This document shows positions 1 through 64,000 of a DNA stretch of 64,000 nt, one piece after another. Origin of the DNA: Methylocapsa aurea (lineage in GTDB: Bacteria; Pseudomonadota; Alphaproteobacteria; Rhizobiales; Beijerinckiaceae). The stretch spans positions 124,001-188,000 of the forward strand of contig NZ_JQKO01000001.1 in NCBI RefSeq assembly GCF_000746085.1, read 5' to 3'. The notes under the pieces were generated by a model, which saw only the letters and a program-made list of their open reading frames with translations, was not told where the DNA came from and did no database searches. The position numbers and the translations under genes were made by a program. Position 1 is the stretch's first letter. Every line of letters begins with the position of its first letter.

Positions 1-2
1 GG

Positions 3-584
3 CCGCCAGGGCAGGCGCTGGTCTTGGCCTTGATTCCGGGCGTCGCGATCGCGCTTGGATTGTTCGTCGCCGTCTTCGGGCTGAGGCCCCAAATCGTCGC
101 CTTGCTCGGCGAGCCGAGGCTGCTGTTCAAGCTCTGCCTCGCGGCGGTGCTGATCGGATTGTCGGGCGCGCTGGTCTTGCGCCTGGTCCGGCCGGGCGCG
201 GATGTGCGCTCCGCAGCCCTCCTGCTCGCCGTCGCGCCGGCCTTGCTGGCAGCGGCCTGTCTGGCGGAGATATTCGCGGTTCCCTCGAACGAGTGGGGCC
301 AGAGACTCTTGGGCGCCAATGCGCTGTTCTGCTTGAAGAGCATCCCGTTCTTAAGCGCCGCGCCGCTTGTCGCCATCGTCCTGGCTCTCCGCAATGGAGC
401 GCCCGAGCATCCGGCGCTTGCGGGCGCCGGCGCGGGCCTCTTCGCCGGAGCGATCGGCGCCGCCTTTTACGCCGCGCATTGCCCGGATGATTCGCCGCTT
501 TTCGTGGCGGCCTGGTATACGCTCGCCATCGCCATCGTCACCGTCATAGGCGCCGTTGCGGGAGCGCGCCTGCTGCGCTGGTGA
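3..584 (+). CDS. NrsF family (DUF1109) membrane anti-sigma factor, 5' end outside window
   Basis: The frame is open to the left edge, so the N-terminus is missing; the in-frame TTG at 24 is probably internal because the preceding codons read PPGQALV, typical of the region before the first helix in this family. The visible part of about 193 residues holds roughly six hydrophobic helices separated by short loops, including GLRPQIVALLGEPRLLFKL. Members of the DUF1109/NrsF family sit in the inner membrane and hold an ECF (SigF-type) sigma factor inactive until stress. The cognate sigma gene would be expected upstream, outside the window. The family call rests on pattern similarity; the partner sigma factor is not visible. 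Confidence 0.7.
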   Translation, partial: PPGQALVLALIPGVAIALGLFVAVFGLRPQIVALLGEPRLLFKLCLAAVLIGLSGALVLRLVRPGADVRSAALLLAVAPALLAAACLAEIFAVPSNEWGQRLLGANALFCLKSIPFLSAAPLVAIVLALRNGAPEHPALAGAGAGLFAGAIGAAFYAAHCPDDSPLFVAAWYTLAIAIVTVIGAVAGARLLRW

Positions 585-590
585 ATGAAG

Positions 591-2345
591 TCACTGGCGC
601 TTCAAGCCCTGTTCCAGCAGGCCTTCCCAGCGCAAATCCTTGCGGAGGATTTTCCCGACATTCGACTTCGGCAGTTCGTCGCGGAAGACAACGGTTTTCG
701 GCACCTTATAGGCGGCCAACTCGCTCTTCAAAAACGCGCGGACGGCCTCGGCGCGAAGCGCCGGATCGCTGCGCACGATAAAGGCCTTGACCGCTTCCCC
801 GCTCGCTTCGTCGGGCGCGCCGACCACCGCGCATTCCTTCACCCCCGGCAGCTTGGCCAGCACGGCTTCGACTTCATTGGGATAGACATTGAAGCCGGAG
901 ACGAGAATCATGTCCTTGCGTCGGTCGACGATGGTGAAATAGCCCTCGCTATCCATTGTCGCTATGTCGCCGGTGAAAAGCCATCCGCCTCGAAGCGCAT
1001 TCTTGGTTTCCTCCGGCTGCTTCCAATAGCCCGCCATGATCTGCGGCCCGCGCGCGATCAGCTCTCCAGGCTCGCCGACCGGGACCTCGCGCCCCTGGTC
1101 ATCGACGCATTTCAGCTCGGTCGAAGGAAGCGGCACGCCGATCGCGCCAAGCTTCGCGCGTCCGGTCGGATTGAAGGTCAGGACCGGCGAGGCTTCGGTC
1201 AGGCCATAGCCCTCGATCACTGGCGTTCCGGTGACCTCGCGCCAGCGCCGCGCCACGGCTTCGTGCAGAGCCATGCCTCCGGCGACCGATTCGCGCAGGC
1301 TGCGCGGGGGATGGGCGCAAAACCAGGCCTCGTGCAGAAGGCCGTTGAACAAGGTGTTTACGCCGGTGATGAAGGTGACCTCGGATTTCGCGAAGGCCTT
1401 GCGGAGATTGCTGAGCGGCCTTGGATTGGGGATGAGAATATTATGCGCGCCCCGATAAAAGAACCCGAGGAAATTCACCGTGAAGGCAAAGCAGTGGTAG
1501 AGCGGCAGCACGGTCAGAAGATGATCGGCTTGGCTGATGTCGGAGCCGGTGAAGCTCAGGAATTGCTCCACGTTCATGATCAGATTGGCGTGGGTCAGCA
1601 TGGCCCCCTTGCTGACGCCGGTGGTGCCGCCGGTATATTGCAGGCAGGCTGTATCGGAAGGCGTCGCCATCCGCGTGTAAGCCGCGATATCGGCGCCCGA
1701 TTTGATCCGGGCGGCGCCACAGGCGAGCGCATCAGAAAAGCCGACAGAGGAAAAATTGGGAGGCGGTATCTGCCTTTTCACATATTTCTGTACGAAGCCG
1801 ATCAGGTGGCGCTGCACCATTGGAAAGAGGCTTGCTGCCTGCGCCAGAACCACATGCCGGATGGGCGCTTCCGCCAGCGCCGCGCCGAGCTTGTCGGCGA
1901 ACATGTCGATGCCGACGATCGCGCCTGGCTCGGCATCCGCGAAGAGATGGGCCATTTCGGCGGCGGTATAGAGCGGGTTGACATTGACCAGGATACAGCC
2001 CGCTTTGAAGATGCCGAAGGCGACGACCGGATAGGCGAGCCCGTTTGGAATCTGCACCGCCACCCGCGTCCCCGCCTCGAGGCCGAGGCATTCGCGAAGG
2101 TAAGCGGCGAAAGCATCCGAAAGCCGATCGACTTCAGTAAAGCTCAAGCTCGCCGCCATTCCATTGGGCATGATCGTGGTGAACGCCTTGGCTTTGCCGC
2201 GCCGAGCGGCGAGATCCCGCGCGACGTCCCCCAGCAAGCGGTAGGTCGGCGTCCCGATCCGCGCCGGGACATGCGCTGGGTAGGAGGCGAGCCAGGGCAA
2301 ATCGGAGCCATGGGTCTCACCGGCATTCGCGGCCTCGTTGCTCAT
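591..2345 (-). CDS. fadD: Long-chain fatty acid--CoA ligase
   Basis: A 584-residue AMP-forming acyl-CoA synthetase that activates fatty acids with ATP and CoA for beta-oxidation or lipid synthesis. The ATP/AMP signature YTGGTTGVSKG is at residues 237-247. GYGLTEASP, the GWLFTGDIA motif and the C-terminal DRRKDMILVSGFNVYP hinge segment follow in the usual order. Length matches FadD. The N-terminal residues PWLASYPAHVPARI are typical of alphaproteobacterial FadD. It is convergent with the NrsF gene and divergent from the small membrane protein at 2468. A 596-residue open frame on the opposite strand is a composition shadow. Chain-length preference cannot be read from sequence. Confidence 0.93.
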   Translation of the reverse strand: MSNEAANAGETHGSDLPWLASYPAHVPARIGTPTYRLLGDVARDLAARRGKAKAFTTIMPNGMAASLSFTEVDRLSDAFAAYLRECLGLEAGTRVAVQIPNGLAYPVVAFGIFKAGCILVNVNPLYTAAEMAHLFADAEPGAIVGIDMFADKLGAALAEAPIRHVVLAQAASLFPMVQRHLIGFVQKYVKRQIPPPNFSSVGFSDALACGAARIKSGADIAAYTRMATPSDTACLQYTGGTTGVSKGAMLTHANLIMNVEQFLSFTGSDISQADHLLTVLPLYHCFAFTVNFLGFFYRGAHNILIPNPRPLSNLRKAFAKSEVTFITGVNTLFNGLLHEAWFCAHPPRSLRESVAGGMALHEAVARRWREVTGTPVIEGYGLTEASPVLTFNPTGRAKLGAIGVPLPSTELKCVDDQGREVPVGEPGELIARGPQIMAGYWKQPEETKNALRGGWLFTGDIATMDSEGYFTIVDRRKDMILVSGFNVYPNEVEAVLAKLPGVKECAVVGAPDEASGEAVKAFIVRSDPALRAEAVRAFLKSELAAYKVPKTVVFRDELPKSNVGKILRKDLRWEGLLEQGLKRQ

Positions 2346-2467
2346 CGGCGTTTCCTAGGTTCGCTTCTTACGTGATTAGCAATATTTAGAAGCTGGCGAG
2401 GCGCTTGCTCCGCCAGCTTCTATGATATACGGGCATAGTCCCTTGAAAGGTTCGGAGCTGGTGACAT

Positions 2468-2704
2468 TTGGCTGACCAAAAGAAAATAAATTGGGTCCAT
2501 TTCTCGACCCTCCTCGCGGTCGCCATTCTGGTCGGCACTGAAATGGTCGGAGCCTCCTGGGCGGCCGGTTGGGCGCTTGGCGGCCTTTTGCAGCTCGATC
2601 CTTTGGTCAGCCGCGCCATTGAGGCGGGCTTCGCCTTATGCGGCTTCGTTCTCCTTTATTATTTCATGCGCACCGCCATCAAGAACGAACCCATCCGCGA
2701 CTAA
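2468..2704 (+). CDS. Conserved small membrane protein of unknown function
   Basis: A 78-residue protein with two hydrophobic helices (about residues 12-38 and 49-67) and charged ends (MADQKKINW and KNEPIRD). The start is TTG: an in-frame stop lies six bases upstream and no in-frame ATG precedes the helices. A GGAG about nine bases upstream fits a ribosome site. No catalytic motif is visible. It stands alone between fadD (divergent) and the glucan biosynthesis gene. The family seems familiar from Rhizobiales genomes but I cannot name a function. Confidence 0.65.
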   Translation: MADQKKINWVHFSTLLAVAILVGTEMVGASWAAGWALGGLLQLDPLVSRAIEAGFALCGFVLLYYFMRTAIKNEPIRD

Positions 2705-2829
2705 AGATCCAGCCGCGCGCCGCGTTTTCGCGCCTTGGCGCGGAGCTGGGGCTGCGCGGCGGGGCCTGCCGCCAATTCGCCGCCGGTCGTCCATCCGGCA
2801 GCTAAGCCGCCAGACGTGAAGGAATCAGG

Positions 2830-4407
2830 ATGAGCAGAGCCTTTGACCGCAGATCGGTGTTGAAGGCGGCCGTGGCGACAGGGCTTCTTGGACCGCAGGC
2901 GCGCCTGGCCGTCGCGGCGGATGGGCTGAAGCTTGGGCCGGCCAAGCCCTTTTCCTTCGACATCCTCAAGGCGACCGCTCGACGCATGGCCGGCGAGGCC
3001 TATGTCGGCCCGGCGCGGCCAGCGCCCGAGATCGTCGGCAAGATCGATTATGAGGCCTGGGGCAAGATCAAATTTGACATCGACCACGCCCTTTTTGCGC
3101 AGGGACCCGGCCGGTTTCCGGTGAGCTTTTTTCATCTCGGCATGTTTTTCCAAAAAGCGGTCGAAATGAATGTGGTCGATGCGGGCGCCGCGCGCGAGAT
3201 CATCTACGATCAAAGCTATTTCGACATGCCGGCCGATTCGATCGCGAAAAAACTGCCGCAGGGCGCGGGGTTCGCCGGCATGCGCATCCAGGAGCCAAAG
3301 AGCGGCCCGCTCGATTGGCGCAAGAACGATTGGGTGGCTTTTCTCGGCGCGGCTTATTTCCGCGCGATTGGCGAATTGCGTCAATATGGCCTTTCCGCTC
3401 GCGCCGTGGCGCTCGATGTCGCGGTCGCCGGCAAGTCGGAGGAATTTCCCGACTTCACCAAATTCTACGTCGATCGGAACGAAACCGACAATTCGCTGAC
3501 TGTTTACGCCTTGCTGGAAGGTCCTTCCATCGTCGGCGCCTGCCGATTCGTGCTGACCCGCGGCAAGGGCGTCACGATGGACATCGACCAGACGCTCTTC
3601 CTTCGCGCCCCGATCGCGCGCTTTGGCCTTGCGCCCTTGACCTCGATGTACTGGTTCTCGGAGGCCAAAAAGGACTCCGGCGTCGACTGGCGGCCCGAAG
3701 TCCATGATTCCGACGGGCTGGCGCTATGGACGGGGGCGGGGGAGAGATTGTGGCGCCCGCTCAACAATCCGCCGCGAATCATGGCCTCGTCCTTCACCGA
3801 TGAAAATCCGCGCGGATTTGGATTGTTGCAACGCGACCGCAATTTCGATCACTATCAAGATGGGGTCTATTACGATCGCCGTCCTTCGCTTTGGGTCGAG
3901 CCCTTGGGCCATTGGGGCAGGGGCTCGGTCCAATTGATCGAGATCCCGACCGACGACGAAATCCACGACAATATCGTCGCGATGTGGGTGCCTGAAAAGC
4001 CTGCGACGGCGGGATCGGAGGTCAGCCTTTCCTATCGCCTCTATTGGCGCGCCGACGAGCCCTTTCCGACCGATCTCGCGCGCTGCGTCGCGACCCGATT
4101 GGGCAATGGCGGCCAGCCCGGCCAGCCGCGCCCCAGGGGCGTGCGCAAATTCATGGTTGAATTCCAGGGGCCGCCACTCGAGGGCCTGCCCTTTGGGGTC
4201 AAGCCGGAGGCGGTGCTCTGGGCTTCGCGCGGAAGCTTTTCTTATGTCTTCACCGAGGCCGTCCCCGACGATGTGCCGGGCCATTGGCGGGCGCAATTCG
4301 ATTTCACAGTGGACGGAGGCGCCGACCCGGTCGAGATGCGGCTATTTTTGCGTTCCGGCGAAAAGGTCCTGAGCGAAACCTGGCTGTTTCAGTATCACCC
4401 CTTTTGA
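2830..4407 (+). CDS. opgD: Glucan biosynthesis protein, OpgD/OpgG (MdoG) family, Tat-exported
   Basis: This 525-residue periplasmic protein is required for making or tailoring osmoregulated periplasmic glucans. The N-terminus carries a twin-arginine signal (DRRSVLKAA, residues 6-14) followed by a hydrophobic stretch and an Ala-rich cleavage region. Tat export is a feature of OpgD rather than OpgG. Characteristic MdoG-domain segments follow: YDQSYFDMPADSI, RPEVHDSDGLALWTGAGE, QRDRNFDHYQDGVYYDRRPS, and the C-terminal Ig-like half beginning near RKFMVEFQGPPL. An AGGA lies just upstream of the ATG. No opgH glucosyltransferase is adjacent. OpgD versus OpgG rests mainly on the Tat signal. Confidence 0.88.
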   Translation: MSRAFDRRSVLKAAVATGLLGPQARLAVAADGLKLGPAKPFSFDILKATARRMAGEAYVGPARPAPEIVGKIDYEAWGKIKFDIDHALFAQGPGRFPVSFFHLGMFFQKAVEMNVVDAGAAREIIYDQSYFDMPADSIAKKLPQGAGFAGMRIQEPKSGPLDWRKNDWVAFLGAAYFRAIGELRQYGLSARAVALDVAVAGKSEEFPDFTKFYVDRNETDNSLTVYALLEGPSIVGACRFVLTRGKGVTMDIDQTLFLRAPIARFGLAPLTSMYWFSEAKKDSGVDWRPEVHDSDGLALWTGAGERLWRPLNNPPRIMASSFTDENPRGFGLLQRDRNFDHYQDGVYYDRRPSLWVEPLGHWGRGSVQLIEIPTDDEIHDNIVAMWVPEKPATAGSEVSLSYRLYWRADEPFPTDLARCVATRLGNGGQPGQPRPRGVRKFMVEFQGPPLEGLPFGVKPEAVLWASRGSFSYVFTEAVPDDVPGHWRAQFDFTVDGGADPVEMRLFLRSGEKVLSETWLFQYHPF

Positions 4408-4488
4408 GGATGCGGCCAAAAATGACCTGCGCTCGCAAAATTAACGGCGCAGACCTTAAGGGTGATAGGGGCGGGTGGATTTGCCGAT

Positions 4489-5118
4489 ATGGATGCGCTG
4501 CCTGAATTGCCGCCAAATGCTTTCGAGAAGTCGGACGCCGCCGCCGATGACCTGTTCTATGCCGCGCCGCGTTTCGTCACCCATATCGACGGCCCCGCGA
4601 TCGCGGCGGTGACCGCGCTTTACCGCGAGTTGTTTCCGCCAGGCGGCGTCATTCTCGATCTGATGTCGAGCTGGATCAGCCATCTGCCGCGCGACGCAGC
4701 TTACGGCGAAGTCATCGGGCATGGCATGAATGCGGCCGAGCTTTCTGCCAATTCGCAGCTGTCGCGCTTTTTCGTGCAGAATCTGAACGAGAATCCCGCG
4801 CTGCCACTTGGCCCGGACAGCGTCGACGCCGCCGCGATTTGCGTCTCGGTGCAATATCTGCAAAGTCCCATTTCTGTCTTGCGGGAACTCGCGCGGGTCT
4901 TGAAGGCCGACTGCCCCGTCGCGATCACCTTCTCGAACCGATGCTTTCCGACCAAGGCCGTCGCGATCTGGCAGGCGCTGGAGGATGAGGCGCATGCAAA
5001 GCTCGTCGGGCTCTATCTGGAGCGGGCGGGATTTGCGGCTGTCGAGACGCGGACGCTCGCGCCGCCCGGCAAAGGCTTCGACCCGCTTTGGGCCGTCATC
5101 GGAAGGGCGCGGAAATGA
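4489..5118 (+). CDS. Class I SAM-dependent methyltransferase-like protein
   Basis: A 209-residue protein beginning MDALPELPPNAFEKSD. An upstream GTG at 4462 would add nine residues, but homologues I recall begin at MDALPELPP. It has the layout of a methyltransferase type-11 fold: a strand GGVILDLMSSWISHLP in place of motif I, SVDAAAICVSVQYLQ as motif IV, and VLRELARVLKADCPVAITFSNR after it. The motif-I glycine cluster is atypical (DLMSSW instead of DxGxGxG), so SAM binding should not be assumed. Its substrate is unknown. It lies between opgD and corA on the same strand with moderate gaps, so an operon is uncertain. Confidence 0.7.
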   Translation: MDALPELPPNAFEKSDAAADDLFYAAPRFVTHIDGPAIAAVTALYRELFPPGGVILDLMSSWISHLPRDAAYGEVIGHGMNAAELSANSQLSRFFVQNLNENPALPLGPDSVDAAAICVSVQYLQSPISVLRELARVLKADCPVAITFSNRCFPTKAVAIWQALEDEAHAKLVGLYLERAGFAAVETRTLAPPGKGFDPLWAVIGRARK

Positions 5119-5208
5119 ACCCGGTCCAAGGCGCCGTCGCATGACGGTCGCTTCGCTTGCTTAAGTTTAAGAGATCGCCGCCAGTCCAGACGCCCGCCCC
5201 GAGGTTCG

Positions 5209-6195
5209 ATGCTCACCTTTCACAACACCGCCGCAAAGGGCGACATCAAGGTTGCGCTCGACGCCAAGACGCTGCCGCCCGAGGTCAATTGGATCGATGC
5301 TTTTCGACCCGATCCGCTGGAAATAGACTTTATCCGACGCGTTCTGGGGGTCGAGGTCCCGACTTTCGACAAACTCTCCGAAATCGAAACGTCGAGCCGG
5401 CTGTACAGCGCCGCTGATCGCCTTTATTTGACGATTCCGATGGTTTACTATAGCGCCACGGGTCAGGCGCAGACGACGCCGTTCGGATTTGTCCTCGGCC
5501 AGGAAAATGTCCTGACCATCCGCTTCAAGCCGATCAAGGCCTGCGACCATCTCCATTTCGACGCCCCGAATGGCGACCGACGGTTTACTGGCGGTCCGGG
5601 CGCCCTCATCGCCCTTCTGGGTGTGTTTATCGACCATGTCGCCGATGATTTGGAAAGGATCAACGCCGATCTCGATATTGTGTCCCATATGATTTTTGGC
5701 GGCGCCGAAGGCCGGCTAAGCGGCGAGGCCCGTGAGGACAGCGGCGATCTGCGAAAGGTGCTGCGCAAGATTGGGCGGATCGGCGAATTTACTTCGAAGA
5801 TCAACGAGGTGCTCCTCGGCATGTCGCGGCTCATTCCCTATGTCATGAGCGATGCGGCGGATTTCCTTACGGCGGATAGCCGCGCCAAGCTCAAGAATCT
5901 CAATCGCGACGTCGCCTCCCTCAACGATTACGAGCAAAATCAGACCGACAAGATCCAGTTTTTACTTGATGCGACCTTGGGACTGACCAATATTGACCAG
6001 AACAATATTTTCAAACTTCTGACGATCGTCTCCGTGGTCGGAATTCCGCCCACCCTCGTCGCCAGCATGTATGGCATGAACTTCAAGTATATGCCCGAAT
6101 TGGACTGGACCTATGGCTATGCTTATGCGCTGGTCCTGATCGCGATCAGCGCGATCATTCCACTCGTTTGGTTCAAATGGCGCGGCTGGTGGTGA
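5209..6195 (+). CDS. corA: CorA family magnesium transporter
   Basis: A 328-residue CorA-type divalent cation channel of the inner membrane. The large cytoplasmic alpha/beta domain is followed by a long helical stalk (about residues 190-260) and two C-terminal transmembrane helices. The signature YGMNFKYMPEL, with GMN at 289-291, lies at the first pore helix's outer end, and the C-terminus is rich in W, K and R, as usual. The length is normal for the family. An H in the DHVADDLERINADLD segment and acidic residues are compatible with Mg2+ sensing. Transport of Co2+ or Ni2+ cannot be excluded from sequence. Confidence 0.92.
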   Translation: MLTFHNTAAKGDIKVALDAKTLPPEVNWIDAFRPDPLEIDFIRRVLGVEVPTFDKLSEIETSSRLYSAADRLYLTIPMVYYSATGQAQTTPFGFVLGQENVLTIRFKPIKACDHLHFDAPNGDRRFTGGPGALIALLGVFIDHVADDLERINADLDIVSHMIFGGAEGRLSGEAREDSGDLRKVLRKIGRIGEFTSKINEVLLGMSRLIPYVMSDAADFLTADSRAKLKNLNRDVASLNDYEQNQTDKIQFLLDATLGLTNIDQNNIFKLLTIVSVVGIPPTLVASMYGMNFKYMPELDWTYGYAYALVLIAISAIIPLVWFKWRGWW

Positions 6196-6226
6196 GCCTC
6201 GCTGCAGCGCCTCTGTGCGGCCGGCG

Positions 6227-6931
6227 ATGACCGAGGAGGAGCTGAACGCCCGGCTACTCTACCGCGACGGCCTGATGCTGGTCCTCGACAAGCCGGCGGG
6301 GATAGCGGTTCATCGCGGTCCGAAAGGGGGCGAAAACCTCGAAGCCTTGTTTCATGCGCTGCGATTCGGCCTGCCGCGGAGCCCCGCCTTGGCGCATCGG
6401 CTCGATCGCGACACGTCGGGCTGCCTCGTGCTCGGGCGCCACCATAAAGCGCTGGAAAAACTTGGACTTTTGTTCAAGCAAGGCAAAATCAAGAAAACCT
6501 ATTGGGCCATCGTCGAAGGCGGACCCGCGGCTGATGAAGGCCTGATCGATCTGCCGCTTGGGCGTCTCGACGAGACCCGCGGCTGGTGGATGAAGGTCGA
6601 TCCGGCCGGCCTGCCGGCGCAGACGGAATGGCGGCTTCTCGGGCGCTCGGAGGGCCGCGCCTTTCTGGCGCTGACGCCTCTGACTGGGCGCACGCATCAG
6701 TTGCGGGTTCATTGCGCCGCGCTGGGCTGGCCGATTCTCGGCGATCCGATCTATGGGGCCGGGCGGGGCGGGGCCATCGCTTTGCAATTGCACGCCCGCG
6801 CCATCGTGATTCCCCTTTACAAGAACAAAGAACCCGTCGGCGTCGAGGCCCCGGCGCCGGCGCATATGCGCGAGGCGCTCGCGGCCTGCGGATTGTCCCT
6901 TCCAGAGGCTGCGCCTCCGTCTCAATTCTGA
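6227..6931 (+). CDS. RluA-family pseudouridine synthase
   Basis: A 234-residue RNA pseudouridine synthase. The catalytic motif HRLDRDTSG is at residues 57-65, with the presumed nucleophile Asp60. GRTHQLRVHCAALGWPILGDPIYG is the conserved C-terminal block. There is no S4 domain, so it resembles the short RluA/TruC-like class. The ATG at 6227 is preferred over a GTG at 6215 that would add four residues. It begins 31 bases after corA and may share its transcript. The modified position (rRNA or tRNA) is not predictable here. The end of the gene runs into short CTC/CCT-rich sequence containing near-repeats of a GAGGCTCC unit. Confidence 0.9.
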   Translation: MTEEELNARLLYRDGLMLVLDKPAGIAVHRGPKGGENLEALFHALRFGLPRSPALAHRLDRDTSGCLVLGRHHKALEKLGLLFKQGKIKKTYWAIVEGGPAADEGLIDLPLGRLDETRGWWMKVDPAGLPAQTEWRLLGRSEGRAFLALTPLTGRTHQLRVHCAALGWPILGDPIYGAGRGGAIALQLHARAIVIPLYKNKEPVGVEAPAPAHMREALAACGLSLPEAAPPSQF

Positions 6932-7000
6932 GGCTCCTCCTCCATCTCAATCTTGAGGCTCCGCCTCAGTGCTCTTCTTGGCGTTTCCTGAAGCATTGCC

Positions 7001-7960
7001 TCAATGTCCCACATACTCATGTACGGCGGCTTCGACGGCGGCCTTATCCTGCGCCGAGAGATTGGCGAGTTCGCTGTCGAGCCAGCTGTCCTTGAGCCCG
7101 GCGGCTCTTGCGAGAAGGTGCCATTTCATCGCCTCGACCATGTTTTTTGGCAGGCCGCGCCCGGTGGCGAGGACGCGCGCGGCGCGGTTTTGGGCCACTG
7201 GATTGTCGCGCACCGCGGCCTTGAGAAACAGCTTGGCGGCCGCCGCCTCGTTTTTTTCGACTCCGGTCCCGTTGAACAGCATGATTGCGTATTCGACTTG
7301 CGCGGGAAGGTAATTGTCCTTTGCGGCGCGGCCGATCCATTCAGCCGCGCGGGCGATGTTTTTTTCAACTCCTGTTCCATCTCTAAAGAGCAGGCCCAAG
7401 GCATAGGCGGCGTCGGGATCGCCAAGCTCGGCCGCCTGCTGAAACAGCCGCGCCGCCTTGGCGTAGTCGGAGCCGGCCCCCTTATTTTCAATCGCCAGAA
7501 TGCCAAGATTATACAGCGCGCCGGGATGGCCTTGCGACGCGGCCTTTTCGAAAAGCGCGGCGGCGCCGGCGCGATCTTGCGTTGCGCCTTCGCCTTTCAG
7601 TTTCGCCATCGCCAGCGCGAAAGTTCCCTGCCGGTCGCCGCGATCGCTTGCGAGCTTGTACCAGCGCGCCGCTTCGACGGGATCGCGCCGGACGCTCAGG
7701 CCCTGCGCGTAAAGCTCGCCAAGGAGGGTCATCGCCGGCCCGTCGTTGGGATCGGCCTCGATCCGGGTCATCGCCTCGCGCATGGCGGTTGTATAATAGC
7801 CGCGCTGGTAGGCCGCGTAAGCCAGATCCGGGGCTCCGCCAAGCCGCGCGGGAACCGCCAGTTCGCGCGCCGCCGCCATCTCTCCCAGGAGAACGCCAGC
7901 GCCAAGAAGCATGGCTGTGGCGCCAAGCCGGATTGCATTGGCAAGCCAACATAATCTCAT
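7001..7960 (-). CDS. Secreted Sel1-like/TPR repeat protein
   Basis: A 319-residue protein with a signal peptide (hydrophobic segment at about residues 10-30, ending MAAARE) followed by repeated Sel1-like units of about 36 residues. Examples are AMTLLGELYAQGLSVRRDPVEAARWYKLA, GALYNLGILAIENKG, DAAYALGLLFRDGTGVEKNIARAAEWIGRAA and VEYAIMLFNGTGVEKNEAAAAKLFLKAA. Such repeats form helical scaffolds for protein-protein contacts, usually in the periplasm when exported. It starts nine bases after the thiE-like gene stops, so the two are probably co-transcribed. The partner protein is unknown. Confidence 0.88.
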   Translation of the reverse strand: MRLCWLANAIRLGATAMLLGAGVLLGEMAAARELAVPARLGGAPDLAYAAYQRGYYTTAMREAMTRIEADPNDGPAMTLLGELYAQGLSVRRDPVEAARWYKLASDRGDRQGTFALAMAKLKGEGATQDRAGAAALFEKAASQGHPGALYNLGILAIENKGAGSDYAKAARLFQQAAELGDPDAAYALGLLFRDGTGVEKNIARAAEWIGRAAKDNYLPAQVEYAIMLFNGTGVEKNEAAAAKLFLKAAVRDNPVAQNRAARVLATGRGLPKNMVEAMKWHLLARAAGLKDSWLDSELANLSAQDKAAVEAAVHEYVGH

Positions 7961-7969
7961 GGGAATCTC

Positions 7970-8632
7970 TTACTCGGCTGGTTCACGGGTCGCCGCCAGG
8001 ATCGCATAGGCCTCGCTCAAAGCGGCGGCGGCGCCGCTCGGATGGGCGAAGACCGCGTCGCCGAGCGCGATAAAGTCGGCGCCGGCGCGAACGAGATCGC
8101 CGATGCCGGCGAAATCATGAGCGTAGCCGATGCAGGGGAGGTTGAAGATTTCCGCCCACCACGCGACGCGCTCGACAATGCTGGCATGCGGTTCAGCGCA
8201 GCCGGGACCGCCAAACATCAAATAATCGACCCCAGCTTCGCCGGCCATCATGGCGGCGTCGCGGGTGGTCAATCCGCCTGCTCCGACGATATGGCCGGGG
8301 TGCAGGGCGCTCAAGGCCGCTTTCAGCTCTTCCCCGGTCGACTCGATGTGGACGCCATCAGCATCGGCGCTGATCGCCAGGCGTGAGTCATTGGCGAGAA
8401 GGCAGGCAACGCCGCGCGACTGCGCCAAAGGAGCGAGGCCGCCAATGATTTTCGCCCTATCGTCATCGTCGTTGGCCTCGGTGCGCAACAGAATGCAGGC
8501 CACGTCGCAGACCTCGAGCGTTGCGTCGAGCACCGGCGAGAAAGCCGCCCAATCGGAAATGGGCGGCGTGATCAGATAGAGGCGGGGAATATCCGTCGAC
8601 ATTGTGCGAAGCAACTCTGGCTGGGATGTCAT
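7970..8632 (-). CDS. Thiamine-phosphate synthase-like (ThiE superfamily) protein
   Basis: A 220-residue TIM-barrel protein of the ThiE type. The ATG at 8632 has an AGGAG five bases upstream; a start nine codons earlier has none. Recognisable blocks are RLYLITPP, LLANDSRLAISADADGVHIES and VDYLMFGGPG. The canonical phosphate-binding loops are altered: GVSTH is replaced by GAGGLTT and the usual VNDR reads ANDS. This looks like the paralogous ThiE-like protein found with a Sel1-repeat gene in Rhizobiales rather than the main thiamine enzyme. It is the first gene of a two-gene operon with the Sel1 protein. Whether it makes thiamine phosphate is doubtful. Confidence 0.75.
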   Translation of the reverse strand: MTSQPELLRTMSTDIPRLYLITPPISDWAAFSPVLDATLEVCDVACILLRTEANDDDDRAKIIGGLAPLAQSRGVACLLANDSRLAISADADGVHIESTGEELKAALSALHPGHIVGAGGLTTRDAAMMAGEAGVDYLMFGGPGCAEPHASIVERVAWWAEIFNLPCIGYAHDFAGIGDLVRAGADFIALGDAVFAHPSGAAAALSEAYAILAATREPAE

Positions 8633-8956
8633 GTAGCTCCTTGTTAGTTCATTTTCCACCGCAATGGGAAACGCACTGACCTAAACCGCGATGTCCAGAG
8701 CGATTTTTCATTGGACGGCCTCATCGGGCGATCGAAAAATCCGCCGACAGGGCCGCTTAAGCATGATCTTGACGCTATGCCGGCCTTCGCGGGCGCTGCA
8801 AAAGCATCTGCGCGCTTTGCAGGAAAATGCCGGCCCAATTGGCGAAAGAGGGACTTGTCGACGCTCGCGGGCGGGCCCTTGCGGGGTAAGCGCATCGCGG
8901 CGGGTCGCTTGTCCCAGTTTTGCATCCGTGCTACCCGCACTCGCGGGAGATTTGCA

Positions 8957-9439
8957 ATGACAAATGGTAATGGAAGCGGAACTCAAACGGATGTGGCGCC
9001 CGCGATCAATGCGATGGTGCAATATACCAAGGATTTTTCATTCGAGAATCCGAATGCGCCACGCTCGCTGGGGCCGAGAGATAATGCCCCAAGTATTGCG
9101 ATTCAGGTCAATGTGAATGCGCGCCAGGTCGCTGAAACCGACTTCGAGGTGAACATCCTGCTCGAAGGATCGGCGACCGCAGAAGCCGAGCTTTTGTTCA
9201 AATTCGAGCTCGATTACGCCGGCCTTTTTCGCTTGGTCAATATTTCCCCCAACGATATGCATCCGATCGTCATGATCGAATGTCCGCGGCTCTTGTTTCC
9301 TTTCGCCCGTCAGATCGTTGCCGATGCGGTTCGCGGAGGGGGCTTTCCGCCGCTTTATATCGATCCGATCGACTTTGCAGCGCTTTATCGAAAGCGCCTC
9401 GATGAAGTTGCGGCGGCCGCGCCGGCGCCGGTGGCCTGA
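8957..9439 (+). CDS. secB: Protein-export chaperone SecB
   Basis: A 160-residue cytoplasmic chaperone that keeps preproteins unfolded and hands them to SecA. The true start is the ATG at 8957, preceded by GGGAGA; the frame is open further upstream but that part is non-conserved. SecB landmarks are VQYTKDFSFENPNAP, VNVNARQVAETDFEVNILLE, AELLFKFELDYAGLF, a block ending CPRLLFPFARQIVADAVRGG, and FPPLYIDPIDFAALYRKR. The last of these forms part of the tetramer and SecA contact. It is monocistronic and ends against a hairpin-rich repeat region. Confidence 0.96.
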   Translation: MTNGNGSGTQTDVAPAINAMVQYTKDFSFENPNAPRSLGPRDNAPSIAIQVNVNARQVAETDFEVNILLEGSATAEAELLFKFELDYAGLFRLVNISPNDMHPIVMIECPRLLFPFARQIVADAVRGGGFPPLYIDPIDFAALYRKRLDEVAAAAPAPVA

Positions 9440-9452
9440 GCTTTTGCAGAGA

Positions 9453-9603
9453 GCATGATCCCAAAAAGTTGCAGACTTTTTGGATGAGATCATGCGTCGA
9501 AACGAAGCGGTCCAGAGCATGATCCCCAAAAGTTGCGGACTTTTTGGATGAGATCATGCGTTACAGAGAACATGATCCCAAAAGGCGCCGGCTTTTTGGG
9601 ATC
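9453..9603. repeat. Cluster of three CATGATCC-type palindromic repeats (family A)
   Basis: There are two near-identical 43-base palindromes at 9453-9495 and 9517-9559. Each begins GCATGATC, ends GATCATGC, and carries an inner AAAAGT...ACTTTTT pairing. A third, shorter hairpin sits at 9574-9603 (GATCCCAAAA paired with TTTTGGGATC). They lie between the convergent secB and metallopeptidase genes. Diverged copies occur downstream of regA at 14440 and 14495. The dispersed intergenic location recalls RIME/REP-like elements of Rhizobiales. Confidence 0.85.
9574..9603. terminator. Bidirectional hairpin terminator between secB and the metallopeptidase gene
   Basis: A ten-base stem GATCCCAAAA / TTTTGGGATC encloses a GC-rich loop, with T-rich sequence downstream on the plus strand (TTTCAGTTTCTCGCATTTTT). 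It lies in the gap between two convergent genes. Termination is inferred from structure only. Confidence 0.55.
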
Positions 9604-9605
9604 TT

Positions 9606-10391
9606 TCAGTTTCTCGCATTTTTGCCCGGACCAAAGCGGAGCAGACTGGTCCCATGCGCCTTCAGCCAAGCTTCGGCGGTTTCGATCTCGGCGGAGAGTT
9701 GCGCGACCACCCCCCAAAAGGCGGCGGAATGATTCATATGCACGAGATGAGCGACCTCGTGAGCGGCGAGATAGTCGAGGACGAAATGCGGCGCCATAAT
9801 CAAGCGCCAAGAAAAATTGAGCGCGCCCGAGGCTGAGCATGATCCCCACCGGCTGGTCGTGTCCCGCAAGGTGATTTTGCAGGGGCGGACCCCGAGCCGA
9901 GTTGTGTGGCGGGCGACTGCGGCCTCAAGGTCGCGCCTAGCCTCCCGGATCAGAAAATCCTGCACCCGGCGCGGGACGAAGGAGGCTTCCGCTTCGACCC
10001 ACATCAAGGGGATCGCCTCATCCGCCAAGTCTTGCGGCGCGGCTTCGATCCAGACGCTCCCGCGCAGCGCCGGGCGATGCGCTATTCTGTGGACAACTCC
10101 GCGCAAGGGCACCAATTCCCCGGGCTTGAAGCGCATCTTTTCCGGCAGCCGCCGCAGCCGCGCCCCTATCCAGGCTGCGTGCCGTTCGGCGAATGATTTC
10201 GCCTCGTTGAGGCTGCCGCGCGCCGGGATGGTCAAGACGACATCATGGGCGGCGGCGCGCACGCGCAAGGTAAAACGCCGGGCGGCGGCGGTGCGCTTCA
10301 AATTGATCCGGTAGGTCTCCCCCGCGTGGGAGACCTCGAAAGAGGTGATTTCGGAAACGCGCGGCGCGTTTCTTTGCAAGGGGCGCTGCAT
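9606..10391 (-). CDS. YgjP-like (M48-type, DUF45) zinc metallopeptidase
   Basis: A 261-residue protein with the YgjP/WLM-like zinc protease core. HEVAHLVHMNH at residues 211-221 supplies the HExxH pair (H211, H215, catalytic E212) and a third histidine at 221. The upstream block ITLRDTTSRWGSCSASGALNFSWRLI is diagnostic of this family (SRWGSC). It has no signal peptide, so it is probably cytoplasmic. Substrate and role are unknown; relatives are often annotated as SprT-like or UPF proteins. It is convergent with secB and lies downstream of phaZ on the same strand with about 50 bases between. Confidence 0.88.
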   Translation of the reverse strand: MQRPLQRNAPRVSEITSFEVSHAGETYRINLKRTAAARRFTLRVRAAAHDVVLTIPARGSLNEAKSFAERHAAWIGARLRRLPEKMRFKPGELVPLRGVVHRIAHRPALRGSVWIEAAPQDLADEAIPLMWVEAEASFVPRRVQDFLIREARRDLEAAVARHTTRLGVRPCKITLRDTTSRWGSCSASGALNFSWRLIMAPHFVLDYLAAHEVAHLVHMNHSAAFWGVVAQLSAEIETAEAWLKAHGTSLLRFGPGKNARN

Positions 10392-10445
10392 GGAAGGCAG
10401 CTTAGCTTGACCGAATGCGAGTCGCCACCGCGCCGAACTATTTTT

Positions 10446-11732
10446 TCAGGCGCTTCCCACGACGGTCAAGGTTCTGCCCGCCGCCTTGTTCGAGGCGTGG
10501 AACGCCCGGATCCGGGGCACCACCTGATTGCGGAAGCGCGAGCCGTTGAACACGCCGTAATGGCCGACCTTTTCCTGCAGATAATCCGCCTTCATCGACT
10601 GCGGAAGATTGCGGCAAAGATCATGGGCGGCGAAGGTCTGGCCGAAGCCGGAAATGTCGTCGTTCTCGCCCTCGATCGTCAAAAGCGCGACGCGGCGGAT
10701 GGCGGCGAGATCGATCTTCTCGCCTCGATGCATCATTTCGCCTTTTGGCAACGCATGCCGGACAAAGACGGCATCGACGGTCTGGAGGTAGAATTCGGCG
10801 GTCAGATCCATGACCGACAAATACTCGTCATAGAAATCGCGATGTTTTTCAGCCGAGTCGCCGTCGCCCTCGACGAGATGGTTGAAGAGATCGATATGCG
10901 CCGAAAGATGGCGATCGATGTTCATCGCCATGAAGCCGGCAAGCTGTAGAAAGCCGGGATAGACGCTGCGGCCGGCCCCGCGGTAGCCAAAAGGCACGCT
11001 CTTGATGCAATTTTTCTCAAACCAGGCGCTTCCGCGCTCTTGCGCCAGGAGATTGACCTTGGTCGGGCTGCGCCGGGTGTCGATCGGACCGCCCATCAAT
11101 GTCATCGAAGCGGGAACATGGGGGTTGCCCTCGGCCTCCATCCGGGCAATCGCGGCGATCAGCGGCACCGCCGGCTGGCAGACGCCAAGCGTGTGCAATG
11201 CGACGCCATCTTGCTCCTTGCTCAGGGTTTCGCAAATCGAGATGATGTAGTCGATATAGTCGTCGAGGTCGAAGCGGCCAATTGAAACCGGAATCGTCCT
11301 AGCGTCGATCCAGTCGGTAATGTAAACATCGTAGAAAGGCAGAAAAGCTTCCACCGTGCCGCGCAGAAGCGTCGCGTGATGGCCGGACATCGGCGCGACG
11401 ATCAGAAGCTTTTGCTGCGGCGGCAAGCTGTCATCTTCGAACTGTCTTTCAAAACGGCGAAGTTTGCAGAAGGGGCGCTCCCAAACAACCTTTTCGACGA
11501 CCGGCGCGGCTCTTCCGGCGACAGTCGTGCGGGCGAGGCCGAAAGCGGGCTTGCCGTAACGCCGGGTCATTCTTTCGAAAAGCTCCGCCGAGGCCGCCAG
11601 ATTGCGGCCGACCGGAGTGTAGGAAAAGGGATTGGCGGGGCTCGACAACCACGTCCGCGCGAAATCCGACGCGACCCGCGCTGGCGCGAAAACAAGATGG
11701 GCCATTTCGTGCATTTCATAGGAAATTGGCAT
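10446..11732 (-). CDS. phaZ: Intracellular polyhydroxyalkanoate (PHB) depolymerase
   Basis: A 428-residue cytoplasmic esterase that mobilises stored poly-3-hydroxybutyrate. The ATG at 11732 (MPISYEMHEMAHLVFAP) has GAGAG upstream; the longer frame to 11921 adds a non-conserved tail. The GVCQP motif carries Cys185, matching the unusual cysteine nucleophile of this family in place of the lipase-box serine. TDWIDARTIPV, GRFDLDDYIDY, TLMGGPIDTRRSPTKVN and the C-terminal VGHYGVFNGSRFR (catalytic His) are all typical. An 18-base palindrome lies about 120 bases upstream. It implies a PHB-accumulating organism, although the synthase is not in the window. Confidence 0.94.
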   Translation of the reverse strand: MPISYEMHEMAHLVFAPARVASDFARTWLSSPANPFSYTPVGRNLAASAELFERMTRRYGKPAFGLARTTVAGRAAPVVEKVVWERPFCKLRRFERQFEDDSLPPQQKLLIVAPMSGHHATLLRGTVEAFLPFYDVYITDWIDARTIPVSIGRFDLDDYIDYIISICETLSKEQDGVALHTLGVCQPAVPLIAAIARMEAEGNPHVPASMTLMGGPIDTRRSPTKVNLLAQERGSAWFEKNCIKSVPFGYRGAGRSVYPGFLQLAGFMAMNIDRHLSAHIDLFNHLVEGDGDSAEKHRDFYDEYLSVMDLTAEFYLQTVDAVFVRHALPKGEMMHRGEKIDLAAIRRVALLTIEGENDDISGFGQTFAAHDLCRNLPQSMKADYLQEKVGHYGVFNGSRFRNQVVPRIRAFHASNKAAGRTLTVVGSA

Positions 11733-12197
11733 TTTAGCTCTCATCGCCAGCGAACCGGCCAACGCGAATTCCTTCGACAACGTTGCTGCTCGCCACTCCG
11801 ACGCTCCGCCACGGGCGGGGGCCGACAGGGCGATGCTTACGCTCGCATATTTGTTACGTATCCGTAACACGTAAAGAACGATCTTACCAAAACTAATGTA
11901 TGCGGAGGCAAAAAGATCCAATTACTGCAAGCAATTCGATTGACGATTAAATACATGTGATCATTTTACGACAATAGCCAGCTCGCGCCGCCTCAATCGA
12001 GAGCGCGGCGGCGCGCGAGGCGCCAAATATGAGAGCATTTGAGCGGAAGCGCGAATGTCAGACAATATGATTTAATTATATGTAATAAATGCTGACAGAA
12101 TGCTGCGCAAAAGGGACCAAACATGCGTTGCGTTCAAACGAAAACAACAGGGCGAAACAGAATTGCCGGCCTCAGGGCTGGCCAGCCGGTGTAAGCG
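11733..12197. other. Divergent intergenic region between phaZ and regB
   Basis: About 465 bases without a convincing gene. The left part is GC-rich and holds an 18-base inverted repeat at 11852-11869. The middle (about 11870-12090) is clearly richer in A and T than the flanking genes and should contain the promoters of both phaZ and regB. I see no RNA gene or mobile element here. Confidence 0.6.
11852..11869. promoter_or_regulatory. 18-base operator-like inverted repeat upstream of phaZ
   Basis: TGTTACGTATCCGTAACA consists of perfect seven-base arms TGTTACG / CGTAACA around a four-base spacer TATC. It lies about 120 bases upstream of the phaZ start in the phaZ-regB intergenic region. The shape fits a homodimeric repressor site such as a TetR-family operator. 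The regulator is unknown. Confidence 0.45.
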
Positions 12198-13559
12198 ATG
12201 ACGATGGCCGATCTAATGGACATTGACCTTGGCCGCCGGTCGCGGAGGCTGCGCGTCGATACGCTCGTGAAGTTGCGATGGCTCGCGCTTCTTGGGCAGG
12301 CGATCGCGCTGTTCGTGACCAATTTTGTGCTGCATTTTGCCGTTCCGCTCGGCCCCTGCCTTCTAGTCATCGCCATTTCCGCTTGGTTGAACATCGGCTT
12401 GCGGCTGCGTTTTGGCCGCATCGACCGGCTTGAGGACCTGCCGGCTTCAGCCATGCTCGGCTATGACATCTTGCAGCTTACGGCGCTTCTCTATCTGACT
12501 GGAGGCATCGAAAATCCGTTTTCGATGCTGTTCCTTGCCCCGATCATGATTTCGGCCGTGTCGCTCTCCGGCCGTTTCACATTGCTCCTGACCGTGCTCA
12601 TGATCGGCGCGGTTTCGGCCCTGACGCTTTGGCATTACCCGCTGCCTTGGTTTCCCCGGGAAAGCCTGAAATTGCCGTTTATTTATAGCGCAGGATTATG
12701 GGCGGCGAATGTCATCAGCGCGGCGTTCATCGCAATCTACGCCTCCCGCGTCGCCATCGAGGCGCGCAAGCTCGCCGACGCCCTGGCCGCCACCGAACTC
12801 GTGATCGAGCGCGAGCAGCATTTGACCCAACTCGATGGCTTGGCGGCGGCTGCGGCGCATGAACTCGGCACGCCCCTCGCCACGATCACGCTGGTTGTTA
12901 GGGACCTTGAAAAGCAGCTTCCGTCAACCGGCCCATTTGGCGAGGACATAGCCCTCCTCGCGCAGGAAGTCAGCCGCTGCCGGAGCATTCTCGGCAAGCT
13001 CACCTCGCTGGGCGACGAGGCCGGGAATATTCTCGACGAAATGACCTTGGGCCTGTTGCTCGAGGAAGTCGTCGGCCCGCAACGGGATTTCGGGGTTCTC
13101 ATAACGATCGTCAAGGATGGCGAGGGGCGAGAGCCGGTCTGCCGCCGCAATCCTGGAATCCTATACGGGCTTGGCAATCTGATCGAAAACGCGATCGACT
13201 TCGCCGCTTCAGAGGTTCGCATCACCGCGCAATGGAATGTCGCCGCGGTTACGGTGGTCATCGAGGATGACGGTCCGGGCTTTTCGTCCGATGTCGTCGG
13301 GCGGGTCGGGGAGCCTTATGTGACGACCAAGATCGACCGGCGCGCCAAGTCGGAAGAAGGCTCCGGATTGGGGCTTGGCTTGTTCATCGCCAAGACGCTG
13401 CTTGAGCGTTCGGGCGCAACCGTCGTGACCGCGAATTTCGTCGCGCCGAAGAGCGGCGCCGTGATCATGATCACCTGGCCGAGGGCCGCCTTCGAGCGCG
13501 ACGCCAAAGGAGCGGCGGCCGACGCGGCCAAGACCGCTAAAGCTGAAGCATGGCCATGA
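12198..13559 (+). CDS. regB: RegB/PrrB/ActS-type redox sensor histidine kinase
   Basis: A 453-residue membrane kinase of the global redox-responsive RegB/RegA system. Six hydrophobic segments occupy about residues 26-185. The quinone-sensing signature GGIENPF is at 102-108. The H-box AAAHELGTPLATI has the phospho-accepting His221. Cys261 in SRCRSILGKL corresponds to the redox-active cysteine described for RegB. An N-box (NLIENAIDFA) and glycine-rich ATP lid (GSGLGLGLFIAKTLLE) follow. The response regulator regA lies downstream on the same strand after a 279-base gap. No senC/prrC copper chaperone gene lies beside them. Confidence 0.94.
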   Translation: MTMADLMDIDLGRRSRRLRVDTLVKLRWLALLGQAIALFVTNFVLHFAVPLGPCLLVIAISAWLNIGLRLRFGRIDRLEDLPASAMLGYDILQLTALLYLTGGIENPFSMLFLAPIMISAVSLSGRFTLLLTVLMIGAVSALTLWHYPLPWFPRESLKLPFIYSAGLWAANVISAAFIAIYASRVAIEARKLADALAATELVIEREQHLTQLDGLAAAAAHELGTPLATITLVVRDLEKQLPSTGPFGEDIALLAQEVSRCRSILGKLTSLGDEAGNILDEMTLGLLLEEVVGPQRDFGVLITIVKDGEGREPVCRRNPGILYGLGNLIENAIDFAASEVRITAQWNVAAVTVVIEDDGPGFSSDVVGRVGEPYVTTKIDRRAKSEEGSGLGLGLFIAKTLLERSGATVVTANFVAPKSGAVIMITWPRAAFERDAKGAAADAAKTAKAEAWP

Positions 13560-13672
13560 TCCCGCCTGTTCGGACCCGCCTTTGCCCTGGTTCGCCGTTA
13601 AGGTTCGGTCATTAGTATTTGCACGCAAGTGGATATCCCATGCAAATGGCGTTAGACTGCGGCCAACATCCG

Positions 13673-13758
13673 TGGAATCAGAAAGCAGCCCTAGCTCTTT
13701 ATTTTATCGCGTTTCCTTAATGCGAACCGGTGTTCGATCCGCTCGAAAATGCGCTAGG
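13673..13758. repeat. Family B dispersed repeat, copy 1 (partial)
   Basis: This copy lies between regB and regA. It runs from AATCAGAAAGCAGC through TTAATGCGAACCGGTGT to CGCTCGAAAATGCGCTAG. It shares these blocks in the same order with copies at 16663-16751 and 45123-45226 and, inverted, 23651-23754. It may overlap the regA promoter region. Confidence 0.8.
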
Positions 13759-13838
13759 GTGCTCTTGTTTCGTCGCGGTTTGGCGCGGCGGATGGGTTCC
13801 TCTTTCGCCGGAAGATGCTCGAAGCGAGATAGTTGGCG

Positions 13839-14438
13839 ATGAAAAACGAGCCTGAGCCTGTCAAGACCGAAGTTCTTAGCGAAGCGCCGGGTGATGAACA
13901 CAGCATCCTTGGGCAGGACAGGTCGCTGCTGATCGTCGATGACGACAAGGCCTTCCTGGCCCGTCTCACCCGCAGCATGGAGATGCATGGCTTCGTCGTG
14001 ACCGCCGCCCAATCGGTCGCCGAAGGGCTGGCGGCGATAGCCGAGCACGCGCCGGCCTTCGCGGTCATCGACATGCGGCTCGCCGACGGCAACGGGCTCG
14101 ATGTGATTTGTGAGCTCAAGGCGAAACGCCCGGATGCGCGCGGGATCATCCTCACCGGCTATGGCAATATCGTCACCGCCGTCACCGCGGTGAAGCTCGG
14201 CGCCTTCGACTATCTCGCCAAGCCTGCCGACGCCGACGAAATCTATCATGCGCTCATGGCGACCGACCACGATAAATCCGAGCTGCCGGAAAATCCGATG
14301 TCGGCCGACCGGGTCCGCTGGGAGCATATCCAAAGGATCTATGAGCTGTGCGGCCGCAATGTCTCGGAGACGGCGCGCCGGCTCAATATGCATCGCCGCA
14401 CGCTCCAGCGCATATTGGCGAAACGCGCGCCGCGTTAA
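13839..14438 (+). CDS. regA: RegA/PrrA/ActR-type response regulator
   Basis: A 199-residue two-component regulator paired with regB. The receiver has the acidic pocket VDDDKAF and phospho-acceptor Asp78 in FAVIDMRLADGNG, the TGYGN switch segment and the conserved AKPA lysine loop. The C-terminal Fis-type helix-turn-helix (ELCGRNVSETARRLNMHRRTLQRIL) is almost invariant among RegA homologues. The ATG at 13839 is preferred over a TTG two codons upstream. In relatives this regulator controls respiration, carbon and nitrogen fixation under changing redox state; the targets here are unknown. Confidence 0.95.
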   Translation: MKNEPEPVKTEVLSEAPGDEHSILGQDRSLLIVDDDKAFLARLTRSMEMHGFVVTAAQSVAEGLAAIAEHAPAFAVIDMRLADGNGLDVICELKAKRPDARGIILTGYGNIVTAVTAVKLGAFDYLAKPADADEIYHALMATDHDKSELPENPMSADRVRWEHIQRIYELCGRNVSETARRLNMHRRTLQRILAKRAPR

Positions 14439-14439
14439 A

Positions 14440-14538
14440 GCATGACGCCAAAAAGGTGCAGACTTTTTGGATGACGTCATGCGTTAGAAGACGAGCATGA
14501 CGCCAAAAAGGGTGCAGACTTTTTGGATGGCGTCATGC
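14440..14538. repeat. Pair of CATGACGCC-type palindromic repeats (family A')
   Basis: Two 43-44-base palindromes at 14440-14482 and 14495-14538, each starting GCATGACG and ending CGTCATGC with the core AAAAAG...TGCAGACTTTTTGGATG. They match the family at 9453 except that the outer arms changed on both sides (GATC/GATC to GACG/CGTC), keeping pairing. They sit just downstream of regA, in front of the convergent ABC transporter gene, and may also act as terminators. Confidence 0.85.
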
Positions 14539-14569
14539 GGCCGCTAAAAAAGGCGCGGAATTTTCAAGG

Positions 14570-16477
14570 TCAGACGATGCTCTGCGGAGCCCTCGCCCCG
14601 GATCCGACCGCCTGCCGATTCCCTGGCGCACCTTCGCCGCGCGCGGGCGGGACGCTTTCGAATCCTCCTGATTGGCGGCTCCAGGAGCGCGCATAGGCGC
14701 CGCCAGCCAGCAGCAGCGAGGCATGCGTCCCTTCTTCGATGACTTTGCCATGGTCTAAAACGACCAACCGGTCCATTTGCGCGATGGTGGAGAGCCGATG
14801 CGCGATGGCGACCACTGTGCGTCCCTCCATCAGTTCGCCGAGCTGGTCCTGGATGGCGCTTTCGACCTCGGAATCCAGCGCGGAGGTCGCCTCGTCGAGA
14901 ATCAGGATCGGCGCGTTTCTTAAGATGACGCGGGCGATCGCGATGCGCTGACGCTGGCCGCCGGACAGTTTGACGCCGCGTTCGCCGACGAGCGCATCGA
15001 AACCGCGCCGGCCTTGCGCATCCTCAAGCCCCTCGATGAAGTCCAGCGCATGCGCCTTGGCGGCGGCCTGGCGAATTTCATCCTCGGTGGCGCTGGGACG
15101 GCCATAGCCGATATTGTCGCGGATCGAACGGTGCAGCAGTGAGGTATCCTGCGTCACCATCGCGATATGGCTGCGAAGGCTCTCTTGGGTGACCCCGGCG
15201 ATATCTTGGCCGTCGATCAGAATGGTGCCGGATTCGACCTCGTAGAAATGCAGCAGCAAGTTGACGAGCGTCGATTTTCCGGCGCCGGAATGGCCAACGA
15301 GGCCGACGCGTTCGCCGCCGCGAATGGTGAGGTTGAGGTCGCGCAAAACCGCGCGGCTTCCGCCATAGCCGAAACACACGTTTTTGACCCGGATCTCGCC
15401 TTTTGTGACCCGCAATTGCCCCGCATCGGCTTTGTCGGGCATCTGGCGGGGCGCCGCGATGGAGCGCATTCCATCCTGCACGGTTCCGATCGCCTCGAAA
15501 ATCGTGGTGACATTTTCGGCGACAAGCCACGAGAGGCCATTGATCTGAAACGACAGCGGCAAGGCCGTTGCCACCATGCCCGACGTGATGAGGCCGTTCT
15601 GCCACAGCATGATCGCTGAGGCGCCGATCGAGGCGATAAGCGCTCCGTTCAACAGGGAAAGAAACAAGCCGAACATCGTGTTCAGGCGCTGCTGGCGATG
15701 AAATGCGTCGGTGTGCGCATCGATCGCCTCGCGCACGAAGTTGTCCTCATCCTTCGCGCGGGCAAAGAGCTTGACGGTCAGTATGTTGGTGTAGCAATCG
15801 ACGACGCGGCCGGTCAGCGCCGAGCGGGCCTCCGAATTGAGGCGGGAGCGGTCGCGCATGCGCGGCACGAAAAACCACAAGAGCGCGGAAAAGCACGCGA
15901 ACCAGATGAGCAGCGGAACCGCTAGCCGCACATTGCTCGCGCTCAACACCAGGACGGCGCTGGTGCCGTAGATGAGAACGGTCCATAGCACGCTGGCCGA
16001 AGAGACCACCGATTCGCGCAGCGAGGCGCCGGTCTGGACAATCCGTCCGGCGATCCTGCCGGCGAAGTCATTCTGGAAGAAGGCCCAGCTTTGCCGGACG
16101 ACATGCCAGTGATTCTGCCAGCGGGTCAGGTTGGTCAGGCCTGGCGTCAGGATCTGATTCCTGATCAGGTTTTGCGCCAAATAGGCGGCGGGACGCACGA
16201 GCACGAGCACGAAGGCCATCCCGGCCAGTTCGCGCCAATGGACCTGCAGCAAATCATGGCCGTTGGATTGGGTGACAAGCGTCACCACGCGGCCGATGAA
16301 GACCGGGATCGTAATGTCGAGCAACGCCACCCCGGCCCCGACGACGACGAGGGCGGCCAGAAAGCCGCGCGCCTGTTTGGCGTAGTGCCAATAGAAGGCG
16401 ATCAACTCCTGCGGCGGCGGCGCATCGGGCGGCAGGGCGGTCGGCATCAAGAAGCGCTCAAAACGATGAAACATCAA
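14570..16477 (-). CDS. ABC exporter, fused permease and ATPase (MsbA/multidrug type)
   Basis: A 635-residue half-transporter expected to work as a homodimer. The N-terminal membrane domain has six helices within about residues 35-325. The nucleotide-binding domain follows, with Walker A GHSGAGKST at 395-403, the signature LSGGQRQRIAIARV near 505 and Walker B LILDEATSALD near 525. The H-loop segment AHRLSTI is also present. The C-terminal tail is Gly/Ala-rich and unlikely to be functional. The substrate cannot be told: lipid, drug or glycan export are all possible. It is convergent with regA and monocistronic. Confidence 0.9.
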   Translation of the reverse strand: MMFHRFERFLMPTALPPDAPPPQELIAFYWHYAKQARGFLAALVVVGAGVALLDITIPVFIGRVVTLVTQSNGHDLLQVHWRELAGMAFVLVLVRPAAYLAQNLIRNQILTPGLTNLTRWQNHWHVVRQSWAFFQNDFAGRIAGRIVQTGASLRESVVSSASVLWTVLIYGTSAVLVLSASNVRLAVPLLIWFACFSALLWFFVPRMRDRSRLNSEARSALTGRVVDCYTNILTVKLFARAKDEDNFVREAIDAHTDAFHRQQRLNTMFGLFLSLLNGALIASIGASAIMLWQNGLITSGMVATALPLSFQINGLSWLVAENVTTIFEAIGTVQDGMRSIAAPRQMPDKADAGQLRVTKGEIRVKNVCFGYGGSRAVLRDLNLTIRGGERVGLVGHSGAGKSTLVNLLLHFYEVESGTILIDGQDIAGVTQESLRSHIAMVTQDTSLLHRSIRDNIGYGRPSATEDEIRQAAAKAHALDFIEGLEDAQGRRGFDALVGERGVKLSGGQRQRIAIARVILRNAPILILDEATSALDSEVESAIQDQLGELMEGRTVVAIAHRLSTIAQMDRLVVLDHGKVIEEGTHASLLLAGGAYARSWSRQSGGFESVPPARGEGAPGNRQAVGSGARAPQSIV

Positions 16478-16857
16478 TTCTTCCGATCAGAAGCCGAACG
16501 CGGGATCGGAAGCAAAAGCGCTTGCGAATGGCGGCGGCGCAACGAGCTGCAGCGTTGCGTATGGTTTTGCCGCACTCCTCTTGCCGAGAAGAAACCGGCC
16601 AATCAAAACGCTGCGGCAAGCCCCGGCTGGAAACAGCGGAGCCCAAGCACTTTCAAATGCGCAGCAATCAGAAAGCAGCTCAAGTTCTTTGTTTTGCAGC
16701 ATTTTCTTAACGCAAACCGGCGGCTGCTTCGCTCGAAAATGCTCAAGCTCCTGAGGATGGGCCCCAGAAAAGTTCTTCGCATAGCCATTGCGCCGCGTCG
16801 CGAAAAAGGTGTAATGCGCGCTTCCCCGGCTATTTAACGGCCTCGTCGAGGCCGCCG
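16478..16857. other. Intergenic region between ABC exporter and tRNA
   Basis: About 380 bases with no convincing gene. It contains a family B repeat copy (16663-16751). A 169-codon open frame running through this region and the tRNA is a known type of false prediction. Confidence 0.6.
16663..16751. repeat. Family B dispersed repeat, copy 2
   Basis: Runs from AATCAGAAAGCAGCTCAAG through TTTTCTTAACGCAAACCGG to CGCTCGAAAATGCTCAAG. It has the same block order as copies at 13673 and 45123 and lies upstream of the tRNA gene. Confidence 0.8.
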
Positions 16858-16933
16858 GGGCCGGTAGCTCAATGGTTAGAGCCGGCCGCTCATAACGGTC
16901 TGGTTGCAGGTTCGAGTCCTGCCCGGCCCACCA
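16858..16933 (+). tRNA. tRNA-Ile2 (CAU anticodon, lysidine type); tRNA-Met alternative
   Basis: A 76-base cloverleaf with encoded CCA. The acceptor stem GGGCCGG pairs perfectly with CCGGCCC. The D-arm is GCTC/GAGC, and the anticodon arm GGCCG-CTCATAA-CGGTC gives anticodon CAT. The T-arm is GCAGG-TTCGAGT-CCTGC. The acceptor pairs C4-G69 and C5-G68 agree with TilS (lysidine synthase) identity elements, and the D-loop AATGGTTA resembles E. coli ileX. I therefore favour the minor tRNA-Ile reading AUA codons over elongator tRNA-Met. Confidence 0.85.
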
Positions 16934-17164
16934 GCTCTTGGGGCATTTTCTATTTTCTTTACGCCGCTTCTTCGCTTGTCTGCAATAAAATACCAAGTGA
17001 TTGCGCCGACGGCCACCTGCATCCGGCGCGCCAGGCTTGGACGGCGTCGCCTCGGAGCGCGCCGCCTATTGGCGGGCGGGGATTTGTTTGCCCGCCCCAT
17101 TCGACGAGGTGGTCGTCATCGCCCGGTCGCGCTTTGCATCATGCGACGCGGCGCCGGGGCAAAT

Positions 17165-18190
17165 TCATGCCGCGGAGGCCAAGACTGGCCGCGCGCTGGG
17201 CGCGAGCCGTCCAGCGACCCAATTCGATCGCAGCTTGTTGATTGGATGATCGAAGAGGCGCCAGATCAGCCAAGAACCGATCATGACGACGATCAGGGCC
17301 TCTCCAATGGCCATGAAGCGGTCGCCGTAAGCGCTATCAGCGCGGGTGATGGCGCGTAAGACAGGCCAGTGCAGCAGATAGACGATAAACGACAGGTCCC
17401 CATACATCCTATCGGACGGAGGGCTCTTGCAGCCGGTCGTATAGATCGCCCACGGCGCCATCATAAGGCCGACCACGACGCTGGCTGCGCCATTATAGGC
17501 AAAGAGAGGTCCTGGATTTGCGCCGCCGAGGAGGACGCCTTTGAATGGCCCCGCTAGGCAAAGCGCGATCAATGCTAGGGTCACTCCAAGGGAGCCCCAA
17601 GCCAATCTTGGATCAGGTCTCCATTTGCTGGATCCCGCCGCGACGCCAATGGCGAAGAATATAAGAAAAGGGGCGACCGTGACAGTTGCATTCAGAAGAT
17701 AGGCGCCAAATGAGAGGAGAGCGCAGGCCAGGAGCATCCACAGGCTCCGGGACATAAGGATGATGAGCAGCGGGGCGACGATGTAGAATTGCATTTCAAT
17801 GTCGAGCGACCACGAGGGCACATTCGGCTTGAACGAAAGGCCATTATATCCGAGCAGCAAGAGATTCGATGTGGCTTGATGAAACCAACTGCCAATATTG
17901 TTCGGTATGGAGCCGATTGAAAACAAAACGACCCATGTGATGGCGGAGCAGAGCATAAATACCGGCAAGAGCCGCCATGTCCTGGATATCAAATATGTCA
18001 GGTAGGATGCGCGCGTCTTGGAATACCGCACCGTCCACATGGTGCAGATCCAGTATCCGCTAAGCACAAAAAATATATAGACCGCCGCAGAGCCGATATT
18101 CAGCCTCGATACATGGTGGACAAATACCAGCAGCGCCAGCGCCAGCCTGAACAAACCCGGCGCAGCAAATCGCATTACCAGTGTATTCAT
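17165..18190 (-). CDS. Acyltransferase 3 (OafA/YrhL) family membrane protein
   Basis: A 341-residue integral membrane protein with about ten hydrophobic helices. Landmarks of the family are the early histidine motif LLVFVHHVSR, YIFFVLSGYW, SRTWRLLPVF and the central VPSWSLDIEMQFYIVAPLL. Such enzymes O-acylate cell-surface sugars or lipids. It is isolated next to a tRNA gene and followed upstream by a long gene-poor stretch. Its codon use (ATA, AAT, TCA) looks less GC-biased than its neighbours, hinting at acquisition. The acceptor sugar is unknown. Confidence 0.85.
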   Translation of the reverse strand: MNTLVMRFAAPGLFRLALALLVFVHHVSRLNIGSAAVYIFFVLSGYWICTMWTVRYSKTRASYLTYLISRTWRLLPVFMLCSAITWVVLFSIGSIPNNIGSWFHQATSNLLLLGYNGLSFKPNVPSWSLDIEMQFYIVAPLLIILMSRSLWMLLACALLSFGAYLLNATVTVAPFLIFFAIGVAAGSSKWRPDPRLAWGSLGVTLALIALCLAGPFKGVLLGGANPGPLFAYNGAASVVVGLMMAPWAIYTTGCKSPPSDRMYGDLSFIVYLLHWPVLRAITRADSAYGDRFMAIGEALIVVMIGSWLIWRLFDHPINKLRSNWVAGRLAPSARPVLASAA

Positions 18191-18734
18191 GTGCCTTCCC
18201 CCTCAGGCGTGCAATGGCGCGGCGGGCGATCCGATTGGACTGCGCCGAAAGATTTCACAACAAACGTTTCGTTCATAATCGCAAGGAATTAGACGCCGCC
18301 CTTGGCTGCGGATGGCGCCAGCAATAGCCGAAATTATTTGGTTCTTCCAAGACAAGAAGAGCTCATGGCGAACCTTGCCGCAGGTTTTGATCCCGTCGCC
18401 ATTGATCAGGCGAAAGTCGTTTGACTGGGAAAGGAACCCCATAGATTCAAACGGCTAGGGCAAGTTCTAATTTTGAACATGCTATAAGCTTTTGCATCCA
18501 ACCCGGAACTCGACCGCGCTCTTGCGCCGGATTTGACGCGGTCCCTGCTAAAATGCAATGCAAATAATCATCAGCCGCCTCATTATTTCTTGATTCGTCG
18601 CACTTGCGCTTGAGCAGAGCGCAGGCGAATTCCTCACGCTCGCTAGAGCCAAGTAAAATTGCTCGCGATCAGGCGTTTAGGAAAGAGCGCTATGAACCTG
18701 GTGAAGGCGCGAGCCCCAAGGCCGAATGCGCGCC
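18191..18734. other. Gene-poor region upstream of the acyltransferase
   Basis: About 540 bases with lower GC than the flanks. A 79-codon frame at 18203-18442 on the minus strand has no recognisable feature or ribosome site and is not called. No repeat, RNA or mobile element was recognised. It should hold the acyltransferase promoter. Confidence 0.5.
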
Positions 18735-19034
18735 CTAATCATCGGTGTCGGGTTCGATCAATTGCTTCGCTGCAATTTTGCCCGGCGTGCTCAAGCCGAT
18801 ATGCCCCATGCGAGCCCGTTCGGCCACGAGGCCTTGCAGCAGAATATGATTATGGACGGCGCGCATTTCGTCGCGAGTCAGTCCGAGCTCCGCCTCGATC
18901 CGCGCCGCTGGCACGGAATGGTCCGGAGGCGCGCCGGTCGCATAGAGATACTGGAGGAGCTGCGCGCGAAGCTCTTCAAGCCGCTCGGGAGGCAGCTGCG
19001 GAATCGCCGAGGCGGTTGTTGCTGGCGTCGTCAT
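18735..19034 (-). CDS. Small winged-helix-like hypothetical protein
   Basis: A 99-residue protein with an N-terminal low-complexity tail and a predicted helix-rich core. The segment PAARIEAELGLTRDEMRAVHNHILLQGLV resembles the helix-turn-helix part of a winged helix, and GHIGLSTPGKIAAKQLIE would form the wing and last helix, ending in an acidic tail. This suggests DNA binding, but no family can be named. Two perfect 17-base tandem repeats lie directly in front of its start codon. It stands alone, upstream of the gene-poor acyltransferase region. Confidence 0.6.
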   Translation of the reverse strand: MTTPATTASAIPQLPPERLEELRAQLLQYLYATGAPPDHSVPAARIEAELGLTRDEMRAVHNHILLQGLVAERARMGHIGLSTPGKIAAKQLIEPDTDD

Positions 19035-19035
19035 T

Positions 19036-19069
19036 GTCGGTTTCCGTTCTCGGTCGGTTTCCGTTCTCG
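19036..19069. repeat. Perfect 17-base tandem duplication in a leader
   Basis: The unit GTCGGTTTCCGTTCTCG occurs twice head-to-tail (19036-19052 and 19053-19069), starting one base from the start codon of the minus-strand gene at 19034. It duplicates the sequence that should carry the ribosome-binding site. Confidence 0.8.
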
Positions 19070-19314
19070 CGGAGCGCCGAAGGCCGCTGGTCGGGAAGCC
19101 TTCGACGCGCGATCAATCCTTCGGCAGGCATGATCCGGCGGAAAGAAGCAGATTTTGGACCAAACGCAGCGCCGCGCCATCGCCCCCATTGGTTCAGCCC
19201 GAGTTGGAAACCGCCTTTTTGCTCGCGAAGGCGGCTGGCGGGCGCGTCGCGGGTGTGCCCCGTCAAGAGTTAGGATCAGGATTTATCCGTAAATTCTTGA
19301 TAGTAAGCATAAAA

Positions 19315-19632
19315 TCACTCGCCTGGCGCCTTGGCGTCTATTGCCAGAGCGTGCACGCCGGCGTTGAGTTCGGACTGCAGGAGATTATTGATGGTGCGGT
19401 GGCGGTCGACCCGACTCTTGCCTTTGAAGGCCTCTGACACCACCTTGACTTGAAAATGCGTGCCGCCCGCGCCGCTGGCCGTCCCTGGACGCATCACGGC
19501 GTGGGCATGGCCCGCATGCTTATGCGATTCATCGATGACCTCCAGAAAAGTCGGAGCGAGCGCGGCCTGTAATTTCGCCTTGATGTGATCGCCCACCGCC
19601 GCTTCGCCTAATGCATTGCCTTCGTTGCTCAT
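19315..19632 (-). CDS. bolA: BolA family protein
   Basis: A 105-residue BolA-like protein. The family acts with monothiol glutaredoxins in iron-sulfur cluster handling and iron regulation. The conserved ESHKHAGHAHAVMRPG segment supplies the His ligands, followed by THFQVKVVSEAFKGKSRVDRHRTINNLL. A strong AGGAGGAATAAATG start is present. It is divergent from the J-domain gene, an arrangement I recognise from Rhizobiales beside cobS/cobT. Confidence 0.93.
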   Translation of the reverse strand: MSNEGNALGEAAVGDHIKAKLQAALAPTFLEVIDESHKHAGHAHAVMRPGTASGAGGTHFQVKVVSEAFKGKSRVDRHRTINNLLQSELNAGVHALAIDAKAPGE

Positions 19633-19844
19633 TTATTCCTCCTGGGCGGGATTGGCGCGTGTCGGCCGCGACCGGGGCGCGCGAATATCCCGAAAGATTA
19701 ACGGACGATCGGCGATTGTCGTCATGCCGAAGGCCGGTCTGGCGCTCCAGCTTTCTAAGTTTATCGCCGCGCTGAAGCTTATTTATCATTTTACCGGGCC
19801 GACGCGCTTGCGGCCACACCAAAGACATTCATAATGCCGCCGCC

Positions 19845-20450
19845 ATGGATTTGAACTCCCGCATCTTCGATCGCATCCGGGTCAAGCCGGAACCTAAGCA
19901 AGCTTCGCGCTCGGATCAGGCCCGTTGCGAGCGCCCTGGCTGTCTTGAGCCAGGCGAATTCCGCGCGCCGATGGGCCGGTTGCGGGAGGGGCAATATTTT
20001 TGCTTCTGTCTCGACCACGTCCGCGAGTACAATGCTTCTTATAATTATTTCAATGGCATGAGCGCCGAAGCTGTGGCGCTTTATCAACGCGACGCCGTGG
20101 TTGGGCATCGCCCGACATGGTCCATGGGCGTGAAGCGGACCGACAAGAATTTCCGCGAGGAGGGCGACGATCCGTCGCACCCTGGGGACACGCTCGGAAT
20201 GGTCCGGGCGAAGGCCCGGCGTTATTCTTGCTCTGAGCCGGCAAAGCCTCGGTACGGACTGGCCGCGCTGAAAGCCTTGGATCAGTTGGGGCTCGACGAT
20301 GCCGCGGATGCGGTCGCCATAAAGACCCGTTATAAGGATTTGGTGAAGCGCCTTCATCCGGACGCCAATGGCGGCGACCGGTCCAATGAAGACAAATTGC
20401 GCGAAATCATACGCGCCTATAACTACCTGAAATCGGTCAAGCCCGCCTGA
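19845..20450 (+). CDS. J-domain (DnaJ-like) protein with N-terminal cysteine motif
   Basis: A 201-residue protein with a C-terminal J domain: YKDLVKRLHPDANGGD has the HPD tripeptide at 171-173 that stimulates DnaK. The N-terminal half carries CERPGC (28, 33) and YFCFCLDH (53, 55), which could form a zinc site. There is no G/F region or client domain. It therefore probably serves as a specialised DnaK co-chaperone. Its position just before cobS and cobT is conserved in related bacteria, but a role in cobaltochelatase assembly is only inference. Confidence 0.9.
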   Translation: MDLNSRIFDRIRVKPEPKQASRSDQARCERPGCLEPGEFRAPMGRLREGQYFCFCLDHVREYNASYNYFNGMSAEAVALYQRDAVVGHRPTWSMGVKRTDKNFREEGDDPSHPGDTLGMVRAKARRYSCSEPAKPRYGLAALKALDQLGLDDAADAVAIKTRYKDLVKRLHPDANGGDRSNEDKLREIIRAYNYLKSVKPA

Positions 20451-20520
20451 GCCGGCCGCGGGACCCTGGAGGTTGACCGGCTCAAGGCCTGGAAACCGAG
20501 CCCACCGGCGCGGAGGATGA

Positions 20521-21522
20521 ATGCAAAGCGCAATAATCGACGAGAGCGCCGCCAAAGGCGGTCTGCCCGACATGAAAATCTCGGTGCGTCAGGTTTTCGG
20601 CATCGACAGCGACATGGAGGCGCCTGCCTATTCGACGGGCGATCCTCATGTTCCCGACCTCGATCCCGATTACCTGTTCGATCGCGACACCACGCTCGCC
20701 ATTCTGGCGGGCTTCGCCAAGAACCGCCGGGTGATGATCACCGGTTATCATGGCACGGGGAAGTCGACGCATATCGAGCAGGTCGCGGCGCGCCTGAATT
20801 GGCCCTGCGTGCGGATCAACCTCGATAGCCACGTCTCGCGGGTCGATCTCATCGGCAAGGATGCGATCATCCTCAAGGACGGCAAGCAGGTGACCGAATT
20901 CCGCGACGGCATCCTTCCCTGGGCGCTGCAGAATAATATTGCGCTTTGCTTCGATGAATATGACGCCGGCCGGCCCGATGTCATGTTCGTCATTCAACGC
21001 GTCCTCGAGGTTTCTGGCCGACTGACGCTGCTCGATCAGAGCCGGGTGATCAGGCCTCACCCCGCGTTTCGCTTGTTTTCGACCGCCAACACCGTTGGCC
21101 TTGGCGACACCTCCGGCCTCTATCATGGGACCCAGCAGATCAATCAGGGTCAGATGGACCGCTGGTCGATCGTCGCGACCTTGAACTATCTGCCGCACGA
21201 CAAGGAAGTCGACATCGTGCTGGCCAAGGTCAAGCGTTTCCAGGACACGAAGGAAGGCCGCGACGCGATCAATAAGATGGTTCGCGTCGCCGATCTCACC
21301 CGCAACGCCTTCATCGCCGGCGACCTTTCAACGGTCATGAGCCCGCGCACGGTGATCACCTGGGCGGAGAATGCGGAGATCTTCAGCGATATCGGCTTCG
21401 CCTTCCGGCTGACTTTCCTCAATAAATGCGATGAACTGGAGCGGACCTTGGTCGCCGAATTCTACCAGCGCTGCTTCGGCAAGGATCTGCCCGAGAGCGC
21501 GGTTAATGTCGTGATGAGCTGA
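20521..21522 (+). CDS. cobS: Aerobic cobaltochelatase subunit CobS
   Basis: A 333-residue AAA+ ATPase subunit that, with CobT and CobN, inserts cobalt into hydrogenobyrinic acid a,c-diamide in aerobic cobalamin synthesis. Walker [10 protein letters not shown] is at 75-83, Walker [15 protein letters not shown] has D145/E146, and sensor and arginine-finger segments follow ([17 protein letters not shown]). It has the standard length. It is 70 bases after the J-domain gene and followed by cobT; the three are likely co-transcribed. CobN is not in the window. Confidence 0.96.
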
Positions 21523-21703
21523 CGCCGGCGCGCGGCCGGCTTTGTCCAGCCGACTTGGGGGATCGTCGGGCTTGCTTGGGGGCCGCGATCCCTTCTGTTC
21601 CTTCAAGGCGGAGGCGCGCCAATAGGCCGTCTTTCTGGAGCCGCCCGCCGCTCTCGCCCATTTTGAAACGACACAAAATCTCTCAGGTTCGACAGGAGCC
21701 GCC

Positions 21704-23644
21704 TTGACCAGCTCGAATCAGAAGCCGCCGGGGAAAGCCGAGGCGCCGCAGGAGCCTTTCAAGCGCGCGGTGGCTGGTTGCATGCGCGCGCTGTCGCGGA
21801 TGCCGCAACTCGAGGTTTCCTTCGCCCCTGAGAGGCCAAGCCTGATTCAGACCGGAGCTGGCGCAAAGGTCCGGTTGCCCGAGCCCGGGCGCAGGCTCGA
21901 CCCGCGGGAGGCGGCGATTTTGCGCGGCCATGCCGATTCGATGGCGCTGCGTCTGACTTGTCACAGTAGCGACGTTCATCGCCGCCTGACGCCGCAAACA
22001 GCCGCCGCGCGCGCGGCCTTCGACGCGGTCGAACAGGCGCGGGTCGAGGCGATCGGGTCGCGCCGGATGCAGGGCGTCGCCGCCAATCTCGATGCGATGC
22101 TCGACGATCGGTTTCAGCGCGCCCGTTATGCCGACATCGCGGTCAGGGCCGATGCGCCGCTCGAGGATGCGCTCGCCATGATCGTGCGCGAGCGCTTGAC
22201 AGGGCTGAAGCCGCCCAGGAGCGCGCAGCGGATCGTCGATCTCTGGCGTCCGTGGGTCGAAGAGCGGGCGGGAGCCGATCTCGACACGCTTGGCGCGTCT
22301 ATCGAGGACCAGCGGGCCTTCGCCCTCTCCGTGCATAAGCTCTTGACCGCGCTTGAAATGCTTGAGGAAGGCAGTCTCGACAGCCACCCGGAAGAGGAAG
22401 AAAGCAGCGTCGACGAGCCCGACGAGGGCGATGCGAGCCAGGACCAGGACGGCGCCGAGGATCAGGCCGGCGACGCGCGGGAGATGGAAAAATCGGATGC
22501 TTCCATGGAGGCCATGGAAGATAGCGACATGGACTCCGAGGATGCGCCTACCGGCGAATTCGAGGATGAGGCTGAATTTTCCGACAGCGAGCAGGCGGCC
22601 GATCCGCGCCGTCCGCCCGCCGCCGCGCGCGCCGAACAGCGCGGCGTCGATTACAAAGCCTTCACCAGGAAATACGACGAAATCGTCGCCGCCGAAGACC
22701 TCTGCGATCCGGAGGAACTCGAACGGCTGCGCGCCTACCTCGACAAGCAATTGCACAATCTTTCTTCGATTGTGGCGCGGCTGGCCAATCGCCTGCAGCG
22801 CCGCCTGATGGCGCAGCAGAGCCGGTCCTGGGAGTTTGATCTCGAAGAAGGGATGCTCGATCCCGCCCGTCTGCCGCGCATCATCATCGATCCGCAACAG
22901 CCGCTTTCGTTCAAGCGTGAAAAGGACACCGATTTCCGCGACACCGTTGTTTCGCTGCTCATCGACAATTCCGGCTCGATGCGTGGGCGCCCGATTACGG
23001 TCGCCGCCACCTGCGCCGATATTCTCGCCCGGACGCTTGAGCGCTGCGGCGTCAAAGTCGAGATTTTAGGGTTCACCACAAGAGCTTGGAAAGGCGGCCA
23101 ATCGCGCGAGGCTTGGCTGCAGGCGAATAAGCCGGCGGCGCCGGGACGGCTCAACGATCTGCGCCACATCATCTATAAGTCGGCGGATGCGCCCTGGCGC
23201 CGCGCGCGCAAACATCTTGGTTTGATGATGCGCGAGGGACTGTTGAAGGAAAACATCGATGGCGAGGCCCTCGACTGGGCGCATAAGCGTCTGCTCGCGC
23301 GGCCGGAGCAGCGGCGCATCTTGATGATGATTTCAGATGGCGCGCCGGTCGATGATTCGACGCTTTCGGTCAATCCCGGCAATTATCTTGAAAAGCATTT
23401 GCGCTTCATGATCGAGGAGATCGAGACGCGCTCGCCGGTCGAGCTCATCGCGATCGGGATCGGCCATGACGTGACGCGCTATTATCGCCGCGCGGTGACG
23501 ATTGTCGACGCCGAGGAGCTTGGCGGCGCAATGACAGAAAAACTCGCCGAACTTTTCAGCGAAACCGCGTCGCCAAAACATGCCTCAAGCCAAAGCCGTC
23601 CGAGTGCAGCCAAGGGAGCGGCGGCGCGAGGGACGCTGCATTGA
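21704..23644 (+). CDS. cobT: Aerobic cobaltochelatase subunit CobT
   Basis: A 646-residue partner of CobS. It has an N-terminal conserved region, a long acidic Glu/Asp-rich linker (about residues 220-305) and a C-terminal von Willebrand A domain. The MIDAS motif is [11 protein letters not shown], with later T and D positions including [11 protein letters not shown]. The start is TTG with AGGAG five bases upstream; the next in-frame ATG would cut conserved residues. CobS-CobT form the chelatase ring that drives CobN. Confidence 0.95.
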
Positions 23645-23650
23645 TTTATT

Positions 23651-23754
23651 AGAGCATTTTCGAGCGAAGGATACCGGTTCGCGTTAAGAAAATGCGACAA
23701 AACAAAGACCTAGAGCTGCTTTCTGATTCCGCCGAAACAGAAAGCAGCTCTAGG
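23651..23754. repeat. Family B dispersed repeat, copy 3 (full length, opposite orientation)
   Basis: Begins AGAGCATTTTCGAGCG, continues through ACCGGTTCGCGTTAAGAAAA and ends with a hairpin TAGAGCTGCTTTCTG / CAGAAAGCAGCTCTA around an eleven-base spacer. The copy at 45123-45226 is the reverse complement with the same parts. It lies between cobT and the convergent tyrosine kinase gene and may serve as their terminator. Confidence 0.85.
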
Positions 23755-23911
23755 TTTGTCTGCGAATCGCCAGAACCGCGTTCAGGAAATGCGCGCCGCT
23801 ATGCGGAGCGCATGAATTTCACGTATCGAAACCTGTGGGCGCACGGACGACGGGCAAGACATTTTTGTCTCCTGCCGAAGCTCCGCCGAAAGAACCGCCG
23901 CCAAAGGCGCG

Positions 23912-26344
23912 CTATTCCAGGTAGCCATATTTGGAATAATATTTCCGGTAGTAATGATTGCCATGATAGCGCTCATAACGGCTCTGCGCGGACGTATCCA
24001 CCTTGTTCAGGACGACGCCGAGCAGCCGATCATAGACGGCTTGCGCCTCGGACAGGCCGCGCTCGATCACCTCGATCTTCGTCTTGCCCCACTCGATGAC
24101 ATAGACATAGGTGTCGATGATGTGACCGGTGGTGCGCACGTCGACAATCGGGGCGACAGGCGACAGGTCCACGATAATATAGTCATATTTGACGCGGAGG
24201 GCGTCGATAACCTTTTTCATCGCGGCCGAGGCGAGAATTTCATTGGTGTGAGGCAGTTTCGCGGTCGCGCCCGCGGCCAGAAAATCCAATCTCGTCGATG
24301 GGATCGTCGTGATGGCGGCGTCAAGCGAAATGTTGGAGATCACGACGTCAATCAAACCGGGAAGGTCCGGAGCCAGCCAATGCGAAAGCGTCGGGCTGCG
24401 CAAATCGGCGTCAACCAGCACGACATTGCCTCCGGCATCGGCGATGAGATGGGCGAGATTGGCGGCGATGGTGGACTTGCCTTCGTTGGGCAAAGTAGAG
24501 GTCAGTCCGATGACTTTGTGGGATTTCAGCACGCCGCTGAGGTCGGCCGCAATCTTCACGGACCGGATGGCCTCCGCGTAACGCGAAAATGGAGCGTCGA
24601 CGACGTAGCGCAGGAAATCCTGGCTGCCGGCCGGCTTCAGCAAGGCTGCGGCGGCTCCACCGCCCCTGCCTTCGGATCGCGGCGCCGCGTCCTTCTTTGA
24701 GCGGCCGGCGTCCGAATAGCGCGACAACGGGGCGTCGATCAGATTGCCAAGAAAATCCTGCCCCCCCGGCCGTTTTCGCGGCGGCGGGGCGCCGTCGACT
24801 TCATCGCCTTTGCCGTCCGGCCGCGGCGAGGCGATTTTCAGGGCCGGCGCCATGGCCAGACAATTGACGTGGAGAATATCTTCGACCTGATCGGTCGTGC
24901 GCAGGACGCCGTCCGATGCTTCACGAAGGTAAGCAAAGCCAAAGCTCAGCAACCCGCCCCCGGCCAGGGCCATCAACAAGGTCATCGCCGTCTTGGGAGA
25001 ACTCTTGATCATCGGCGGGACAGCAGGACTGATCATCCGCGTTTCACTGATCGGGACGGAGTCTTGCTGCTGGACGGCCTCCATGTAACGCTGAAGGAAA
25101 TTGTCATAGAGCGTGCGCGCCGAATCGGCGTTGCTCTTTAATTCTCGCAACTGAATCTGAGCCTGGTCCGAGGTTTGCGTTTCAGTTACGACATTGGCGA
25201 GACTTTTTCTGAGGGCGTTTTCCCGCGTCCGAGCAATTTCGTAATCGCTCTTATAACTCTCCGCTATTTTGCGCATTTGGTCATTGATGCTGCGCCGAAG
25301 CTCCTGCATTTGCGTGCGCAAATTGATTGTCGCCAAGTGGTTGGCGCCATATCTCTGCGCGTAAATAGCTTCGCGTTGAGCATAGTCGAGATACTGACCG
25401 CGCAGCTTTATAATCACTTCGCTTTTCAATGCATCCGCTACGGACGCATCCGCGACATCTTGCGTCATCACCGCATTGATCCGCTCGACCCGCGCCTTTG
25501 CTTCCGCAGTCGCCGCGCTGGCGAGGATCAGCTGGCTATTCACTTCGGCGAGCTGCTGTTCGCCGATGAGCTTGCCGCCAGCTTCAACGATATTGTTCTT
25601 TTCTTTGAAATCGACGACGGCGCGTTCGGTCGCCGTTGCCTGGGCGCGCAACTCCTTGATGCGCTCCAGCAGCCAGACGCCAGCGCGCCGAGCCGCCTGA
25701 TATTTGGCGTCCAGCTGATCGTCGACATAAGCCGAGACGATCGCGTTAACGATTTGCGCGGCCTTATTGGGGTCAAGCGAGGTGAAGCCAATTTCAATCA
25801 CATAGGTCAAACCCTGCCGGCTGACGGTTCGGTGACTGTTAAAATAACCCAGGGCGGCCAGCTCGCGGTCGGCTTCGGTCGGAGGCGGCTCGGGCTTCGA
25901 GAACCCCCCAAGGAGGCCGCGAATGGCGCTCATCAGGCCCTTGCTGGGTCCGACGAATTCCGGATCATCGGAGAGATGGAGCTTTCTGATGACAGCCAGG
26001 CCAATGTTGTCCGACTTCAGGACTTCGACTTGCGTCTGCACGGTCGAAGCGTCGATCTGAATGTCGCCCAAGACCGATTGCTGCTGGAGGACCTGAACCT
26101 TGCGGGTGTCGATAACCATCGCCCCGTCCGCGGTGAATAGCGGCGGGGTGTTAAAAAGATAAAGGACCGCTAGCGCAATGCTGCAAAGCATAATGACGGA
26201 TATTATAGGTAATTGTCGCCTCACAATCTTGATGCTGCTGTTAAGTGCATCGATAAGCGGCGCGGCCGGCTTTTGTGAATCCCGGCCCGGAAGCGGCGGC
26301 CGCTTGTTAATCTGCAGCATCTTGTTCAACTCACTGTCGCTCAA
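23912..26344 (-). CDS. Polysaccharide co-polymerase with tyrosine autokinase (Wzc/ExoP type)
   Basis: An 810-residue inner-membrane BY-kinase controlling exopolysaccharide chain length. A Wzz domain is bracketed by membrane helices at about 47-65 and 452-472, with coiled coil between. The kinase domain has Walker A STLPNEGKST (616-625), Walker A' VVLVDADLRSP and Walker B YIIVDLSPVAP. The last 20 residues are a tyrosine cluster, the autophosphorylation tail. A linker segment of about 23 residues is duplicated (529-551 and 575-597). The TTG start used for numbering lacks a clear ribosome site; an ATG at 26320 is the alternative. No wza or polymerase gene is adjacent. Confidence 0.92.
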   Translation of the reverse strand: MSDSELNKMLQINKRPPLPGRDSQKPAAPLIDALNSSIKIVRRQLPIISVIMLCSIALAVLYLFNTPPLFTADGAMVIDTRKVQVLQQQSVLGDIQIDASTVQTQVEVLKSDNIGLAVIRKLHLSDDPEFVGPSKGLMSAIRGLLGGFSKPEPPPTEADRELAALGYFNSHRTVSRQGLTYVIEIGFTSLDPNKAAQIVNAIVSAYVDDQLDAKYQAARRAGVWLLERIKELRAQATATERAVVDFKEKNNIVEAGGKLIGEQQLAEVNSQLILASAATAEAKARVERINAVMTQDVADASVADALKSEVIIKLRGQYLDYAQREAIYAQRYGANHLATINLRTQMQELRRSINDQMRKIAESYKSDYEIARTRENALRKSLANVVTETQTSDQAQIQLRELKSNADSARTLYDNFLQRYMEAVQQQDSVPISETRMISPAVPPMIKSSPKTAMTLLMALAGGGLLSFGFAYLREASDGVLRTTDQVEDILHVNCLAMAPALKIASPRPDGKGDEVDGAPPPRKRPGGQDFLGNLIDAPLSRYSDAGRSKKDAAPRSEGRGGGAAAALLKPAGSQDFLRYVVDAPFSRYAEAIRSVKIAADLSGVLKSHKVIGLTSTLPNEGKSTIAANLAHLIADAGGNVVLVDADLRSPTLSHWLAPDLPGLIDVVISNISLDAAITTIPSTRLDFLAAGATAKLPHTNEILASAAMKKVIDALRVKYDYIIVDLSPVAPIVDVRTTGHIIDTYVYVIEWGKTKIEVIERGLSEAQAVYDRLLGVVLNKVDTSAQSRYERYHGNHYYRKYYSKYGYLE

Positions 26345-27297
26345 TCGGATATTTTCGGTCGCTTTATCGGAAAGTTTGATCCAAATATCATATTTACGTT
26401 TTTCGCATCAAGACGCACTTAGGTTATATATCTGAGAACGGATCCTAAGAAAAAGCGGCGCAAACCCGTTGCGCAATGTGTCGTCCACGAGGCGAACGCC
26501 GTCGCATGGAAGGGAAAGCGGCGTCGGCAAGCCTCCTCGGCAATTCAGGGCTTCATGGGTTGATATAGCTTCTATTATCCGACAATCCTTAAATTTACAA
26601 TCGAAAATGGAAACATTTATATCGTCATTTGGTTATATATATACGGACAAATGCAGAGGTTAATATTATTATAGGCTATAATTCCTTAATTTATAAAAAT
26701 ATAAAATTAAGCTAGCAATACATATAAGAAATAAAATTGACATTTCTGAGACAAAAAGATATATTTTTGAAAATTGTATTTAAGCCTACCCTTAAAAAAT
26801 AAGACTTATGGGTCGATCTGTTGAATATCTAACTTAGATCTACTTATAACATAGTCAAAGGAGAGTTGTAGGCGAAAAGGGTTGGGCAAAACGGGCCCGG
26901 AAACTCCCTCTGAACGGTCTCCAAGATCTGGAGCCTATAGGAACCACGCCCGTTAATTCGCGCCGCTCATAAGTCAGTTGCGGTTTGTGTTTGCATCCAT
27001 TGTGCGCTGCGTCCAAAGAGACTTCGCCGGCATAGCGCGACGGCTCTTCGAGAGGGCAATCCCGGCGGACGCGCCGCCAGCGGTAAACGCGCGTTTCTCT
27101 ACAACTAATCAGGTTTGACGCCAGCAATCAAGATTGATGCCAGAGGGCGATCCGAAAGCCATACCTGGCTCGGGCCTGTTGCAAAAGCCCCTTTTTTTCA
27201 TTCGCTCTGGGTCGGGAACATGCGGAACCCGATGGGGCACAAAAGGGGAGGGGACGCAGGTCTCGTCATCGCCGGAGGGCGGCCAACGATTGTGAGA
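26345..27297. other. Long AT-rich intergenic region upstream of the tyrosine kinase gene
   Basis: About 950 bases with no supportable gene. The part from roughly 26560 to 26870 is strikingly rich in A and T, with runs such as TTTATAAAAATATAAAATTA, in a genome otherwise strongly GC-rich; 26880-27290 returns to normal composition. It may hold the kinase promoter and binding sites for an H-NS/MucR-like silencer, or be a scar of horizontal transfer. No repeat pair or integrase was found. Confidence 0.6.
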
Positions 27298-27549
27298 TCA
27301 ATATCTCGCGGTCACAGGGGTGCCGCAGATCCAGACTTCCTCCAACCGCGGGCCGTCCGGCGTGTCGACATAATGGATATCGTAGCATTCAACGGGAGGC
27401 CGACGATAGACGTATCCGTAAGGATAGGGATGGCCGAAAAAGGGCAAACCGTCTACGCTTCCCAGCGATCCGGCGCTGACGGAGCCGGGCAGGGCCATCG
27501 CGCCAAAGAAAGCGCCGATGATGGCCGCGGCGGTTCTGCTGGAGATCAT
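27298..27549 (-). CDS. Small secreted protein, Pro/Tyr/Gly-rich
   Basis: An 83-residue protein with a clear signal peptide (MISSRTAAAIIGAFFGAMA, cleavage near VSA-G). The mature part begins GSLGSVDGLPFFGHPYPYGYVYRRPP and has two cysteines (VECYDIHYVDTP and EVWICGTP) that could form a disulfide in the periplasm. A GGAGG ribosome site precedes the ATG at 27549. It is the first gene on the far side of the AT-rich region. Similar short YPYGY-type exported proteins occur in Rhizobiales, but no function is known to me. Confidence 0.7.
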   Translation of the reverse strand: MISSRTAAAIIGAFFGAMALPGSVSAGSLGSVDGLPFFGHPYPYGYVYRRPPVECYDIHYVDTPDGPRLEEVWICGTPVTARY

Positions 27550-27770
27550 CTTGGTCCTCCGTCGTCCGGGAATGAGGGTTAGGTTCACTCTATGACATGG
27601 CCGGTGGTGGCCGGCAAGCGCATCCGCGGCGCGGGCCAAAACGGGCGTTTACTGTGGCCAAAACGACGCACCGATTTGCGGCTTCTCCGCCGCAGATTTG
27701 TCAGCGGTCGATGACGGTCTTATCGACTGGGAAAAGAACGCCCCGACCGCGATAGATAGCCGAGCAAGGC

Positions 27771-28454
27771 TCAGCTCCGACTCGCGATCAAAAGCTCGGC
27801 GCCGGTGATCGCGCTGGCGTCGTCGGAGAGTAGAAACAGAATCGTTCGCGCAATTTGGTCTGGCTGCGCCCAGCGCGTGAAGTCCGCGTTCGGCATGTCC
27901 TTTCGGTTGCGCGGCGTATCGATGATCGTTGGCAGGATTGCATTGACCCGGACACCAGCGTCCTTGAGTTCTTCCGCGGCGCTTTCCGTGAGCCGGAGCA
28001 CGCCTGACTTGGAAGCGGCGTAAGCGCCCATTCCGGCCTTGGCGTCTTGCGCCGCCGCGGCGGCGACGTTGACGATTGCGCCCCGCGCCGCGCGCAAGAA
28101 GGGAAGCCCTGCCTTCATCGTTGTCGCGGCGGTCAAGACATTCATGCGAAAGAGGTCGGGCCAGACAGCGAGGTCGCCGCCCTCAAGCGTCTGCCATCGG
28201 AAGCCGCCGGCGATATTGGCGAGGCCGTCGATCTTGTTCCAACGCGCGGCGACGGCCTCGAAGGCGCGCGTTGTCGGCGCGAGATCCTCCAGATCGACGC
28301 CGCCAATCGCCATGAGCCGGTCATGCGGCGCGATCTCCTCCGGTCGGCCGTGGCCGATGAGCGCCACACAGGCCCCGGCCTCGATCGCGGCCTGTCCGAC
28401 CGCGCGTCCGAGTACGCCAAAGCCGCCCGACACGATGATGACTTTATCCTTCAT
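27771..28454 (-). CDS. Short-chain reductase resembling quinonoid dihydropteridine reductase
   Basis: A 227-residue SDR. The cofactor loop SGGFGVLG replaces the usual TGxxxGxG. Tyr145 and Lys149 form YxxxK (AYAASKS), while the position of the catalytic Ser, 13 before Tyr, is Ala132. Animal dihydropteridine reductase likewise has Tyr146, Lys150 and Ala133. The C-terminal LPTIIDTPRNRKDMPNADF also resembles the animal enzyme. The gene starts right after phhA (upstream starts at 28466 or 28478 would leave a 2-14 base gap), so it is translationally close to phenylalanine hydroxylase. Recycling of the pterin cofactor is the inferred role. Confidence 0.75.
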   Translation of the reverse strand: MKDKVIIVSGGFGVLGRAVGQAAIEAGACVALIGHGRPEEIAPHDRLMAIGGVDLEDLAPTTRAFEAVAARWNKIDGLANIAGGFRWQTLEGGDLAVWPDLFRMNVLTAATTMKAGLPFLRAARGAIVNVAAAAAQDAKAGMGAYAASKSGVLRLTESAAEELKDAGVRVNAILPTIIDTPRNRKDMPNADFTRWAQPDQIARTILFLLSDDASAITGAELLIASRS

Positions 28455-28480
28455 TCTTCCCGCCATCGCTTGGCTCATTC

Positions 28481-29350
28481 CTACTGAGTGACGCGGCCTT
28501 TGGCATAGGCCTGGGAGCCGCGCGATAAGACCACATCGCCGGGCTCGATGCCCGAGATTGCGATGTCGGCCTGGCCGGCGAGCTGGGCATAAAGCGGACC
28601 GAAGTCCGTCTTGATGGTCGCGTCGAGGAGATCTTGCAGCGAAGGGATGACGAAGTAGATCTGCTGAAAATCGTCGATGCGGTAGGGCGTGCGCATAACC
28701 CGCTCCAGATTGAAGCGGATGCGATGAGGCGATGCCGACTCGAGCGCGAAGATCGACTCGCTCCTGGAGGAGACGATTCCCGCGCCATAAATCCTCAGCC
28801 CGGCGGGCGTCTCCAAAAGGCCGAACTCGACAGTGTACCAATAGAGCCGCGCCAGATTATGCAGGCGTCCCAGTTTGAGCGCGCGAAGCCCGCCCTGGCC
28901 ATAGGCCTGCATGTAATCGGCGAAGACCGGGTCGGTCAGGAGAGGAACATGCCCGAACACATCGTGGAAAATGTCCGGCTCCTGCAAATAGTCGAGCTGA
29001 TCCGCGCGCCGGATGAAATTGGCCGCGGGAAAGCGTCGGTTGGCGAGGTGATCGAAGAACACGTCGTCCGGCACAAGGCTTGGAACAGCGACGATGCGCC
29101 AACTTGTGAGCGCGCAAAGCCGTCGGTTCAGCCGTTCAAAATCCGGGATGCCTTCGCCGTGAAGATCGAGCGCGTGGAGCCCCTGCAAAAACGCATCGCA
29201 TGCGCGTCCCGGCAGGATCGTGGCCTGACGGTCGTAAAGCGCGATCCAGACGTCATGCTCGGCCTTCGAATAGGATTCGAACCCTTGTGGAATTGTCCAG
29301 TCCGGATTGGCGCCCTCTGGCGGACGATGCGTTGTGTCAAGGAGGTCCAT
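28481..29350 (-). CDS. phhA: Phenylalanine 4-monooxygenase
   Basis: A 289-residue iron- and tetrahydropterin-dependent hydroxylase converting phenylalanine to tyrosine. The iron ligands are H129 and H134 in FHDVFGHVPL and E175 in YWYTVEFGLL. No regulatory ACT domain is present, as in other bacterial enzymes. The ATG at 29350 gives the family's normal length; the longer upstream frame is non-conserved. The SDR gene downstream is very tightly linked and probably supplies reduced pterin. phhB (carbinolamine dehydratase) is not in the window. Confidence 0.95.
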   Translation of the reverse strand: MDLLDTTHRPPEGANPDWTIPQGFESYSKAEHDVWIALYDRQATILPGRACDAFLQGLHALDLHGEGIPDFERLNRRLCALTSWRIVAVPSLVPDDVFFDHLANRRFPAANFIRRADQLDYLQEPDIFHDVFGHVPLLTDPVFADYMQAYGQGGLRALKLGRLHNLARLYWYTVEFGLLETPAGLRIYGAGIVSSRSESIFALESASPHRIRFNLERVMRTPYRIDDFQQIYFVIPSLQDLLDATIKTDFGPLYAQLAGQADIAISGIEPGDVVLSRGSQAYAKGRVTQ

Positions 29351-29583
29351 GGCCTCGATCCTTGCTCCGGGTGACGGCGTCCCGGTCCGCGCTTCGCGCC
29401 GCCCCCTTTGTTCCGGTCGGCAACGCGTCGTCTTCGATCTCCTTCTTAGAATGCCCTGCGTTTCTTGCTTTCGTAATGCGCAACTCGGGGTGCTGCCATA
29501 CAAACTTTTTCGCAGCGCGTCCCGTGCATCGCTCGGACAAATCCGGGCCCCAGCGCGTCGCGCCAGAGCCCGGCGCATGCAAA

Positions 29584-29784
29584 CTAGTGCAATGTCTTCA
29601 TCCAGTCGTCGATGTCTTTCTTGACAACGTCCTTAGCGACGCCGTAGCGCTCCTGGATCTTGCCTTCGAGCTGCTCGCGCCGACCTTCGATTTTGTCGAG
29701 ATCATCATCGGTAAGATCGCCCCACTTCTCCTTGATCTTCCCTTTGATTTGCTTCCAGTTTCCTTCGATGCGGCTCCAGTCCAT
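29584..29784 (-). CDS. CsbD family stress protein
   Basis: A 66-residue highly charged helical protein: MDWSRIEGNWKQIKGKIKE followed by WGDLTDDDLDKIEGRREQLEGKIQERYG, the CsbD consensus. The ATG at 29784 has GGAG six bases upstream. Members are induced by general stress, but their biochemical role is unknown. An EcfG-like promoter (GGAAC-N16-CATT) lies 46-70 bases upstream of the start, consistent with the alphaproteobacterial general stress response. Confidence 0.9.
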   Translation of the reverse strand: MDWSRIEGNWKQIKGKIKEKWGDLTDDDLDKIEGRREQLEGKIQERYGVAKDVVKKDIDDWMKTLH

Positions 29785-29829
29785 TTCTATCTCCATCCAT
29801 AGTCGCAGCTGCCGCTGCAGTGACCTAGG

Positions 29830-29854
29830 AATGTCGATGGGAGCCATTGGTTCC
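29830..29854 (-). promoter_or_regulatory. Putative EcfG (general stress sigma) promoter of csbD
   Basis: On the minus strand, GGAAC (29854-29850), 16 bases, then CATT (29833-29830). The known EcfG consensus is GGAAC-N16/17-CGTT, so one base of the -10 differs. Position relative to the CsbD start is right for a short leader. Confidence 0.5.
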
Positions 29855-30139
29855 ACCCTGGACAGCTCCCCGTGACGGCAAGCCTTACTGGGCCTCATGC
29901 GCCATCCCTGGGTTCAGTGGAGGCATGACGGATTTGCTGCCTGCGCGGCTCCGACAAATCGGCGGCTCTCGCGCTTATAGATGTGGGTGCAGGCCACTAC
30001 ATCAAAGGAGCGGACGGATAAGCGCCATTCATGCTTCGGACGAAACGTTCGGCATGAAGCTGAACGCGCGGCCGCGAATCGCCTAGACAGTCACGCCATC
30101 AGCCTAGGATGGGCCGCGCTGCAAAATACGGGCGGGGGG
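29855..30139. other. Intergenic region between csbD promoter and tRNA-Ala
   Basis: About 285 bases in which no gene, repeat or RNA was recognised. Short frames here lack ribosome sites and conserved features. Confidence 0.5.
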
Positions 30140-30215
30140 TGGTGGAGCCAGGCGGAATCGAACCGCCGACCTCTTCAATGCCATTGAAGCGCTCTCCCAA
30201 CTGAGCTATGACCCC
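30140..30215 (-). tRNA. tRNA-Ala (GGC anticodon)
   Basis: A 76-base cloverleaf on the minus strand with encoded CCA (30142-30140). The acceptor stem GGGGTCA pairs with TGGCTCC and contains the G3-U70 wobble that defines alanine tRNAs. The anticodon arm CTTCA-ATGGCAT-TGAAG gives GGC. The T-arm is GGCGG-TTCGATT-CCGCC. Confidence 0.97.
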
Positions 30216-30346
30216 TAATTATTTCGAAATTCGCAACGGTCCGGCTGGGCTCGGACCCTGGCCCCAAAAGGACCTTCCCGCCGGATAGAACGACGGGAGA
30301 CGCGGCGGCTGTATAACCTCAACCACCGCGCTTCACAAGCTAAACA

Positions 30347-30706
30347 TCAGCGTTCCTCGTCATCTTCTATGTCGCTGTCGATCAGGTCGACGACATCGTC
30401 GCCGTCTTCCTCCTCTTCCTCGAGGAATGTATCGTCGGCGACCTCGATCTCGACGTCATCATCCGCCACCGCCGCGATTTTGTCCTCGCCGACATCGGCG
30501 TCCTCAAGCGAAACCAGTTCGGCTCCCGGCGCGATTTCAACGTCTTCATCGTCGGCCGCAGCGGCGCGCTGGGCCGCGCGGGAGAGCGGCGCGGCGTGAA
30601 AAACCGTTCCGCACTTCGGACATGTGATCGGACTTTTATTGAGATCGAAGAATCGCGCGCCGCAATGCTGACATTGGTGCTTATTGCCGAGCTCTGGTTT
30701 CGCCAC
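30347..30706 (-). CDS. TIGR02300 (FYDLN acid) family zinc-ribbon protein
   Basis: A 119-residue protein with an N-terminal zinc ribbon, CQHC and CPKC at residues 12-15 and 29-32 flanking RFFDLNKSPIT (the FYDLN signature). The remainder is extremely acidic, with runs of Asp/Glu over the last 70 residues. The start is GTG with AGAGG upstream. The family is restricted mainly to alphaproteobacteria and its function is unknown. It is divergent from aroA, the usual Rhizobiales arrangement. Confidence 0.92.
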   Translation of the reverse strand: MAKPELGNKHQCQHCGARFFDLNKSPITCPKCGTVFHAAPLSRAAQRAAAADDEDVEIAPGAELVSLEDADVGEDKIAAVADDDVEIEVADDTFLEEEEEDGDDVVDLIDSDIEDDEER

Positions 30707-30928
30707 AGACCTACCTCTTCAAGGGACGGCGACTTTCTGGCCGCGGGCCGCCGCCGCAAAGTTTTTGTCCGGTTAGTGGTGCGAAGCCCGCCTGTCAAAT
30801 GGAAGTTGAACGGAGCTGCGCTTTGATGACAGGGGAGGGGCGGGCGTGTTACCAGCGCTGCGGACGCGCATCGCAAACTTTAAGAGATTTTCTTGTCCTC
30901 ACGCGAATATTCTTCAGGAGAGACTTTG

Positions 30929-32263
30929 ATGGAGGCTGGAGCGAATCAGCTCTCGGCCCACAGGAGCGGACCCTTGCGGGGCCGCCTCAAGCCTCCCGGC
31001 GACAAATCGATTTCGCATCGGGCCTTGATTCTCGGGCTCCTGAGCGTCGGCGAAACCAAAATCGAGGGCTTGCTCGAAGGCGATGACGTCTTGCGCACGG
31101 CCGCCGTCTGCCGGGCGCTCGGCGCTGGGGTGGAGCGGCGTGGAGATGGGAGCTGGCAGGTGCGCGGCTGCGGAATCGGCTCGCTGCTGGCGCCGCGCGA
31201 ACCGCTCGACTTCGGCAATTCCGGGACTGGGATGCGCTTGATGATGGGCGTTGTCGGCGGCCATGCGATCGTCGCCGCATTCGATGGCGACGCCTCTTTG
31301 CGCAAACGGCCGATGCGGCGGATTCTCGATCCCCTTGCTTTGATGGGGGCCGAGGTCCTGTCCGAGGCGACGGGCGGTTGCTGCCCAATTGTGCTGAAGG
31401 GGACCAGCGAACCGATTCCGATTGAATATTATCCGCCGGTCGCCTCGGCGCAGATCAAATCTGCGGTGCTGCTCGCCGGCCTCAATTCGCCTGGCCGCAC
31501 AAGCGTGATCGAGGCCGAGGCCAGCCGCGACCATACCGAAAAAATGCTCAAGCATTTCGGCGCTTCGATCAGCGTCGAGGCCTTCGGCCCTCACGGTCGC
31601 AAAATCACTCTCGACGGGCGGCCGGAACTGCATCCGGCGCCGGTGATCGTTCCCGCCGATCCGTCTTCCGCCGCCTTTCCCTTGGTCGCGGCGACGATTG
31701 CGCCAGGCTCCGACATCATCATTGAAGCGATGATGATGAATCCCTTGCGCGCGGGGCTTCTCGCCACCCTGCTTGAGATGGGCGCCGACATTGAAATCCT
31801 CGATCGCCGCGAAGAGGGCGGCGAGGAGGTCGCGGATCTTCGGGTGCGCGCGGCCGCGCTCAAGGGCGTCGATGCGCCGGCCTCCCGCGCGCCCTCGATG
31901 ATCGATGAATATCCGATCCTGGCGGTCGCCGCCGCCTTTGCATCGGGGCAAACGCGCCTGCGCGGCCTCCAGGAATTGCGGGTCAAGGAGTCCGACCGGC
32001 TCGAAGCCGTCGCCGCGGGGTTGCGCGCGGCGGGGGTCGATTGTCAAATTGTCGGCGACGATTTGATTGTCGAAGGCCGGAGCGGCGATGTTCCGGGAGG
32101 CGGCTTGGTCAAGACCCATCTTGATCATCGCATCGCGATGAGCTTTCTGTGCATGGGCCTTGCCTCGCGCGCGCCGATGGCGATCGATGACGCGCGCATG
32201 ATCGCAACGAGTTTTCCAGCATTCAAGACCCTGATGGAGCGCCTGGGGGCGCAGTTCGCATGA
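30929..32263 (+). CDS. aroA: 3-phosphoshikimate 1-carboxyvinyltransferase (EPSP synthase), class II-like
   Basis: A 444-residue enzyme of the shikimate pathway joining shikimate-3-phosphate and PEP. The ATG at 30929 has AGGAGAG upstream. Motifs are [15 protein letters not shown] (Lys25), [15 protein letters not shown] (97-103), [39 protein letters not shown] and LRVKESDRL. The sequence follows the CP4-like class II pattern. However, the residue aligned with CP4 Ala100 is Gly99 here, so the natural insensitivity of CP4 to PEP analogues should not be assumed. It overlaps cmk by four bases (ATGA). Confidence 0.96.
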
Positions 32264-32913
32264 TCATCGCGATCGATGGCCCCGCCGCATCAGGCAAAGG
32301 CACCCTGGCGCGCCGTCTCGCCCGTCACTTGAATCTTCCGCATCTCGACACCGGACTGCTATATCGGGCGACGGCGCGGGCCTTGCTCGATCAGGGTCAT
32401 GACCTTTTCGACCGCGCCGCCGCGATATCGGCCGCGCGCGGCTTGGCGCTGACCGATTTCGATGAAGACTCGCTGCGCGGCCGCGACATGGCCGAGGCGG
32501 CCTCCGTCGTCGCCGCTATCCCAGAGGTGCGCGCGGCGCTGGTCGAAATTCAGCGCGATTTCGCCCACCGGCAGGGCGGCGCGGTGCTGGACGGGCGCGA
32601 TATCGGCACGGTGATCTGTCCCGATGCGCGGCCCAAGATATTTGTCACCGCGAGCGTCGAGGCGCGGGCGACGCGCCGCGCGCTTGAACTGAAAGGCCGC
32701 GGCGAGAAGGTCGATTACGCCGCCGTGCTCGACGATATTCGCAAGCGCGACGCGCGCGACAGCGGCCGCGCCGCCGCGCCGCTGAAGGTGGCGGCGGACG
32801 CCATCGTGCTCGATACGACGAAGCTCGATGTCGAGGCGGCGTTCGAGGCCGCTCTGGCGATCGTCGAAACTTGCGCGGGCGGCGAAACACTGGCCGCGCA
32901 ACGCGCAGGTTAA
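32260..32913 (+). CDS. cmk: Cytidylate kinase
   Basis: A 217-residue nucleoside monophosphate kinase making CDP/dCDP. The P-loop GPAASGKGT is at 7-15, [11 protein letters not shown] binds CMP, and [12 protein letters not shown] and the lid segment [14 protein letters not shown] follow. It is translationally coupled to aroA. In most relatives rpsA follows cmk, but here the next gene is an unrelated TonB-like protein, so the aroA-cmk-rpsA cluster has been broken. Confidence 0.96.
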
Positions 32914-33023
32914 GGCGTCACACGACCCGCGAAGATTAAGCATGACAGAGAATATCGGTTCGATTTGGCTGTGTAACGCAAGGTTCGGCGGCGCGAGCAA
33001 TTAGCAAAGGAAGCCATTTCGGC

Positions 33024-34055
33024 ATGGTCGCGACGCCTGACCTTCCCCAAGGGCAACCCGGCTTTGCCTCGGATCAAGGCGACAGCTTTTATGTCGCTCC
33101 AGCGGCGGGACGAAACGCTTCCGCAAAGTCCATTGCGCGCTTTCCGAATTTGTTGGTCGGGATCTCGCTGCTGCTGCACATTTGCCTATTGTCCGCGCTC
33201 GTTCTTTTTGAGCGAGCCCCCGAGCAAATCCGATTGCCGGCCGAAATTCCGGTCGAGCTTGTGACCGAGCCTGCACCTCCCCGAAAGGAGGCGGCGCCGG
33301 AGGGCAAGGCCGCGGAAAACGCGCCGGCGCCGCTCCAGGGGGAGAAGCGGGAGGCGCGGCAAGATCCGCCTGAGCCTCCGCCACAGGACTCGGAGCGCAA
33401 GCCAGCTGCCCAAGCCAAGCCAGCCGAGCGCCCGGCGCCGCCAAGCGAGAAGCGCGAAGCTCGGCCAAATCCAACGAAGGTTCCGACCAAGACGGCTGAG
33501 CGCAAGGCCGTCGCCGAACCTAAGCCCGTCTTTGACAAGTCCGATTCTGGATCAAGGCGCGGCTCCGAGCCAAGGCCAGCCGAACGATCGGCGGCGGCGT
33601 CGCGCGGGGAGCCCAAGCCGGGCGCGCAGGGGCCCGTTTCGTCGGATTTGCCGGCGCGCGCCGCTGACGGCGCGACGCGATTGGCGGCGCAAGCCGGGCT
33701 TTCGGTCCCAATGGATTTGGGACCGCCGATTTTTCGCGCCGTCGCAATGCCTTTGCCGGTTGAGGGCGGCGACGAGCCGGTCAACTATAAATTGCTTGTT
33801 TTCGGCATGCTGGAGCGGGCGAAACATTATCCGGAGGACGCGATCAAGCGTGGCGCACGCGGCGTCGCGACCATCTTATTTTCTCTCGACGATGCCGGCG
33901 AGGTCGTTAGCGCTTCGCTGCTCCGCTCGAGCGGCGAAGCCGATCTCGATGCGGAAGGCGTGGCGTTGGTCGCGCGCGCCGCGCCCTTCCCAGCGCCTCC
34001 CCCCGGCGCGCAACGGAGTTTCGCCGCCGATATTTTCTTTGGCATGGGACAGTAG
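33024..34055 (+). CDS. TonB-like energy-transducing protein (first copy)
   Basis: A 343-residue protein with a single N-terminal membrane helix (about residues 45-62, LLVGISLLLHICLLSALVLF). A long Pro/Ala/Glu/Lys-rich periplasmic spacer (70-215) and a C-terminal TonB-type domain follow (YPEDAIKRGARGVATILFSL, SASLLRSSGEADLDAEGVALVARAAPFPAPP). This layout transfers proton-motive energy from ExbB/ExbD to outer-membrane receptors. It is convergent with the siderophore-receptor gene. A second tonB occurs at 40209, so this copy may be receptor-specific. TolA is a less likely alternative. Confidence 0.82.
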   Translation: MVATPDLPQGQPGFASDQGDSFYVAPAAGRNASAKSIARFPNLLVGISLLLHICLLSALVLFERAPEQIRLPAEIPVELVTEPAPPRKEAAPEGKAAENAPAPLQGEKREARQDPPEPPPQDSERKPAAQAKPAERPAPPSEKREARPNPTKVPTKTAERKAVAEPKPVFDKSDSGSRRGSEPRPAERSAAASRGEPKPGAQGPVSSDLPARAADGATRLAAQAGLSVPMDLGPPIFRAVAMPLPVEGGDEPVNYKLLVFGMLERAKHYPEDAIKRGARGVATILFSLDDAGEVVSASLLRSSGEADLDAEGVALVARAAPFPAPPPGAQRSFAADIFFGMGQ

Positions 34056-34057
34056 TC

Positions 34058-34093
34058 GGGGCTTTGGCCTGAAGCGGAGCCGGCCAAAGCCCC
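34058..34093. terminator. Strong bidirectional terminator between tonB-like and receptor genes
   Basis: A perfect twelve-base stem GGGGCTTTGGCC / GGCCAAAGCCCC with a twelve-base loop, in the 49-base gap between convergent genes. The T-run after it is short. Confidence 0.7.
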
Positions 34094-34104
34094 TTGCCCT
34101 TGCC

Positions 34105-36450
34105 TCAGAAGGAAACCTTGGCGGTCAATACGGCGGAGCGGCCCGGCCCGGGAATGGCCGCCCCGAAGCCAGTGATCGTCTCGAAGTTTTTCGTATCCGC
34201 GAGGTTGTAGATATTTGCCTGCACGGAGAATGTATCGTCGATCTTGTAATTGCCCAGCAAGTCGAAGCGCCAATAACCGGGAACGCGGCCGATATCGGTA
34301 GCCGTCGTAAAGCGCGAGCCAACATAGTAGATGCTGCCGCCAACGGTCAGAGCCGGAGTGATCGCATAGGTGTTGGTCACCGCGAATGTATTATGCGGGA
34401 CATTTGCAAGCTGATTGCCGGGATTGTTGAGGAAGAAGCCTGTTGGGTTCAAGGCGCTGGAGACCACGCGGCCATCCATATAGGTATAGCCGCCGAATAT
34501 GCTCCAGGCCTCGGTCACCTTGCCAGCAACCCCGATTTCGCCGCCCCTCACCCGCGTCGTGCCGACTTGAGCATAAAGGCCGGCCGCCGAATTGACGGTC
34601 TCAATCGCGTTTTGCTGGGTGATTTGGAACAGAGCGGCGGTTAGGCTGAGACGGCTCTCCAAGAGATCGACCTTGGCGCCTAATTCGAGGTTCTCGCTCG
34701 TCGTCGGCGCAAGATTTTGCTGGCCGCCCACGATGGTCAGGAACGAGCTGGAGGGATCGAACGATGTTCCATACATCAGATAGACGCTGCTGTTCTGGGT
34801 TGGATGAGCGACGCCGCCGGTGCGCCAGCTCAAGAATTTTACATTATTGCTGATGTTGAAGGGCGTCGTCGCGTTGAACTGGCCGACGACGGCCCTGGTC
34901 AATGTGTTCTCGGTCGCGCTGTATTGCCAGACCTTGAACAAGTCGTAACGCAGCCCGCCGAGCAGTTCGAAATATTCGTTTATCTTAACCTGATCGCTCG
35001 CATAAATGCCGATGGTGCGGCCAATGTCGTCTTGCAAGGTGCTGTTTGTCGGCAAAAGTCCTGGGTTGAACGGATAGGGATTGGGAGATCCGATGTCGAC
35101 CCGATCGCCTGGAGTCAGCGTGGTTCGGAAATGACTCCGGGTTTCCTGCGAGAGCTCGACGCCGGCGAGCAGCGTATGGCGCAAGAAGCCAGTGTCGAAA
35201 TGGCCGACGAGATCGGATTGGTTGGTCAGAAGCGAGTTGTTGGTGCTATTTTGGAAATTGTTCCGGTTCTGAACCCAAAGGCCGCCGACGGGATAGAAAT
35301 ACGGGACTGGATTGAGCAGATTGCCGCCGACAGGGGCGTTGTAGATGTTGGGAGCCGTCGTCCCGAGCTGGTTGCCGACCTGCACGCCGCGAACCCGCAC
35401 GAACCGGTCGATATAGGAATAGCGGGTCACATTGGAGATCTGCCAGTCCGGGTTGAACTTATGATCTATCCTGGCCGTGATGATATGCGCATCGACTTGT
35501 TCGGTATCCGAAAAGCCGTTGGTCAACCGGCCATAGAAAGTGTTCTTGGGAACCGGCGCCGGCTGTCCGTAGGATGTTCCGAAATATGAACCCGGCAGCA
35601 GCGGAATCCCGTAGTCGGGGATATTATTGTCCTGCTGAAAGATATAGCTCAGCGTGACCTTCGTCGCGTCGGTCATGTTCATGATGATCGAGGGCGCGAC
35701 GCCGATCCTCTTGGTGTTGACATGATCGCGGCCGGCGACATTGGTGTCATTGCCGAGGAGCACGATGCGGGCCGCTGAATCGCCGAAGGTCCGATTGAAA
35801 TCCGCCGTGACCCGTCCGCCAGGCGCGGTATAGCCCGACATTTCGACCCGGCTGAAATTCGTGAACATCGGCAATTTGCTGGTGAGGTTGATGACCCCGC
35901 CCGTCGAGCCGCGTCCGAACAAGAAGGACGATGGGCCCTTGAGCACTTCCACCTCTTCCACGCTGAAGGTGTCGCGCGTGTACCAGCCTGGATCGCGAAC
36001 GCCATCGCGATAGAAATCATTGCGCGCGGAATAGCCGCGGATGGCGATATTGTCGCCCTGCGTTCCGCCTTCGCCGCCAAAGAAGGTGACGCCCGGCACG
36101 TTGCGCAGCGCCTCGACGACGGTGGTGTCCTTTTGATCCTCGATCAGTTGCTGCGGAACAATGGTGATGCTTTGCGGCGTGTCGAGGATCGAGGTCGGGA
36201 TGCGGGATAGTTTGAGCTTGCGCGGATTATAGTCGCTGCCGCCTTCTCCTGGGCCGGCGACGTCGACCTGATCGAGGGCGACCGGCTCGGCCTCTTGCGC
36301 CAAGGCGGCGTCCGCGAACATGACCGATGCGAGGCCGATGGCGGCTCGCGCCATTGGCGCGCGGGTCTTGGCGCGAATGAATTTCCGGTCGGCGTTGTCA
36401 GCGATCTTGCGACCATAGCCAAATATCTCTGTAATGAACTCCCGCGTCAT
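34105..36450 (-). CDS. TonB-dependent siderophore receptor
   Basis: A 781-residue outer-membrane receptor. A long signal peptide ends FADAALAQ (about residue 52). The plug domain follows (LDTPQSITIVPQQLIEDQK, VVEALRNVPGVTFFGGEGG, IAIRGYSARNDFYRDGVRD, VEEVEVLKGPSSFLFGRGS, GGVINLTSKLP), then a 22-strand barrel ending in the terminal aromatic VSF. The pattern fits catecholate/hydroxamate siderophore receptors (FhuA/Fiu-like, TIGR01783). It is transcribed divergently from a PepSY protein across a region with an ICE-like iron box, so iron control through Irr is likely. The ligand is unknown. Confidence 0.92.
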   Translation of the reverse strand: MTREFITEIFGYGRKIADNADRKFIRAKTRAPMARAAIGLASVMFADAALAQEAEPVALDQVDVAGPGEGGSDYNPRKLKLSRIPTSILDTPQSITIVPQQLIEDQKDTTVVEALRNVPGVTFFGGEGGTQGDNIAIRGYSARNDFYRDGVRDPGWYTRDTFSVEEVEVLKGPSSFLFGRGSTGGVINLTSKLPMFTNFSRVEMSGYTAPGGRVTADFNRTFGDSAARIVLLGNDTNVAGRDHVNTKRIGVAPSIIMNMTDATKVTLSYIFQQDNNIPDYGIPLLPGSYFGTSYGQPAPVPKNTFYGRLTNGFSDTEQVDAHIITARIDHKFNPDWQISNVTRYSYIDRFVRVRGVQVGNQLGTTAPNIYNAPVGGNLLNPVPYFYPVGGLWVQNRNNFQNSTNNSLLTNQSDLVGHFDTGFLRHTLLAGVELSQETRSHFRTTLTPGDRVDIGSPNPYPFNPGLLPTNSTLQDDIGRTIGIYASDQVKINEYFELLGGLRYDLFKVWQYSATENTLTRAVVGQFNATTPFNISNNVKFLSWRTGGVAHPTQNSSVYLMYGTSFDPSSSFLTIVGGQQNLAPTTSENLELGAKVDLLESRLSLTAALFQITQQNAIETVNSAAGLYAQVGTTRVRGGEIGVAGKVTEAWSIFGGYTYMDGRVVSSALNPTGFFLNNPGNQLANVPHNTFAVTNTYAITPALTVGGSIYYVGSRFTTATDIGRVPGYWRFDLLGNYKIDDTFSVQANIYNLADTKNFETITGFGAAIPGPGRSAVLTAKVSF

Positions 36451-36477
36451 AACGTATTGCCCCCTGCCGCCAACTAG

Positions 36478-36494
36478 ATTAGAATCATTCTAAT
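36478..36494. promoter_or_regulatory. ICE-like (Irr-type) iron-control palindrome
   Basis: ATTAGAATCATTCTAAT is a perfect 8-1-8 inverted repeat centred at 36486, only 28 bases from the receptor start. It matches the rhizobial iron control element (TTTAGAA...TTCTAAA type) except at the outermost bases, and is unlike a classical Fur box. Confidence 0.75.
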
Positions 36495-36561
36495 TCGTTG
36501 AATTCAACCAGTTACTATCATGACTCAAGGAGAGCAAGCAAGTGAGCTTTGCAATTCTTTA

Positions 36562-36578
36562 ATTAGAATAGTTATAAA
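36562..36578. promoter_or_regulatory. Second, half-conserved ICE-like site
   Basis: ATTAGAATAGTTATAAA shares the whole left arm with the site 84 bases away but has a degenerate right arm. It lies 31 bases from the PepSY gene start, so it could control that side of the divergent promoter. Confidence 0.4.
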
Positions 36579-36608
36579 CTAAGTTTACCTTGATTTATAT
36601 TTCAAACC

Positions 36609-37823
36609 ATGTCTAGAAGGCGCTCATCTTCGCTTCTCTCTCGCCTTGTGGTCATGGAATTGATTTCTTCCGGCTGGGTCCGCCGCATGTTTCGCCAAGT
36701 CCATCTTTGGATCGGACTGGGTCTTAGCCTCCTCATCGCCGCCATCGCTTTGTCGGGGGCCTTGCTGGTTTTCGGCCCCGAGGTGGATAGGCTGATCGAT
36801 CCCTCGCGTTACGCAGTCACGGGGGCGGCGGCCGAGCAGGCGGCTGGCGTCTATCTCGGCAATGCGGCCAAGGCTGCTCCCGGAGCGCAGGCGGCCGTGC
36901 TGCGCTGGCCCGAGGCGGAGGGCGCGCCGGTCACGGTGCTCTTGCGCGGCGGGGCGGAAACGCCGGCGGCCCCAAGGGATCGTTTGCGCATTGCCTATCT
37001 CGATCCGCCGACCGGTCGGGTTTTGGGCCTCGTCGATGCCCGCGCCACTTTAGTCGGCATCGCGCATGCGCTGCACGCCAATCTGCTGGTCCCCCAATTC
37101 TCGGGCCGCCAGATTGTTGGGTGGGTGGGCGTCGGCCTCTTGATGATGACCTTGACCGGCCTCTGGCTCTGGTGGCCGCGCAACTCCGGATTTCTCCAGG
37201 CGTTGGCATGGCGGCGCGGCGCGACGGCAAGCGTTAACTTGCACAACACGCTGGGAGTCTGGATCGCGTTGCCCTTGGCGGCGATGGCCTTGACCGGCAT
37301 GTCTTTATGCTTTCCGGAGCAGGCGCGCGGGTTGATCGGCCTTTTCGCCGATCTTGCGCCGCAGGGGCAGCGCCCAGGGGCAGGCCAAGGCCCCGGCGCG
37401 GCTCTGATGCTTCGGCCGGCGCAAGATCCGCAGCGGGTCGTCGAGATTGCTTTGCAAAGCGGCCAAGGCCTGCGCCCGGCGGCGCTGTCGGCGCCGACTG
37501 ACAAGGCCAAGGTCTGGCGGGTTCAACTTTTGACCCAGGAAGGCGAACGCCGCAGCGTGCTGGTCGACGATCAGACGTTGGCGGCGACGCATCCGCCCAC
37601 AGCCGCGGGCGACGCCTTTGCCGCTTGGTTGCGCCGCGTTCACGAAGCGACCCATCACGGGCCGCTCTGGCAAGCGATCGGCTTTCTTAGCGGGGCATTG
37701 CCGGCGGTCCTGCTTGTGACCGGGGTCCTGATGTGGCTGCGGCGCCGGTCGCGGCGCGCCGGAAAGTCCGCCGTCAGCGATGAAAAAATCGCCGCGCCGC
37801 TGGGAGTCTGTCGTGATTTATGA
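36609..37823 (+). CDS. PepSY-associated membrane protein (iron-uptake linked)
   Basis: A 404-residue inner-membrane protein with four main helices (about residues 35-57, 175-192, 215-235 and 363-383) and PepSY-type periplasmic regions. The family signatures are FRQVHLWIGLGLSLLIAAIALSGALLVF, LVGIAHALHANLL, VNLHNTLGVWIALPLAAMALTG and the late VLLVTGVLMWLRRR. Such proteins lie beside TonB-dependent siderophore receptors and are thought to reduce or handle the imported ferric complex. It is divergent from the receptor and followed 21 bases later by the piuC-like gene. Confidence 0.88.
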   Translation: MSRRRSSSLLSRLVVMELISSGWVRRMFRQVHLWIGLGLSLLIAAIALSGALLVFGPEVDRLIDPSRYAVTGAAAEQAAGVYLGNAAKAAPGAQAAVLRWPEAEGAPVTVLLRGGAETPAAPRDRLRIAYLDPPTGRVLGLVDARATLVGIAHALHANLLVPQFSGRQIVGWVGVGLLMMTLTGLWLWWPRNSGFLQALAWRRGATASVNLHNTLGVWIALPLAAMALTGMSLCFPEQARGLIGLFADLAPQGQRPGAGQGPGAALMLRPAQDPQRVVEIALQSGQGLRPAALSAPTDKAKVWRVQLLTQEGERRSVLVDDQTLAATHPPTAAGDAFAAWLRRVHEATHHGPLWQAIGFLSGALPAVLLVTGVLMWLRRRSRRAGKSAVSDEKIAAPLGVCRDL

Positions 37824-37844
37824 TCGTCGTCCGTTAGAGCTCAT

Positions 37845-38525
37845 ATGATCGTTCATATCCCCAATGTCCTCGACCAGGACCAGCTCGCGCTATGCCGCGA
37901 GGCGATGGAGCGCGCTAAGTGGGTCGATGGGCGGGTCACCGCCGGGCACCAATCGGCGCAGGTCAAGAACAACCTGCAATTGCCCGAAGGCGGCGCCGAG
38001 CACCGTGAACTCGGCGAGATCGTGATCCGCGCGCTGCAGCGCTGCCCATTGTTTATTTCGGCGGTTCTGCCGCACACGATTTTTCCGCCTTTGTTCAATT
38101 GCTACAAAGTCGGAATGGGATTTGGAGCGCATGTCGACAATGCGGTTCGGCAAACCGCCGATGGCGCGATCCGCATTCGCACAGATGTGTCGGCGACCCT
38201 GTTCATCAGCGGCCCCGACGATTTCGACGGCGGTGAATTGACCATCGAGGACACTTACGGCAGTCATGAAGTCAAGCTGCCGGCGGGCGATCTCGTCGTC
38301 TACCCATCCGACAGCCTGCACCATGTCACGCCGGTGACGCGGGGCGCGCGGCTGGCGTCCTTCTTCTGGATTCAGAGTCTGGTTCGGGATAAGACAAGGC
38401 GCGGACTTTTATTTGAGCTCGACGCCGCGATCATGCAATTGACGCGCGATGCGCCGGGGCATCCCGCGTTGGCGTCGCTGACTTCGACCTATCATAATCT
38501 GCTGAGACAATGGGTGGAGACATGA
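37845..38525 (+). CDS. piuC: PKHD-type Fe(II)/2-oxoglutarate hydroxylase (PiuC/YbiX family)
   Basis: A 226-residue dioxygenase. The iron triad is H96 and D98 (GAHVDNAV) with H159 in [15 protein letters not shown]; the arginine there should bind 2-oxoglutarate. [15 protein letters not shown] is also characteristic. PiuC-type enzymes accompany TonB-dependent receptors in iron-limited cells; the hydroxylated substrate is unknown. It probably forms an operon with the PepSY gene and falls under the same iron control. Confidence 0.93.
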
Positions 38526-38685
38526 CGGCGGTTGAATCCCGCCATCTGACGGACGCAGGATTGATCCCGAGTTCGACATATGTCTTGATGAAAATATCTC
38601 CGATAAGCGGCGGCGGCCGACAGGACTCTGTCGCATTTTCACATGCGTCAGGGCTCCGTCATGATGCTAAGAGAGGATAGTTAAA

Positions 38686-39717
38686 ATGAGCTGGGCGGAC
38701 CTTGATCTGGCAGGCGGGCGGCGTCGAATGAACCGTCTTGTCGGAAAAACTCTTGCCGCTTTATGCGTGAGCGCGCTTCTCTGCGCCGCCCCGTCGCAGG
38801 CCCAGACGCCAGTTCAAACGAACGACGAGGCGCCCCAGGCTCAGCCTGCTCCAGCTTCGCCGTCCACGGCATCGCCCTTGGCCATCACGCCTGCTCCGGC
38901 TTTATCAGCGCCTGCCGCGGAGTCCGCGGCGCCAGCTGCGCCGACCGAAGCGAAGGCGGAAGAGCCCAAGCCCACGCCGCGGGCTGAGGCCGCTTCTCCT
39001 TCGACTTTGCCGCAGGATCTGACGCCAAAGGGAATGTTCCTCAACGCCGTCATGACCGTGAAGGTCGTCATGGTCGGGCTTGCTTTCGCATCGCTTGCGA
39101 CCTGGACAGTCTGGCTCGCCAAGACGATCGAACTTTGGAGCGCCAGGCGCACGGCGCGGCGCGGCCTCGAAATTTTAGAGCGCGCGACCAGCCTGCGCGC
39201 GGCGGAAAAGGAATTCGCGCAGGCGCGCTCTCCCGTCGCTCTTTTCGTGTCGGCGGCGGTCGATGAGACCGAACGCTCCGCCGGGCTTCCGCCCGAAGGC
39301 GTCAAGGAGCGCGCCGCCGCTTTGCTTTCGCGGATCGAGGCGCAAGCCGGGCGGACCATGACGCGAGGCACCGGCGTGCTGGCGACGATCGGCTCGACCG
39401 CGCCCTTCGTCGGCCTGTTCGGGACGGTCTGGGGCATCATGGACAGTTTTATCGGGATTTCGCAGAGCCATACGACCAATCTTGCGATCGTTGCGCCAGG
39501 CATCGCCGAAGCCTTGCTGGCCACCGCCATGGGGCTTATCGCGGCGATTCCAGCTGTCGTGATCTACAATGTCTTCGCCCGCTCGATCGCCGGCTATCGC
39601 GCGCTGCTCGGCGACGGCGCCGCTGAAGTTCTTCGCATGCTCTCCCGCGACGTCGACCGCGCGGCCGTCCTTGCCGACGGGCCGCATGTGGTCCCGATGC
39701 GCCAGTCAGCGGAGTGA
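38686..39717 (+). CDS. exbB: TonB-system proton channel protein ExbB
   Basis: A 343-residue ExbB of the long alphaproteobacterial type. It has an N-terminal signal peptide (ALCVSALLCAAPSQAQ), a Pro/Ala-rich periplasmic segment to about residue 110, then three transmembrane helices. The conserved channel helices contain GTGVLATIGSTAPFVGLFGTVWGIM and GIAEALLATAMGLIAAIPAVVIYN. The ATG at 38686 has AGGA upstream; an ATG at 38728 would give a more typical signal-peptide length. It is the first gene of exbB-exbD-tonB. Confidence 0.94.
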   Translation: MSWADLDLAGGRRRMNRLVGKTLAALCVSALLCAAPSQAQTPVQTNDEAPQAQPAPASPSTASPLAITPAPALSAPAAESAAPAAPTEAKAEEPKPTPRAEAASPSTLPQDLTPKGMFLNAVMTVKVVMVGLAFASLATWTVWLAKTIELWSARRTARRGLEILERATSLRAAEKEFAQARSPVALFVSAAVDETERSAGLPPEGVKERAAALLSRIEAQAGRTMTRGTGVLATIGSTAPFVGLFGTVWGIMDSFIGISQSHTTNLAIVAPGIAEALLATAMGLIAAIPAVVIYNVFARSIAGYRALLGDGAAEVLRMLSRDVDRAAVLADGPHVVPMRQSAE

Positions 39718-39723
39718 ACGCGC

Positions 39724-40212
39724 ATGGCTGTTCGGCTTTCTTCCGGGGAAGATGATCTCGAGATCAACCACGAGATCAACGTGACGCCCTTCATCGACGT
39801 CATTCTCGTGCTCCTGATCATCTTCATGGTCGTCGCGCCTCTCTCCACCGTCGACGTCAATGTCGATCTTCCCTCCTCCACGGCGCAACCGGCGCAGCGG
39901 CCCGATAAGCCTTTGTTCCTCACGGTGAAGTCGGATCTTTCCCTGCTGATCGGCGAGGATCTGGTCAATCGCGCGAACTTGGCCGGCGCCCTCGATGCGG
40001 CGACGCAGGCCGACAAGGAGCAGCGGGTCTTCGTTCGCGCCGACAAGGCCGTTTCCTATGGCGATGTGATGGAGACGATGAACCTCCTGCGCAGCGCCGG
40101 CTACTTGAAGATCGGGCTGGTCGGCTTGGACTCAGGGTCGGCCGGCGAGGCCTCTCCCTCGGGACAGACCAAACCGTCCGAGGCGAAGCCGGCGTCGGAG
40201 CCCCGGCCATGA
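39724..40212 (+). CDS. exbD: TonB-system proton channel protein ExbD
   Basis: A 162-residue membrane protein. The single helix INVTPFIDVILVLLIIFMVV contains the essential proton-carrying Asp (NVTPFIDV), followed by a periplasmic domain (TVDVNVDLPSS, VRADKAVSYGDVMETMNLLRSAGYLKIGLV). The tail is Pro/Ser/Lys-rich and longer than usual. It lies six bases after exbB and overlaps tonB by four bases, so the three are one operon. Confidence 0.95.
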   Translation: MAVRLSSGEDDLEINHEINVTPFIDVILVLLIIFMVVAPLSTVDVNVDLPSSTAQPAQRPDKPLFLTVKSDLSLLIGEDLVNRANLAGALDAATQADKEQRVFVRADKAVSYGDVMETMNLLRSAGYLKIGLVGLDSGSAGEASPSGQTKPSEAKPASEPRP

Positions 40213-40976
40213 CGATGGTTTCTGGAAGCGCATTTCCATCCACCGAGGAGCCGCCGCTTTGGCGATGGATCATAGCGGCGGCCTTGGTCGTCCTCGTTCA
40301 TGCGGGCTTCGTCTATTGGCTCTTGTATCGGACCAATCCGCCCCCCGCCGGCGAGCCTCCCGCCGCGGTAATGATTGAACTATCGCCAGTGGCGATCTCG
40401 CCGGAAAGCGCGACCGAACTTCTCCCAGGTCCGCAAATGACCCAGGTGGAGCCTGAAGCTGAGGAGCCGCCGCTGACGATGGCGATCCCAGAGCTTCCTC
40501 CGGTTCCGAAGGCGGCCGCGGTTCTTGTAACGGCTCCCAAACCCAAGCCGAAGCCGCTGAAAAAAGTCGAAAAGAAGCTGGAAAAGGAAGAACTCAAGCC
40601 GCCGGCGCCGCGCACGAGCGCGCCCCTCCATACGCAGGCGGCGCGGGGGCAGTCCTCGGCGGCGCCCAGGCAAGGCGCGTCCGGGGCTCCATCGATGTCT
40701 TCCGCCTCATGGCACAGTCTGGTCGGGGCGCATTTCGCGCGGTATCCGCGTTATCCGGCATCGGCGCGCACGGACACGGGAACGCCGTCGATTTCCTTCA
40801 CGCTGGACCGAGGCGGCAGGCTCATCTCGGCCCGCCTCGCCAGGAGTTCGGGGTCCTCGGCGCTGGATCAGGAGGCGGTCGCCGCGGCACACCGCGCGAG
40901 CCCGTTTCCGGCTCCGCCGGCTGAAATGGGCGGCGGCTCCTACAGTTTCACGGTCCCGGTCCGCTTTCACCATTGA
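40209..40976 (+). CDS. tonB: Energy transducer TonB (second copy, with exbBD)
   Basis: A 255-residue TonB. The N-terminal helix WIIAAALVVLVHAGFVYWLL includes the functionally important His. A Pro-rich spacer with KPKPKPLKKVEKKLEKEE follows. The C-terminal TonB domain has YPRYPASARTDTGTPSISFTL, RLISARLARSSGSSALDQEAVAAAHRASPFPAPP and FTVPVRFH. It is translationally coupled to exbD. It probably energises the siderophore receptor and perhaps other outer-membrane importers. Confidence 0.93.
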   Translation: MTMVSGSAFPSTEEPPLWRWIIAAALVVLVHAGFVYWLLYRTNPPPAGEPPAAVMIELSPVAISPESATELLPGPQMTQVEPEAEEPPLTMAIPELPPVPKAAAVLVTAPKPKPKPLKKVEKKLEKEELKPPAPRTSAPLHTQAARGQSSAAPRQGASGAPSMSSASWHSLVGAHFARYPRYPASARTDTGTPSISFTLDRGGRLISARLARSSGSSALDQEAVAAAHRASPFPAPPAEMGGGSYSFTVPVRFHH

Positions 40977-41017
40977 AGTAACTGGTTCGCGTTCGGAAAA
41001 TGAAGGAAGCAAAGAGG

Positions 41018-41153
41018 TAGAGCGCTTGGTGATTCCGCAAGCGCTTCCCGATCAGATGGAGTCATCTGATCGAAAAATAATCGTTCAGATTCAATGAGTT
41101 GTAGCATGTTCTCATGAGATGTCGGATATATCCGATGTCTCATAAGAACATGC
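41018..41153. repeat. Composite family C repeat and 50-base imperfect palindrome
   Basis: A family C element (AGCGCTTCCCGATCAGATGG ... ATTCAATGAGTTG) runs directly into a 50-base imperfect palindrome at 41104-41153. The palindrome starts GCATGTTCTCATGAGA and ends TCTCATAAGAACATGC, with CGGATATATCCG at its centre; three mismatched pairs were counted. It lies between tonB and the lanmodulin-like gene and could be a terminator or an element insertion. Confidence 0.75.
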
Positions 41154-41253
41154 GCTCGCGAAAAATCCTATTTTTTGGAAACAGATCACGTTGCCGCGCA
41201 GTTGATTGGTTGGAGCGGCCGGGCGCGCTCGGCGCCAACAATGGAGCAGAATA

Positions 41254-41670
41254 ATGATTGATCGCCGCCTTTTGATCGCCAAGATTGGCCTTTGCGGATT
41301 TTTGGCCGCAAATTTCATTGGGTTTCCGGACAGGGCGGCCTTGGCGGCGTCTTCGATTGTCGCAGCCGTCGACAAGGATAACGACGGCACTCTCGATCTT
41401 GCCGAAGTGAAAGAGGCCGCCGGCGCTTTCTTCGAGAAGCTCAACAAGGATCCCGACGATACGCTTGACGCCAAAGAGGTAGGCGCCCGGCTTGGCAAGA
41501 GCGCATTCAAGGCCGGCGATCCCGATGATGATGGCACGCTGACGAAAGACGAGTATTTCGCCATTGTCGAAAAGCTTTTCAAAGCGGCCGACGCCAATAA
41601 GGACGGCGTGCTGACGGGGAAGGAGCTTCAGTCGAAGGCCGGACGCGCGCTGACGCGTTTGATCCACTAA
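41254..41670 (+). CDS. Lanmodulin-like EF-hand protein, periplasmic
   Basis: A 138-residue protein with a signal peptide (cleavage near ALAA-SS, residue 32) and four EF-hand loops: DKDNDGTLDLAE (40-51), NKDPDDTLDAKE (64-75), DPDDDGTLTKDE (89-100) and DANKDGVLTGKE (113-124). The loops are 12, 13 and 12 residues apart, the compact spacing of lanmodulin rather than the about 24 of calmodulin. The inter-loop helix FEKL, the segment YFAIVEKLFKAA and the C-terminus RALTRLIH also resemble lanmodulin. The hallmark Pro at loop position 2 is kept only in loop 3. GGAG precedes the ATG. Lanthanide binding is inferred; calcium binding is the alternative. Confidence 0.8.
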   Translation: MIDRRLLIAKIGLCGFLAANFIGFPDRAALAASSIVAAVDKDNDGTLDLAEVKEAAGAFFEKLNKDPDDTLDAKEVGARLGKSAFKAGDPDDDGTLTKDEYFAIVEKLFKAADANKDGVLTGKELQSKAGRALTRLIH

Positions 41671-41765
41671 ACTAGCGTCCAAGCCGCAAAGGAAATCTCA
41701 AAGCTTTTCGGTCAAAGTCGTCTTGAAGCCCCGCCTTCGACCGATAGGCGGAGATCCGAGGCGAC

Positions 41766-43637
41766 ATGACCGAAGCGCTCGCGTTTGCTGCCTTTTCGTC
41801 CATCGGCGCGGGCCTGTTTTCGCTCGGCGGCGGCGCTGTTCTGTTGAGCGTCCTGCTTCTCGCCGCGATCCTTGGGCTTCTCGTCGACCGTGTTCGGCGC
41901 CGGCGGCGCGAGGCCCTACTTTGCGACGAGCGGGAAAGCCTGCGCGATGAAGTCTGGGAATTGAAGGCGGCGGCCGCGGCGGCGGAGCGCGCCGAGGCCG
42001 CGAGCGAGGCTAAATCGCGTTTTCTCGCCAGTCTCAGCCATGAAATCCGCACCCCGCTCAATGGCATTTTGGGGATGGCCGGGCTCTTGCTCGATACGCG
42101 CGTCGACGCGGAGCAAAGAAGCTATATCGAGGCGATTAGCGGGTCGGGCGTCGCGCTGGCCTCGCTGATCGATGAAATGCTCGATTTTTCGAAGATCGAA
42201 GCGGGCAAAATCGAGATCGCCGAGGAACCATTCGATCTTGTGACGCTGGTTGAAAGTTGTGTCGAGCTCTTGGCTCCGCGAGCGCAGGGAAAAGGGCTCG
42301 AAATCGCGAGCTCGATCGCCGCCGATGTGCCGGCGCGCCTCATTGGCGATGCCGCCCGGCTGCGCCAGGTCCTGCTTAATCTCGCCGGAAATGCGGTCAA
42401 ATTCACCGATCGCGGCGGCGTCGGCCTTCGCGTCGCCAGGCAGGGCGAACACGCGCTTTGCATTGATGTGATTGATACCGGGCCCGGCGTTCCGGTTCAT
42501 CGCCGCGACGCCATTTTCGAGGAGTTCGAACAAGGCGACGGCTCGGCGACGAATCGCTACGGCGGCGCCGGGCTTGGGCTCGCTATTTCAAAGCGGCTCG
42601 TCGAACGGATGGGCGGCGCGCTGCGACTGGCGGCGGCGGGCCAGGAGGGATCGAGATTTTCAATCGTCCTTCCCCTTCGCCCGTGCGGAAGCGCGCAGAA
42701 GGCGCGGGTCGAGGCGCCCGATCTGAGCGGCCAGGGCGCGCTGATCGTGGCGGCCGCGCCCTTTGCAGCGCCCTTTTTGGCGGAGCGGCTCGCGGAGGCG
42801 GGCGCAAGCGTCCGCCATGCGGCAACCGAGGCCGCCGCCTTGGCCCTTCTCGCCGCCGTCCCATCTGGCACTTCATATGACATTTTCATTGTCGACTGCG
42901 CCCTCGGCGCGGCTGCGACGCGCCGGCTTGGCGACGCTGCCAGAACCGCCGGCATCACCCGCCGCTTGCTGCTGTTCTCACCTTTCGAGCGGCGCGCCTT
43001 CGGCGAGAGTTTTGTCGACGGCTTCGACGGCTGGTTGGTCAAACCGGTCCGAGCGCGTTCGCTCTTCGCTCGCCTTGGCGCCGCCGGGGAGGCTTGCGCG
43101 AAGGCGCCGCCGCCCCCGAGGGCGCCAGTGCGGGCCAACTCCGGCGATGAAATCCTCCTTGCGGAGGATAATGACATCAATGCTTTGCTTGCGACGCGCC
43201 ATCTTGAAAAACTTGGCGCGCGGGTGACGCGGGCATGTGATGGCCTCGCCGCCGTGGCGCTGGTGGAGCAGGCGCTTAGCGGGGCGCGCTCGGCATTTGA
43301 CGCCATAATCCTCGACATTCGGATGCCCGGCATCGATGGGCTCGAGGCGGCGCGGCGGATCCGGCGGGCGGAGCGCGCGGCCGGCAGCGCTCCCGTTCGT
43401 TTAATCGCCCTGACCGCCAATGCTTTCGACGACGATCGCTTGGCGGCCGAAGAGGCTGAAATCGACGAATTTCTGACAAAGCCGGTCGATTATCGCCGTC
43501 TTAACGGCATTTTGGAGGTTGCGTCGGCAGCCTCGCGGCAAGCCGCGTTCGGCCGGCGAATCGACAGGGCGGCCGTGTCCGCGAGCCCGATTCTTTGCGC
43601 TATGGGTCCGGCGGGGTCGAATGGGCGCGCGTTGTGA
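41766..43637 (+). CDS. Hybrid sensor histidine kinase with degenerate and intact receivers
   Basis: A 623-residue protein. One N-terminal membrane segment (about 21-41) is followed by coiled coil and HisKA ([17 protein letters not shown], His92). Next come HATPase ([33 protein letters not shown]), a first receiver-like domain (about 325-440) and a C-terminal receiver with acidic pocket LAEDN and Asp517 in IILDIRMPG. The first receiver keeps Asp377 and a lysine (WLVKPV) but lacks the acidic metal pair. There is almost no periplasmic domain, so the signal is probably cytoplasmic or membrane-borne. No partner regulator is adjacent. Confidence 0.92.
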
Positions 43638-43732
43638 TGGCGCGGAGACGGCGACCAAGCTAATGTCGCAGCGGAAACAATGCTGGCGTTCGCGCGTTTA
43701 GCCATCACTCTCTCCCTCCATCGGATCGCCCC

Positions 43733-44689
43733 ATGCCCACCAAGCTCGAACAGTTGAAAGCCATGACAACGGTTGTCGCCGACACCGGCGATATGGAGGC
43801 GATCCGCGCTTTCATGCCTGTCGACGCGACGACCAACCCGACGTTGATCCTGAAAGCGGCGCAGATGCCTCGTTACGCCCAACTGCTGGAGGAGGCGATT
43901 CTATGGGGCTTGAGCCATAATCATCTGACGAGCGAGATTACCGAACGGCTAACCCTGAACTTTGGATTGGAGCTGACAAAAATCGTGCCTGGCCGGGTGT
44001 CGACGGAAGTCGATGCGGATCTCTCCTTCGACATCGAGGGGACGGTCGCCAAGGCGCGCTCGATCATCGCGGAATATGAGAAGCGCGGGGTTGGCCGCGA
44101 GCGCATCCTCATCAAGATCGCAGCCACATGGGAAGGCATTCGCGCCGCCGAAATTCTGCAAAGCGAAGCAATAGACTGCAATATGACTTTGATCTTCTCG
44201 CTCACCCAGGCAGTCGCTTGCGCCGATGCCGGAGCCTATCTCATTTCTCCTTTCGTCGGGCGCATTCTCGATTGGCACATGAAAGCCGAAGGGAAGACCT
44301 ATGCAGCCGAAACGGATCCGGGCGTCGTGTCCGTCCGCCAGATCTATAGCTATTTCAAAGCCCATGATGTGAAGACAGTGATTATGGGCGCCTCGTTCCG
44401 CAACAAGGAGGAGATCGAGGCTCTGGCCGGCTGCGACCGGTTGACGATTTCGCCGCAATTGCTCGAGGAACTGGCCAAGGATGAAGGCGACTTGCCGCGC
44501 CGGCTCGATCCAAAGACGGCGGCGTCTCACCCTCCCGCAAAACTCTCGCTCGACGAGAAGACTTTTCGCTTTCTCTTGAACGAAGACGCCATGGCGACTG
44601 AAAAGCTGGCCGAGGGCATCCGGTTCTTCGCTCGCGACCTTCGCGCGTTGCGCGAGCTCGTTTCCAAGAGACTTTTGGCTGCCGCCTAA
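43733..44689 (+). CDS. tal: Transaldolase (TalB type)
   Basis: A 318-residue pentose-phosphate enzyme exchanging dihydroxyacetone units between sugar phosphates. DATTNPTLI (31-39) and the Schiff-base Lys128 in [10 protein letters not shown] are present. [20 protein letters not shown] and [11 protein letters not shown] follow. Length matches the classical TalB subfamily. In methylotrophs this enzyme can also serve formaldehyde assimilation, but nothing here shows that. A short AT-rich hairpin (TAAACACA / TGTGTTTA) overlaps the stop codon. Confidence 0.96.
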
Positions 44690-44737
44690 ACACAATCCCA
44701 ACTGTGTTTAAGGCATCGCTTCAAAGGGGGATTTTCG

Positions 44738-45124
44738 ATGTCAATTGAATTGCAACTGCTGGTCTGGTCCGTGGCGCTCGCCTTCGCGCAGATGCTGCTC
44801 GCCGTCGTTGGATCGGCGCAGCAGCTGGACCTAGAAACGCTTGTCGGCAATCGCGACTATGTGCCCGAGCCCTTGGGATGGGTCGCGCGCGCGAAGCGGG
44901 CCCAATATAATATGCTGGAGAACCTGGCGCTCTTCGCCCCTTTGATTCTCGTCGCTCAGATTGCCGGGCGGACAAATGAAACCACCGCGCTTGGGGCGGA
45001 GATCTTCTTTTTTGCCCGTTTGGTTTATATCCCGGTTTACCTGATCGGCATTCCCTACCTCCGGACCCTCATATGGGTTGTCTCGGTCATCGGGCTTGGC
45101 CTGATTTTCAGTCAGCTTGTCTAG
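44738..45124 (+). CDS. MAPEG family membrane protein
   Basis: A 128-residue protein with four hydrophobic helices. The MAPEG pattern is visible in the N-terminal helix and in the segment GWVARAKRAQYNMLENLALFAPLILVA (conserved R, N and E), followed by RLVYIPVYLIGIPYLRTLIW. The family contains eicosanoid/glutathione-type enzymes in animals; bacterial members of this short type have unknown roles. It starts 48 bases after tal. Confidence 0.85.
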   Translation: MSIELQLLVWSVALAFAQMLLAVVGSAQQLDLETLVGNRDYVPEPLGWVARAKRAQYNMLENLALFAPLILVAQIAGRTNETTALGAEIFFFARLVYIPVYLIGIPYLRTLIWVVSVIGLGLIFSQLV

Positions 45125-45226
45125 AGCGCTTTCCGTTTCGGCGGAATCAGAAAGCAGCTCTAGGTCCTTGTTTTGTCGCATTTTCTTAGCGCGAACCGGT
45201 ATCCACTCCGCTCGAAAATGCTCTAG
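45123..45226. repeat. Family B dispersed repeat, copy 4 (full length)
   Basis: Begins with a hairpin (TAGAGCGCTTTCCG...AGAAAGCAGCTCTA), then TTTTCTTAGCGCGAACCGG and ends CGCTCGAAAATGCTCTAG. It is the reverse complement in layout of the 23651 copy and starts at the MAPEG stop codon. It abuts a family C copy. Confidence 0.85.
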
Positions 45227-45298
45227 AGCGCTTCCCGATCAGATGGGGTCATCTTATCGGGAAGGAATCGCTCGGATTCAATGAGTTGGAGCGTGTTC
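45225..45298. repeat. Family C dispersed repeat, copy 2
   Basis: AGAGCGCTTCCCGATCAGAT then GGTCATCTTATCGGGAAGG, GGATTCAATGAGTTGGAGC. It shares these blocks with 41036-41103 and, partly, 53389-53436. It is placed directly after the family B copy, giving a compound repeat. Confidence 0.8.
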
Positions 45299-45350
45299 AA
45301 GCAAGGCGAACGCGCCTTCGCGTCAAAAAATGCGATAAAGCAAGAACTTC

Positions 45351-45380
45351 GGCTTTCCGATTCAACCGGATCGGAAAGCC
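45351..45380. terminator. Hairpin terminator between MAPEG gene and rpmF
   Basis: An eleven-base stem GGCTTTCCGAT / ATCGGAAAGCC with an eight-base loop TCAACCGG. It lies 33 bases beyond the rpmF stop and could end transcripts from both sides. Confidence 0.6.
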
Positions 45381-45412
45381 TTTGAGGAGGGCGATCCCGG
45401 GGGGATAGGCCC

Positions 45413-45601
45413 TTAGGATTCGGTCGGCTTCTGGGTGAAAATCTGCCGGCCGCGATACATGCCGGTCTTCAGATCGACGTGATGGGGACGGCGCAGCTCG
45501 CCGGAATCCTTGTCTTCGACATAGGTCGGAGCCTTGAGCGCGTCGGCGGAACGACGAAATCCGCGCTTCATGGGGGAGGTCTTACGCTTCGGAACGGCCA
45601 T
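45413..45601 (-). CDS. rpmF: 50S ribosomal protein L32
   Basis: A 62-residue ribosomal protein: [20 protein letters not shown] is the invariant start of L32 and [16 protein letters not shown] the C-terminal block. The cysteine pairs of zinc-binding L32 forms are absent, as usual in alphaproteobacteria. The start at 45601 is fixed by the conserved MAVPKRK. It lies downstream of mtgA on the same strand. Confidence 0.97.
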
Positions 45602-45796
45602 GTCTTTTTCCAGCAACAGTTAGATCGGGCGCAAAACCCGAGAATGACAGCGTGGCTCGCCTCATACAATGAAACGCTGGCGCTGGCTATCTCAAAAAGG
45701 ATGCGAGACCATTTTCAAGCACAGCCGCCGCGGGCGCCCGTGAAAAATTCTATAAAACAAAACGATAAAGCGGATTTCATCGAATCGGGAAGCGCT

Positions 45797-46492
45797 TCAC
45801 CGCGCGCATTCGACGAAAGGCGCCGCCGTTCTCGCCCGAGCCGCGATGCGTTGGGCGAGCGCGGCATGGACGCGCGAGGGGCGCCCCGCATTGCGCCGCC
45901 GCGGATTGGGCAGGGCTGTCGCCAGCAGCGCGGCTTCCTTGGCGTCGAGTCGCTCGGCGCTTTTATGAAAATAGCGCTGCGCCGCCGCCTCGACGCCAAA
46001 AACGCCATCGCCCCATTCGGCAATGTTCAAATAGACCTCAAGAATCCGTCGTTTTGGCCATTCCAGCTCGATCAGAAGCGCCACGGGGATTTCGATCCCC
46101 TTGCGAATAAAGGACTTTGATGGCCAGAGGAAAAGATTCTTGGCGCTCTGCATCGTGATGGTCGAAGCCCCGCGCGAGGGACCGTCGTCGTCCGCCGCAT
46201 CGATTACCTCGCGCAGCGCCCCCCAATCGACGCCGGCGTGCCGGCAAAACCGCGCATCTTCCGAGACGATGACGGCTGTGCGCAGATCAGGCGAAATGCG
46301 CTCCAGCGGAACATAGCGGCGCTCGACGCTTTCGCCTTGGACCCAGCGCGCGAGCATCAATGTCGAAACCGGCGCGACGAAGCGATAGACGAGGATCAAG
46401 GCCGCCAGACCCATCGCCAGCGCCAGGCCAACCCCGAGAATGACGCGCAAGAGTCTGTTCAAGAAACCCGTTCGCCGAGGCCGCGATGACAT
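45797..46492 (-). CDS. mtgA: Monofunctional biosynthetic peptidoglycan transglycosylase
   Basis: A 231-residue inner-membrane glycosyltransferase 51 enzyme that polymerises lipid II into glycan strands. A single N-terminal anchor helix (about 12-37) is followed by IVSEDARFCRHAGVDW with catalytic Glu78, GASTITMQSAKNLFLW, RKGIEIPVALLIELEWPKRRILEVYLNIAEWG and the second glutamate region. The ATG at 46492 (MSSRPRR) gives the normal length. Divergent from ispA; mtgA followed by rpmF is common in Rhizobiales. Confidence 0.95.
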   Translation of the reverse strand: MSSRPRRTGFLNRLLRVILGVGLALAMGLAALILVYRFVAPVSTLMLARWVQGESVERRYVPLERISPDLRTAVIVSEDARFCRHAGVDWGALREVIDAADDDGPSRGASTITMQSAKNLFLWPSKSFIRKGIEIPVALLIELEWPKRRILEVYLNIAEWGDGVFGVEAAAQRYFHKSAERLDAKEAALLATALPNPRRRNAGRPSRVHAALAQRIAARARTAAPFVECAR

Positions 46493-46679
46493 AGCCCGAG
46501 CCTTGACCGATCTCGTTCGATCGGGCAAGCCGAGTCTCGACTTTATCGGCGGGAGCCTTTCCCCTGGGAGAGAAGCCGCGCGCGCTTTGCGGTCGTGCGG
46601 GCGGGAACCGCTCTTGGACAACCCAGCCGCATCAAAAGGAAGACGCCTCTTGGCTCAGGCTTATAAGGATGATGCAACG

Positions 46680-47609
46680 ATGACGGACGGGCCGGCCGGG
46701 GAATTCGAGGCTCGGCTGAACGCGGTCGCCGCCGCGACCGAGCATATGCTCGATCGCTTGCTGGGGCCTTCGATCCTGCCCGGCGAGACCGCGCGGCCGC
46801 CGCGCTTTCTCGAGGCGATGCGTTATGCGAGCCTTGGCGGCGGCAAGCGGCTCCGGCCCTTTCTGATGATCGAGACGGCGCGGCTGTTTGGCGTTGAGGG
46901 CGAAGGGATCTTGCGCGCCGCCGCGGCTCTGGAAATGATCCATTGCTATTCGCTCGTGCATGATGATCTTCCCGCCCTCGACAATGATGACCTGCGTCGG
47001 GGTCGGCCGACGACGCATAAGGCCTTCGATGAAGCGACCGCGATTTTGGTTGGCGACGGCCTCTTGACCTTTGCCTTCGATGTGACGGCCGATCCGGCGA
47101 CTCATCCAGATCCCGCGATCCGGATCGCGCTCGTCCTCGCGCTCGCCCGCGCCGCCGGCCTTGGCGGCATGATCGGCGGCCAGGTGCTCGATCTGGAAGC
47201 CGAGCAGGCGCGCGAGCCGCATCGAGCGGAAGCCGTGATCAAGCTTCAATCGATGAAAACGGGAGCGCTTTTGCATTATGCGGTGAACGCCGGCGCGATT
47301 CTGGCCGAAGCAGACGATCAAGCGCGCGCCGCGCTATCCGCTTATGGTCAGGCGCTCGGCGCCGCATTCCAGGTTGCCGACGATATTCTTGATGTCGAGG
47401 CCGACGAGGTCGCGCTCGGCAAGCGCGCCGGCAAGGACGCGGAGCGCAACAAGGCGACCTTGGTCGCGGCGCTTGGCCTGGAGGCCGCGCGGGAGCGGCG
47501 CGACGCGCTTTCGGCGAAAGCGATCGACGCGCTCGACTCGTTCCCGCAGGGCGCGAAGGCGACGATCCTGAAGCAGGCCGCCCATTTTGTCGCCGCGCGC
47601 AAGAACTAA
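46680..47609 (+). CDS. ispA: Farnesyl/geranyl diphosphate synthase (polyprenyl synthetase)
   Basis: A 309-residue prenyltransferase. The first Asp-rich motif DDLPALDND is at 95-103 and the second DDILDVEAD at 234-242. LGGGKRLRPF binds the allylic diphosphate and MIGGQVLDL and KTGALL are typical of IspA. Starting at 46680 gives the family length; the frame upstream overlaps mtgA and is not coding. It supplies isoprenoid precursors together with ispG elsewhere in the window. Confidence 0.94.
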   Translation: MTDGPAGEFEARLNAVAAATEHMLDRLLGPSILPGETARPPRFLEAMRYASLGGGKRLRPFLMIETARLFGVEGEGILRAAAALEMIHCYSLVHDDLPALDNDDLRRGRPTTHKAFDEATAILVGDGLLTFAFDVTADPATHPDPAIRIALVLALARAAGLGGMIGGQVLDLEAEQAREPHRAEAVIKLQSMKTGALLHYAVNAGAILAEADDQARAALSAYGQALGAAFQVADDILDVEADEVALGKRAGKDAERNKATLVAALGLEAARERRDALSAKAIDALDSFPQGAKATILKQAAHFVAARKN

Positions 47610-47648
47610 CCCCGCCGCGATCCGGCGCCGGAACGGGAGAGCGGCTCA

Positions 47649-48332
47649 ATGATAGGTTTTGTTGTCCGTTTGTTCCGAATCCTTCGCGCGCATCCGCGCC
47701 TTTTTCTAGGCGTGGCGATCGGCCTCCTTGTTGGCGTTCTTCTGCCCGATTCCTTTCGCGGCTCGACCCGCTTCCTGATTGCTTGGAACATAGGAACCTG
47801 GATCTATTTCATCACAACCGCTTGGTTGATCTTCCATGCGACCGAGGAATCAATCCGGCGTCGCGCCAAGTCGACCGACGAGGGGAAGTTTTTAGTCCTT
47901 GTCCTGACGAGCTTCGCCGCGATCGCCTCGATCGGCGCCATCATCATGCAGCTCGCCGCCGCGCAGGACTTATCTGGTCTGGCGAAAGGCCTTCACGTCG
48001 GGCTTGCCGTGGCGACGATTCTGAGCGCCTGGTTCTTCATCCATCTGACCTATGCGCTGCATTATGCGCATGAATATTTCGATGAATATTTCGCTGAGCC
48101 GGGCAGGCCCAGGAGCGAGCGCGGCGGCTTGCGCTTCCCCGGCACCGAAAACCCCGATTATTATGATTTCTTGTATTTTTCCTATGTGATCGGGGTCGCG
48201 TCGCAGACCGCCGATGTCGATATTTCCTCGCATGAGATGCGGCGGGTGGCTGTGTCCCATTGCGTTTTGGCGTTTTTCTTCAACAGCGCGGTGCTGGCGC
48301 TGACGATCAATATCGCCGCCGGGCTGATTTGA
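47649..48332 (+). CDS. DUF1345 family membrane protein
   Basis: A 227-residue protein with six predicted helices. DUF1345 landmarks are IAWNIGTWIYFITTAWLI, a region ending IHLTYALHYAHEYF, PDYYDFLYFSYVIGVASQTADV and the last helix preceded by RVAVSHCVLAFFFNSAVLALT. The family has no established function. It lies 39 bases after ispA on the same strand. Confidence 0.9.
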   Translation: MIGFVVRLFRILRAHPRLFLGVAIGLLVGVLLPDSFRGSTRFLIAWNIGTWIYFITTAWLIFHATEESIRRRAKSTDEGKFLVLVLTSFAAIASIGAIIMQLAAAQDLSGLAKGLHVGLAVATILSAWFFIHLTYALHYAHEYFDEYFAEPGRPRSERGGLRFPGTENPDYYDFLYFSYVIGVASQTADVDISSHEMRRVAVSHCVLAFFFNSAVLALTINIAAGLI

Positions 48333-48530
48333 GTTAAAGATCTCTGCTTTCGCGCCGGAGCGGCACTTCGGCTTTGTGCATCATTCAAGAATTTTGCAGC
48401 ACGCAAGAAGCCCTTGTTTTATAAGGGTTTCATGCTGATTTCGAGCCCTTCTGACTTGAGCTTGACAGCTTCCTGAAAAGCGCAATTGGCGTCAGCAACG
48501 CGCCGAGGACAAGATCGATTGGAAGTTAAG

Positions 48531-48953
48531 TCACACTTCCGTTTTCGACGGCGCGATCTTGTTGAGCAGTTGTATGAGTTGTTCAATCTCAGAACGGCTT
48601 AACCCCGCGAAAGCGGACTCCAAGGCGTTGGCCATCAAGGGCGCCGCTCTTTCGAGCAATTCTGTTCCCGCTTCGGTAAGATGGTGGCGGATCGATCGAC
48701 CCGGCCCAGCTACCCTCTGGATCAAGCCTCGCTTCGCCAATTTGCTGACAAGCTCGCCAACGGACTGATCCGTCATCAGGCTCGCATTGGCGAGTGCATG
48801 TGTTGATTGCGCTGGATTGGCCCGAATTCGGTCGAGTACAACCCAAAGGGCCATGGTCAAACCTAGGCTCGCGAGATGCCTATCGAATGCCGCGCTTTTA
48901 GCAATTTGCGCGCGCTTCAGACTCAGAGCCGCCAATCTCAATGACTCATACAT
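48531..48953 (-). CDS. MarR family transcriptional regulator
   Basis: A 140-residue winged-helix regulator. An N-terminal dimer helix precedes THALANASLMTDQSVGELVSKLAKRGLIQRV (recognition region) and the wing PGRSIRHHLTEAGTELLERA. It is divergent from the SDR gene at 49057, and the 103-base AT-rich gap holds two near-identical palindromes. It therefore very likely represses itself and the SDR until a small ligand binds. Confidence 0.92.
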   Translation of the reverse strand: MYESLRLAALSLKRAQIAKSAAFDRHLASLGLTMALWVVLDRIRANPAQSTHALANASLMTDQSVGELVSKLAKRGLIQRVAGPGRSIRHHLTEAGTELLERAAPLMANALESAFAGLSRSEIEQLIQLLNKIAPSKTEV

Positions 48954-48965
48954 TATTATATAATT

Positions 48966-48981
48966 ATCCTTATATAAGGAT
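48966..48981. promoter_or_regulatory. MarR operator 1
   Basis: ATCCTTATATAAGGAT is a perfect 16-base palindrome in the MarR-SDR divergent gap, 13 bases from the marR start codon. Confidence 0.7.
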
Positions 48982-49014
48982 CCTTGCTTCAGTGAGGGAA
49001 TGAGTATATAAAGG

Positions 49015-49028
49015 TCCTTGTATAAGGC
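49015..49028. promoter_or_regulatory. MarR operator 2
   Basis: TCCTTGTATAAGGC repeats the core of operator 1 (TCCTTATATAAGGA) with one core difference. It is centred 48 bases from operator 1 and 29 bases before the SDR start. Confidence 0.6.
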
Positions 49029-49056
49029 ATTTTATATATGACCATTCGGAGCAATC

Positions 49057-49818
49057 ATGCCAACGACTGATTCCATCAACAGGATAGCGAAAATTCCCCG
49101 TGTCGCTCTAATAACCGGGGCCACCGCAGGTATGGGGCTTGAAATAGCCCGTCAGCTAGCTGCGAACGGCTTGAAAGTCATTATCGGCGCGCGTGATGTT
49201 GAGCGCGGCCATGCCATCGCAAGAGAACTCTGCGCAGTGGGCGGGGATGTTGTTTCGGTTCAACTGGATGTCACTGATCCTGTCACCATCTCACGAGCGG
49301 CAACGTGGGTGAGCGCCCAAATCGGTCGACTGGATGTGCTGATCAACAATGCGGGGATTGCCAGGGATCAGAAAAAGAAACCATTCGAAACGACATTGCA
49401 GGACTTTCGGGAGACTTACGAGACAAACGTCTTCGGCGTGGCCACGGTTACAAACGCGTTTCTGCCGATGCTTTTACAATCAGAAGATGGCCGCATCATC
49501 AATCAATCCGCCGCGCTTGGCTCACACAGCATGACAGCGCGTATGGAGCCGCCTTTGGTGAGGCTCAACTGGCTTGCTTACAACAGCTCGAAAGCATCAT
49601 TGAACTCAATCACTTTGGAATACGCCAAATTCTTGAGAGAAACCTCGGTCAGAGTATTTGCTACGTCGCCAGGACAGGTTTCAACTGCGCTTAATGGCCA
49701 TCATCAAGGCGGCATAACTCCCGCGGAGGGCGCCAGCATCGCGGCGCGCCTTGCGACGATGGCCGCTCCGCCGCCTAACGGCAGCTTTTGGGGTCTTGCT
49801 GGGCAACTGGCATGGTAA
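49057..49818 (+). CDS. Short-chain dehydrogenase/reductase controlled by a MarR regulator
   Basis: A 253-residue classical SDR. TGATAGMGLEIARQLA is the NADP(H)-binding loop, with LDVLINNAGIA and then the catalytic set: Ser in NQSAALGSHS, Tyr and Lys in WLAYNSSKASLNS. The insertion between Ser and Tyr is like that of carbonyl-reductase-type enzymes. GARDVER after strand 2 suggests NADPH preference. The MarR partner suggests a role against a reactive carbonyl or xenobiotic; the substrate is unknown. Its codon use is noticeably less GC-rich than the flanking ispG, so the marR-SDR pair may be acquired. Confidence 0.9.
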   Translation: MPTTDSINRIAKIPRVALITGATAGMGLEIARQLAANGLKVIIGARDVERGHAIARELCAVGGDVVSVQLDVTDPVTISRAATWVSAQIGRLDVLINNAGIARDQKKKPFETTLQDFRETYETNVFGVATVTNAFLPMLLQSEDGRIINQSAALGSHSMTARMEPPLVRLNWLAYNSSKASLNSITLEYAKFLRETSVRVFATSPGQVSTALNGHHQGGITPAEGASIAARLATMAAPPPNGSFWGLAGQLAW

Positions 49819-49959
49819 GCCGACTTTGTGCCTATCGCGCTAATCTCAAGAATATGCACAGTGAAGTCGCATCAATTAAATCAGCCGCTTACAGCGTTCG
49901 TAAATTAGATGCAAATGTCCGCCCACCAGCCCAACGCTGATCAAGCGAGACCGCTTCCC

Positions 49960-51258
49960 TCACTCCGCCGCGCTTTTCTCCCCGCCAAACCGCCGCTCGA
50001 TATAGTCCTCCACGATCGTCTTGAACTCGGCGGCGATGCCTTCGCCGCGCAGGGTCATCGCCTTTTCCCCGTCGATGAACACCGGCGCCGAAGGCGTCTC
50101 GCCGGTGCCGGGCAGCGAAATCCCGATATCGGCGTGTTTAGATTCGCCCGGCCCATTCACGATGCAGCCCATCACCGCGACATTCAGCGTCTCGACGCCT
50201 GGATAGCGGGCGCGCCAGAGCGGCATTTCATCCCTTATGTAGCCCTGAATATCGCGCGCGAGTTCCTGGAATACGGTGGAGGTCGTGCGCCCGCAGCCGG
50301 GGCAGGCGGCCACCAGTGGCACGAAGGTGCGGAACCCTATGGTCTGCAGGATTTCCTGCGCGACCTGGACTTCGAGCGTGCGGTCGCCGCCGGGCTCGGG
50401 AGTCAGCGAGACCCGGATCGTATCGCCAATGCCCTCCTGCAGGAGAATTCCAAGCGCGGCGGAGGAGGCGACAATGCCCTTCGATCCCATGCCCGCCTCG
50501 GTCAGGCCGAGATGCAGCGCATAATCGCTGCGCCGCGCCACCGTGCGATAGACCGCGATGAGATGCTGCACATTGGAGACTTTGGCGGAGAGGATGATTC
50601 TGTCCCGCCCAAGCCCGATGTCTTCGGCGCGGGCGGCGGACAGCAGGGCCGAGCGCGCCATGGCCTCGCGGGTCACGGCTCCGGTCGTGAGCGGGGCGGG
50701 GGATCTCGCATTCTCGTCCATGAGCGTTGTCAGAAGCTCCTGGTCGAGCGAGCCCCAATTGGCGCCGATCCGCACCGCCTTGCCATATTTGATCGCCATC
50801 TCGACGATGGCCGAGAATTGCCGGTCCTTCTTGTCCTTGAAGCCGACATTGCCCGGGTTGATGCGATATTTGTCGAGCGCCTGCGCGCAGGCTGGATGGT
50901 CAGCTAAGAGCTTATGGCCGATATAGTGAAAATCGCCGACGAGCGGGACTTCGCAGCCAAGTTGCGCCAGCCGGTCGCGAATATAGGGCACTGCGGCGGC
51001 CGCTTCCTCCCGATCCACCGTGATGCGGACAAGCTCCGATCCGGCGCTGGCAAGGGCGGCGACCTGCGCTGCCGTGCCCTCGATATCGGCCGTATCCGTA
51101 TTGGTCATGGACTGGACGACGATCGGCGCGCCGCCGCCAACCAGCACCGCCGCCTTGCCGGCGCCGACCCGCACGCCGACGGAGCGCCGCCGGGGGAGAG
51201 GCCCGGCCTCATCAGGCTCGACGTCAGTCAGGGAGGTCGGGTTCTGGGCGATGTTCAT
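49960..51258 (-). CDS. ispG: 4-hydroxy-3-methylbut-2-enyl diphosphate synthase (IspG/GcpE)
   Basis: A 432-residue iron-sulfur enzyme of the MEP isoprenoid pathway. The TIM-barrel part has [28 protein letters not shown] and [21 protein letters not shown]. The [4Fe-4S] ligands are C319 and C322 ([10 protein letters not shown]) and C365 ([17 protein letters not shown]), with E372 nearby as in known structures. The length is the usual one for proteobacterial IspG without the inserted domain. Confidence 0.96.
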
Positions 51259-51446
51259 GCGGGGCTCGGGCGTTTGAAGGGGCGCTTGCAGGAGATAGCG
51301 CGCGGGCGCGTCGCGATCATGACTTTATGGGCCGCGAACAGTGGTGCGCAATAACGCTTTTGCCGTCAAGGGCTGGCGGAGCGTGGACGCAGGCCGGGAA
51401 GCCGCCTCGGACAAGCCGGGACTGTGCGCCGAAAGCATGCCGCAGC

Positions 51447-52346
51447 TCACTGGGCGAAAGTATTGCAGGAATCGACCTGGCCCGATTTCAGGCCCCTGTT
51501 CAACCATTGCTGGCGCTGCGCCGAGGTGCCATGCGTGAAGGAGTCGGGCACAGCATAGCCTTGCGCCGACTTTTGCAGACGGTCGTCGCCGATCGCCTGC
51601 GCGGTTGCGACCGCCTTTTCGATGTCGCCCGGCTGGAGAATCTGATATTTGCGCTCGGCGTTGGCGGCCCAGACGCCAGCCAGGCAATCGGCCATGAGTT
51701 CGGCCCGCACCGAGATGGCGTTCGCCTGACCTCTGCTCACGGCGCGCCGCTGCGCCGCCTGGACCTTCGGCAGGATGCCGAGTTGGTTCTGGATATGATG
51801 TCCGATCTCATGGGCGATGACATAAGCGTAGGCGAAGTCGCCGCCGCCGCCGAGGCGCTGCTTCATGTCGCGGAAAAAGGCCGTGTCGAGATAGACCTTT
51901 TGATCGTTGGGACAATAAAAGGGCCCCATCGCCGCGCTCGCGCCGCCGCAGCCGGAGCGGGTCTGACCGCTATAGAGAACGAGAGTCGGCTTGACGAAGG
52001 CGATCCCTTTCTGGGCGGGAAGAATCTCCGTCCAGACATCCTCGTTCTCGGCCAGCACCGCGGCGACGAACTGCCCCATCTGATCGGAGGGCGCGCCGGT
52101 CTGGCGCTGTTGCGGGGGAGCGCTTTGGCTGGTTTGCGGGCCGTGGCGCACGCCATTGAGCATTTCGGCGCCGCCGATGAGCAGGCGCGGATCGATGCCG
52201 AGCGCCCAGCCGATGAGGCCCAAAATCACGATCGCGCCAATTCCGAGATTGCCGGTCCCGCCGCCCATTGACCCGCCGCCGCCGCCATAGGCATCGCCCC
52301 GCCGGTCCTCGACATTGTCGGATCGGCGAAAATCTTCCCATCTCAT
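51447..52346 (-). CDS. YpfJ-family neutral zinc metallopeptidase
   Basis: A 299-residue protein with an N-terminal Gly-rich cytoplasmic segment (AYGGGGGSMGGGTGN), one membrane helix (about 35-50) and an external peptidase domain. The zinc motif AHEIGHHIQNQLG places H179, E180 and H183. SGCGGASAAMGPFYCPNDQKVYLD and ELMADCLAGVWA (third ligand region) are diagnostic. Its function is unknown. It stands between ispG and the glycosylase gene on the same strand. Confidence 0.92.
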   Translation of the reverse strand: MRWEDFRRSDNVEDRRGDAYGGGGGSMGGGTGNLGIGAIVILGLIGWALGIDPRLLIGGAEMLNGVRHGPQTSQSAPPQQRQTGAPSDQMGQFVAAVLAENEDVWTEILPAQKGIAFVKPTLVLYSGQTRSGCGGASAAMGPFYCPNDQKVYLDTAFFRDMKQRLGGGGDFAYAYVIAHEIGHHIQNQLGILPKVQAAQRRAVSRGQANAISVRAELMADCLAGVWAANAERKYQILQPGDIEKAVATAQAIGDDRLQKSAQGYAVPDSFTHGTSAQRQQWLNRGLKSGQVDSCNTFAQ

Positions 52347-52423
52347 GCTCGGCTCCCGGCTCTTTTCCTAAGCGGCCACGCGCGGCCATTAAGCGACCTT
52401 CCGCCCCGTTTTCAAATGGACTT

Positions 52424-53248
52424 TTAGCGCGCCGGGGAAGAACGTCCAATTTCCTTTGCGAGCAAGCGCAAGTCCCGCCACGCTAGTTTCTTTTGCGCCG
52501 GTTGGCGCAACAGATAGGCCGGATGCAGCATGGCGATCGCGCGGATCTTCGTTTCTCCAAGCGGATAATCGAACCAGCGGCCGCGCAGGCGCATGATTCC
52601 TTCTTTGGCGCCAAGAAGAGTCTGCGCCGAGGCGGCGCCGAGGCAAACGAGAATTTTCGGATGCACGAGTTCGATTTGCCGGCGCGTGAATGGAAGACAG
52701 ACCGCCGTTTCAAGCGGCGTCGGCGTGCGGTTGCCGGGCGGGCGCCAGGGCACGACATTGGCGATATAGACCTTGCCGCGCTCGAGCCCGATCGCGGCGA
52801 GCATCTTGTCGAGCAATTGCCCGGCGCGGCCGACGAAGGGCAGGCCTTGGCGGTCTTCGTCCGCGCCCGGCGCCTCGCCGACGAACATGATTTCGGCGTT
52901 CGGGTCGCCGTCGCCGAATACGAGCTGCGTCGCCGTCGCCTTCAGGCCGCAGCCCTCGAAACGCAAAAGCCTTTCGCGCAGTTCAGCCAGGGTTTGCGCG
53001 CCCGCCGCGCTGTCGCGGGCGGATTGCTCGAGAGCGTCGGCGGGAAGAACCAATGCGGGCTCGCGCGGCGCGGCGCGCGGGGCGAGGGCGGCCTCCGGCT
53101 TTGGCGGCGGCGCGACGTCGACGTCGGCGGCGGCCCTGGTCCGCGCCTCTCGGCATTCGGCCAGCCGGTCATGCGGAGCGTCATCGACGGCGATGTCGAC
53201 GCCCATCGCGCTGTACCACCGTAAGAGTTCGACCAAATTTTCGACCAT
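52424..53248 (-). CDS. Uracil-DNA glycosylase, family 4-like
   Basis: A 274-residue DNA repair glycosylase. The active-site motif [17 protein letters not shown] is at 124-140 and the second motif [10 protein letters not shown] near residue 245. About 90 N-terminal residues are an Ala/Pro-rich extension. Family 4 enzymes usually carry a [4Fe-4S] cluster from a CxxC plus two later Cys. Here the second pair is present (ETAVCLPF and KILVCLGA), but the first has only Cys100 (FEGCGLK), so the cluster may be absent or differently ligated. Removal of uracil is still the likely function. Confidence 0.88.
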
Positions 53249-53388
53249 GGACGGGATCGCTTCTTCGTTCGTCGGAATTGATGCTCAGGCGCGGACGCGG
53301 CGCTCGCATGAATTGAAGGACAGGGCGCCATCGTATACGTCTTGATGGATCGACGCCGTCAAAATCGGCGATCCAACTTTTTGAATTT

Positions 53389-53436
53389 GAGCGCTTCCTT
53401 GTCGATTCGATGAGTCCATCTGATCGGGAAGCGCTC
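53389..53436. repeat. Family C-type hairpin repeat, copy 3
   Basis: Ten-base perfect arms GAGCGCTTCC / GGAAGCGCTC flank GATTCGATGAGTCCATCTGATC. It lies just upstream of the ETF-QO gene. Confidence 0.7.
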
Positions 53437-53454
53437 CAGGGGCATTGAACCAGC

Positions 53455-55134
53455 ATGACCGAGGCAGGACCGCAATTGCCGCCGCGCGAGGCGATGGATT
53501 TCGACGTCGTCATTGTCGGCGGCGGCCCAGCCGGCCTTGCCGCGGCGATCCGCCTGAAACAGTTCGACCCGGAGCTTTCGGTCGCCGTCATCGAAAAAGG
53601 GTCCGAACTCGGCGCACATATTTTATCCGGCGCGGTCATCGATCCCTGCGCGCTCGATCGGCTCGTCCCCGATTGGCGGCGCGACAGCAACCCGCCCCTG
53701 AAGACAGAGGTGAGCGCCGACCGGTTCTATCGCCTCGGCCGAACGGGAGCGCTGCGGCTGCCCAATTTTGCGATGCCGAGACTCATGAACAATCATGGAA
53801 ATTTCATCGGCTCGCTCGGCAATCTGGTGCGTTGGCTGGGCGCGCGGGCGGAGGCCCTGGGCGTCGAGATTTTCCCTGGCTTCGCCGGAACGGAAATCCT
53901 CTATGGCGCGGCTGGCGAAGTATTGGGCGTCGCCACCGGCGATATGGGTGTCGCGCGCGATGGAAGCCTCAAGGATGGCTTCATGCGCGGCGTCGAGCTG
54001 CGCGCCAAATATAGCTTGATCGCCGAAGGCGCGCGCGGTTCCCTCGCCAAGGAGTTGATCGCCAATTACCGCCTCGACCAGGGCCGCGAGCCGCAAAAAT
54101 TCGGCATTGGCCTGAAGGAGCTTTGGCGCGTCGATCCGGGCAAGCACCAGCCTGGCCTCGTCCAGCACACATTCGGCTGGCCGCTCGATGATGCAACCGG
54201 CGGCGGCTCGTTCCTCTACCATTTCGAGGATAACCTCGTCGCAGTTGGTTTTGTGGTTCACCTGAATTATTCGAACCCGACGCTGTCTCCTTTCGACGAG
54301 TTTCAGCGCTTCAAGACGCATCCGATGATCGCGCCGGTTTTCGAGGGCGGGCGGCGGCTGTCCTATGGCGCGCGGGCCATCACGGAAGGCGGCTGGCAAT
54401 CCGTGCCCAAGCTCTGCTTTCCAGGAGGCGCGCTGATCGGCTGCGCCGCTGGCTTCGTCAACCTGCCGCGCATCAAGGGCTCACATAATGCGATTTTCTC
54501 CGGAATGCTCGCGGCCGAACATGTCGCGGCGGCGCTCAAGGCCGGTCGCGCCAATGATGAGCTCGCCTCCTATGAGGCCGCATGGCGGGGCTCGGAGATT
54601 GGCGCGGACCTTTACAAGGTCAGGAACGCCAAGCCGCTGTGGTCGAAATTTGGCACCACGGCCGGCATCGCCCTCGGCGGGCTCGACATGTGGACCAATG
54701 AGATGTTTGGCCGCTCGGCCTTCGGCACTCTGCCGCATGGCGCGCCGGATTTCGCGACCCTGAAGCCGCTGCAGGAGGTCGAACCGATCGACTATCCAAA
54801 GCCGGACGGCAAGCTCACCTTCGACAAGCTATCCTCGGTGTTTATCTCCAACACCAATCATGAGGAAGACCAGCCGGTCCATCTGCATTTGAAGGACCCG
54901 TCGATTCCGATCGCCAAAAACCTGCCCGAATATGGCGAGCCGGCGCGTCTCTATTGCCCGGCCGCCGTTTACGAAGTCGTCTATGCCGATGAGGAAAAGA
55001 AAACCGATCCGCGTTTCGTGATCAATGCGCAAAATTGCGTGCATTGCAAAACCTGCGACATCAAGGATCCGGCGCAAAACATCGATTGGGTTCCGCCCGA
55101 AGGCGGCGGCGGGCCGAATTATCCGAATATGTGA
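53455..55134 (+). CDS. Electron transfer flavoprotein-ubiquinone oxidoreductase
   Basis: A 559-residue membrane-associated flavoprotein passing electrons from ETF (reduced by acyl-CoA dehydrogenases) to ubiquinone. The FAD loop VIVGGGPAGLAAA is near residues 20-32. The C-terminal [4Fe-4S] ligands are C501, C528, C531 and C534 (YCPAAVYEV and NCVHCKTCDI). PDWRRDSNPPLKTEVSADRF and KGSHNAIFSGMLAAEHVA are typical. It lies near an acyl-CoA dehydrogenase and a crotonase, fitting fatty-acid catabolism. etfAB are not in the window. Confidence 0.96.
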   Translation: MTEAGPQLPPREAMDFDVVIVGGGPAGLAAAIRLKQFDPELSVAVIEKGSELGAHILSGAVIDPCALDRLVPDWRRDSNPPLKTEVSADRFYRLGRTGALRLPNFAMPRLMNNHGNFIGSLGNLVRWLGARAEALGVEIFPGFAGTEILYGAAGEVLGVATGDMGVARDGSLKDGFMRGVELRAKYSLIAEGARGSLAKELIANYRLDQGREPQKFGIGLKELWRVDPGKHQPGLVQHTFGWPLDDATGGGSFLYHFEDNLVAVGFVVHLNYSNPTLSPFDEFQRFKTHPMIAPVFEGGRRLSYGARAITEGGWQSVPKLCFPGGALIGCAAGFVNLPRIKGSHNAIFSGMLAAEHVAAALKAGRANDELASYEAAWRGSEIGADLYKVRNAKPLWSKFGTTAGIALGGLDMWTNEMFGRSAFGTLPHGAPDFATLKPLQEVEPIDYPKPDGKLTFDKLSSVFISNTNHEEDQPVHLHLKDPSIPIAKNLPEYGEPARLYCPAAVYEVVYADEEKKTDPRFVINAQNCVHCKTCDIKDPAQNIDWVPPEGGGGPNYPNM

Positions 55135-55174
55135 GGGGGCGGAAGCAACTCTGCCTTGAGGGAACGGTCGAGTC

Positions 55175-56176
55175 CTACGCCCGCGGCGCGGCCGCCCGCT
55201 TCAATCGGTCGTTGATCGCTTCGCCCAATCCCTCCCCAGGGATCGGCGCGACGGCGATGCAGGAGGCGCCAAGCGCGTCGAGTTCGCGCAGAAAGGCGAA
55301 GAGATTGGCCGCCGCCTCGCTCAGGTCGCGCGAGGGCGACAGGTCGCGCACATTGGCGCCGGCCGGAAAGCGCCCGCCGAAATCAAGTCCCGCCTCGCCG
55401 GCGTCCAGCGTCGTCGCTTCAAGCCGAAGCCTTGCGCGCGGCGCGTAATGGGAGGCGAGGGCGCCGGGCGAACGAATGTCCTCGGGCGAGCACGACTCTT
55501 GCCAAGGTCCGGCGAGGGAAAATCCCAGCGCGGCTTCGATCGCGGCGCGGGGAATGCCGCCCGGCCGCAGCAGGCGCGGGGGCCCCTCAAGACAGCCGAT
55601 GATTGTCGATTCCAGCCCCAAGGAACAGGGCCCGCCGTCCAGAATAAGGTCGATCTCGCCGCCAATATCCTGCGCGACATGGGCGGCGGCGACGGGACTG
55701 ACCCGGCCGGAGCGATTGGCGGAAGGGGCGGCGAGCGGCCGACCCGCAGCGGCGATCAGGGCGAGCGCGGCCGGATGGGATGGGATCCGCAAGGCGATCG
55801 TGTCCTGGCCAGCGCGGGCGAGCGCGCAGACGGTGGCCTGCGCGGCCAGGGGAACGACCAAAGTCAGCGGACCCGGCCAGAAGCTCTTGGCGAGCAAGGC
55901 GGCCTCGGACGAGAAAATGCCTTGTTCTTGCGCCGCTGCCAAAGTCGCGACATGGGCGATGAGCGGGTTGAAGGCGGGCCGGCCCTTGGCGCGATAGACG
56001 CGCGCGACCGCTGCCTCCGAGGTCGCGTCGGCGCCCAGCCCATAAACGGTCTCGGTCGGAAAGGCGACGAGACCGCCGCCGCGCAAAATCCGCGCGGCTT
56101 CGGCGACGCCGGCCGCATCCGCCGCCATCCGGCGCGCGGCTCCAGCATGAGCCGTTGCCGCGACATCGTTCTTCAT
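55175..56176 (-). CDS. Threonylcarbamoyl-AMP synthase (Sua5/YrdC)
   Basis: A 333-residue enzyme making threonylcarbamoyl-adenylate for the t6A37 modification of ANN-reading tRNAs. The YrdC domain includes GGLVAFPTETVYGLGADA, RVYRAKGRPAFNPL, FWPGPLTLVVP and LAAPSANRSGRVSPVAA. The extra C-terminal Sua5 domain (about 210-333) makes it the long form. It is convergent with ETF-QO and divergent from the acyl-CoA dehydrogenase. Confidence 0.95.
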   Translation of the reverse strand: MKNDVAATAHAGAARRMAADAAGVAEAARILRGGGLVAFPTETVYGLGADATSEAAVARVYRAKGRPAFNPLIAHVATLAAAQEQGIFSSEAALLAKSFWPGPLTLVVPLAAQATVCALARAGQDTIALRIPSHPAALALIAAAGRPLAAPSANRSGRVSPVAAAHVAQDIGGEIDLILDGGPCSLGLESTIIGCLEGPPRLLRPGGIPRAAIEAALGFSLAGPWQESCSPEDIRSPGALASHYAPRARLRLEATTLDAGEAGLDFGGRFPAGANVRDLSPSRDLSEAAANLFAFLRELDALGASCIAVAPIPGEGLGEAINDRLKRAAAPRA

Positions 56177-56322
56177 CCGCCTATATTCCTTCTTGACGGC
56201 GCCTGATCCACAGGCTGCAACATGGTGCGCGCCGCCCGCGCGTCCTTGTTGGACCCTGATTCGTTTGCCGTCAAAAGACGCGGCAATTGCGCCGCAACGA
56301 GGTCATTTGCGGAGTTTGATCG

Positions 56323-58116
56323 ATGAGCTATCGCGCCCCTATCGCCGATATTCTGTTCGCTATGACCTTCGAGGCCGGACTTCACGAGGGGATCGAGGAT
56401 GGACTCTATGCCGATCTCGCCGATGGTTTCGCGGAAGCCACTCTGACGGAAGCGGGAAAATTCGCCGAAAATGTCCTCGCCCCTCTGAACGCGGTTGGCG
56501 ACAAGCATGGCGCGAAACTGGCGGACGGCGCGGTCGCGACGGCGCCCGGTTGGCCCGCCGCCTATAGCCAATGGACGGCGGGCGGCTGGAACGCGATCAC
56601 CGCGCCTCTTGACTATGGCGGCATGGGTCTGCCGGCTCTCCTCAATACCGCCTGCATCGAAATCTGGAACGCGGCGAATATGGCGTTCAGCCTCTGCCCG
56701 CTGCTGACCCTTGGCGCGATCGAGGCGGTTCACTCGCATGCAACCGCCGATTTGAAGGATCTCTATCTGGCCAAGCTCGTCTCGGGGCAATGGACAGGCA
56801 CGATGAACCTGACCGAGCCGCAGGCCGGTTCCGACCTTAGCGCCCTCAGAGCCAAGGCGGAGCGCCGGCCCGATGGAAGCTACAGGCTCTTCGGCTCCAA
56901 GATTTTCATCACCTATGGCGAGCATGATCTGAGCGAGAATATCGTCCATTTCGTGCTGGCGCGCCTGCCCGACGCGCCGCCTGGAACGCGCGGCATCTCG
57001 CTTTTTCTTGTCCCGAAATTTCTCGTCAACGGCGATGGCTCGCTGGGAGCCCGCAATGACGTCCATTGCGTCTCCTTGGAGCATAAACTCGGCATTCATG
57101 GCTCGCCAACCTGCACGATGGCCTATGGCGAGCATGGCGGCGCCATCGGCTGGCTCATTGGCGAAGAAAACAAAGGCCTCGCCTGTATGTTCACGATGAT
57201 GAACAGCGCAAGACTGAATGTCGGCGTGCAGGGCGTCGCCATCGCGGAGCGGGCGTTCCAGCATGCTCTGGCCTATGCGAAAGAGCGCCGTCAGGGCCGC
57301 GCCTCCAACGCCAAAGGCGGCAGCGGCGAAATGAGTCCGATCGTCCATCATCCGGATGTGCGCCGCATGCTCATGACGATGAAGGCTTTGACGGCGGCGG
57401 CGCGGGCGATCTGCCTTATGACGGCGCAATCGATCGACTATTCGCGTCTTGCGAAGGATGAGGGGGCGCGGCGCGCGGCGCTGGAGCGAGCCTCTTTGCT
57501 GACGCCGGTCGCAAAGGCCTTTTCGACCGACATTGGCAATGAGGTCGCCTCGCTCGGGGTGCAGGTTCATGGAGGCATGGGCTTTATCGAAGAGACCGGC
57601 GCGGCGCAATTCATGCGCGACGCCCGGATCGCGGCGATCTATGAGGGCACGAATGGGATTCAGGCGATCGATCTCGTGCAGCGCAAGCTCGGACTTTCCA
57701 ATGGCGTGGCGGTCGCCCGCGAAATCGCGGATATGTGGGCGGCGGCGGAGGCTCTGCGGCAAGCCAATTCCGATTTATTCGGCGATATGGAGACCTGCTT
57801 GAGCCAGTCCATCGCGGCGCTGGAGCGCGCCACCACCTTCCTGCTGGAAGCCGCGAAAACCGCGCCGGACGATGCGCTTGCCGGGGCGACGCCCTACCTC
57901 CGCCTCTTTGCCTATGCATCAGGCGGCGCAGCGCTCGCGAGGGGCGCGCTCGCCGCGCATCGGCTCTTGACCGCCGGCGATAATGATCCAGCGCTCGCCG
58001 CTCGGATCGCGACCGCAAGATTCTTCGCGGAAAATATCGCCAGCGGCGCCAGCGGCCTCGAACGCGCCGTCACGCGCGGCGCCGGCTCGGTTCACTCCGG
58101 CGCCCTTGCTCTCTAG
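56323..58116 (+). CDS. Acyl-CoA dehydrogenase (FadE/DmdC-type long form)
   Basis: A 597-residue flavoenzyme with the N-terminal FadE-like segment MSYRAPIADILFAMTFEAGL. FAD/substrate segments are TGTMNLTEPQAGSDLSALR, VQVHGGMGFIEETGAAQFMRDARI and catalytic Glu441 in AIYEGTNGIQA. A C-terminal helical extension follows. The pattern matches the subgroup including PA2815-like FadE and methylmercaptopropionyl-CoA dehydrogenase DmdC; a general acyl-CoA role is more likely. Electrons would go to ETF and the ETF-QO encoded 1.2 kb upstream. A perfect hairpin follows the gene. Confidence 0.94.
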   Translation: MSYRAPIADILFAMTFEAGLHEGIEDGLYADLADGFAEATLTEAGKFAENVLAPLNAVGDKHGAKLADGAVATAPGWPAAYSQWTAGGWNAITAPLDYGGMGLPALLNTACIEIWNAANMAFSLCPLLTLGAIEAVHSHATADLKDLYLAKLVSGQWTGTMNLTEPQAGSDLSALRAKAERRPDGSYRLFGSKIFITYGEHDLSENIVHFVLARLPDAPPGTRGISLFLVPKFLVNGDGSLGARNDVHCVSLEHKLGIHGSPTCTMAYGEHGGAIGWLIGEENKGLACMFTMMNSARLNVGVQGVAIAERAFQHALAYAKERRQGRASNAKGGSGEMSPIVHHPDVRRMLMTMKALTAAARAICLMTAQSIDYSRLAKDEGARRAALERASLLTPVAKAFSTDIGNEVASLGVQVHGGMGFIEETGAAQFMRDARIAAIYEGTNGIQAIDLVQRKLGLSNGVAVAREIADMWAAAEALRQANSDLFGDMETCLSQSIAALERATTFLLEAAKTAPDDALAGATPYLRLFAYASGGAALARGALAAHRLLTAGDNDPALAARIATARFFAENIASGASGLERAVTRGAGSVHSGALAL

Positions 58117-58169
58117 AGCCGGATGACTTGATGGAATCGCAACGCGATTCCATCAAGTCATCCGGCTCT
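58115..58169. terminator. Perfect 25-base-arm hairpin after the acyl-CoA dehydrogenase gene
   Basis: Left arm 58115-58139 (AGAGCCGGATGACTTGATGG...) and right arm 58145-58169 are exact reverse complements with the five-base loop CAACG. It starts at the stop codon. It is probably both a terminator and a dispersed repeat (family D). Confidence 0.8.
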
Positions 58170-58180
58170 CATCAAAGAGT

Positions 58181-58233
58181 TAGAGCATGATGTCGCCCGA
58201 AAACCGGTTTCCACTTTTCGGCATCATGCTCTA
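58181..58233. repeat. Family D palindrome with nested arms
   Basis: Outer arms TAGAGCATGATG / CATCATGCTCTA (twelve bases, perfect) enclose inner arms CCGAAAA / TTTTCGG and an ACCGGTTTCCACT loop. It lies 14 bases before the crotonase start. This GAGCATGAT...CCGAAAAC...TTTTCGG pattern is familiar from intergenic elements of Rhizobiales. Confidence 0.8.
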
Positions 58234-58247
58234 ACGGGGTCCAAGGA

Positions 58248-59000
58248 ATGGCTGAATATGTCAAGATCGAGCGCGACGGCGCTATCCTTTGCCTCACCTT
58301 CGATCGGCCGGAAAAAAAGAATGCGCTGACCGGAGCAATGTATCTGGCGGCGGCCGAAGCGCTCATCACGGCCGACCGCGAGGAATCGATCGGCGCCATT
58401 CTCATCGGGGGCTCGGGCGGCGCGTTCACCGCCGGCAATGACATCGCCGATTTTCTTCAGTTCGGCGGCGAACCTGGCGAATTCCCCGCCTTTGCATTCA
58501 TCAAGACCCTGGCCGCCAGCCAAACTCCGCTCATCGCCGCGATCGAGGGGCCCGCCATCGGCATCGGCGCGACAATGATCTTGCATTGCGATCTCGCCTA
58601 TGTCGCGCCTGACGCGACGTTCCGAATGCCATTCGTCGATCTCGGCCTCGTGCCGGAAGCCGCGTCCTCGCTGCTTCTGCCGCGCCGGATCGGCATGGCG
58701 AAGGCGAGCGAGTTCCTGCTGCTCGGCGAACCCTTCGGCGCGCAGGAGGCGGTGCGGCTGGGTCTCGCCAACGCCATCGTCGCGGCCGATCGATTAAGGC
58801 CTTTCGCGATCGAGCGCGCCAAGTGGATTGCGGCCAAACCGCGCGAGGCGATCCAAGCGACGCGCCGCCTCCTGCGCGGCGATGTGCAGGAAATCCGCGC
58901 GCGGATCGAGGAGGAAGCGCGCCTCTTCGCGGGGGCATTGCAGTCGGCGGAAGCCCGCGCGGCCTTTGCGGCGTTTCTGTCGAAGCCCAAACCAGCTTGA
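58248..59000 (+). CDS. Enoyl-CoA hydratase/isomerase (crotonase family)
   Basis: A 250-residue crotonase-fold protein. Oxyanion-hole segments are GGSGGAFTAGNDIADFLQF and EGPAIGIGATMILHCDLAYV, and FVDLGLVPEAASSLLLPRRIG follows. Only one of the two hydratase glutamates is evident (PEAAS), the arrangement seen in isomerase-like members, so hydratase versus isomerase activity is open. It lies downstream of the acyl-CoA dehydrogenase across two hairpins; a shared pathway in fatty-acid oxidation is likely. Confidence 0.88.
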   Translation: MAEYVKIERDGAILCLTFDRPEKKNALTGAMYLAAAEALITADREESIGAILIGGSGGAFTAGNDIADFLQFGGEPGEFPAFAFIKTLAASQTPLIAAIEGPAIGIGATMILHCDLAYVAPDATFRMPFVDLGLVPEAASSLLLPRRIGMAKASEFLLLGEPFGAQEAVRLGLANAIVAADRLRPFAIERAKWIAAKPREAIQATRRLLRGDVQEIRARIEEEARLFAGALQSAEARAAFAAFLSKPKPA

Positions 59001-59003
59001 ATA

Positions 59004-59957
59004 CTATTTCGCGAGAACCTCGACGTCCCGATCAAGCGCGGAGACGACCTTGAAATTGGTCTGATAGGTTTTGTTGTCGTGCCTTGCGATGGCGACATAT
59101 TCGCCTTCGGCGAGGACGAGAGAGGGAAAGGCCCCGATCATTTCGCGGATGACGTCGCCGCCCGGCGTCAGAATGGTGAAAGCCGTATTGGCGAGCGCTT
59201 CGCCGCCGGGGCCGCTGACGAGCTTCAACGTCATGAGAGCGGCGCGATGGCGGAGCGTCGCATCGGTGAGCTTGCCCGTCTGAACCCGAAGATCGGCGCT
59301 GACCACCGAATTGGTCGGGCTGGTGGCGCCATTGCTCGCGGCGTCGAGCAAGGTTGAGACAATATGGTAATTGCCTTCCGGAAGGCCGATCGTATCGCCG
59401 GCCTTGCCGTTCGCGACGATCAGTTTTGCTTCCGAATTTCCGCGCTCGGGAACATAGATTGAAATCGAGGTTTTTTGCGCCGCGATCGGAGCTTCTCCGA
59501 GCATGCCGACGATCCGCAGCGCGCCGGCGTTGAGAACGAGCTTTTCGCTCAGCGATTTGCCGTTGATCGTGACATGCTTGGTCGCGCCGGCGAGACCGAA
59601 TGCGGCATGGACGATGAAATGACCATCGTGAAGAGCAAGCGCGGGCGTCGCTTCCGAGGATTGGGCGACGAGCTGATGGGTTCCGTCGATCTCGGTCTTT
59701 TCGTCGAAAACGCGCCATTGGAGACCGCTTCGCAGAGGCTGCGCATCATTGGCGCCAAGCAGGGCGGACAGATGCACGACAGATTGCGGAGCTTCGATCG
59801 GCGCCGCGTCGCGGTCGCTGGTCCCGCGCAAGAAGGAAGCGCCCGGACTCTCCGGTTGCGCGACAGCGAAGTCCGATAGGAGAATTAAGACGCATCCGGC
59901 AATGATGTAGGGGCCGATCGCCCAGCCGTCGTGAGGACGCCTTTCGCATTGGCGCAC
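59004..59957 (-). CDS. Exported beta-rich protein of unknown function
   Basis: A protein of about 317 residues from a GTG at 59957, which gives a compact signal peptide (GPYIIAGCVLILLSDFAVAQ). A TTG at 60071, seven bases after a GGAGAG and just beyond the yfhO stop, would add 38 arginine-rich residues. No ATG is usable. The mature part looks like repeated beta-sandwich units, for example TLKLVSGPGGEALANTAFTIL and FPSLVLAEGEYVAIARHDNK, resembling carboxypeptidase-regulatory-like folds. It follows the YfhO gene immediately, so the two form an operon. The function is unknown. Confidence 0.75.
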   Translation of the reverse strand: MRQCERRPHDGWAIGPYIIAGCVLILLSDFAVAQPESPGASFLRGTSDRDAAPIEAPQSVVHLSALLGANDAQPLRSGLQWRVFDEKTEIDGTHQLVAQSSEATPALALHDGHFIVHAAFGLAGATKHVTINGKSLSEKLVLNAGALRIVGMLGEAPIAAQKTSISIYVPERGNSEAKLIVANGKAGDTIGLPEGNYHIVSTLLDAASNGATSPTNSVVSADLRVQTGKLTDATLRHRAALMTLKLVSGPGGEALANTAFTILTPGGDVIREMIGAFPSLVLAEGEYVAIARHDNKTYQTNFKVVSALDRDVEVLAK

Positions 59958-60075
59958 TCTGCGCCGCCAAACCGGCAACTGCCGCGCGCCCAAAAACGCC
60001 AGCGAGGATTGCCTCCAATTGAAGCCTCGCCAAATCGAGCAGGGAGCCTTTCGCGCGCGCCGCCTCGACAAGGCT

Positions 60076-62583
60076 TTACTCTCCGTCCCTGTGTAAAACG
60101 CTGGAGACGGCGCCGGCGAGGTTTGCAAATGAAAGCGGATGGAAAGCAAACTGGACCCGATGACGCCCTGCTGGAACTTCGACGCCGCGAAACAATATAT
60201 TGGCGTGCAGCACGGGTTGTTGCCGGCCGTCGACGCGCGCCTCCCAGCCCGGATAAAATAGGTCGTGCAATACGACGATGCCGGCCCGGTCGGCGTCAAC
60301 TTCGATCTCGACCGAATTGTCCCCGTATTTGACGATCTCAAGTCGCGATTGATCCGGCGCCTCGGCCGCCTGAGGCGCGGCGGCGGCAGGGTTCGCGGTG
60401 ACCTCTTGGCCTGAAACCAGACTGCGCAGCGCGAGAGGAAGATCCGCAATGCTGGATTGATCGATCAAGACCTCCTTGGTGCGATCGAAATCCGGCAAGA
60501 CATGTTCATCGAGAACCTGTTCGCTATCGACCGCCTTGATCTTCGAGGCGAAATAGGCCCGGGGCGCGGTCTTGCCGAGCTTGTAGATATACATCGTTTC
60601 GCTCGAATAGATCAGGCTGGCGGCAGGGCGCGGCACTTGGCGCGGCAGCCGCGCCAAAGGCCGGTCGAGAACCAGATATTCGAGACCAAGAAGCGCGGCA
60701 AGACGGCATTTGTAGCCTCGGAACGTGCCGGGATAATGGCGGAGATTGGGATCGCCGGCATTGTCTCCCGGGCCCACAGCGCGCTCATAATCGTCGATGC
60801 GTAGCGGATTGTAGCCAATCGTGTCTTCGAATTTGAGAACCATCGACGCATTCTGCCACGGCCCGCCGAGGCCGAGAATCTCTACGCGCGGGCGACCGCC
60901 GTCGCGGGCCTTGACGGCGATCTCGCGCCGGAGCACCTCGATCCCCGCGGCCTCTCCTGGCTTCATGCCGGTAAAGACGCTGTAGCGCTCCGCGGGCTCG
61001 GCGTTGAGGGAGGAGGCGGCATTGCGCCAGAGGATTTCGCCGCCGCTCAAAACCACGAATAGGCTCGCCGCGAGTCCGCGCCACCGGCGCGCCTTGAGCG
61101 CGAACAGGAGCGCGGTTCCCGCCGCGCTCATTGCTGCGGCGACCCCAAGTTGGCTAAGCGAGGTCGTCACGCGGCCCTCGCCGAGGGAAAATGCGAGGCC
61201 GGTGCCGATCAGAACGGCGAGCGCCAGCGGGGTCGCCGCCGCGAGCGTCCAGGCCAGCCGATCGGGCAGAGCGGGAAAGGGTCTTGGCAGGCCATCCTCG
61301 ACAAAGCGGTGGAGGAGAAATCCCGCGCTGAAGGCTAGGGCGATATTGACGATGAAGGTCGCATCCGCTGGCCTGCGGTAAAGCGATACGCCGGGGATCT
61401 TGTCGAAAGCCAGGGCAAAGAAGGGCGTGTAGCGGCCCAGGGCGTACAGGGCGGCGACGCCAAGAACGATCATGAAGAAACGGGCGCCGCGGCCAAACAG
61501 CCGCCCCGCGCCAAGACCATGCCAGACGATGAGCAGGATCGGCAAAGTGCCGATGAAAAGATAATTGACGGCGCGGTCGGTCCAGTCGGGCCGGGGCATG
61601 GTCGCATACTCTGGCCCCCAGTAATCATAAAGCTGATCGAGGGAGCCAAAGAAATTCGGGGCGAAGAGCGTGATCAGATTGACGGGCGCGAGAGAACCCG
61701 CCGCCGCGACGCCGAAAGCGATGCCCGGCCGGTTCGACTCGCCAAGAAATTGCATGGTGAGGAGCGCCGGGACGAAGATAATCGCGACGATGGTGAAGCC
61801 GCCGAGGGCGAGGACGCCGGCGCGCCGGCGCAAATAGGTGAGCGCTCGCCCGGATTCGACCGCCGCATAAATGGCGCGGCCAAGAAGCACGGCGCACAGA
61901 AGGAACGCGACTTGATCGCGGCCTAGCGCCATCAACGAGGCGAAAAGGCCGAAAAGAAGCGCGAATCGATAGGATCGGCGCTCCAGAGCGATTTCGAGGC
62001 TCCACAAGGCGGCCGGAAAGAAGGAATAAGAAATGATCATGCCGGTGTGCTGCAGCCGCGAGGAGGCGGCGCCGCCGAGAATGAAGATCAGCGCCGCGAG
62101 GACCGCTCCGGCCGGATGCCAGCGCCAGCGCCGGCACAGGCCAAGCACGCCAAATCCGCCGAAGGCGAGATGGGCGAGGATCACGGCATCGAACAGCTGC
62201 ATCGAGGCGTTTGGCGCGACCAGCGCGAAAAGCGCCATGCTCGGCGTGAAGATCAAGGATTGCGGATCGGCGATCGCCGGATGTCCGGCGAAATGATAGC
62301 GGTTCCAGAGTGGAACTTCGCCGTGCTGGAGCGCATCGGCGAGAAAACGGAACATCGGGTAGAAATGGTTCTTTGAATCCCAGGGCACAACGGTTCCGCT
62401 GGCGAGCCAACAGGCGAGAGCCAGACCGCAAAAACAGGCGAGGCTCGCAAGCGCGATCCAGGTCGCCTTGGGGGTCCACGCTGGCGCGGATGCGCGCTCT
62501 AAGGCATCGGCGGAATTCAGGCCGCGCCGCGCAAGGCCAAGGCCGGGGGCGGCGGGAGAGGAGGCTGTATCCAGAAGCGACAT
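60076..62583 (-). CDS. YfhO-family polytopic membrane protein
   Basis: An 835-residue protein with about 12-14 membrane helices in the first 530 residues and a long soluble C-terminal region. The N-terminal segment WDSKNHFYPMFRFLADAL and EVPLWNRYHFAGHP is typical of YfhO/GT-C-like proteins (acidic residue after the first helix). The C-terminal LHDLFYPGWEARVDGR and FRGVEVPAGRHRVQFAFHP is the YfhO beta-rich domain. Bacterial YfhO proteins are implicated in glycosylating surface polymers. The ATG at 62583 is preferred over a TTG 18 codons upstream. Confidence 0.88.
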   Translation of the reverse strand: MSLLDTASSPAAPGLGLARRGLNSADALERASAPAWTPKATWIALASLACFCGLALACWLASGTVVPWDSKNHFYPMFRFLADALQHGEVPLWNRYHFAGHPAIADPQSLIFTPSMALFALVAPNASMQLFDAVILAHLAFGGFGVLGLCRRWRWHPAGAVLAALIFILGGAASSRLQHTGMIISYSFFPAALWSLEIALERRSYRFALLFGLFASLMALGRDQVAFLLCAVLLGRAIYAAVESGRALTYLRRRAGVLALGGFTIVAIIFVPALLTMQFLGESNRPGIAFGVAAAGSLAPVNLITLFAPNFFGSLDQLYDYWGPEYATMPRPDWTDRAVNYLFIGTLPILLIVWHGLGAGRLFGRGARFFMIVLGVAALYALGRYTPFFALAFDKIPGVSLYRRPADATFIVNIALAFSAGFLLHRFVEDGLPRPFPALPDRLAWTLAAATPLALAVLIGTGLAFSLGEGRVTTSLSQLGVAAAMSAAGTALLFALKARRWRGLAASLFVVLSGGEILWRNAASSLNAEPAERYSVFTGMKPGEAAGIEVLRREIAVKARDGGRPRVEILGLGGPWQNASMVLKFEDTIGYNPLRIDDYERAVGPGDNAGDPNLRHYPGTFRGYKCRLAALLGLEYLVLDRPLARLPRQVPRPAASLIYSSETMYIYKLGKTAPRAYFASKIKAVDSEQVLDEHVLPDFDRTKEVLIDQSSIADLPLALRSLVSGQEVTANPAAAAPQAAEAPDQSRLEIVKYGDNSVEIEVDADRAGIVVLHDLFYPGWEARVDGRQQPVLHANILFRGVEVPAGRHRVQFAFHPLSFANLAGAVSSVLHRDGE

Positions 62584-63011
62584 GATTTGGTCCGAGATGG
62601 CGAGTCCGATGCAGGCGCATAGTATAGGCAAATTCAAGGCGAATTCATGCGGCCAGTCTTAGACCGGTGGGCCGGACCTTGGTTGACCAGGATAAATCCC
62701 TACCGCAAGACTGCGGTTCACAGCGGCGATCGCAGTGCGGGCGCCGGTCAAAAATGGCGAGGTTGGGCAAGGAGGATGGGGATCTCGCAAACGAATAACG
62801 CATAGGGACGCTGGTTACGAAGCGGGTTGCTTTAGTCCTGTCATTTCCTCCCGAAATCATTTTATATATAGTCTACAAACTTTATCTTATTTTATATCTT
62901 TCGATAAGCCCCCAATTGGATTTCTTTGCCTTGTAGCTTGTGTCTTCGTGAATGGCGCGATTTGATGTCGTCATGGAACATTTTTCTTAACCCGGATACC
63001 GTGAACCCGCC
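62584..63011. other. Divergent intergenic region between yfhO and the nitroreductase gene
   Basis: About 430 bases without a supportable gene. The part 62850-62960 is AT-rich and probably contains the promoter of the plus-strand gene. No palindrome of the repeat families occurs here. Confidence 0.5.
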
Positions 63012-63575
63012 ATGAACGATATGATCGAGCTACTCAAGACCAGACGCTCTGCGCCGGCCGCCTCTCTGACCGAACCGGGTCCCAATGGCGCGGAAATCGA
63101 CAGCCTGCTTCGGGTCGCCGCACGGGTCCCCGATCACGGCAAGCTCGCGCCATGGCGGTTCATTGTCTTTGAGGGCGAAGGCCGCGACCGCGCCGGCGCT
63201 ATCGTCGCGGAGGTCTATGCGAAGTCCCATCCCGACGCCGATTTGACGCGGCTGGCCGCGGAAAAAAAGCGCTTTTCGCTCGCCCCGCTCGTCATCGGCG
63301 TCGTCTCCCGCGCTGGCCGCCATGAGAAAATCCCGGAATGGGAGCAGGTTTTATCGGCGGGCGCGGTCTGCATGAATCTGATCGTGGCGGCCAACGCGCT
63401 TGGCTTCGCGTCGGTCTGGCTTTCGGAATGGTACGCCTATGACCGCGCAGTCCTGGCCCGTCTTGGCGTTGCGGAGAACGAAAAGATGGCTGGCTTCATT
63501 CATATTGGCCGAGCCGATTCCCCACGCGAGGATCGGCCGCGACCGGCGCTGGCCGATATCGTTACCCGGTTTTAG
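63012..63575 (+). CDS. Nitroreductase family protein, YdjA type
   Basis: A 187-residue FMN-dependent oxidoreductase of the small, minimal nitroreductase type. It begins MIELLKTRRSAPA (FMN phosphate-binding RRS), then VAARVPDHGKLAPWRFIVFEG and AVCMNLIVAANALGFASVWLSEW. The C-terminus is GFIHIGRADSPREDRPRP. The physiological substrate is unknown. It stands alone downstream of an AT-rich region. Confidence 0.92.
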   Translation: MNDMIELLKTRRSAPAASLTEPGPNGAEIDSLLRVAARVPDHGKLAPWRFIVFEGEGRDRAGAIVAEVYAKSHPDADLTRLAAEKKRFSLAPLVIGVVSRAGRHEKIPEWEQVLSAGAVCMNLIVAANALGFASVWLSEWYAYDRAVLARLGVAENEKMAGFIHIGRADSPREDRPRPALADIVTRF

Positions 63576-63650
63576 CGCGGCGACCCAAGAAGGTGCTGGC
63601 GGCTGGGAGAGATGCGCCGGGAGAGATCATGCGTCAGAGTAGCAGCGCCT

Positions 63651-63956
63651 TCATGCCGCCGCTGCGAACTTCCGCCGGTTGGAGCCAAAGATCCGCTCCC
63701 ACAAACCGCGCGGAGCCTCTTTCACTTGGCGTGTTCGCTCGTCGGTTAAGAGCTTCACGGCGCCGGTCTGATCCTCGATCAATTTCAGCAAGCGAAGGCG
63801 CTCTTCCTGCCAGTTTTGAGCGATGCGGTTGTGATCTTCTCTGATGTGCGACCGATCGGCTTCGAGATCGGCGATCCGGCGGTCTTTCTCGGCCATGAGG
63901 TGCTTAAGCCCGATCAGTTGGATCTCGAGAATCGCCGAAGAAACGCCCGTTTCCAT
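63651..63956 (-). CDS. Small coiled-coil protein of unknown function
   Basis: A 101-residue protein that is helical and highly charged from about residue 18 to 75 (MAEKDRRIADLEADRSH and EERLRLLKLIEDQTGAVKLL). A short basic/aromatic tail follows (GLWERIFGSNRRKFAAAA). This layout resembles the C-terminal coiled coil and GWWxRL-like tail of plasmid or phage DNA-binding proteins that begin with a helix-turn-helix, but no such domain is present. It may be a detached remnant or a genuine small scaffold. Confidence 0.55.
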   Translation of the reverse strand: METGVSSAILEIQLIGLKHLMAEKDRRIADLEADRSHIREDHNRIAQNWQEERLRLLKLIEDQTGAVKLLTDERTRQVKEAPRGLWERIFGSNRRKFAAAA

Positions 63957-64000
63957 GTGGCCTTGACTTGGTTTCCAATCGTTCGAGGGGAGTTCGTCCG

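Follow-up and report, generated by a model that had tools for sequence, protein, structure and literature searches.

The gene localized at 41254..41670 (+ strand) of the stretch of Methylocapsa aurea DNA considered here (64,000 nucleotides, called the window) encodes a protein of 138 aa. Its assignment as a lanmodulin (LanM) is supported jointly by profile, sequence, predicted fold and genome context, in agreement with the earlier note, which had read it as a divergent lanmodulin. In itself, the protein appears from its loops as one more LanM, matching neither the Mex motif nor the Hans motif. No paper was recognized, by title or passage, as describing the M. aurea LanM in a literature search that covered few subscription journals.

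The open reading frame runs from ATG to TAA exactly at these positions (138 codons). The hydrophobic N-terminus (MIDRRLLIAKIGLCGFLAANFIGFPDRAALA, aa 1-31, 41254..41346, + strand) is a putative export signal ending in ALA-A, the cleavage site being placed by eye; the first 23 residues have a pLDDT <50 in the AlphaFold2 model. Four EF-hand loops follow on the + strand, recognized from the sequence and by a pattern scan: EF1 (DKDNDGTLDLAE, aa 40-51, 41371..41406), EF2 (NKDPDDTLDAKE, aa 64-75, 41443..41478), EF3 (DPDDDGTLTKDE, aa 89-100, 41518..41553), which is the sole loop with Pro at position 2 (Pro2), and EF4 (DANKDGVLTGKE, aa 113-124, 41590..41625), which is Hans-LanM-like by PDB comparison. 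The spacing between the loops is 12/13/12 residues, position 9 is Asp in EF1 and EF2 and Thr in EF3 and EF4, and the C-terminus is RALTRLIH. All these features, together with the absence of Pro2 from EF1, EF2 and EF4, had been claimed before and are found again, the signal peptide being judged by eye. The second loop (NKDPDD) had also been described as shifted; this is not the case, since EF2 keeps the register (N1, D3, D5, D9, E12), its peculiarities being N at position 1, P at position 4 and D for G at position 6. In each of the four loops, D, N or E is found at positions 1, 3, 5 and 12; in EF4, N occupies position 3 and V occupies position 7. The four-loop pattern was reproduced in 0/200,000 shuffles of the mature protein and is found in only one of the 279 open frames of at least 100 aa of the window, i.e., lanM itself.

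The NCBIfam LanM equivalog NF053806 matches the protein with 140.8 bits (cut-off 135, E 2.6e-41), i.e., the profile check favours the lanmodulin family by a margin of 5.8 bits only. The best phmmer matches in PDB are Mex-LanM (6mi5, E 2.9e-24; 8fns, E 5.9e-24), Hans-LanM (8dq2, E 4.8e-19) and an Ancylobacter lanthanum-bound protein (9pi2, E 6.9e-19), the next match being a calcium protein (E 1e-4). A better match to CREC or calmodulin-like families had been named as the result that would speak against a lanmodulin; LanMs rank first, 15 to 20 orders of magnitude ahead. The AlphaFold2 model, obtained from a 31-sequence alignment, has a mean pLDDT of 82.6 (signal included), with 10-residue blocks >90 from residue 41 onward. 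The best fit of this model, a prediction that bears on the fold and not on affinity, is to the Nd-bound structure of Mex-LanM (8fns), with a deviation of 0.9 A over 103 columns. Foldseek gives four matches only in PDB at E<=0.001, all of them LanM structures; among the 50 matches listed, the target-normalised TM is 0.69-0.94 for the four LanMs and <=0.41 for the others. The three-helix bundle with peripheral metal sites is found in the predicted model. The LanM hallmarks published in PMC10232371, as far as that source was consulted, are four EF hands in a protein <200 aa, a spacing of 12-13 and at least one Pro2; the M. aurea protein has all three, Pro2 through EF3 only.

Mex-LanM (Methylorubrum extorquens AM1; 6mi5, 8fns) is like the M. 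aurea LanM in its four EF hands and its 12/13/12 spacing, and the helices and C-terminus of the two proteins are related. Every loop of Mex-LanM carries both Pro2 and Asp9 (the Mex motif), whereas the M. aurea LanM, with Pro2 in EF3 only and Thr9 in EF3 and EF4, departs from it. Hans-LanM (Hansschlegelia quercus; 8dq2, 8fnr) has the short spacing and the fold in common with the M. aurea LanM, and the Ancylobacter lacus protein (9pi2) the short spacing. An Asn1, in EF2 only of the M. aurea LanM, is a further feature in common with these proteins, and EF4 is of the DANKDGxLT kind, as in Hans-LanM (DANKDGKLT). On the contrary, the Hans motif (Asn1 and Glu9 in EF1-EF3) is absent: position 9 is Asp or Thr, never Glu, and the protein groups with the set of its own genus. 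Hans-LanM itself is a long branch of unsure position in the tree.

LanMs of the Methylocapsa/Methylocella genus to which M. aurea LanM belongs (M. acidiphila B2, L055; M. tundrae, L054; and others) are called here B type. They are 55-67% identical to the M. aurea LanM (ten genus members aligned) and have the same loop grammar. The nearest named LanM loci are those of Methylocella tundrae, Methylocapsa acidiphila B2 and Beijerinckiaceae MAGs. In the tree, the M. aurea LanM groups with ten other genus sequences (SH-aLRT 86), the M. acidiphila protein being its sister (83). L162, whose loops are of B type, could not be placed, and support is low for many of the forks in this tree of 103 columns. 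Four genus genomes (G076, G040, G103 and G159) have a second LanM, called type A (L167-L170), with Pro2 in every loop and a 12/11/12 spacing, which shares a branch with Mex-LanM (SH-aLRT 86). A further weak and partial LanM match is found in G244. M. aurea itself has a single LanM, which is of B type. As a whole, the LanM model matches 157 of the 397 family genomes at E<=0.001, of which 121 are over the cut-off, and 13 of the 15 genus genomes have a LanM. Plasmids hardly contribute: of the 72,556 plasmid records searched, just 2 (one Methylobacterium, one Methylorubrum) give a match at E<=1e-5. The LanM of L077, a record titled Frankia sp. RB7, groups with Bradyrhizobium; this assembly is perhaps contaminated or mislabelled.

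Loop variation was surveyed on 151 LanM rows, from which L080, L132 and L199 (truncated or misread loops) were removed and duplicates collapsed, leaving 136 cores; the sample is skewed, 80 loci having been picked by B-type EF1/EF2 patterns and 53 cores having a Bradyrhizobium-like EF3. Position 9 of EF3 is T in 91 cores, S in 22 and D in 23, i.e., T/S in 113/136, and in 60/83 once the 53 Bradyrhizobium-like cores are removed. Pro2 is present in EF3 of 123 cores, EF4 of 89, EF2 of 56 and EF1 of 18, and in no loop of 8 cores. The 12/13/12 spacing is found in 130/136. N1 and D6 occur together in EF2 of seven other cores, six of them from the genus of M. aurea, where NKDxDD second loops are recurrent. 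Rarer combinations are a Thr or Ser at position 9 of EF3 as well as EF4 (5/136, M. aurea included) and Pro4 in EF2 plus Thr9 in EF3 and EF4 (M. aurea and G211 only among the 136 cores).

The loop differences had been presented as unusual and as a possible source of unusual selectivity or affinity. T/S9 in EF3, the lack of Pro2 in EF1/EF2 and NKDxDD are normal in the genus or in most LanMs examined, and Thr9 in EF4 is found also in Hans-LanM. The LanM of Methylobacterium aquaticum strain 22A likewise has no Pro2 in loops 1 and 2; it is induced by La, and a conformational change upon La3+ binding is reported for it (PMC9260416, consulted in part). This protein belongs to another genus and another gene neighbourhood, and its likeness to the M. 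aurea LanM rests on the published loop description. Since they recur in the genus, in the LanMs surveyed, in the EF4 of Hans-LanM and in the strain 22A LanM, the differences are family variation and not novelty; the protein is a further member of a known family, and the suggested special selectivity is unsupported.

The same loops bear on the alternative that survives best, namely that the protein descends from LanMs but has lost much of the lanthanide selectivity, now buffering cations in general, or calcium, in the periplasm. This is improbable. It would fit with the absence of Pro2 from EF1, EF2 and EF4, with N3 and V7 in EF4 and D for G at position 6 of EF2, and with the motif survey of PMC12482762, which, in the part consulted, leaves sequences without Mex or Hans motif unassigned. 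However, the D, N or E residues at positions 1, 3, 5 and 12 are retained in all four loops, close relatives have similar loops and keep XoxF (13/13 genus LanM genomes), and the strain 22A protein responds to La without Pro2 in EF1/EF2 (PMC9260416).

A periplasmic lanmodulin is very probably the right reading of the gene product, and the steps of its function can be proposed from sequence and model as follows. The signal would send LanM to the periplasm. Lanthanide(III) may enter via a TonB-dependent receptor, perhaps a LutH-like one encoded elsewhere in the genome. Loops 1-3 would bind lanthanide(III) ions, EF4 being probably a weak site, as it is according to the published accounts of both characterised LanMs (Mex and Hans) in the parts consulted. 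Binding would fold the three-helix bundle, and the loaded LanM would then buffer lanthanide and hand it on to XoxF or into the XoxF/MxaF switch.

The genome context is consistent with these steps, the protein being expected to serve methanol oxidation; a lanthanide-dependent methanol dehydrogenase in the same genome supports the LanM assignment without defining it. The M. aurea assembly (3.97 Mb, 99.99% complete) contains two PQQ alcohol dehydrogenases, with WDYD and WDYA motifs. WDYD, with the lanthanide Asp, is taken here to mean XoxF, and WDYA to mean the calcium-type MxaF. A search for xoxF and lut genes elsewhere in the genome had been suggested; xoxF was found (WDYD), with a XoxJ-type gene adjoining it. 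As to lut genes, the genome has a LutH-like receptor gene, an intact ORF of 813 aa whose product shares 39% identity with the receptor encoded next to lanM in a Mex-type locus, and no known lut gene adjoins lanM. In this it differs from the gene of Mex-LanM, which lies in a lut cluster, and the receptor of the Mex-type locus was itself named LutH from its position beside lanM (both from the part consulted of PMC9260416). The best NCBIfam match of the LutH-like receptor is PqqU, with 82.8 bits for a cut-off of 1200, NCBIfam having no LutH model. A further gene belongs to PF02461 (E 1e-109), the ammonia/particulate methane monooxygenase A family; because of this gene and of the nearest named LanM loci, the genome most likely is that of a Beijerinckiaceae methane oxidiser.

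LanM and XoxF tend to occur together. A XoxF match (E<=1e-200, a threshold which excludes MxaF within the genus, the best MxaF match being 5e-191) is found in 105 of the 121 genomes with a LanM over the cut-off vs. 34 of 276 others (odds ratio 47, Fisher p 8e-48, genomes being counted without correction for common descent). A few of these matches may be other PQQ dehydrogenases, since G206 is the only genome outside the genus with a checked motif. Within the genus, XoxF is found in 13/13 LanM genomes, the best match of each carrying WDYD; G126, which is without LanM, also has XoxF.

Several points were counted against a periplasmic lanmodulin: (i) the 5.8-bit margin; (ii) Pro2 in one loop; (iii) the 16 of 121 LanM genomes in which a XoxF match is missing; (iv) the iron-type TonB cassette beside lanM; (v) the lack of a lut cluster; (vi) the PqqU match of the LutH-like receptor, far below the cut-off; (vii) the probability that the La-induced LanM of Methylocella silvestris is of the other type. 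This last protein (Msil_0271) is 39-fold up with La in the part consulted of PMC9291206, a rise that was counted in favour of a lanmodulin, and probably is of type A, not of the B type of M. aurea. In G076, the type A lanM is localized at 314 kb.

The neighbourhood of lanM was assigned from profile matches. On the 5' side are found a TonB-dependent siderophore-type receptor (34105..36450, - strand) and, all on the + strand, a PepSY_TM protein (36609-37823), a PKHD-type Fe2+-dependent dioxygenase of the YbiX/PiuC kind (37845-38525, for which the name PiuC is assumed here), exbB (38686-39717), exbD (39724-40212) and tonB (40209-40976). On the 3' side, and also on the + strand, lanM is followed by a hybrid histidine kinase (HisKA, HATPase and receiver; 41766..43637) and then by the transaldolase gene tal (43733..44689; TIGR00874 457.2 bits vs. 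a cut-off of 396.2).

Such a setting could suggest that the protein works with iron(III) in the periplasm, as an accessory of the cassette formed by TonB-ExbB-ExbD, the siderophore receptor, PepSY and the dioxygenase, a reading that is very improbable. exbB-exbD precede the B-type lanM in 9/13 genus loci, being not upstream in G198 and G211 and having no match within about 2.8 kb upstream in G172 and G244; tal lies downstream in 12/13. In G073 (L182), a LanM of the other type stands beside an orthologous set of receptor, PepSY and dioxygenase genes; exbB-exbD are absent from the stretch examined. On the contrary, G126 keeps the order receptor-PepSY-dioxygenase-ExbB-ExbD-TonB-Tal without LanM, and in G211 exbBD-tonB-tal are present with lanM elsewhere, beside mxaFJG. 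Because of G126 and G211, the gene order is independent of LanM, and lanM after exbB-exbD-tonB looks like shared gene order. A functional coupling of lanM to exbB-exbD-tonB was considered and is weakened by the same two genomes. According to the part consulted of PMC10848612, lanM goes up and exbB and exbD go down with Nd in Beijerinckiaceae bacterium RH AL1.

The lanM of G211 (L157:10591-16004), the closest to M. aurea in loop make-up, is localized 1.4 kb upstream of mxaF (WDFA), with short cytochrome-like frames in between; mxaF is followed by mxaJ and mxaG (MoxJ and MoxG equivalogs over the cut-off) and a MoxR-type ATPase. This position was counted in favour of a lanmodulin. The type A lanM of G159 is about 3 kb from a MxaF-type gene, and in G206 about 6 kb separate xoxF from the gene of a LanM just below the cut-off (133.8 bits). 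The three loci are examples among many.

The weakest alternative, an ordinary calmodulin-type calcium EF-hand protein unrelated to lanthanides, is hardly credible: Pfam EF-hand models match the protein and calmodulin-like chains appear in PDB at weak E-values, but its loops are 12-13 residues apart and not about 25 as in calmodulin-type proteins, the E-values of the LanM matches are lower than that of the next protein by 15 to 20 orders of magnitude, and no other chain exceeds TM 0.41 among the 50 Foldseek matches listed (LanMs: 0.69-0.94).

Concerning the histidine kinase 3' of lanM, it is complete in M. aurea, reduced to a 125-aa remnant in G103 and absent from the other 11 B-type genus loci. 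Among 60 further loci, six have a histidine kinase gene next after lanM and in the same orientation (L172, L186, L198 and L200-L202), i.e., the locus of G009, together with tal, and five of the six loci from genus g22, a Methylovirgula-like group. Gene order thus suggests a lanM-histidine kinase pair occurring in three genera, yet often lost. The hybrid histidine kinase is a candidate regulator of the lanthanide switch.

A more far-reaching proposal is that these LanMs form a third functional class, neither Mex nor Hans, with Pro2 kept in EF3 and Ser/Thr9 in EF3. Such a class would have its own rare-earth selectivity through an altered second shell at EF2 and EF3, which form the tight pair, and the tie with the histidine kinase could make LanM the sensing arm of the lanthanide switch. 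This proposal is speculative and rather unlikely. If it were true, Mex-LanM would be the exception, because Ser/Thr9 in EF3 is commoner (113/136 cores). The LanMs surveyed offer a natural set of position-9 variants for the study of rare-earth selectivity.

In a 2025 survey of methane oxidisers (PMC12482762, consulted in part), 17 genome sequences and one metatranscript are the only ones reported to have the Mex motif, and none is reported with the Hans motif, the remaining sequences being left as possible LanM or calmodulin variants. Because methanotroph LanMs without known motifs are left unassigned there, the M. aurea LanM is useful. Its conservation in the genus, its predicted LanM fold and the XoxF of 13/13 genus genomes argue that such motif-negative sequences include real LanMs.

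The NCBI transaldolase model NF008965 weakly matches residues 64-133 of the M. aurea LanM (the EF-hand part). Some transaldolases therefore seem to carry an EF-hand tail. The transaldolase gene is localized two genes 3' of lanM.

The gap between tonB and lanM contains a palindromic repeat (41080..41156, no strand assigned) that a genome-wide sequence search found to be dispersed and not lanM-specific. A 25-nt inverted repeat (41104-41153) is part of this element. The 101-base repeat query gives 80 genome matches, many of which are a single site counted on its two strands (76 candidates at first look, of which 40 were scored). As the inverted repeat is dispersed in the genome, it was rejected as a lanM-specific lanthanide operator. 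No motif common to all 13 aligned upstream regions of genus lanM was found. A promoter-like stretch (TTTACTTTT...AAAGATA-like), not clear in M. aurea, is seen upstream of lanM in 5 of 13 relatives (L162, L163, L056, L057 and L059).

Export by the Tat route, in which LanM would fold, and perhaps be loaded with metal, in the cytoplasm, was also considered. It is not supported by Tat profiles, which are short: no Tat model is listed at E<=10 for any of the 12 aligned B-type members, and the LanM frame is absent from the 16 genome matches of the short profile PF10518 at E<=10. By eye, an RR pair is found near the start of 7/13 genus B-type LanMs, and a basic residue precedes the likely cleavage site in 5/7 of the RR proteins vs. 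0/6 of those without RR.
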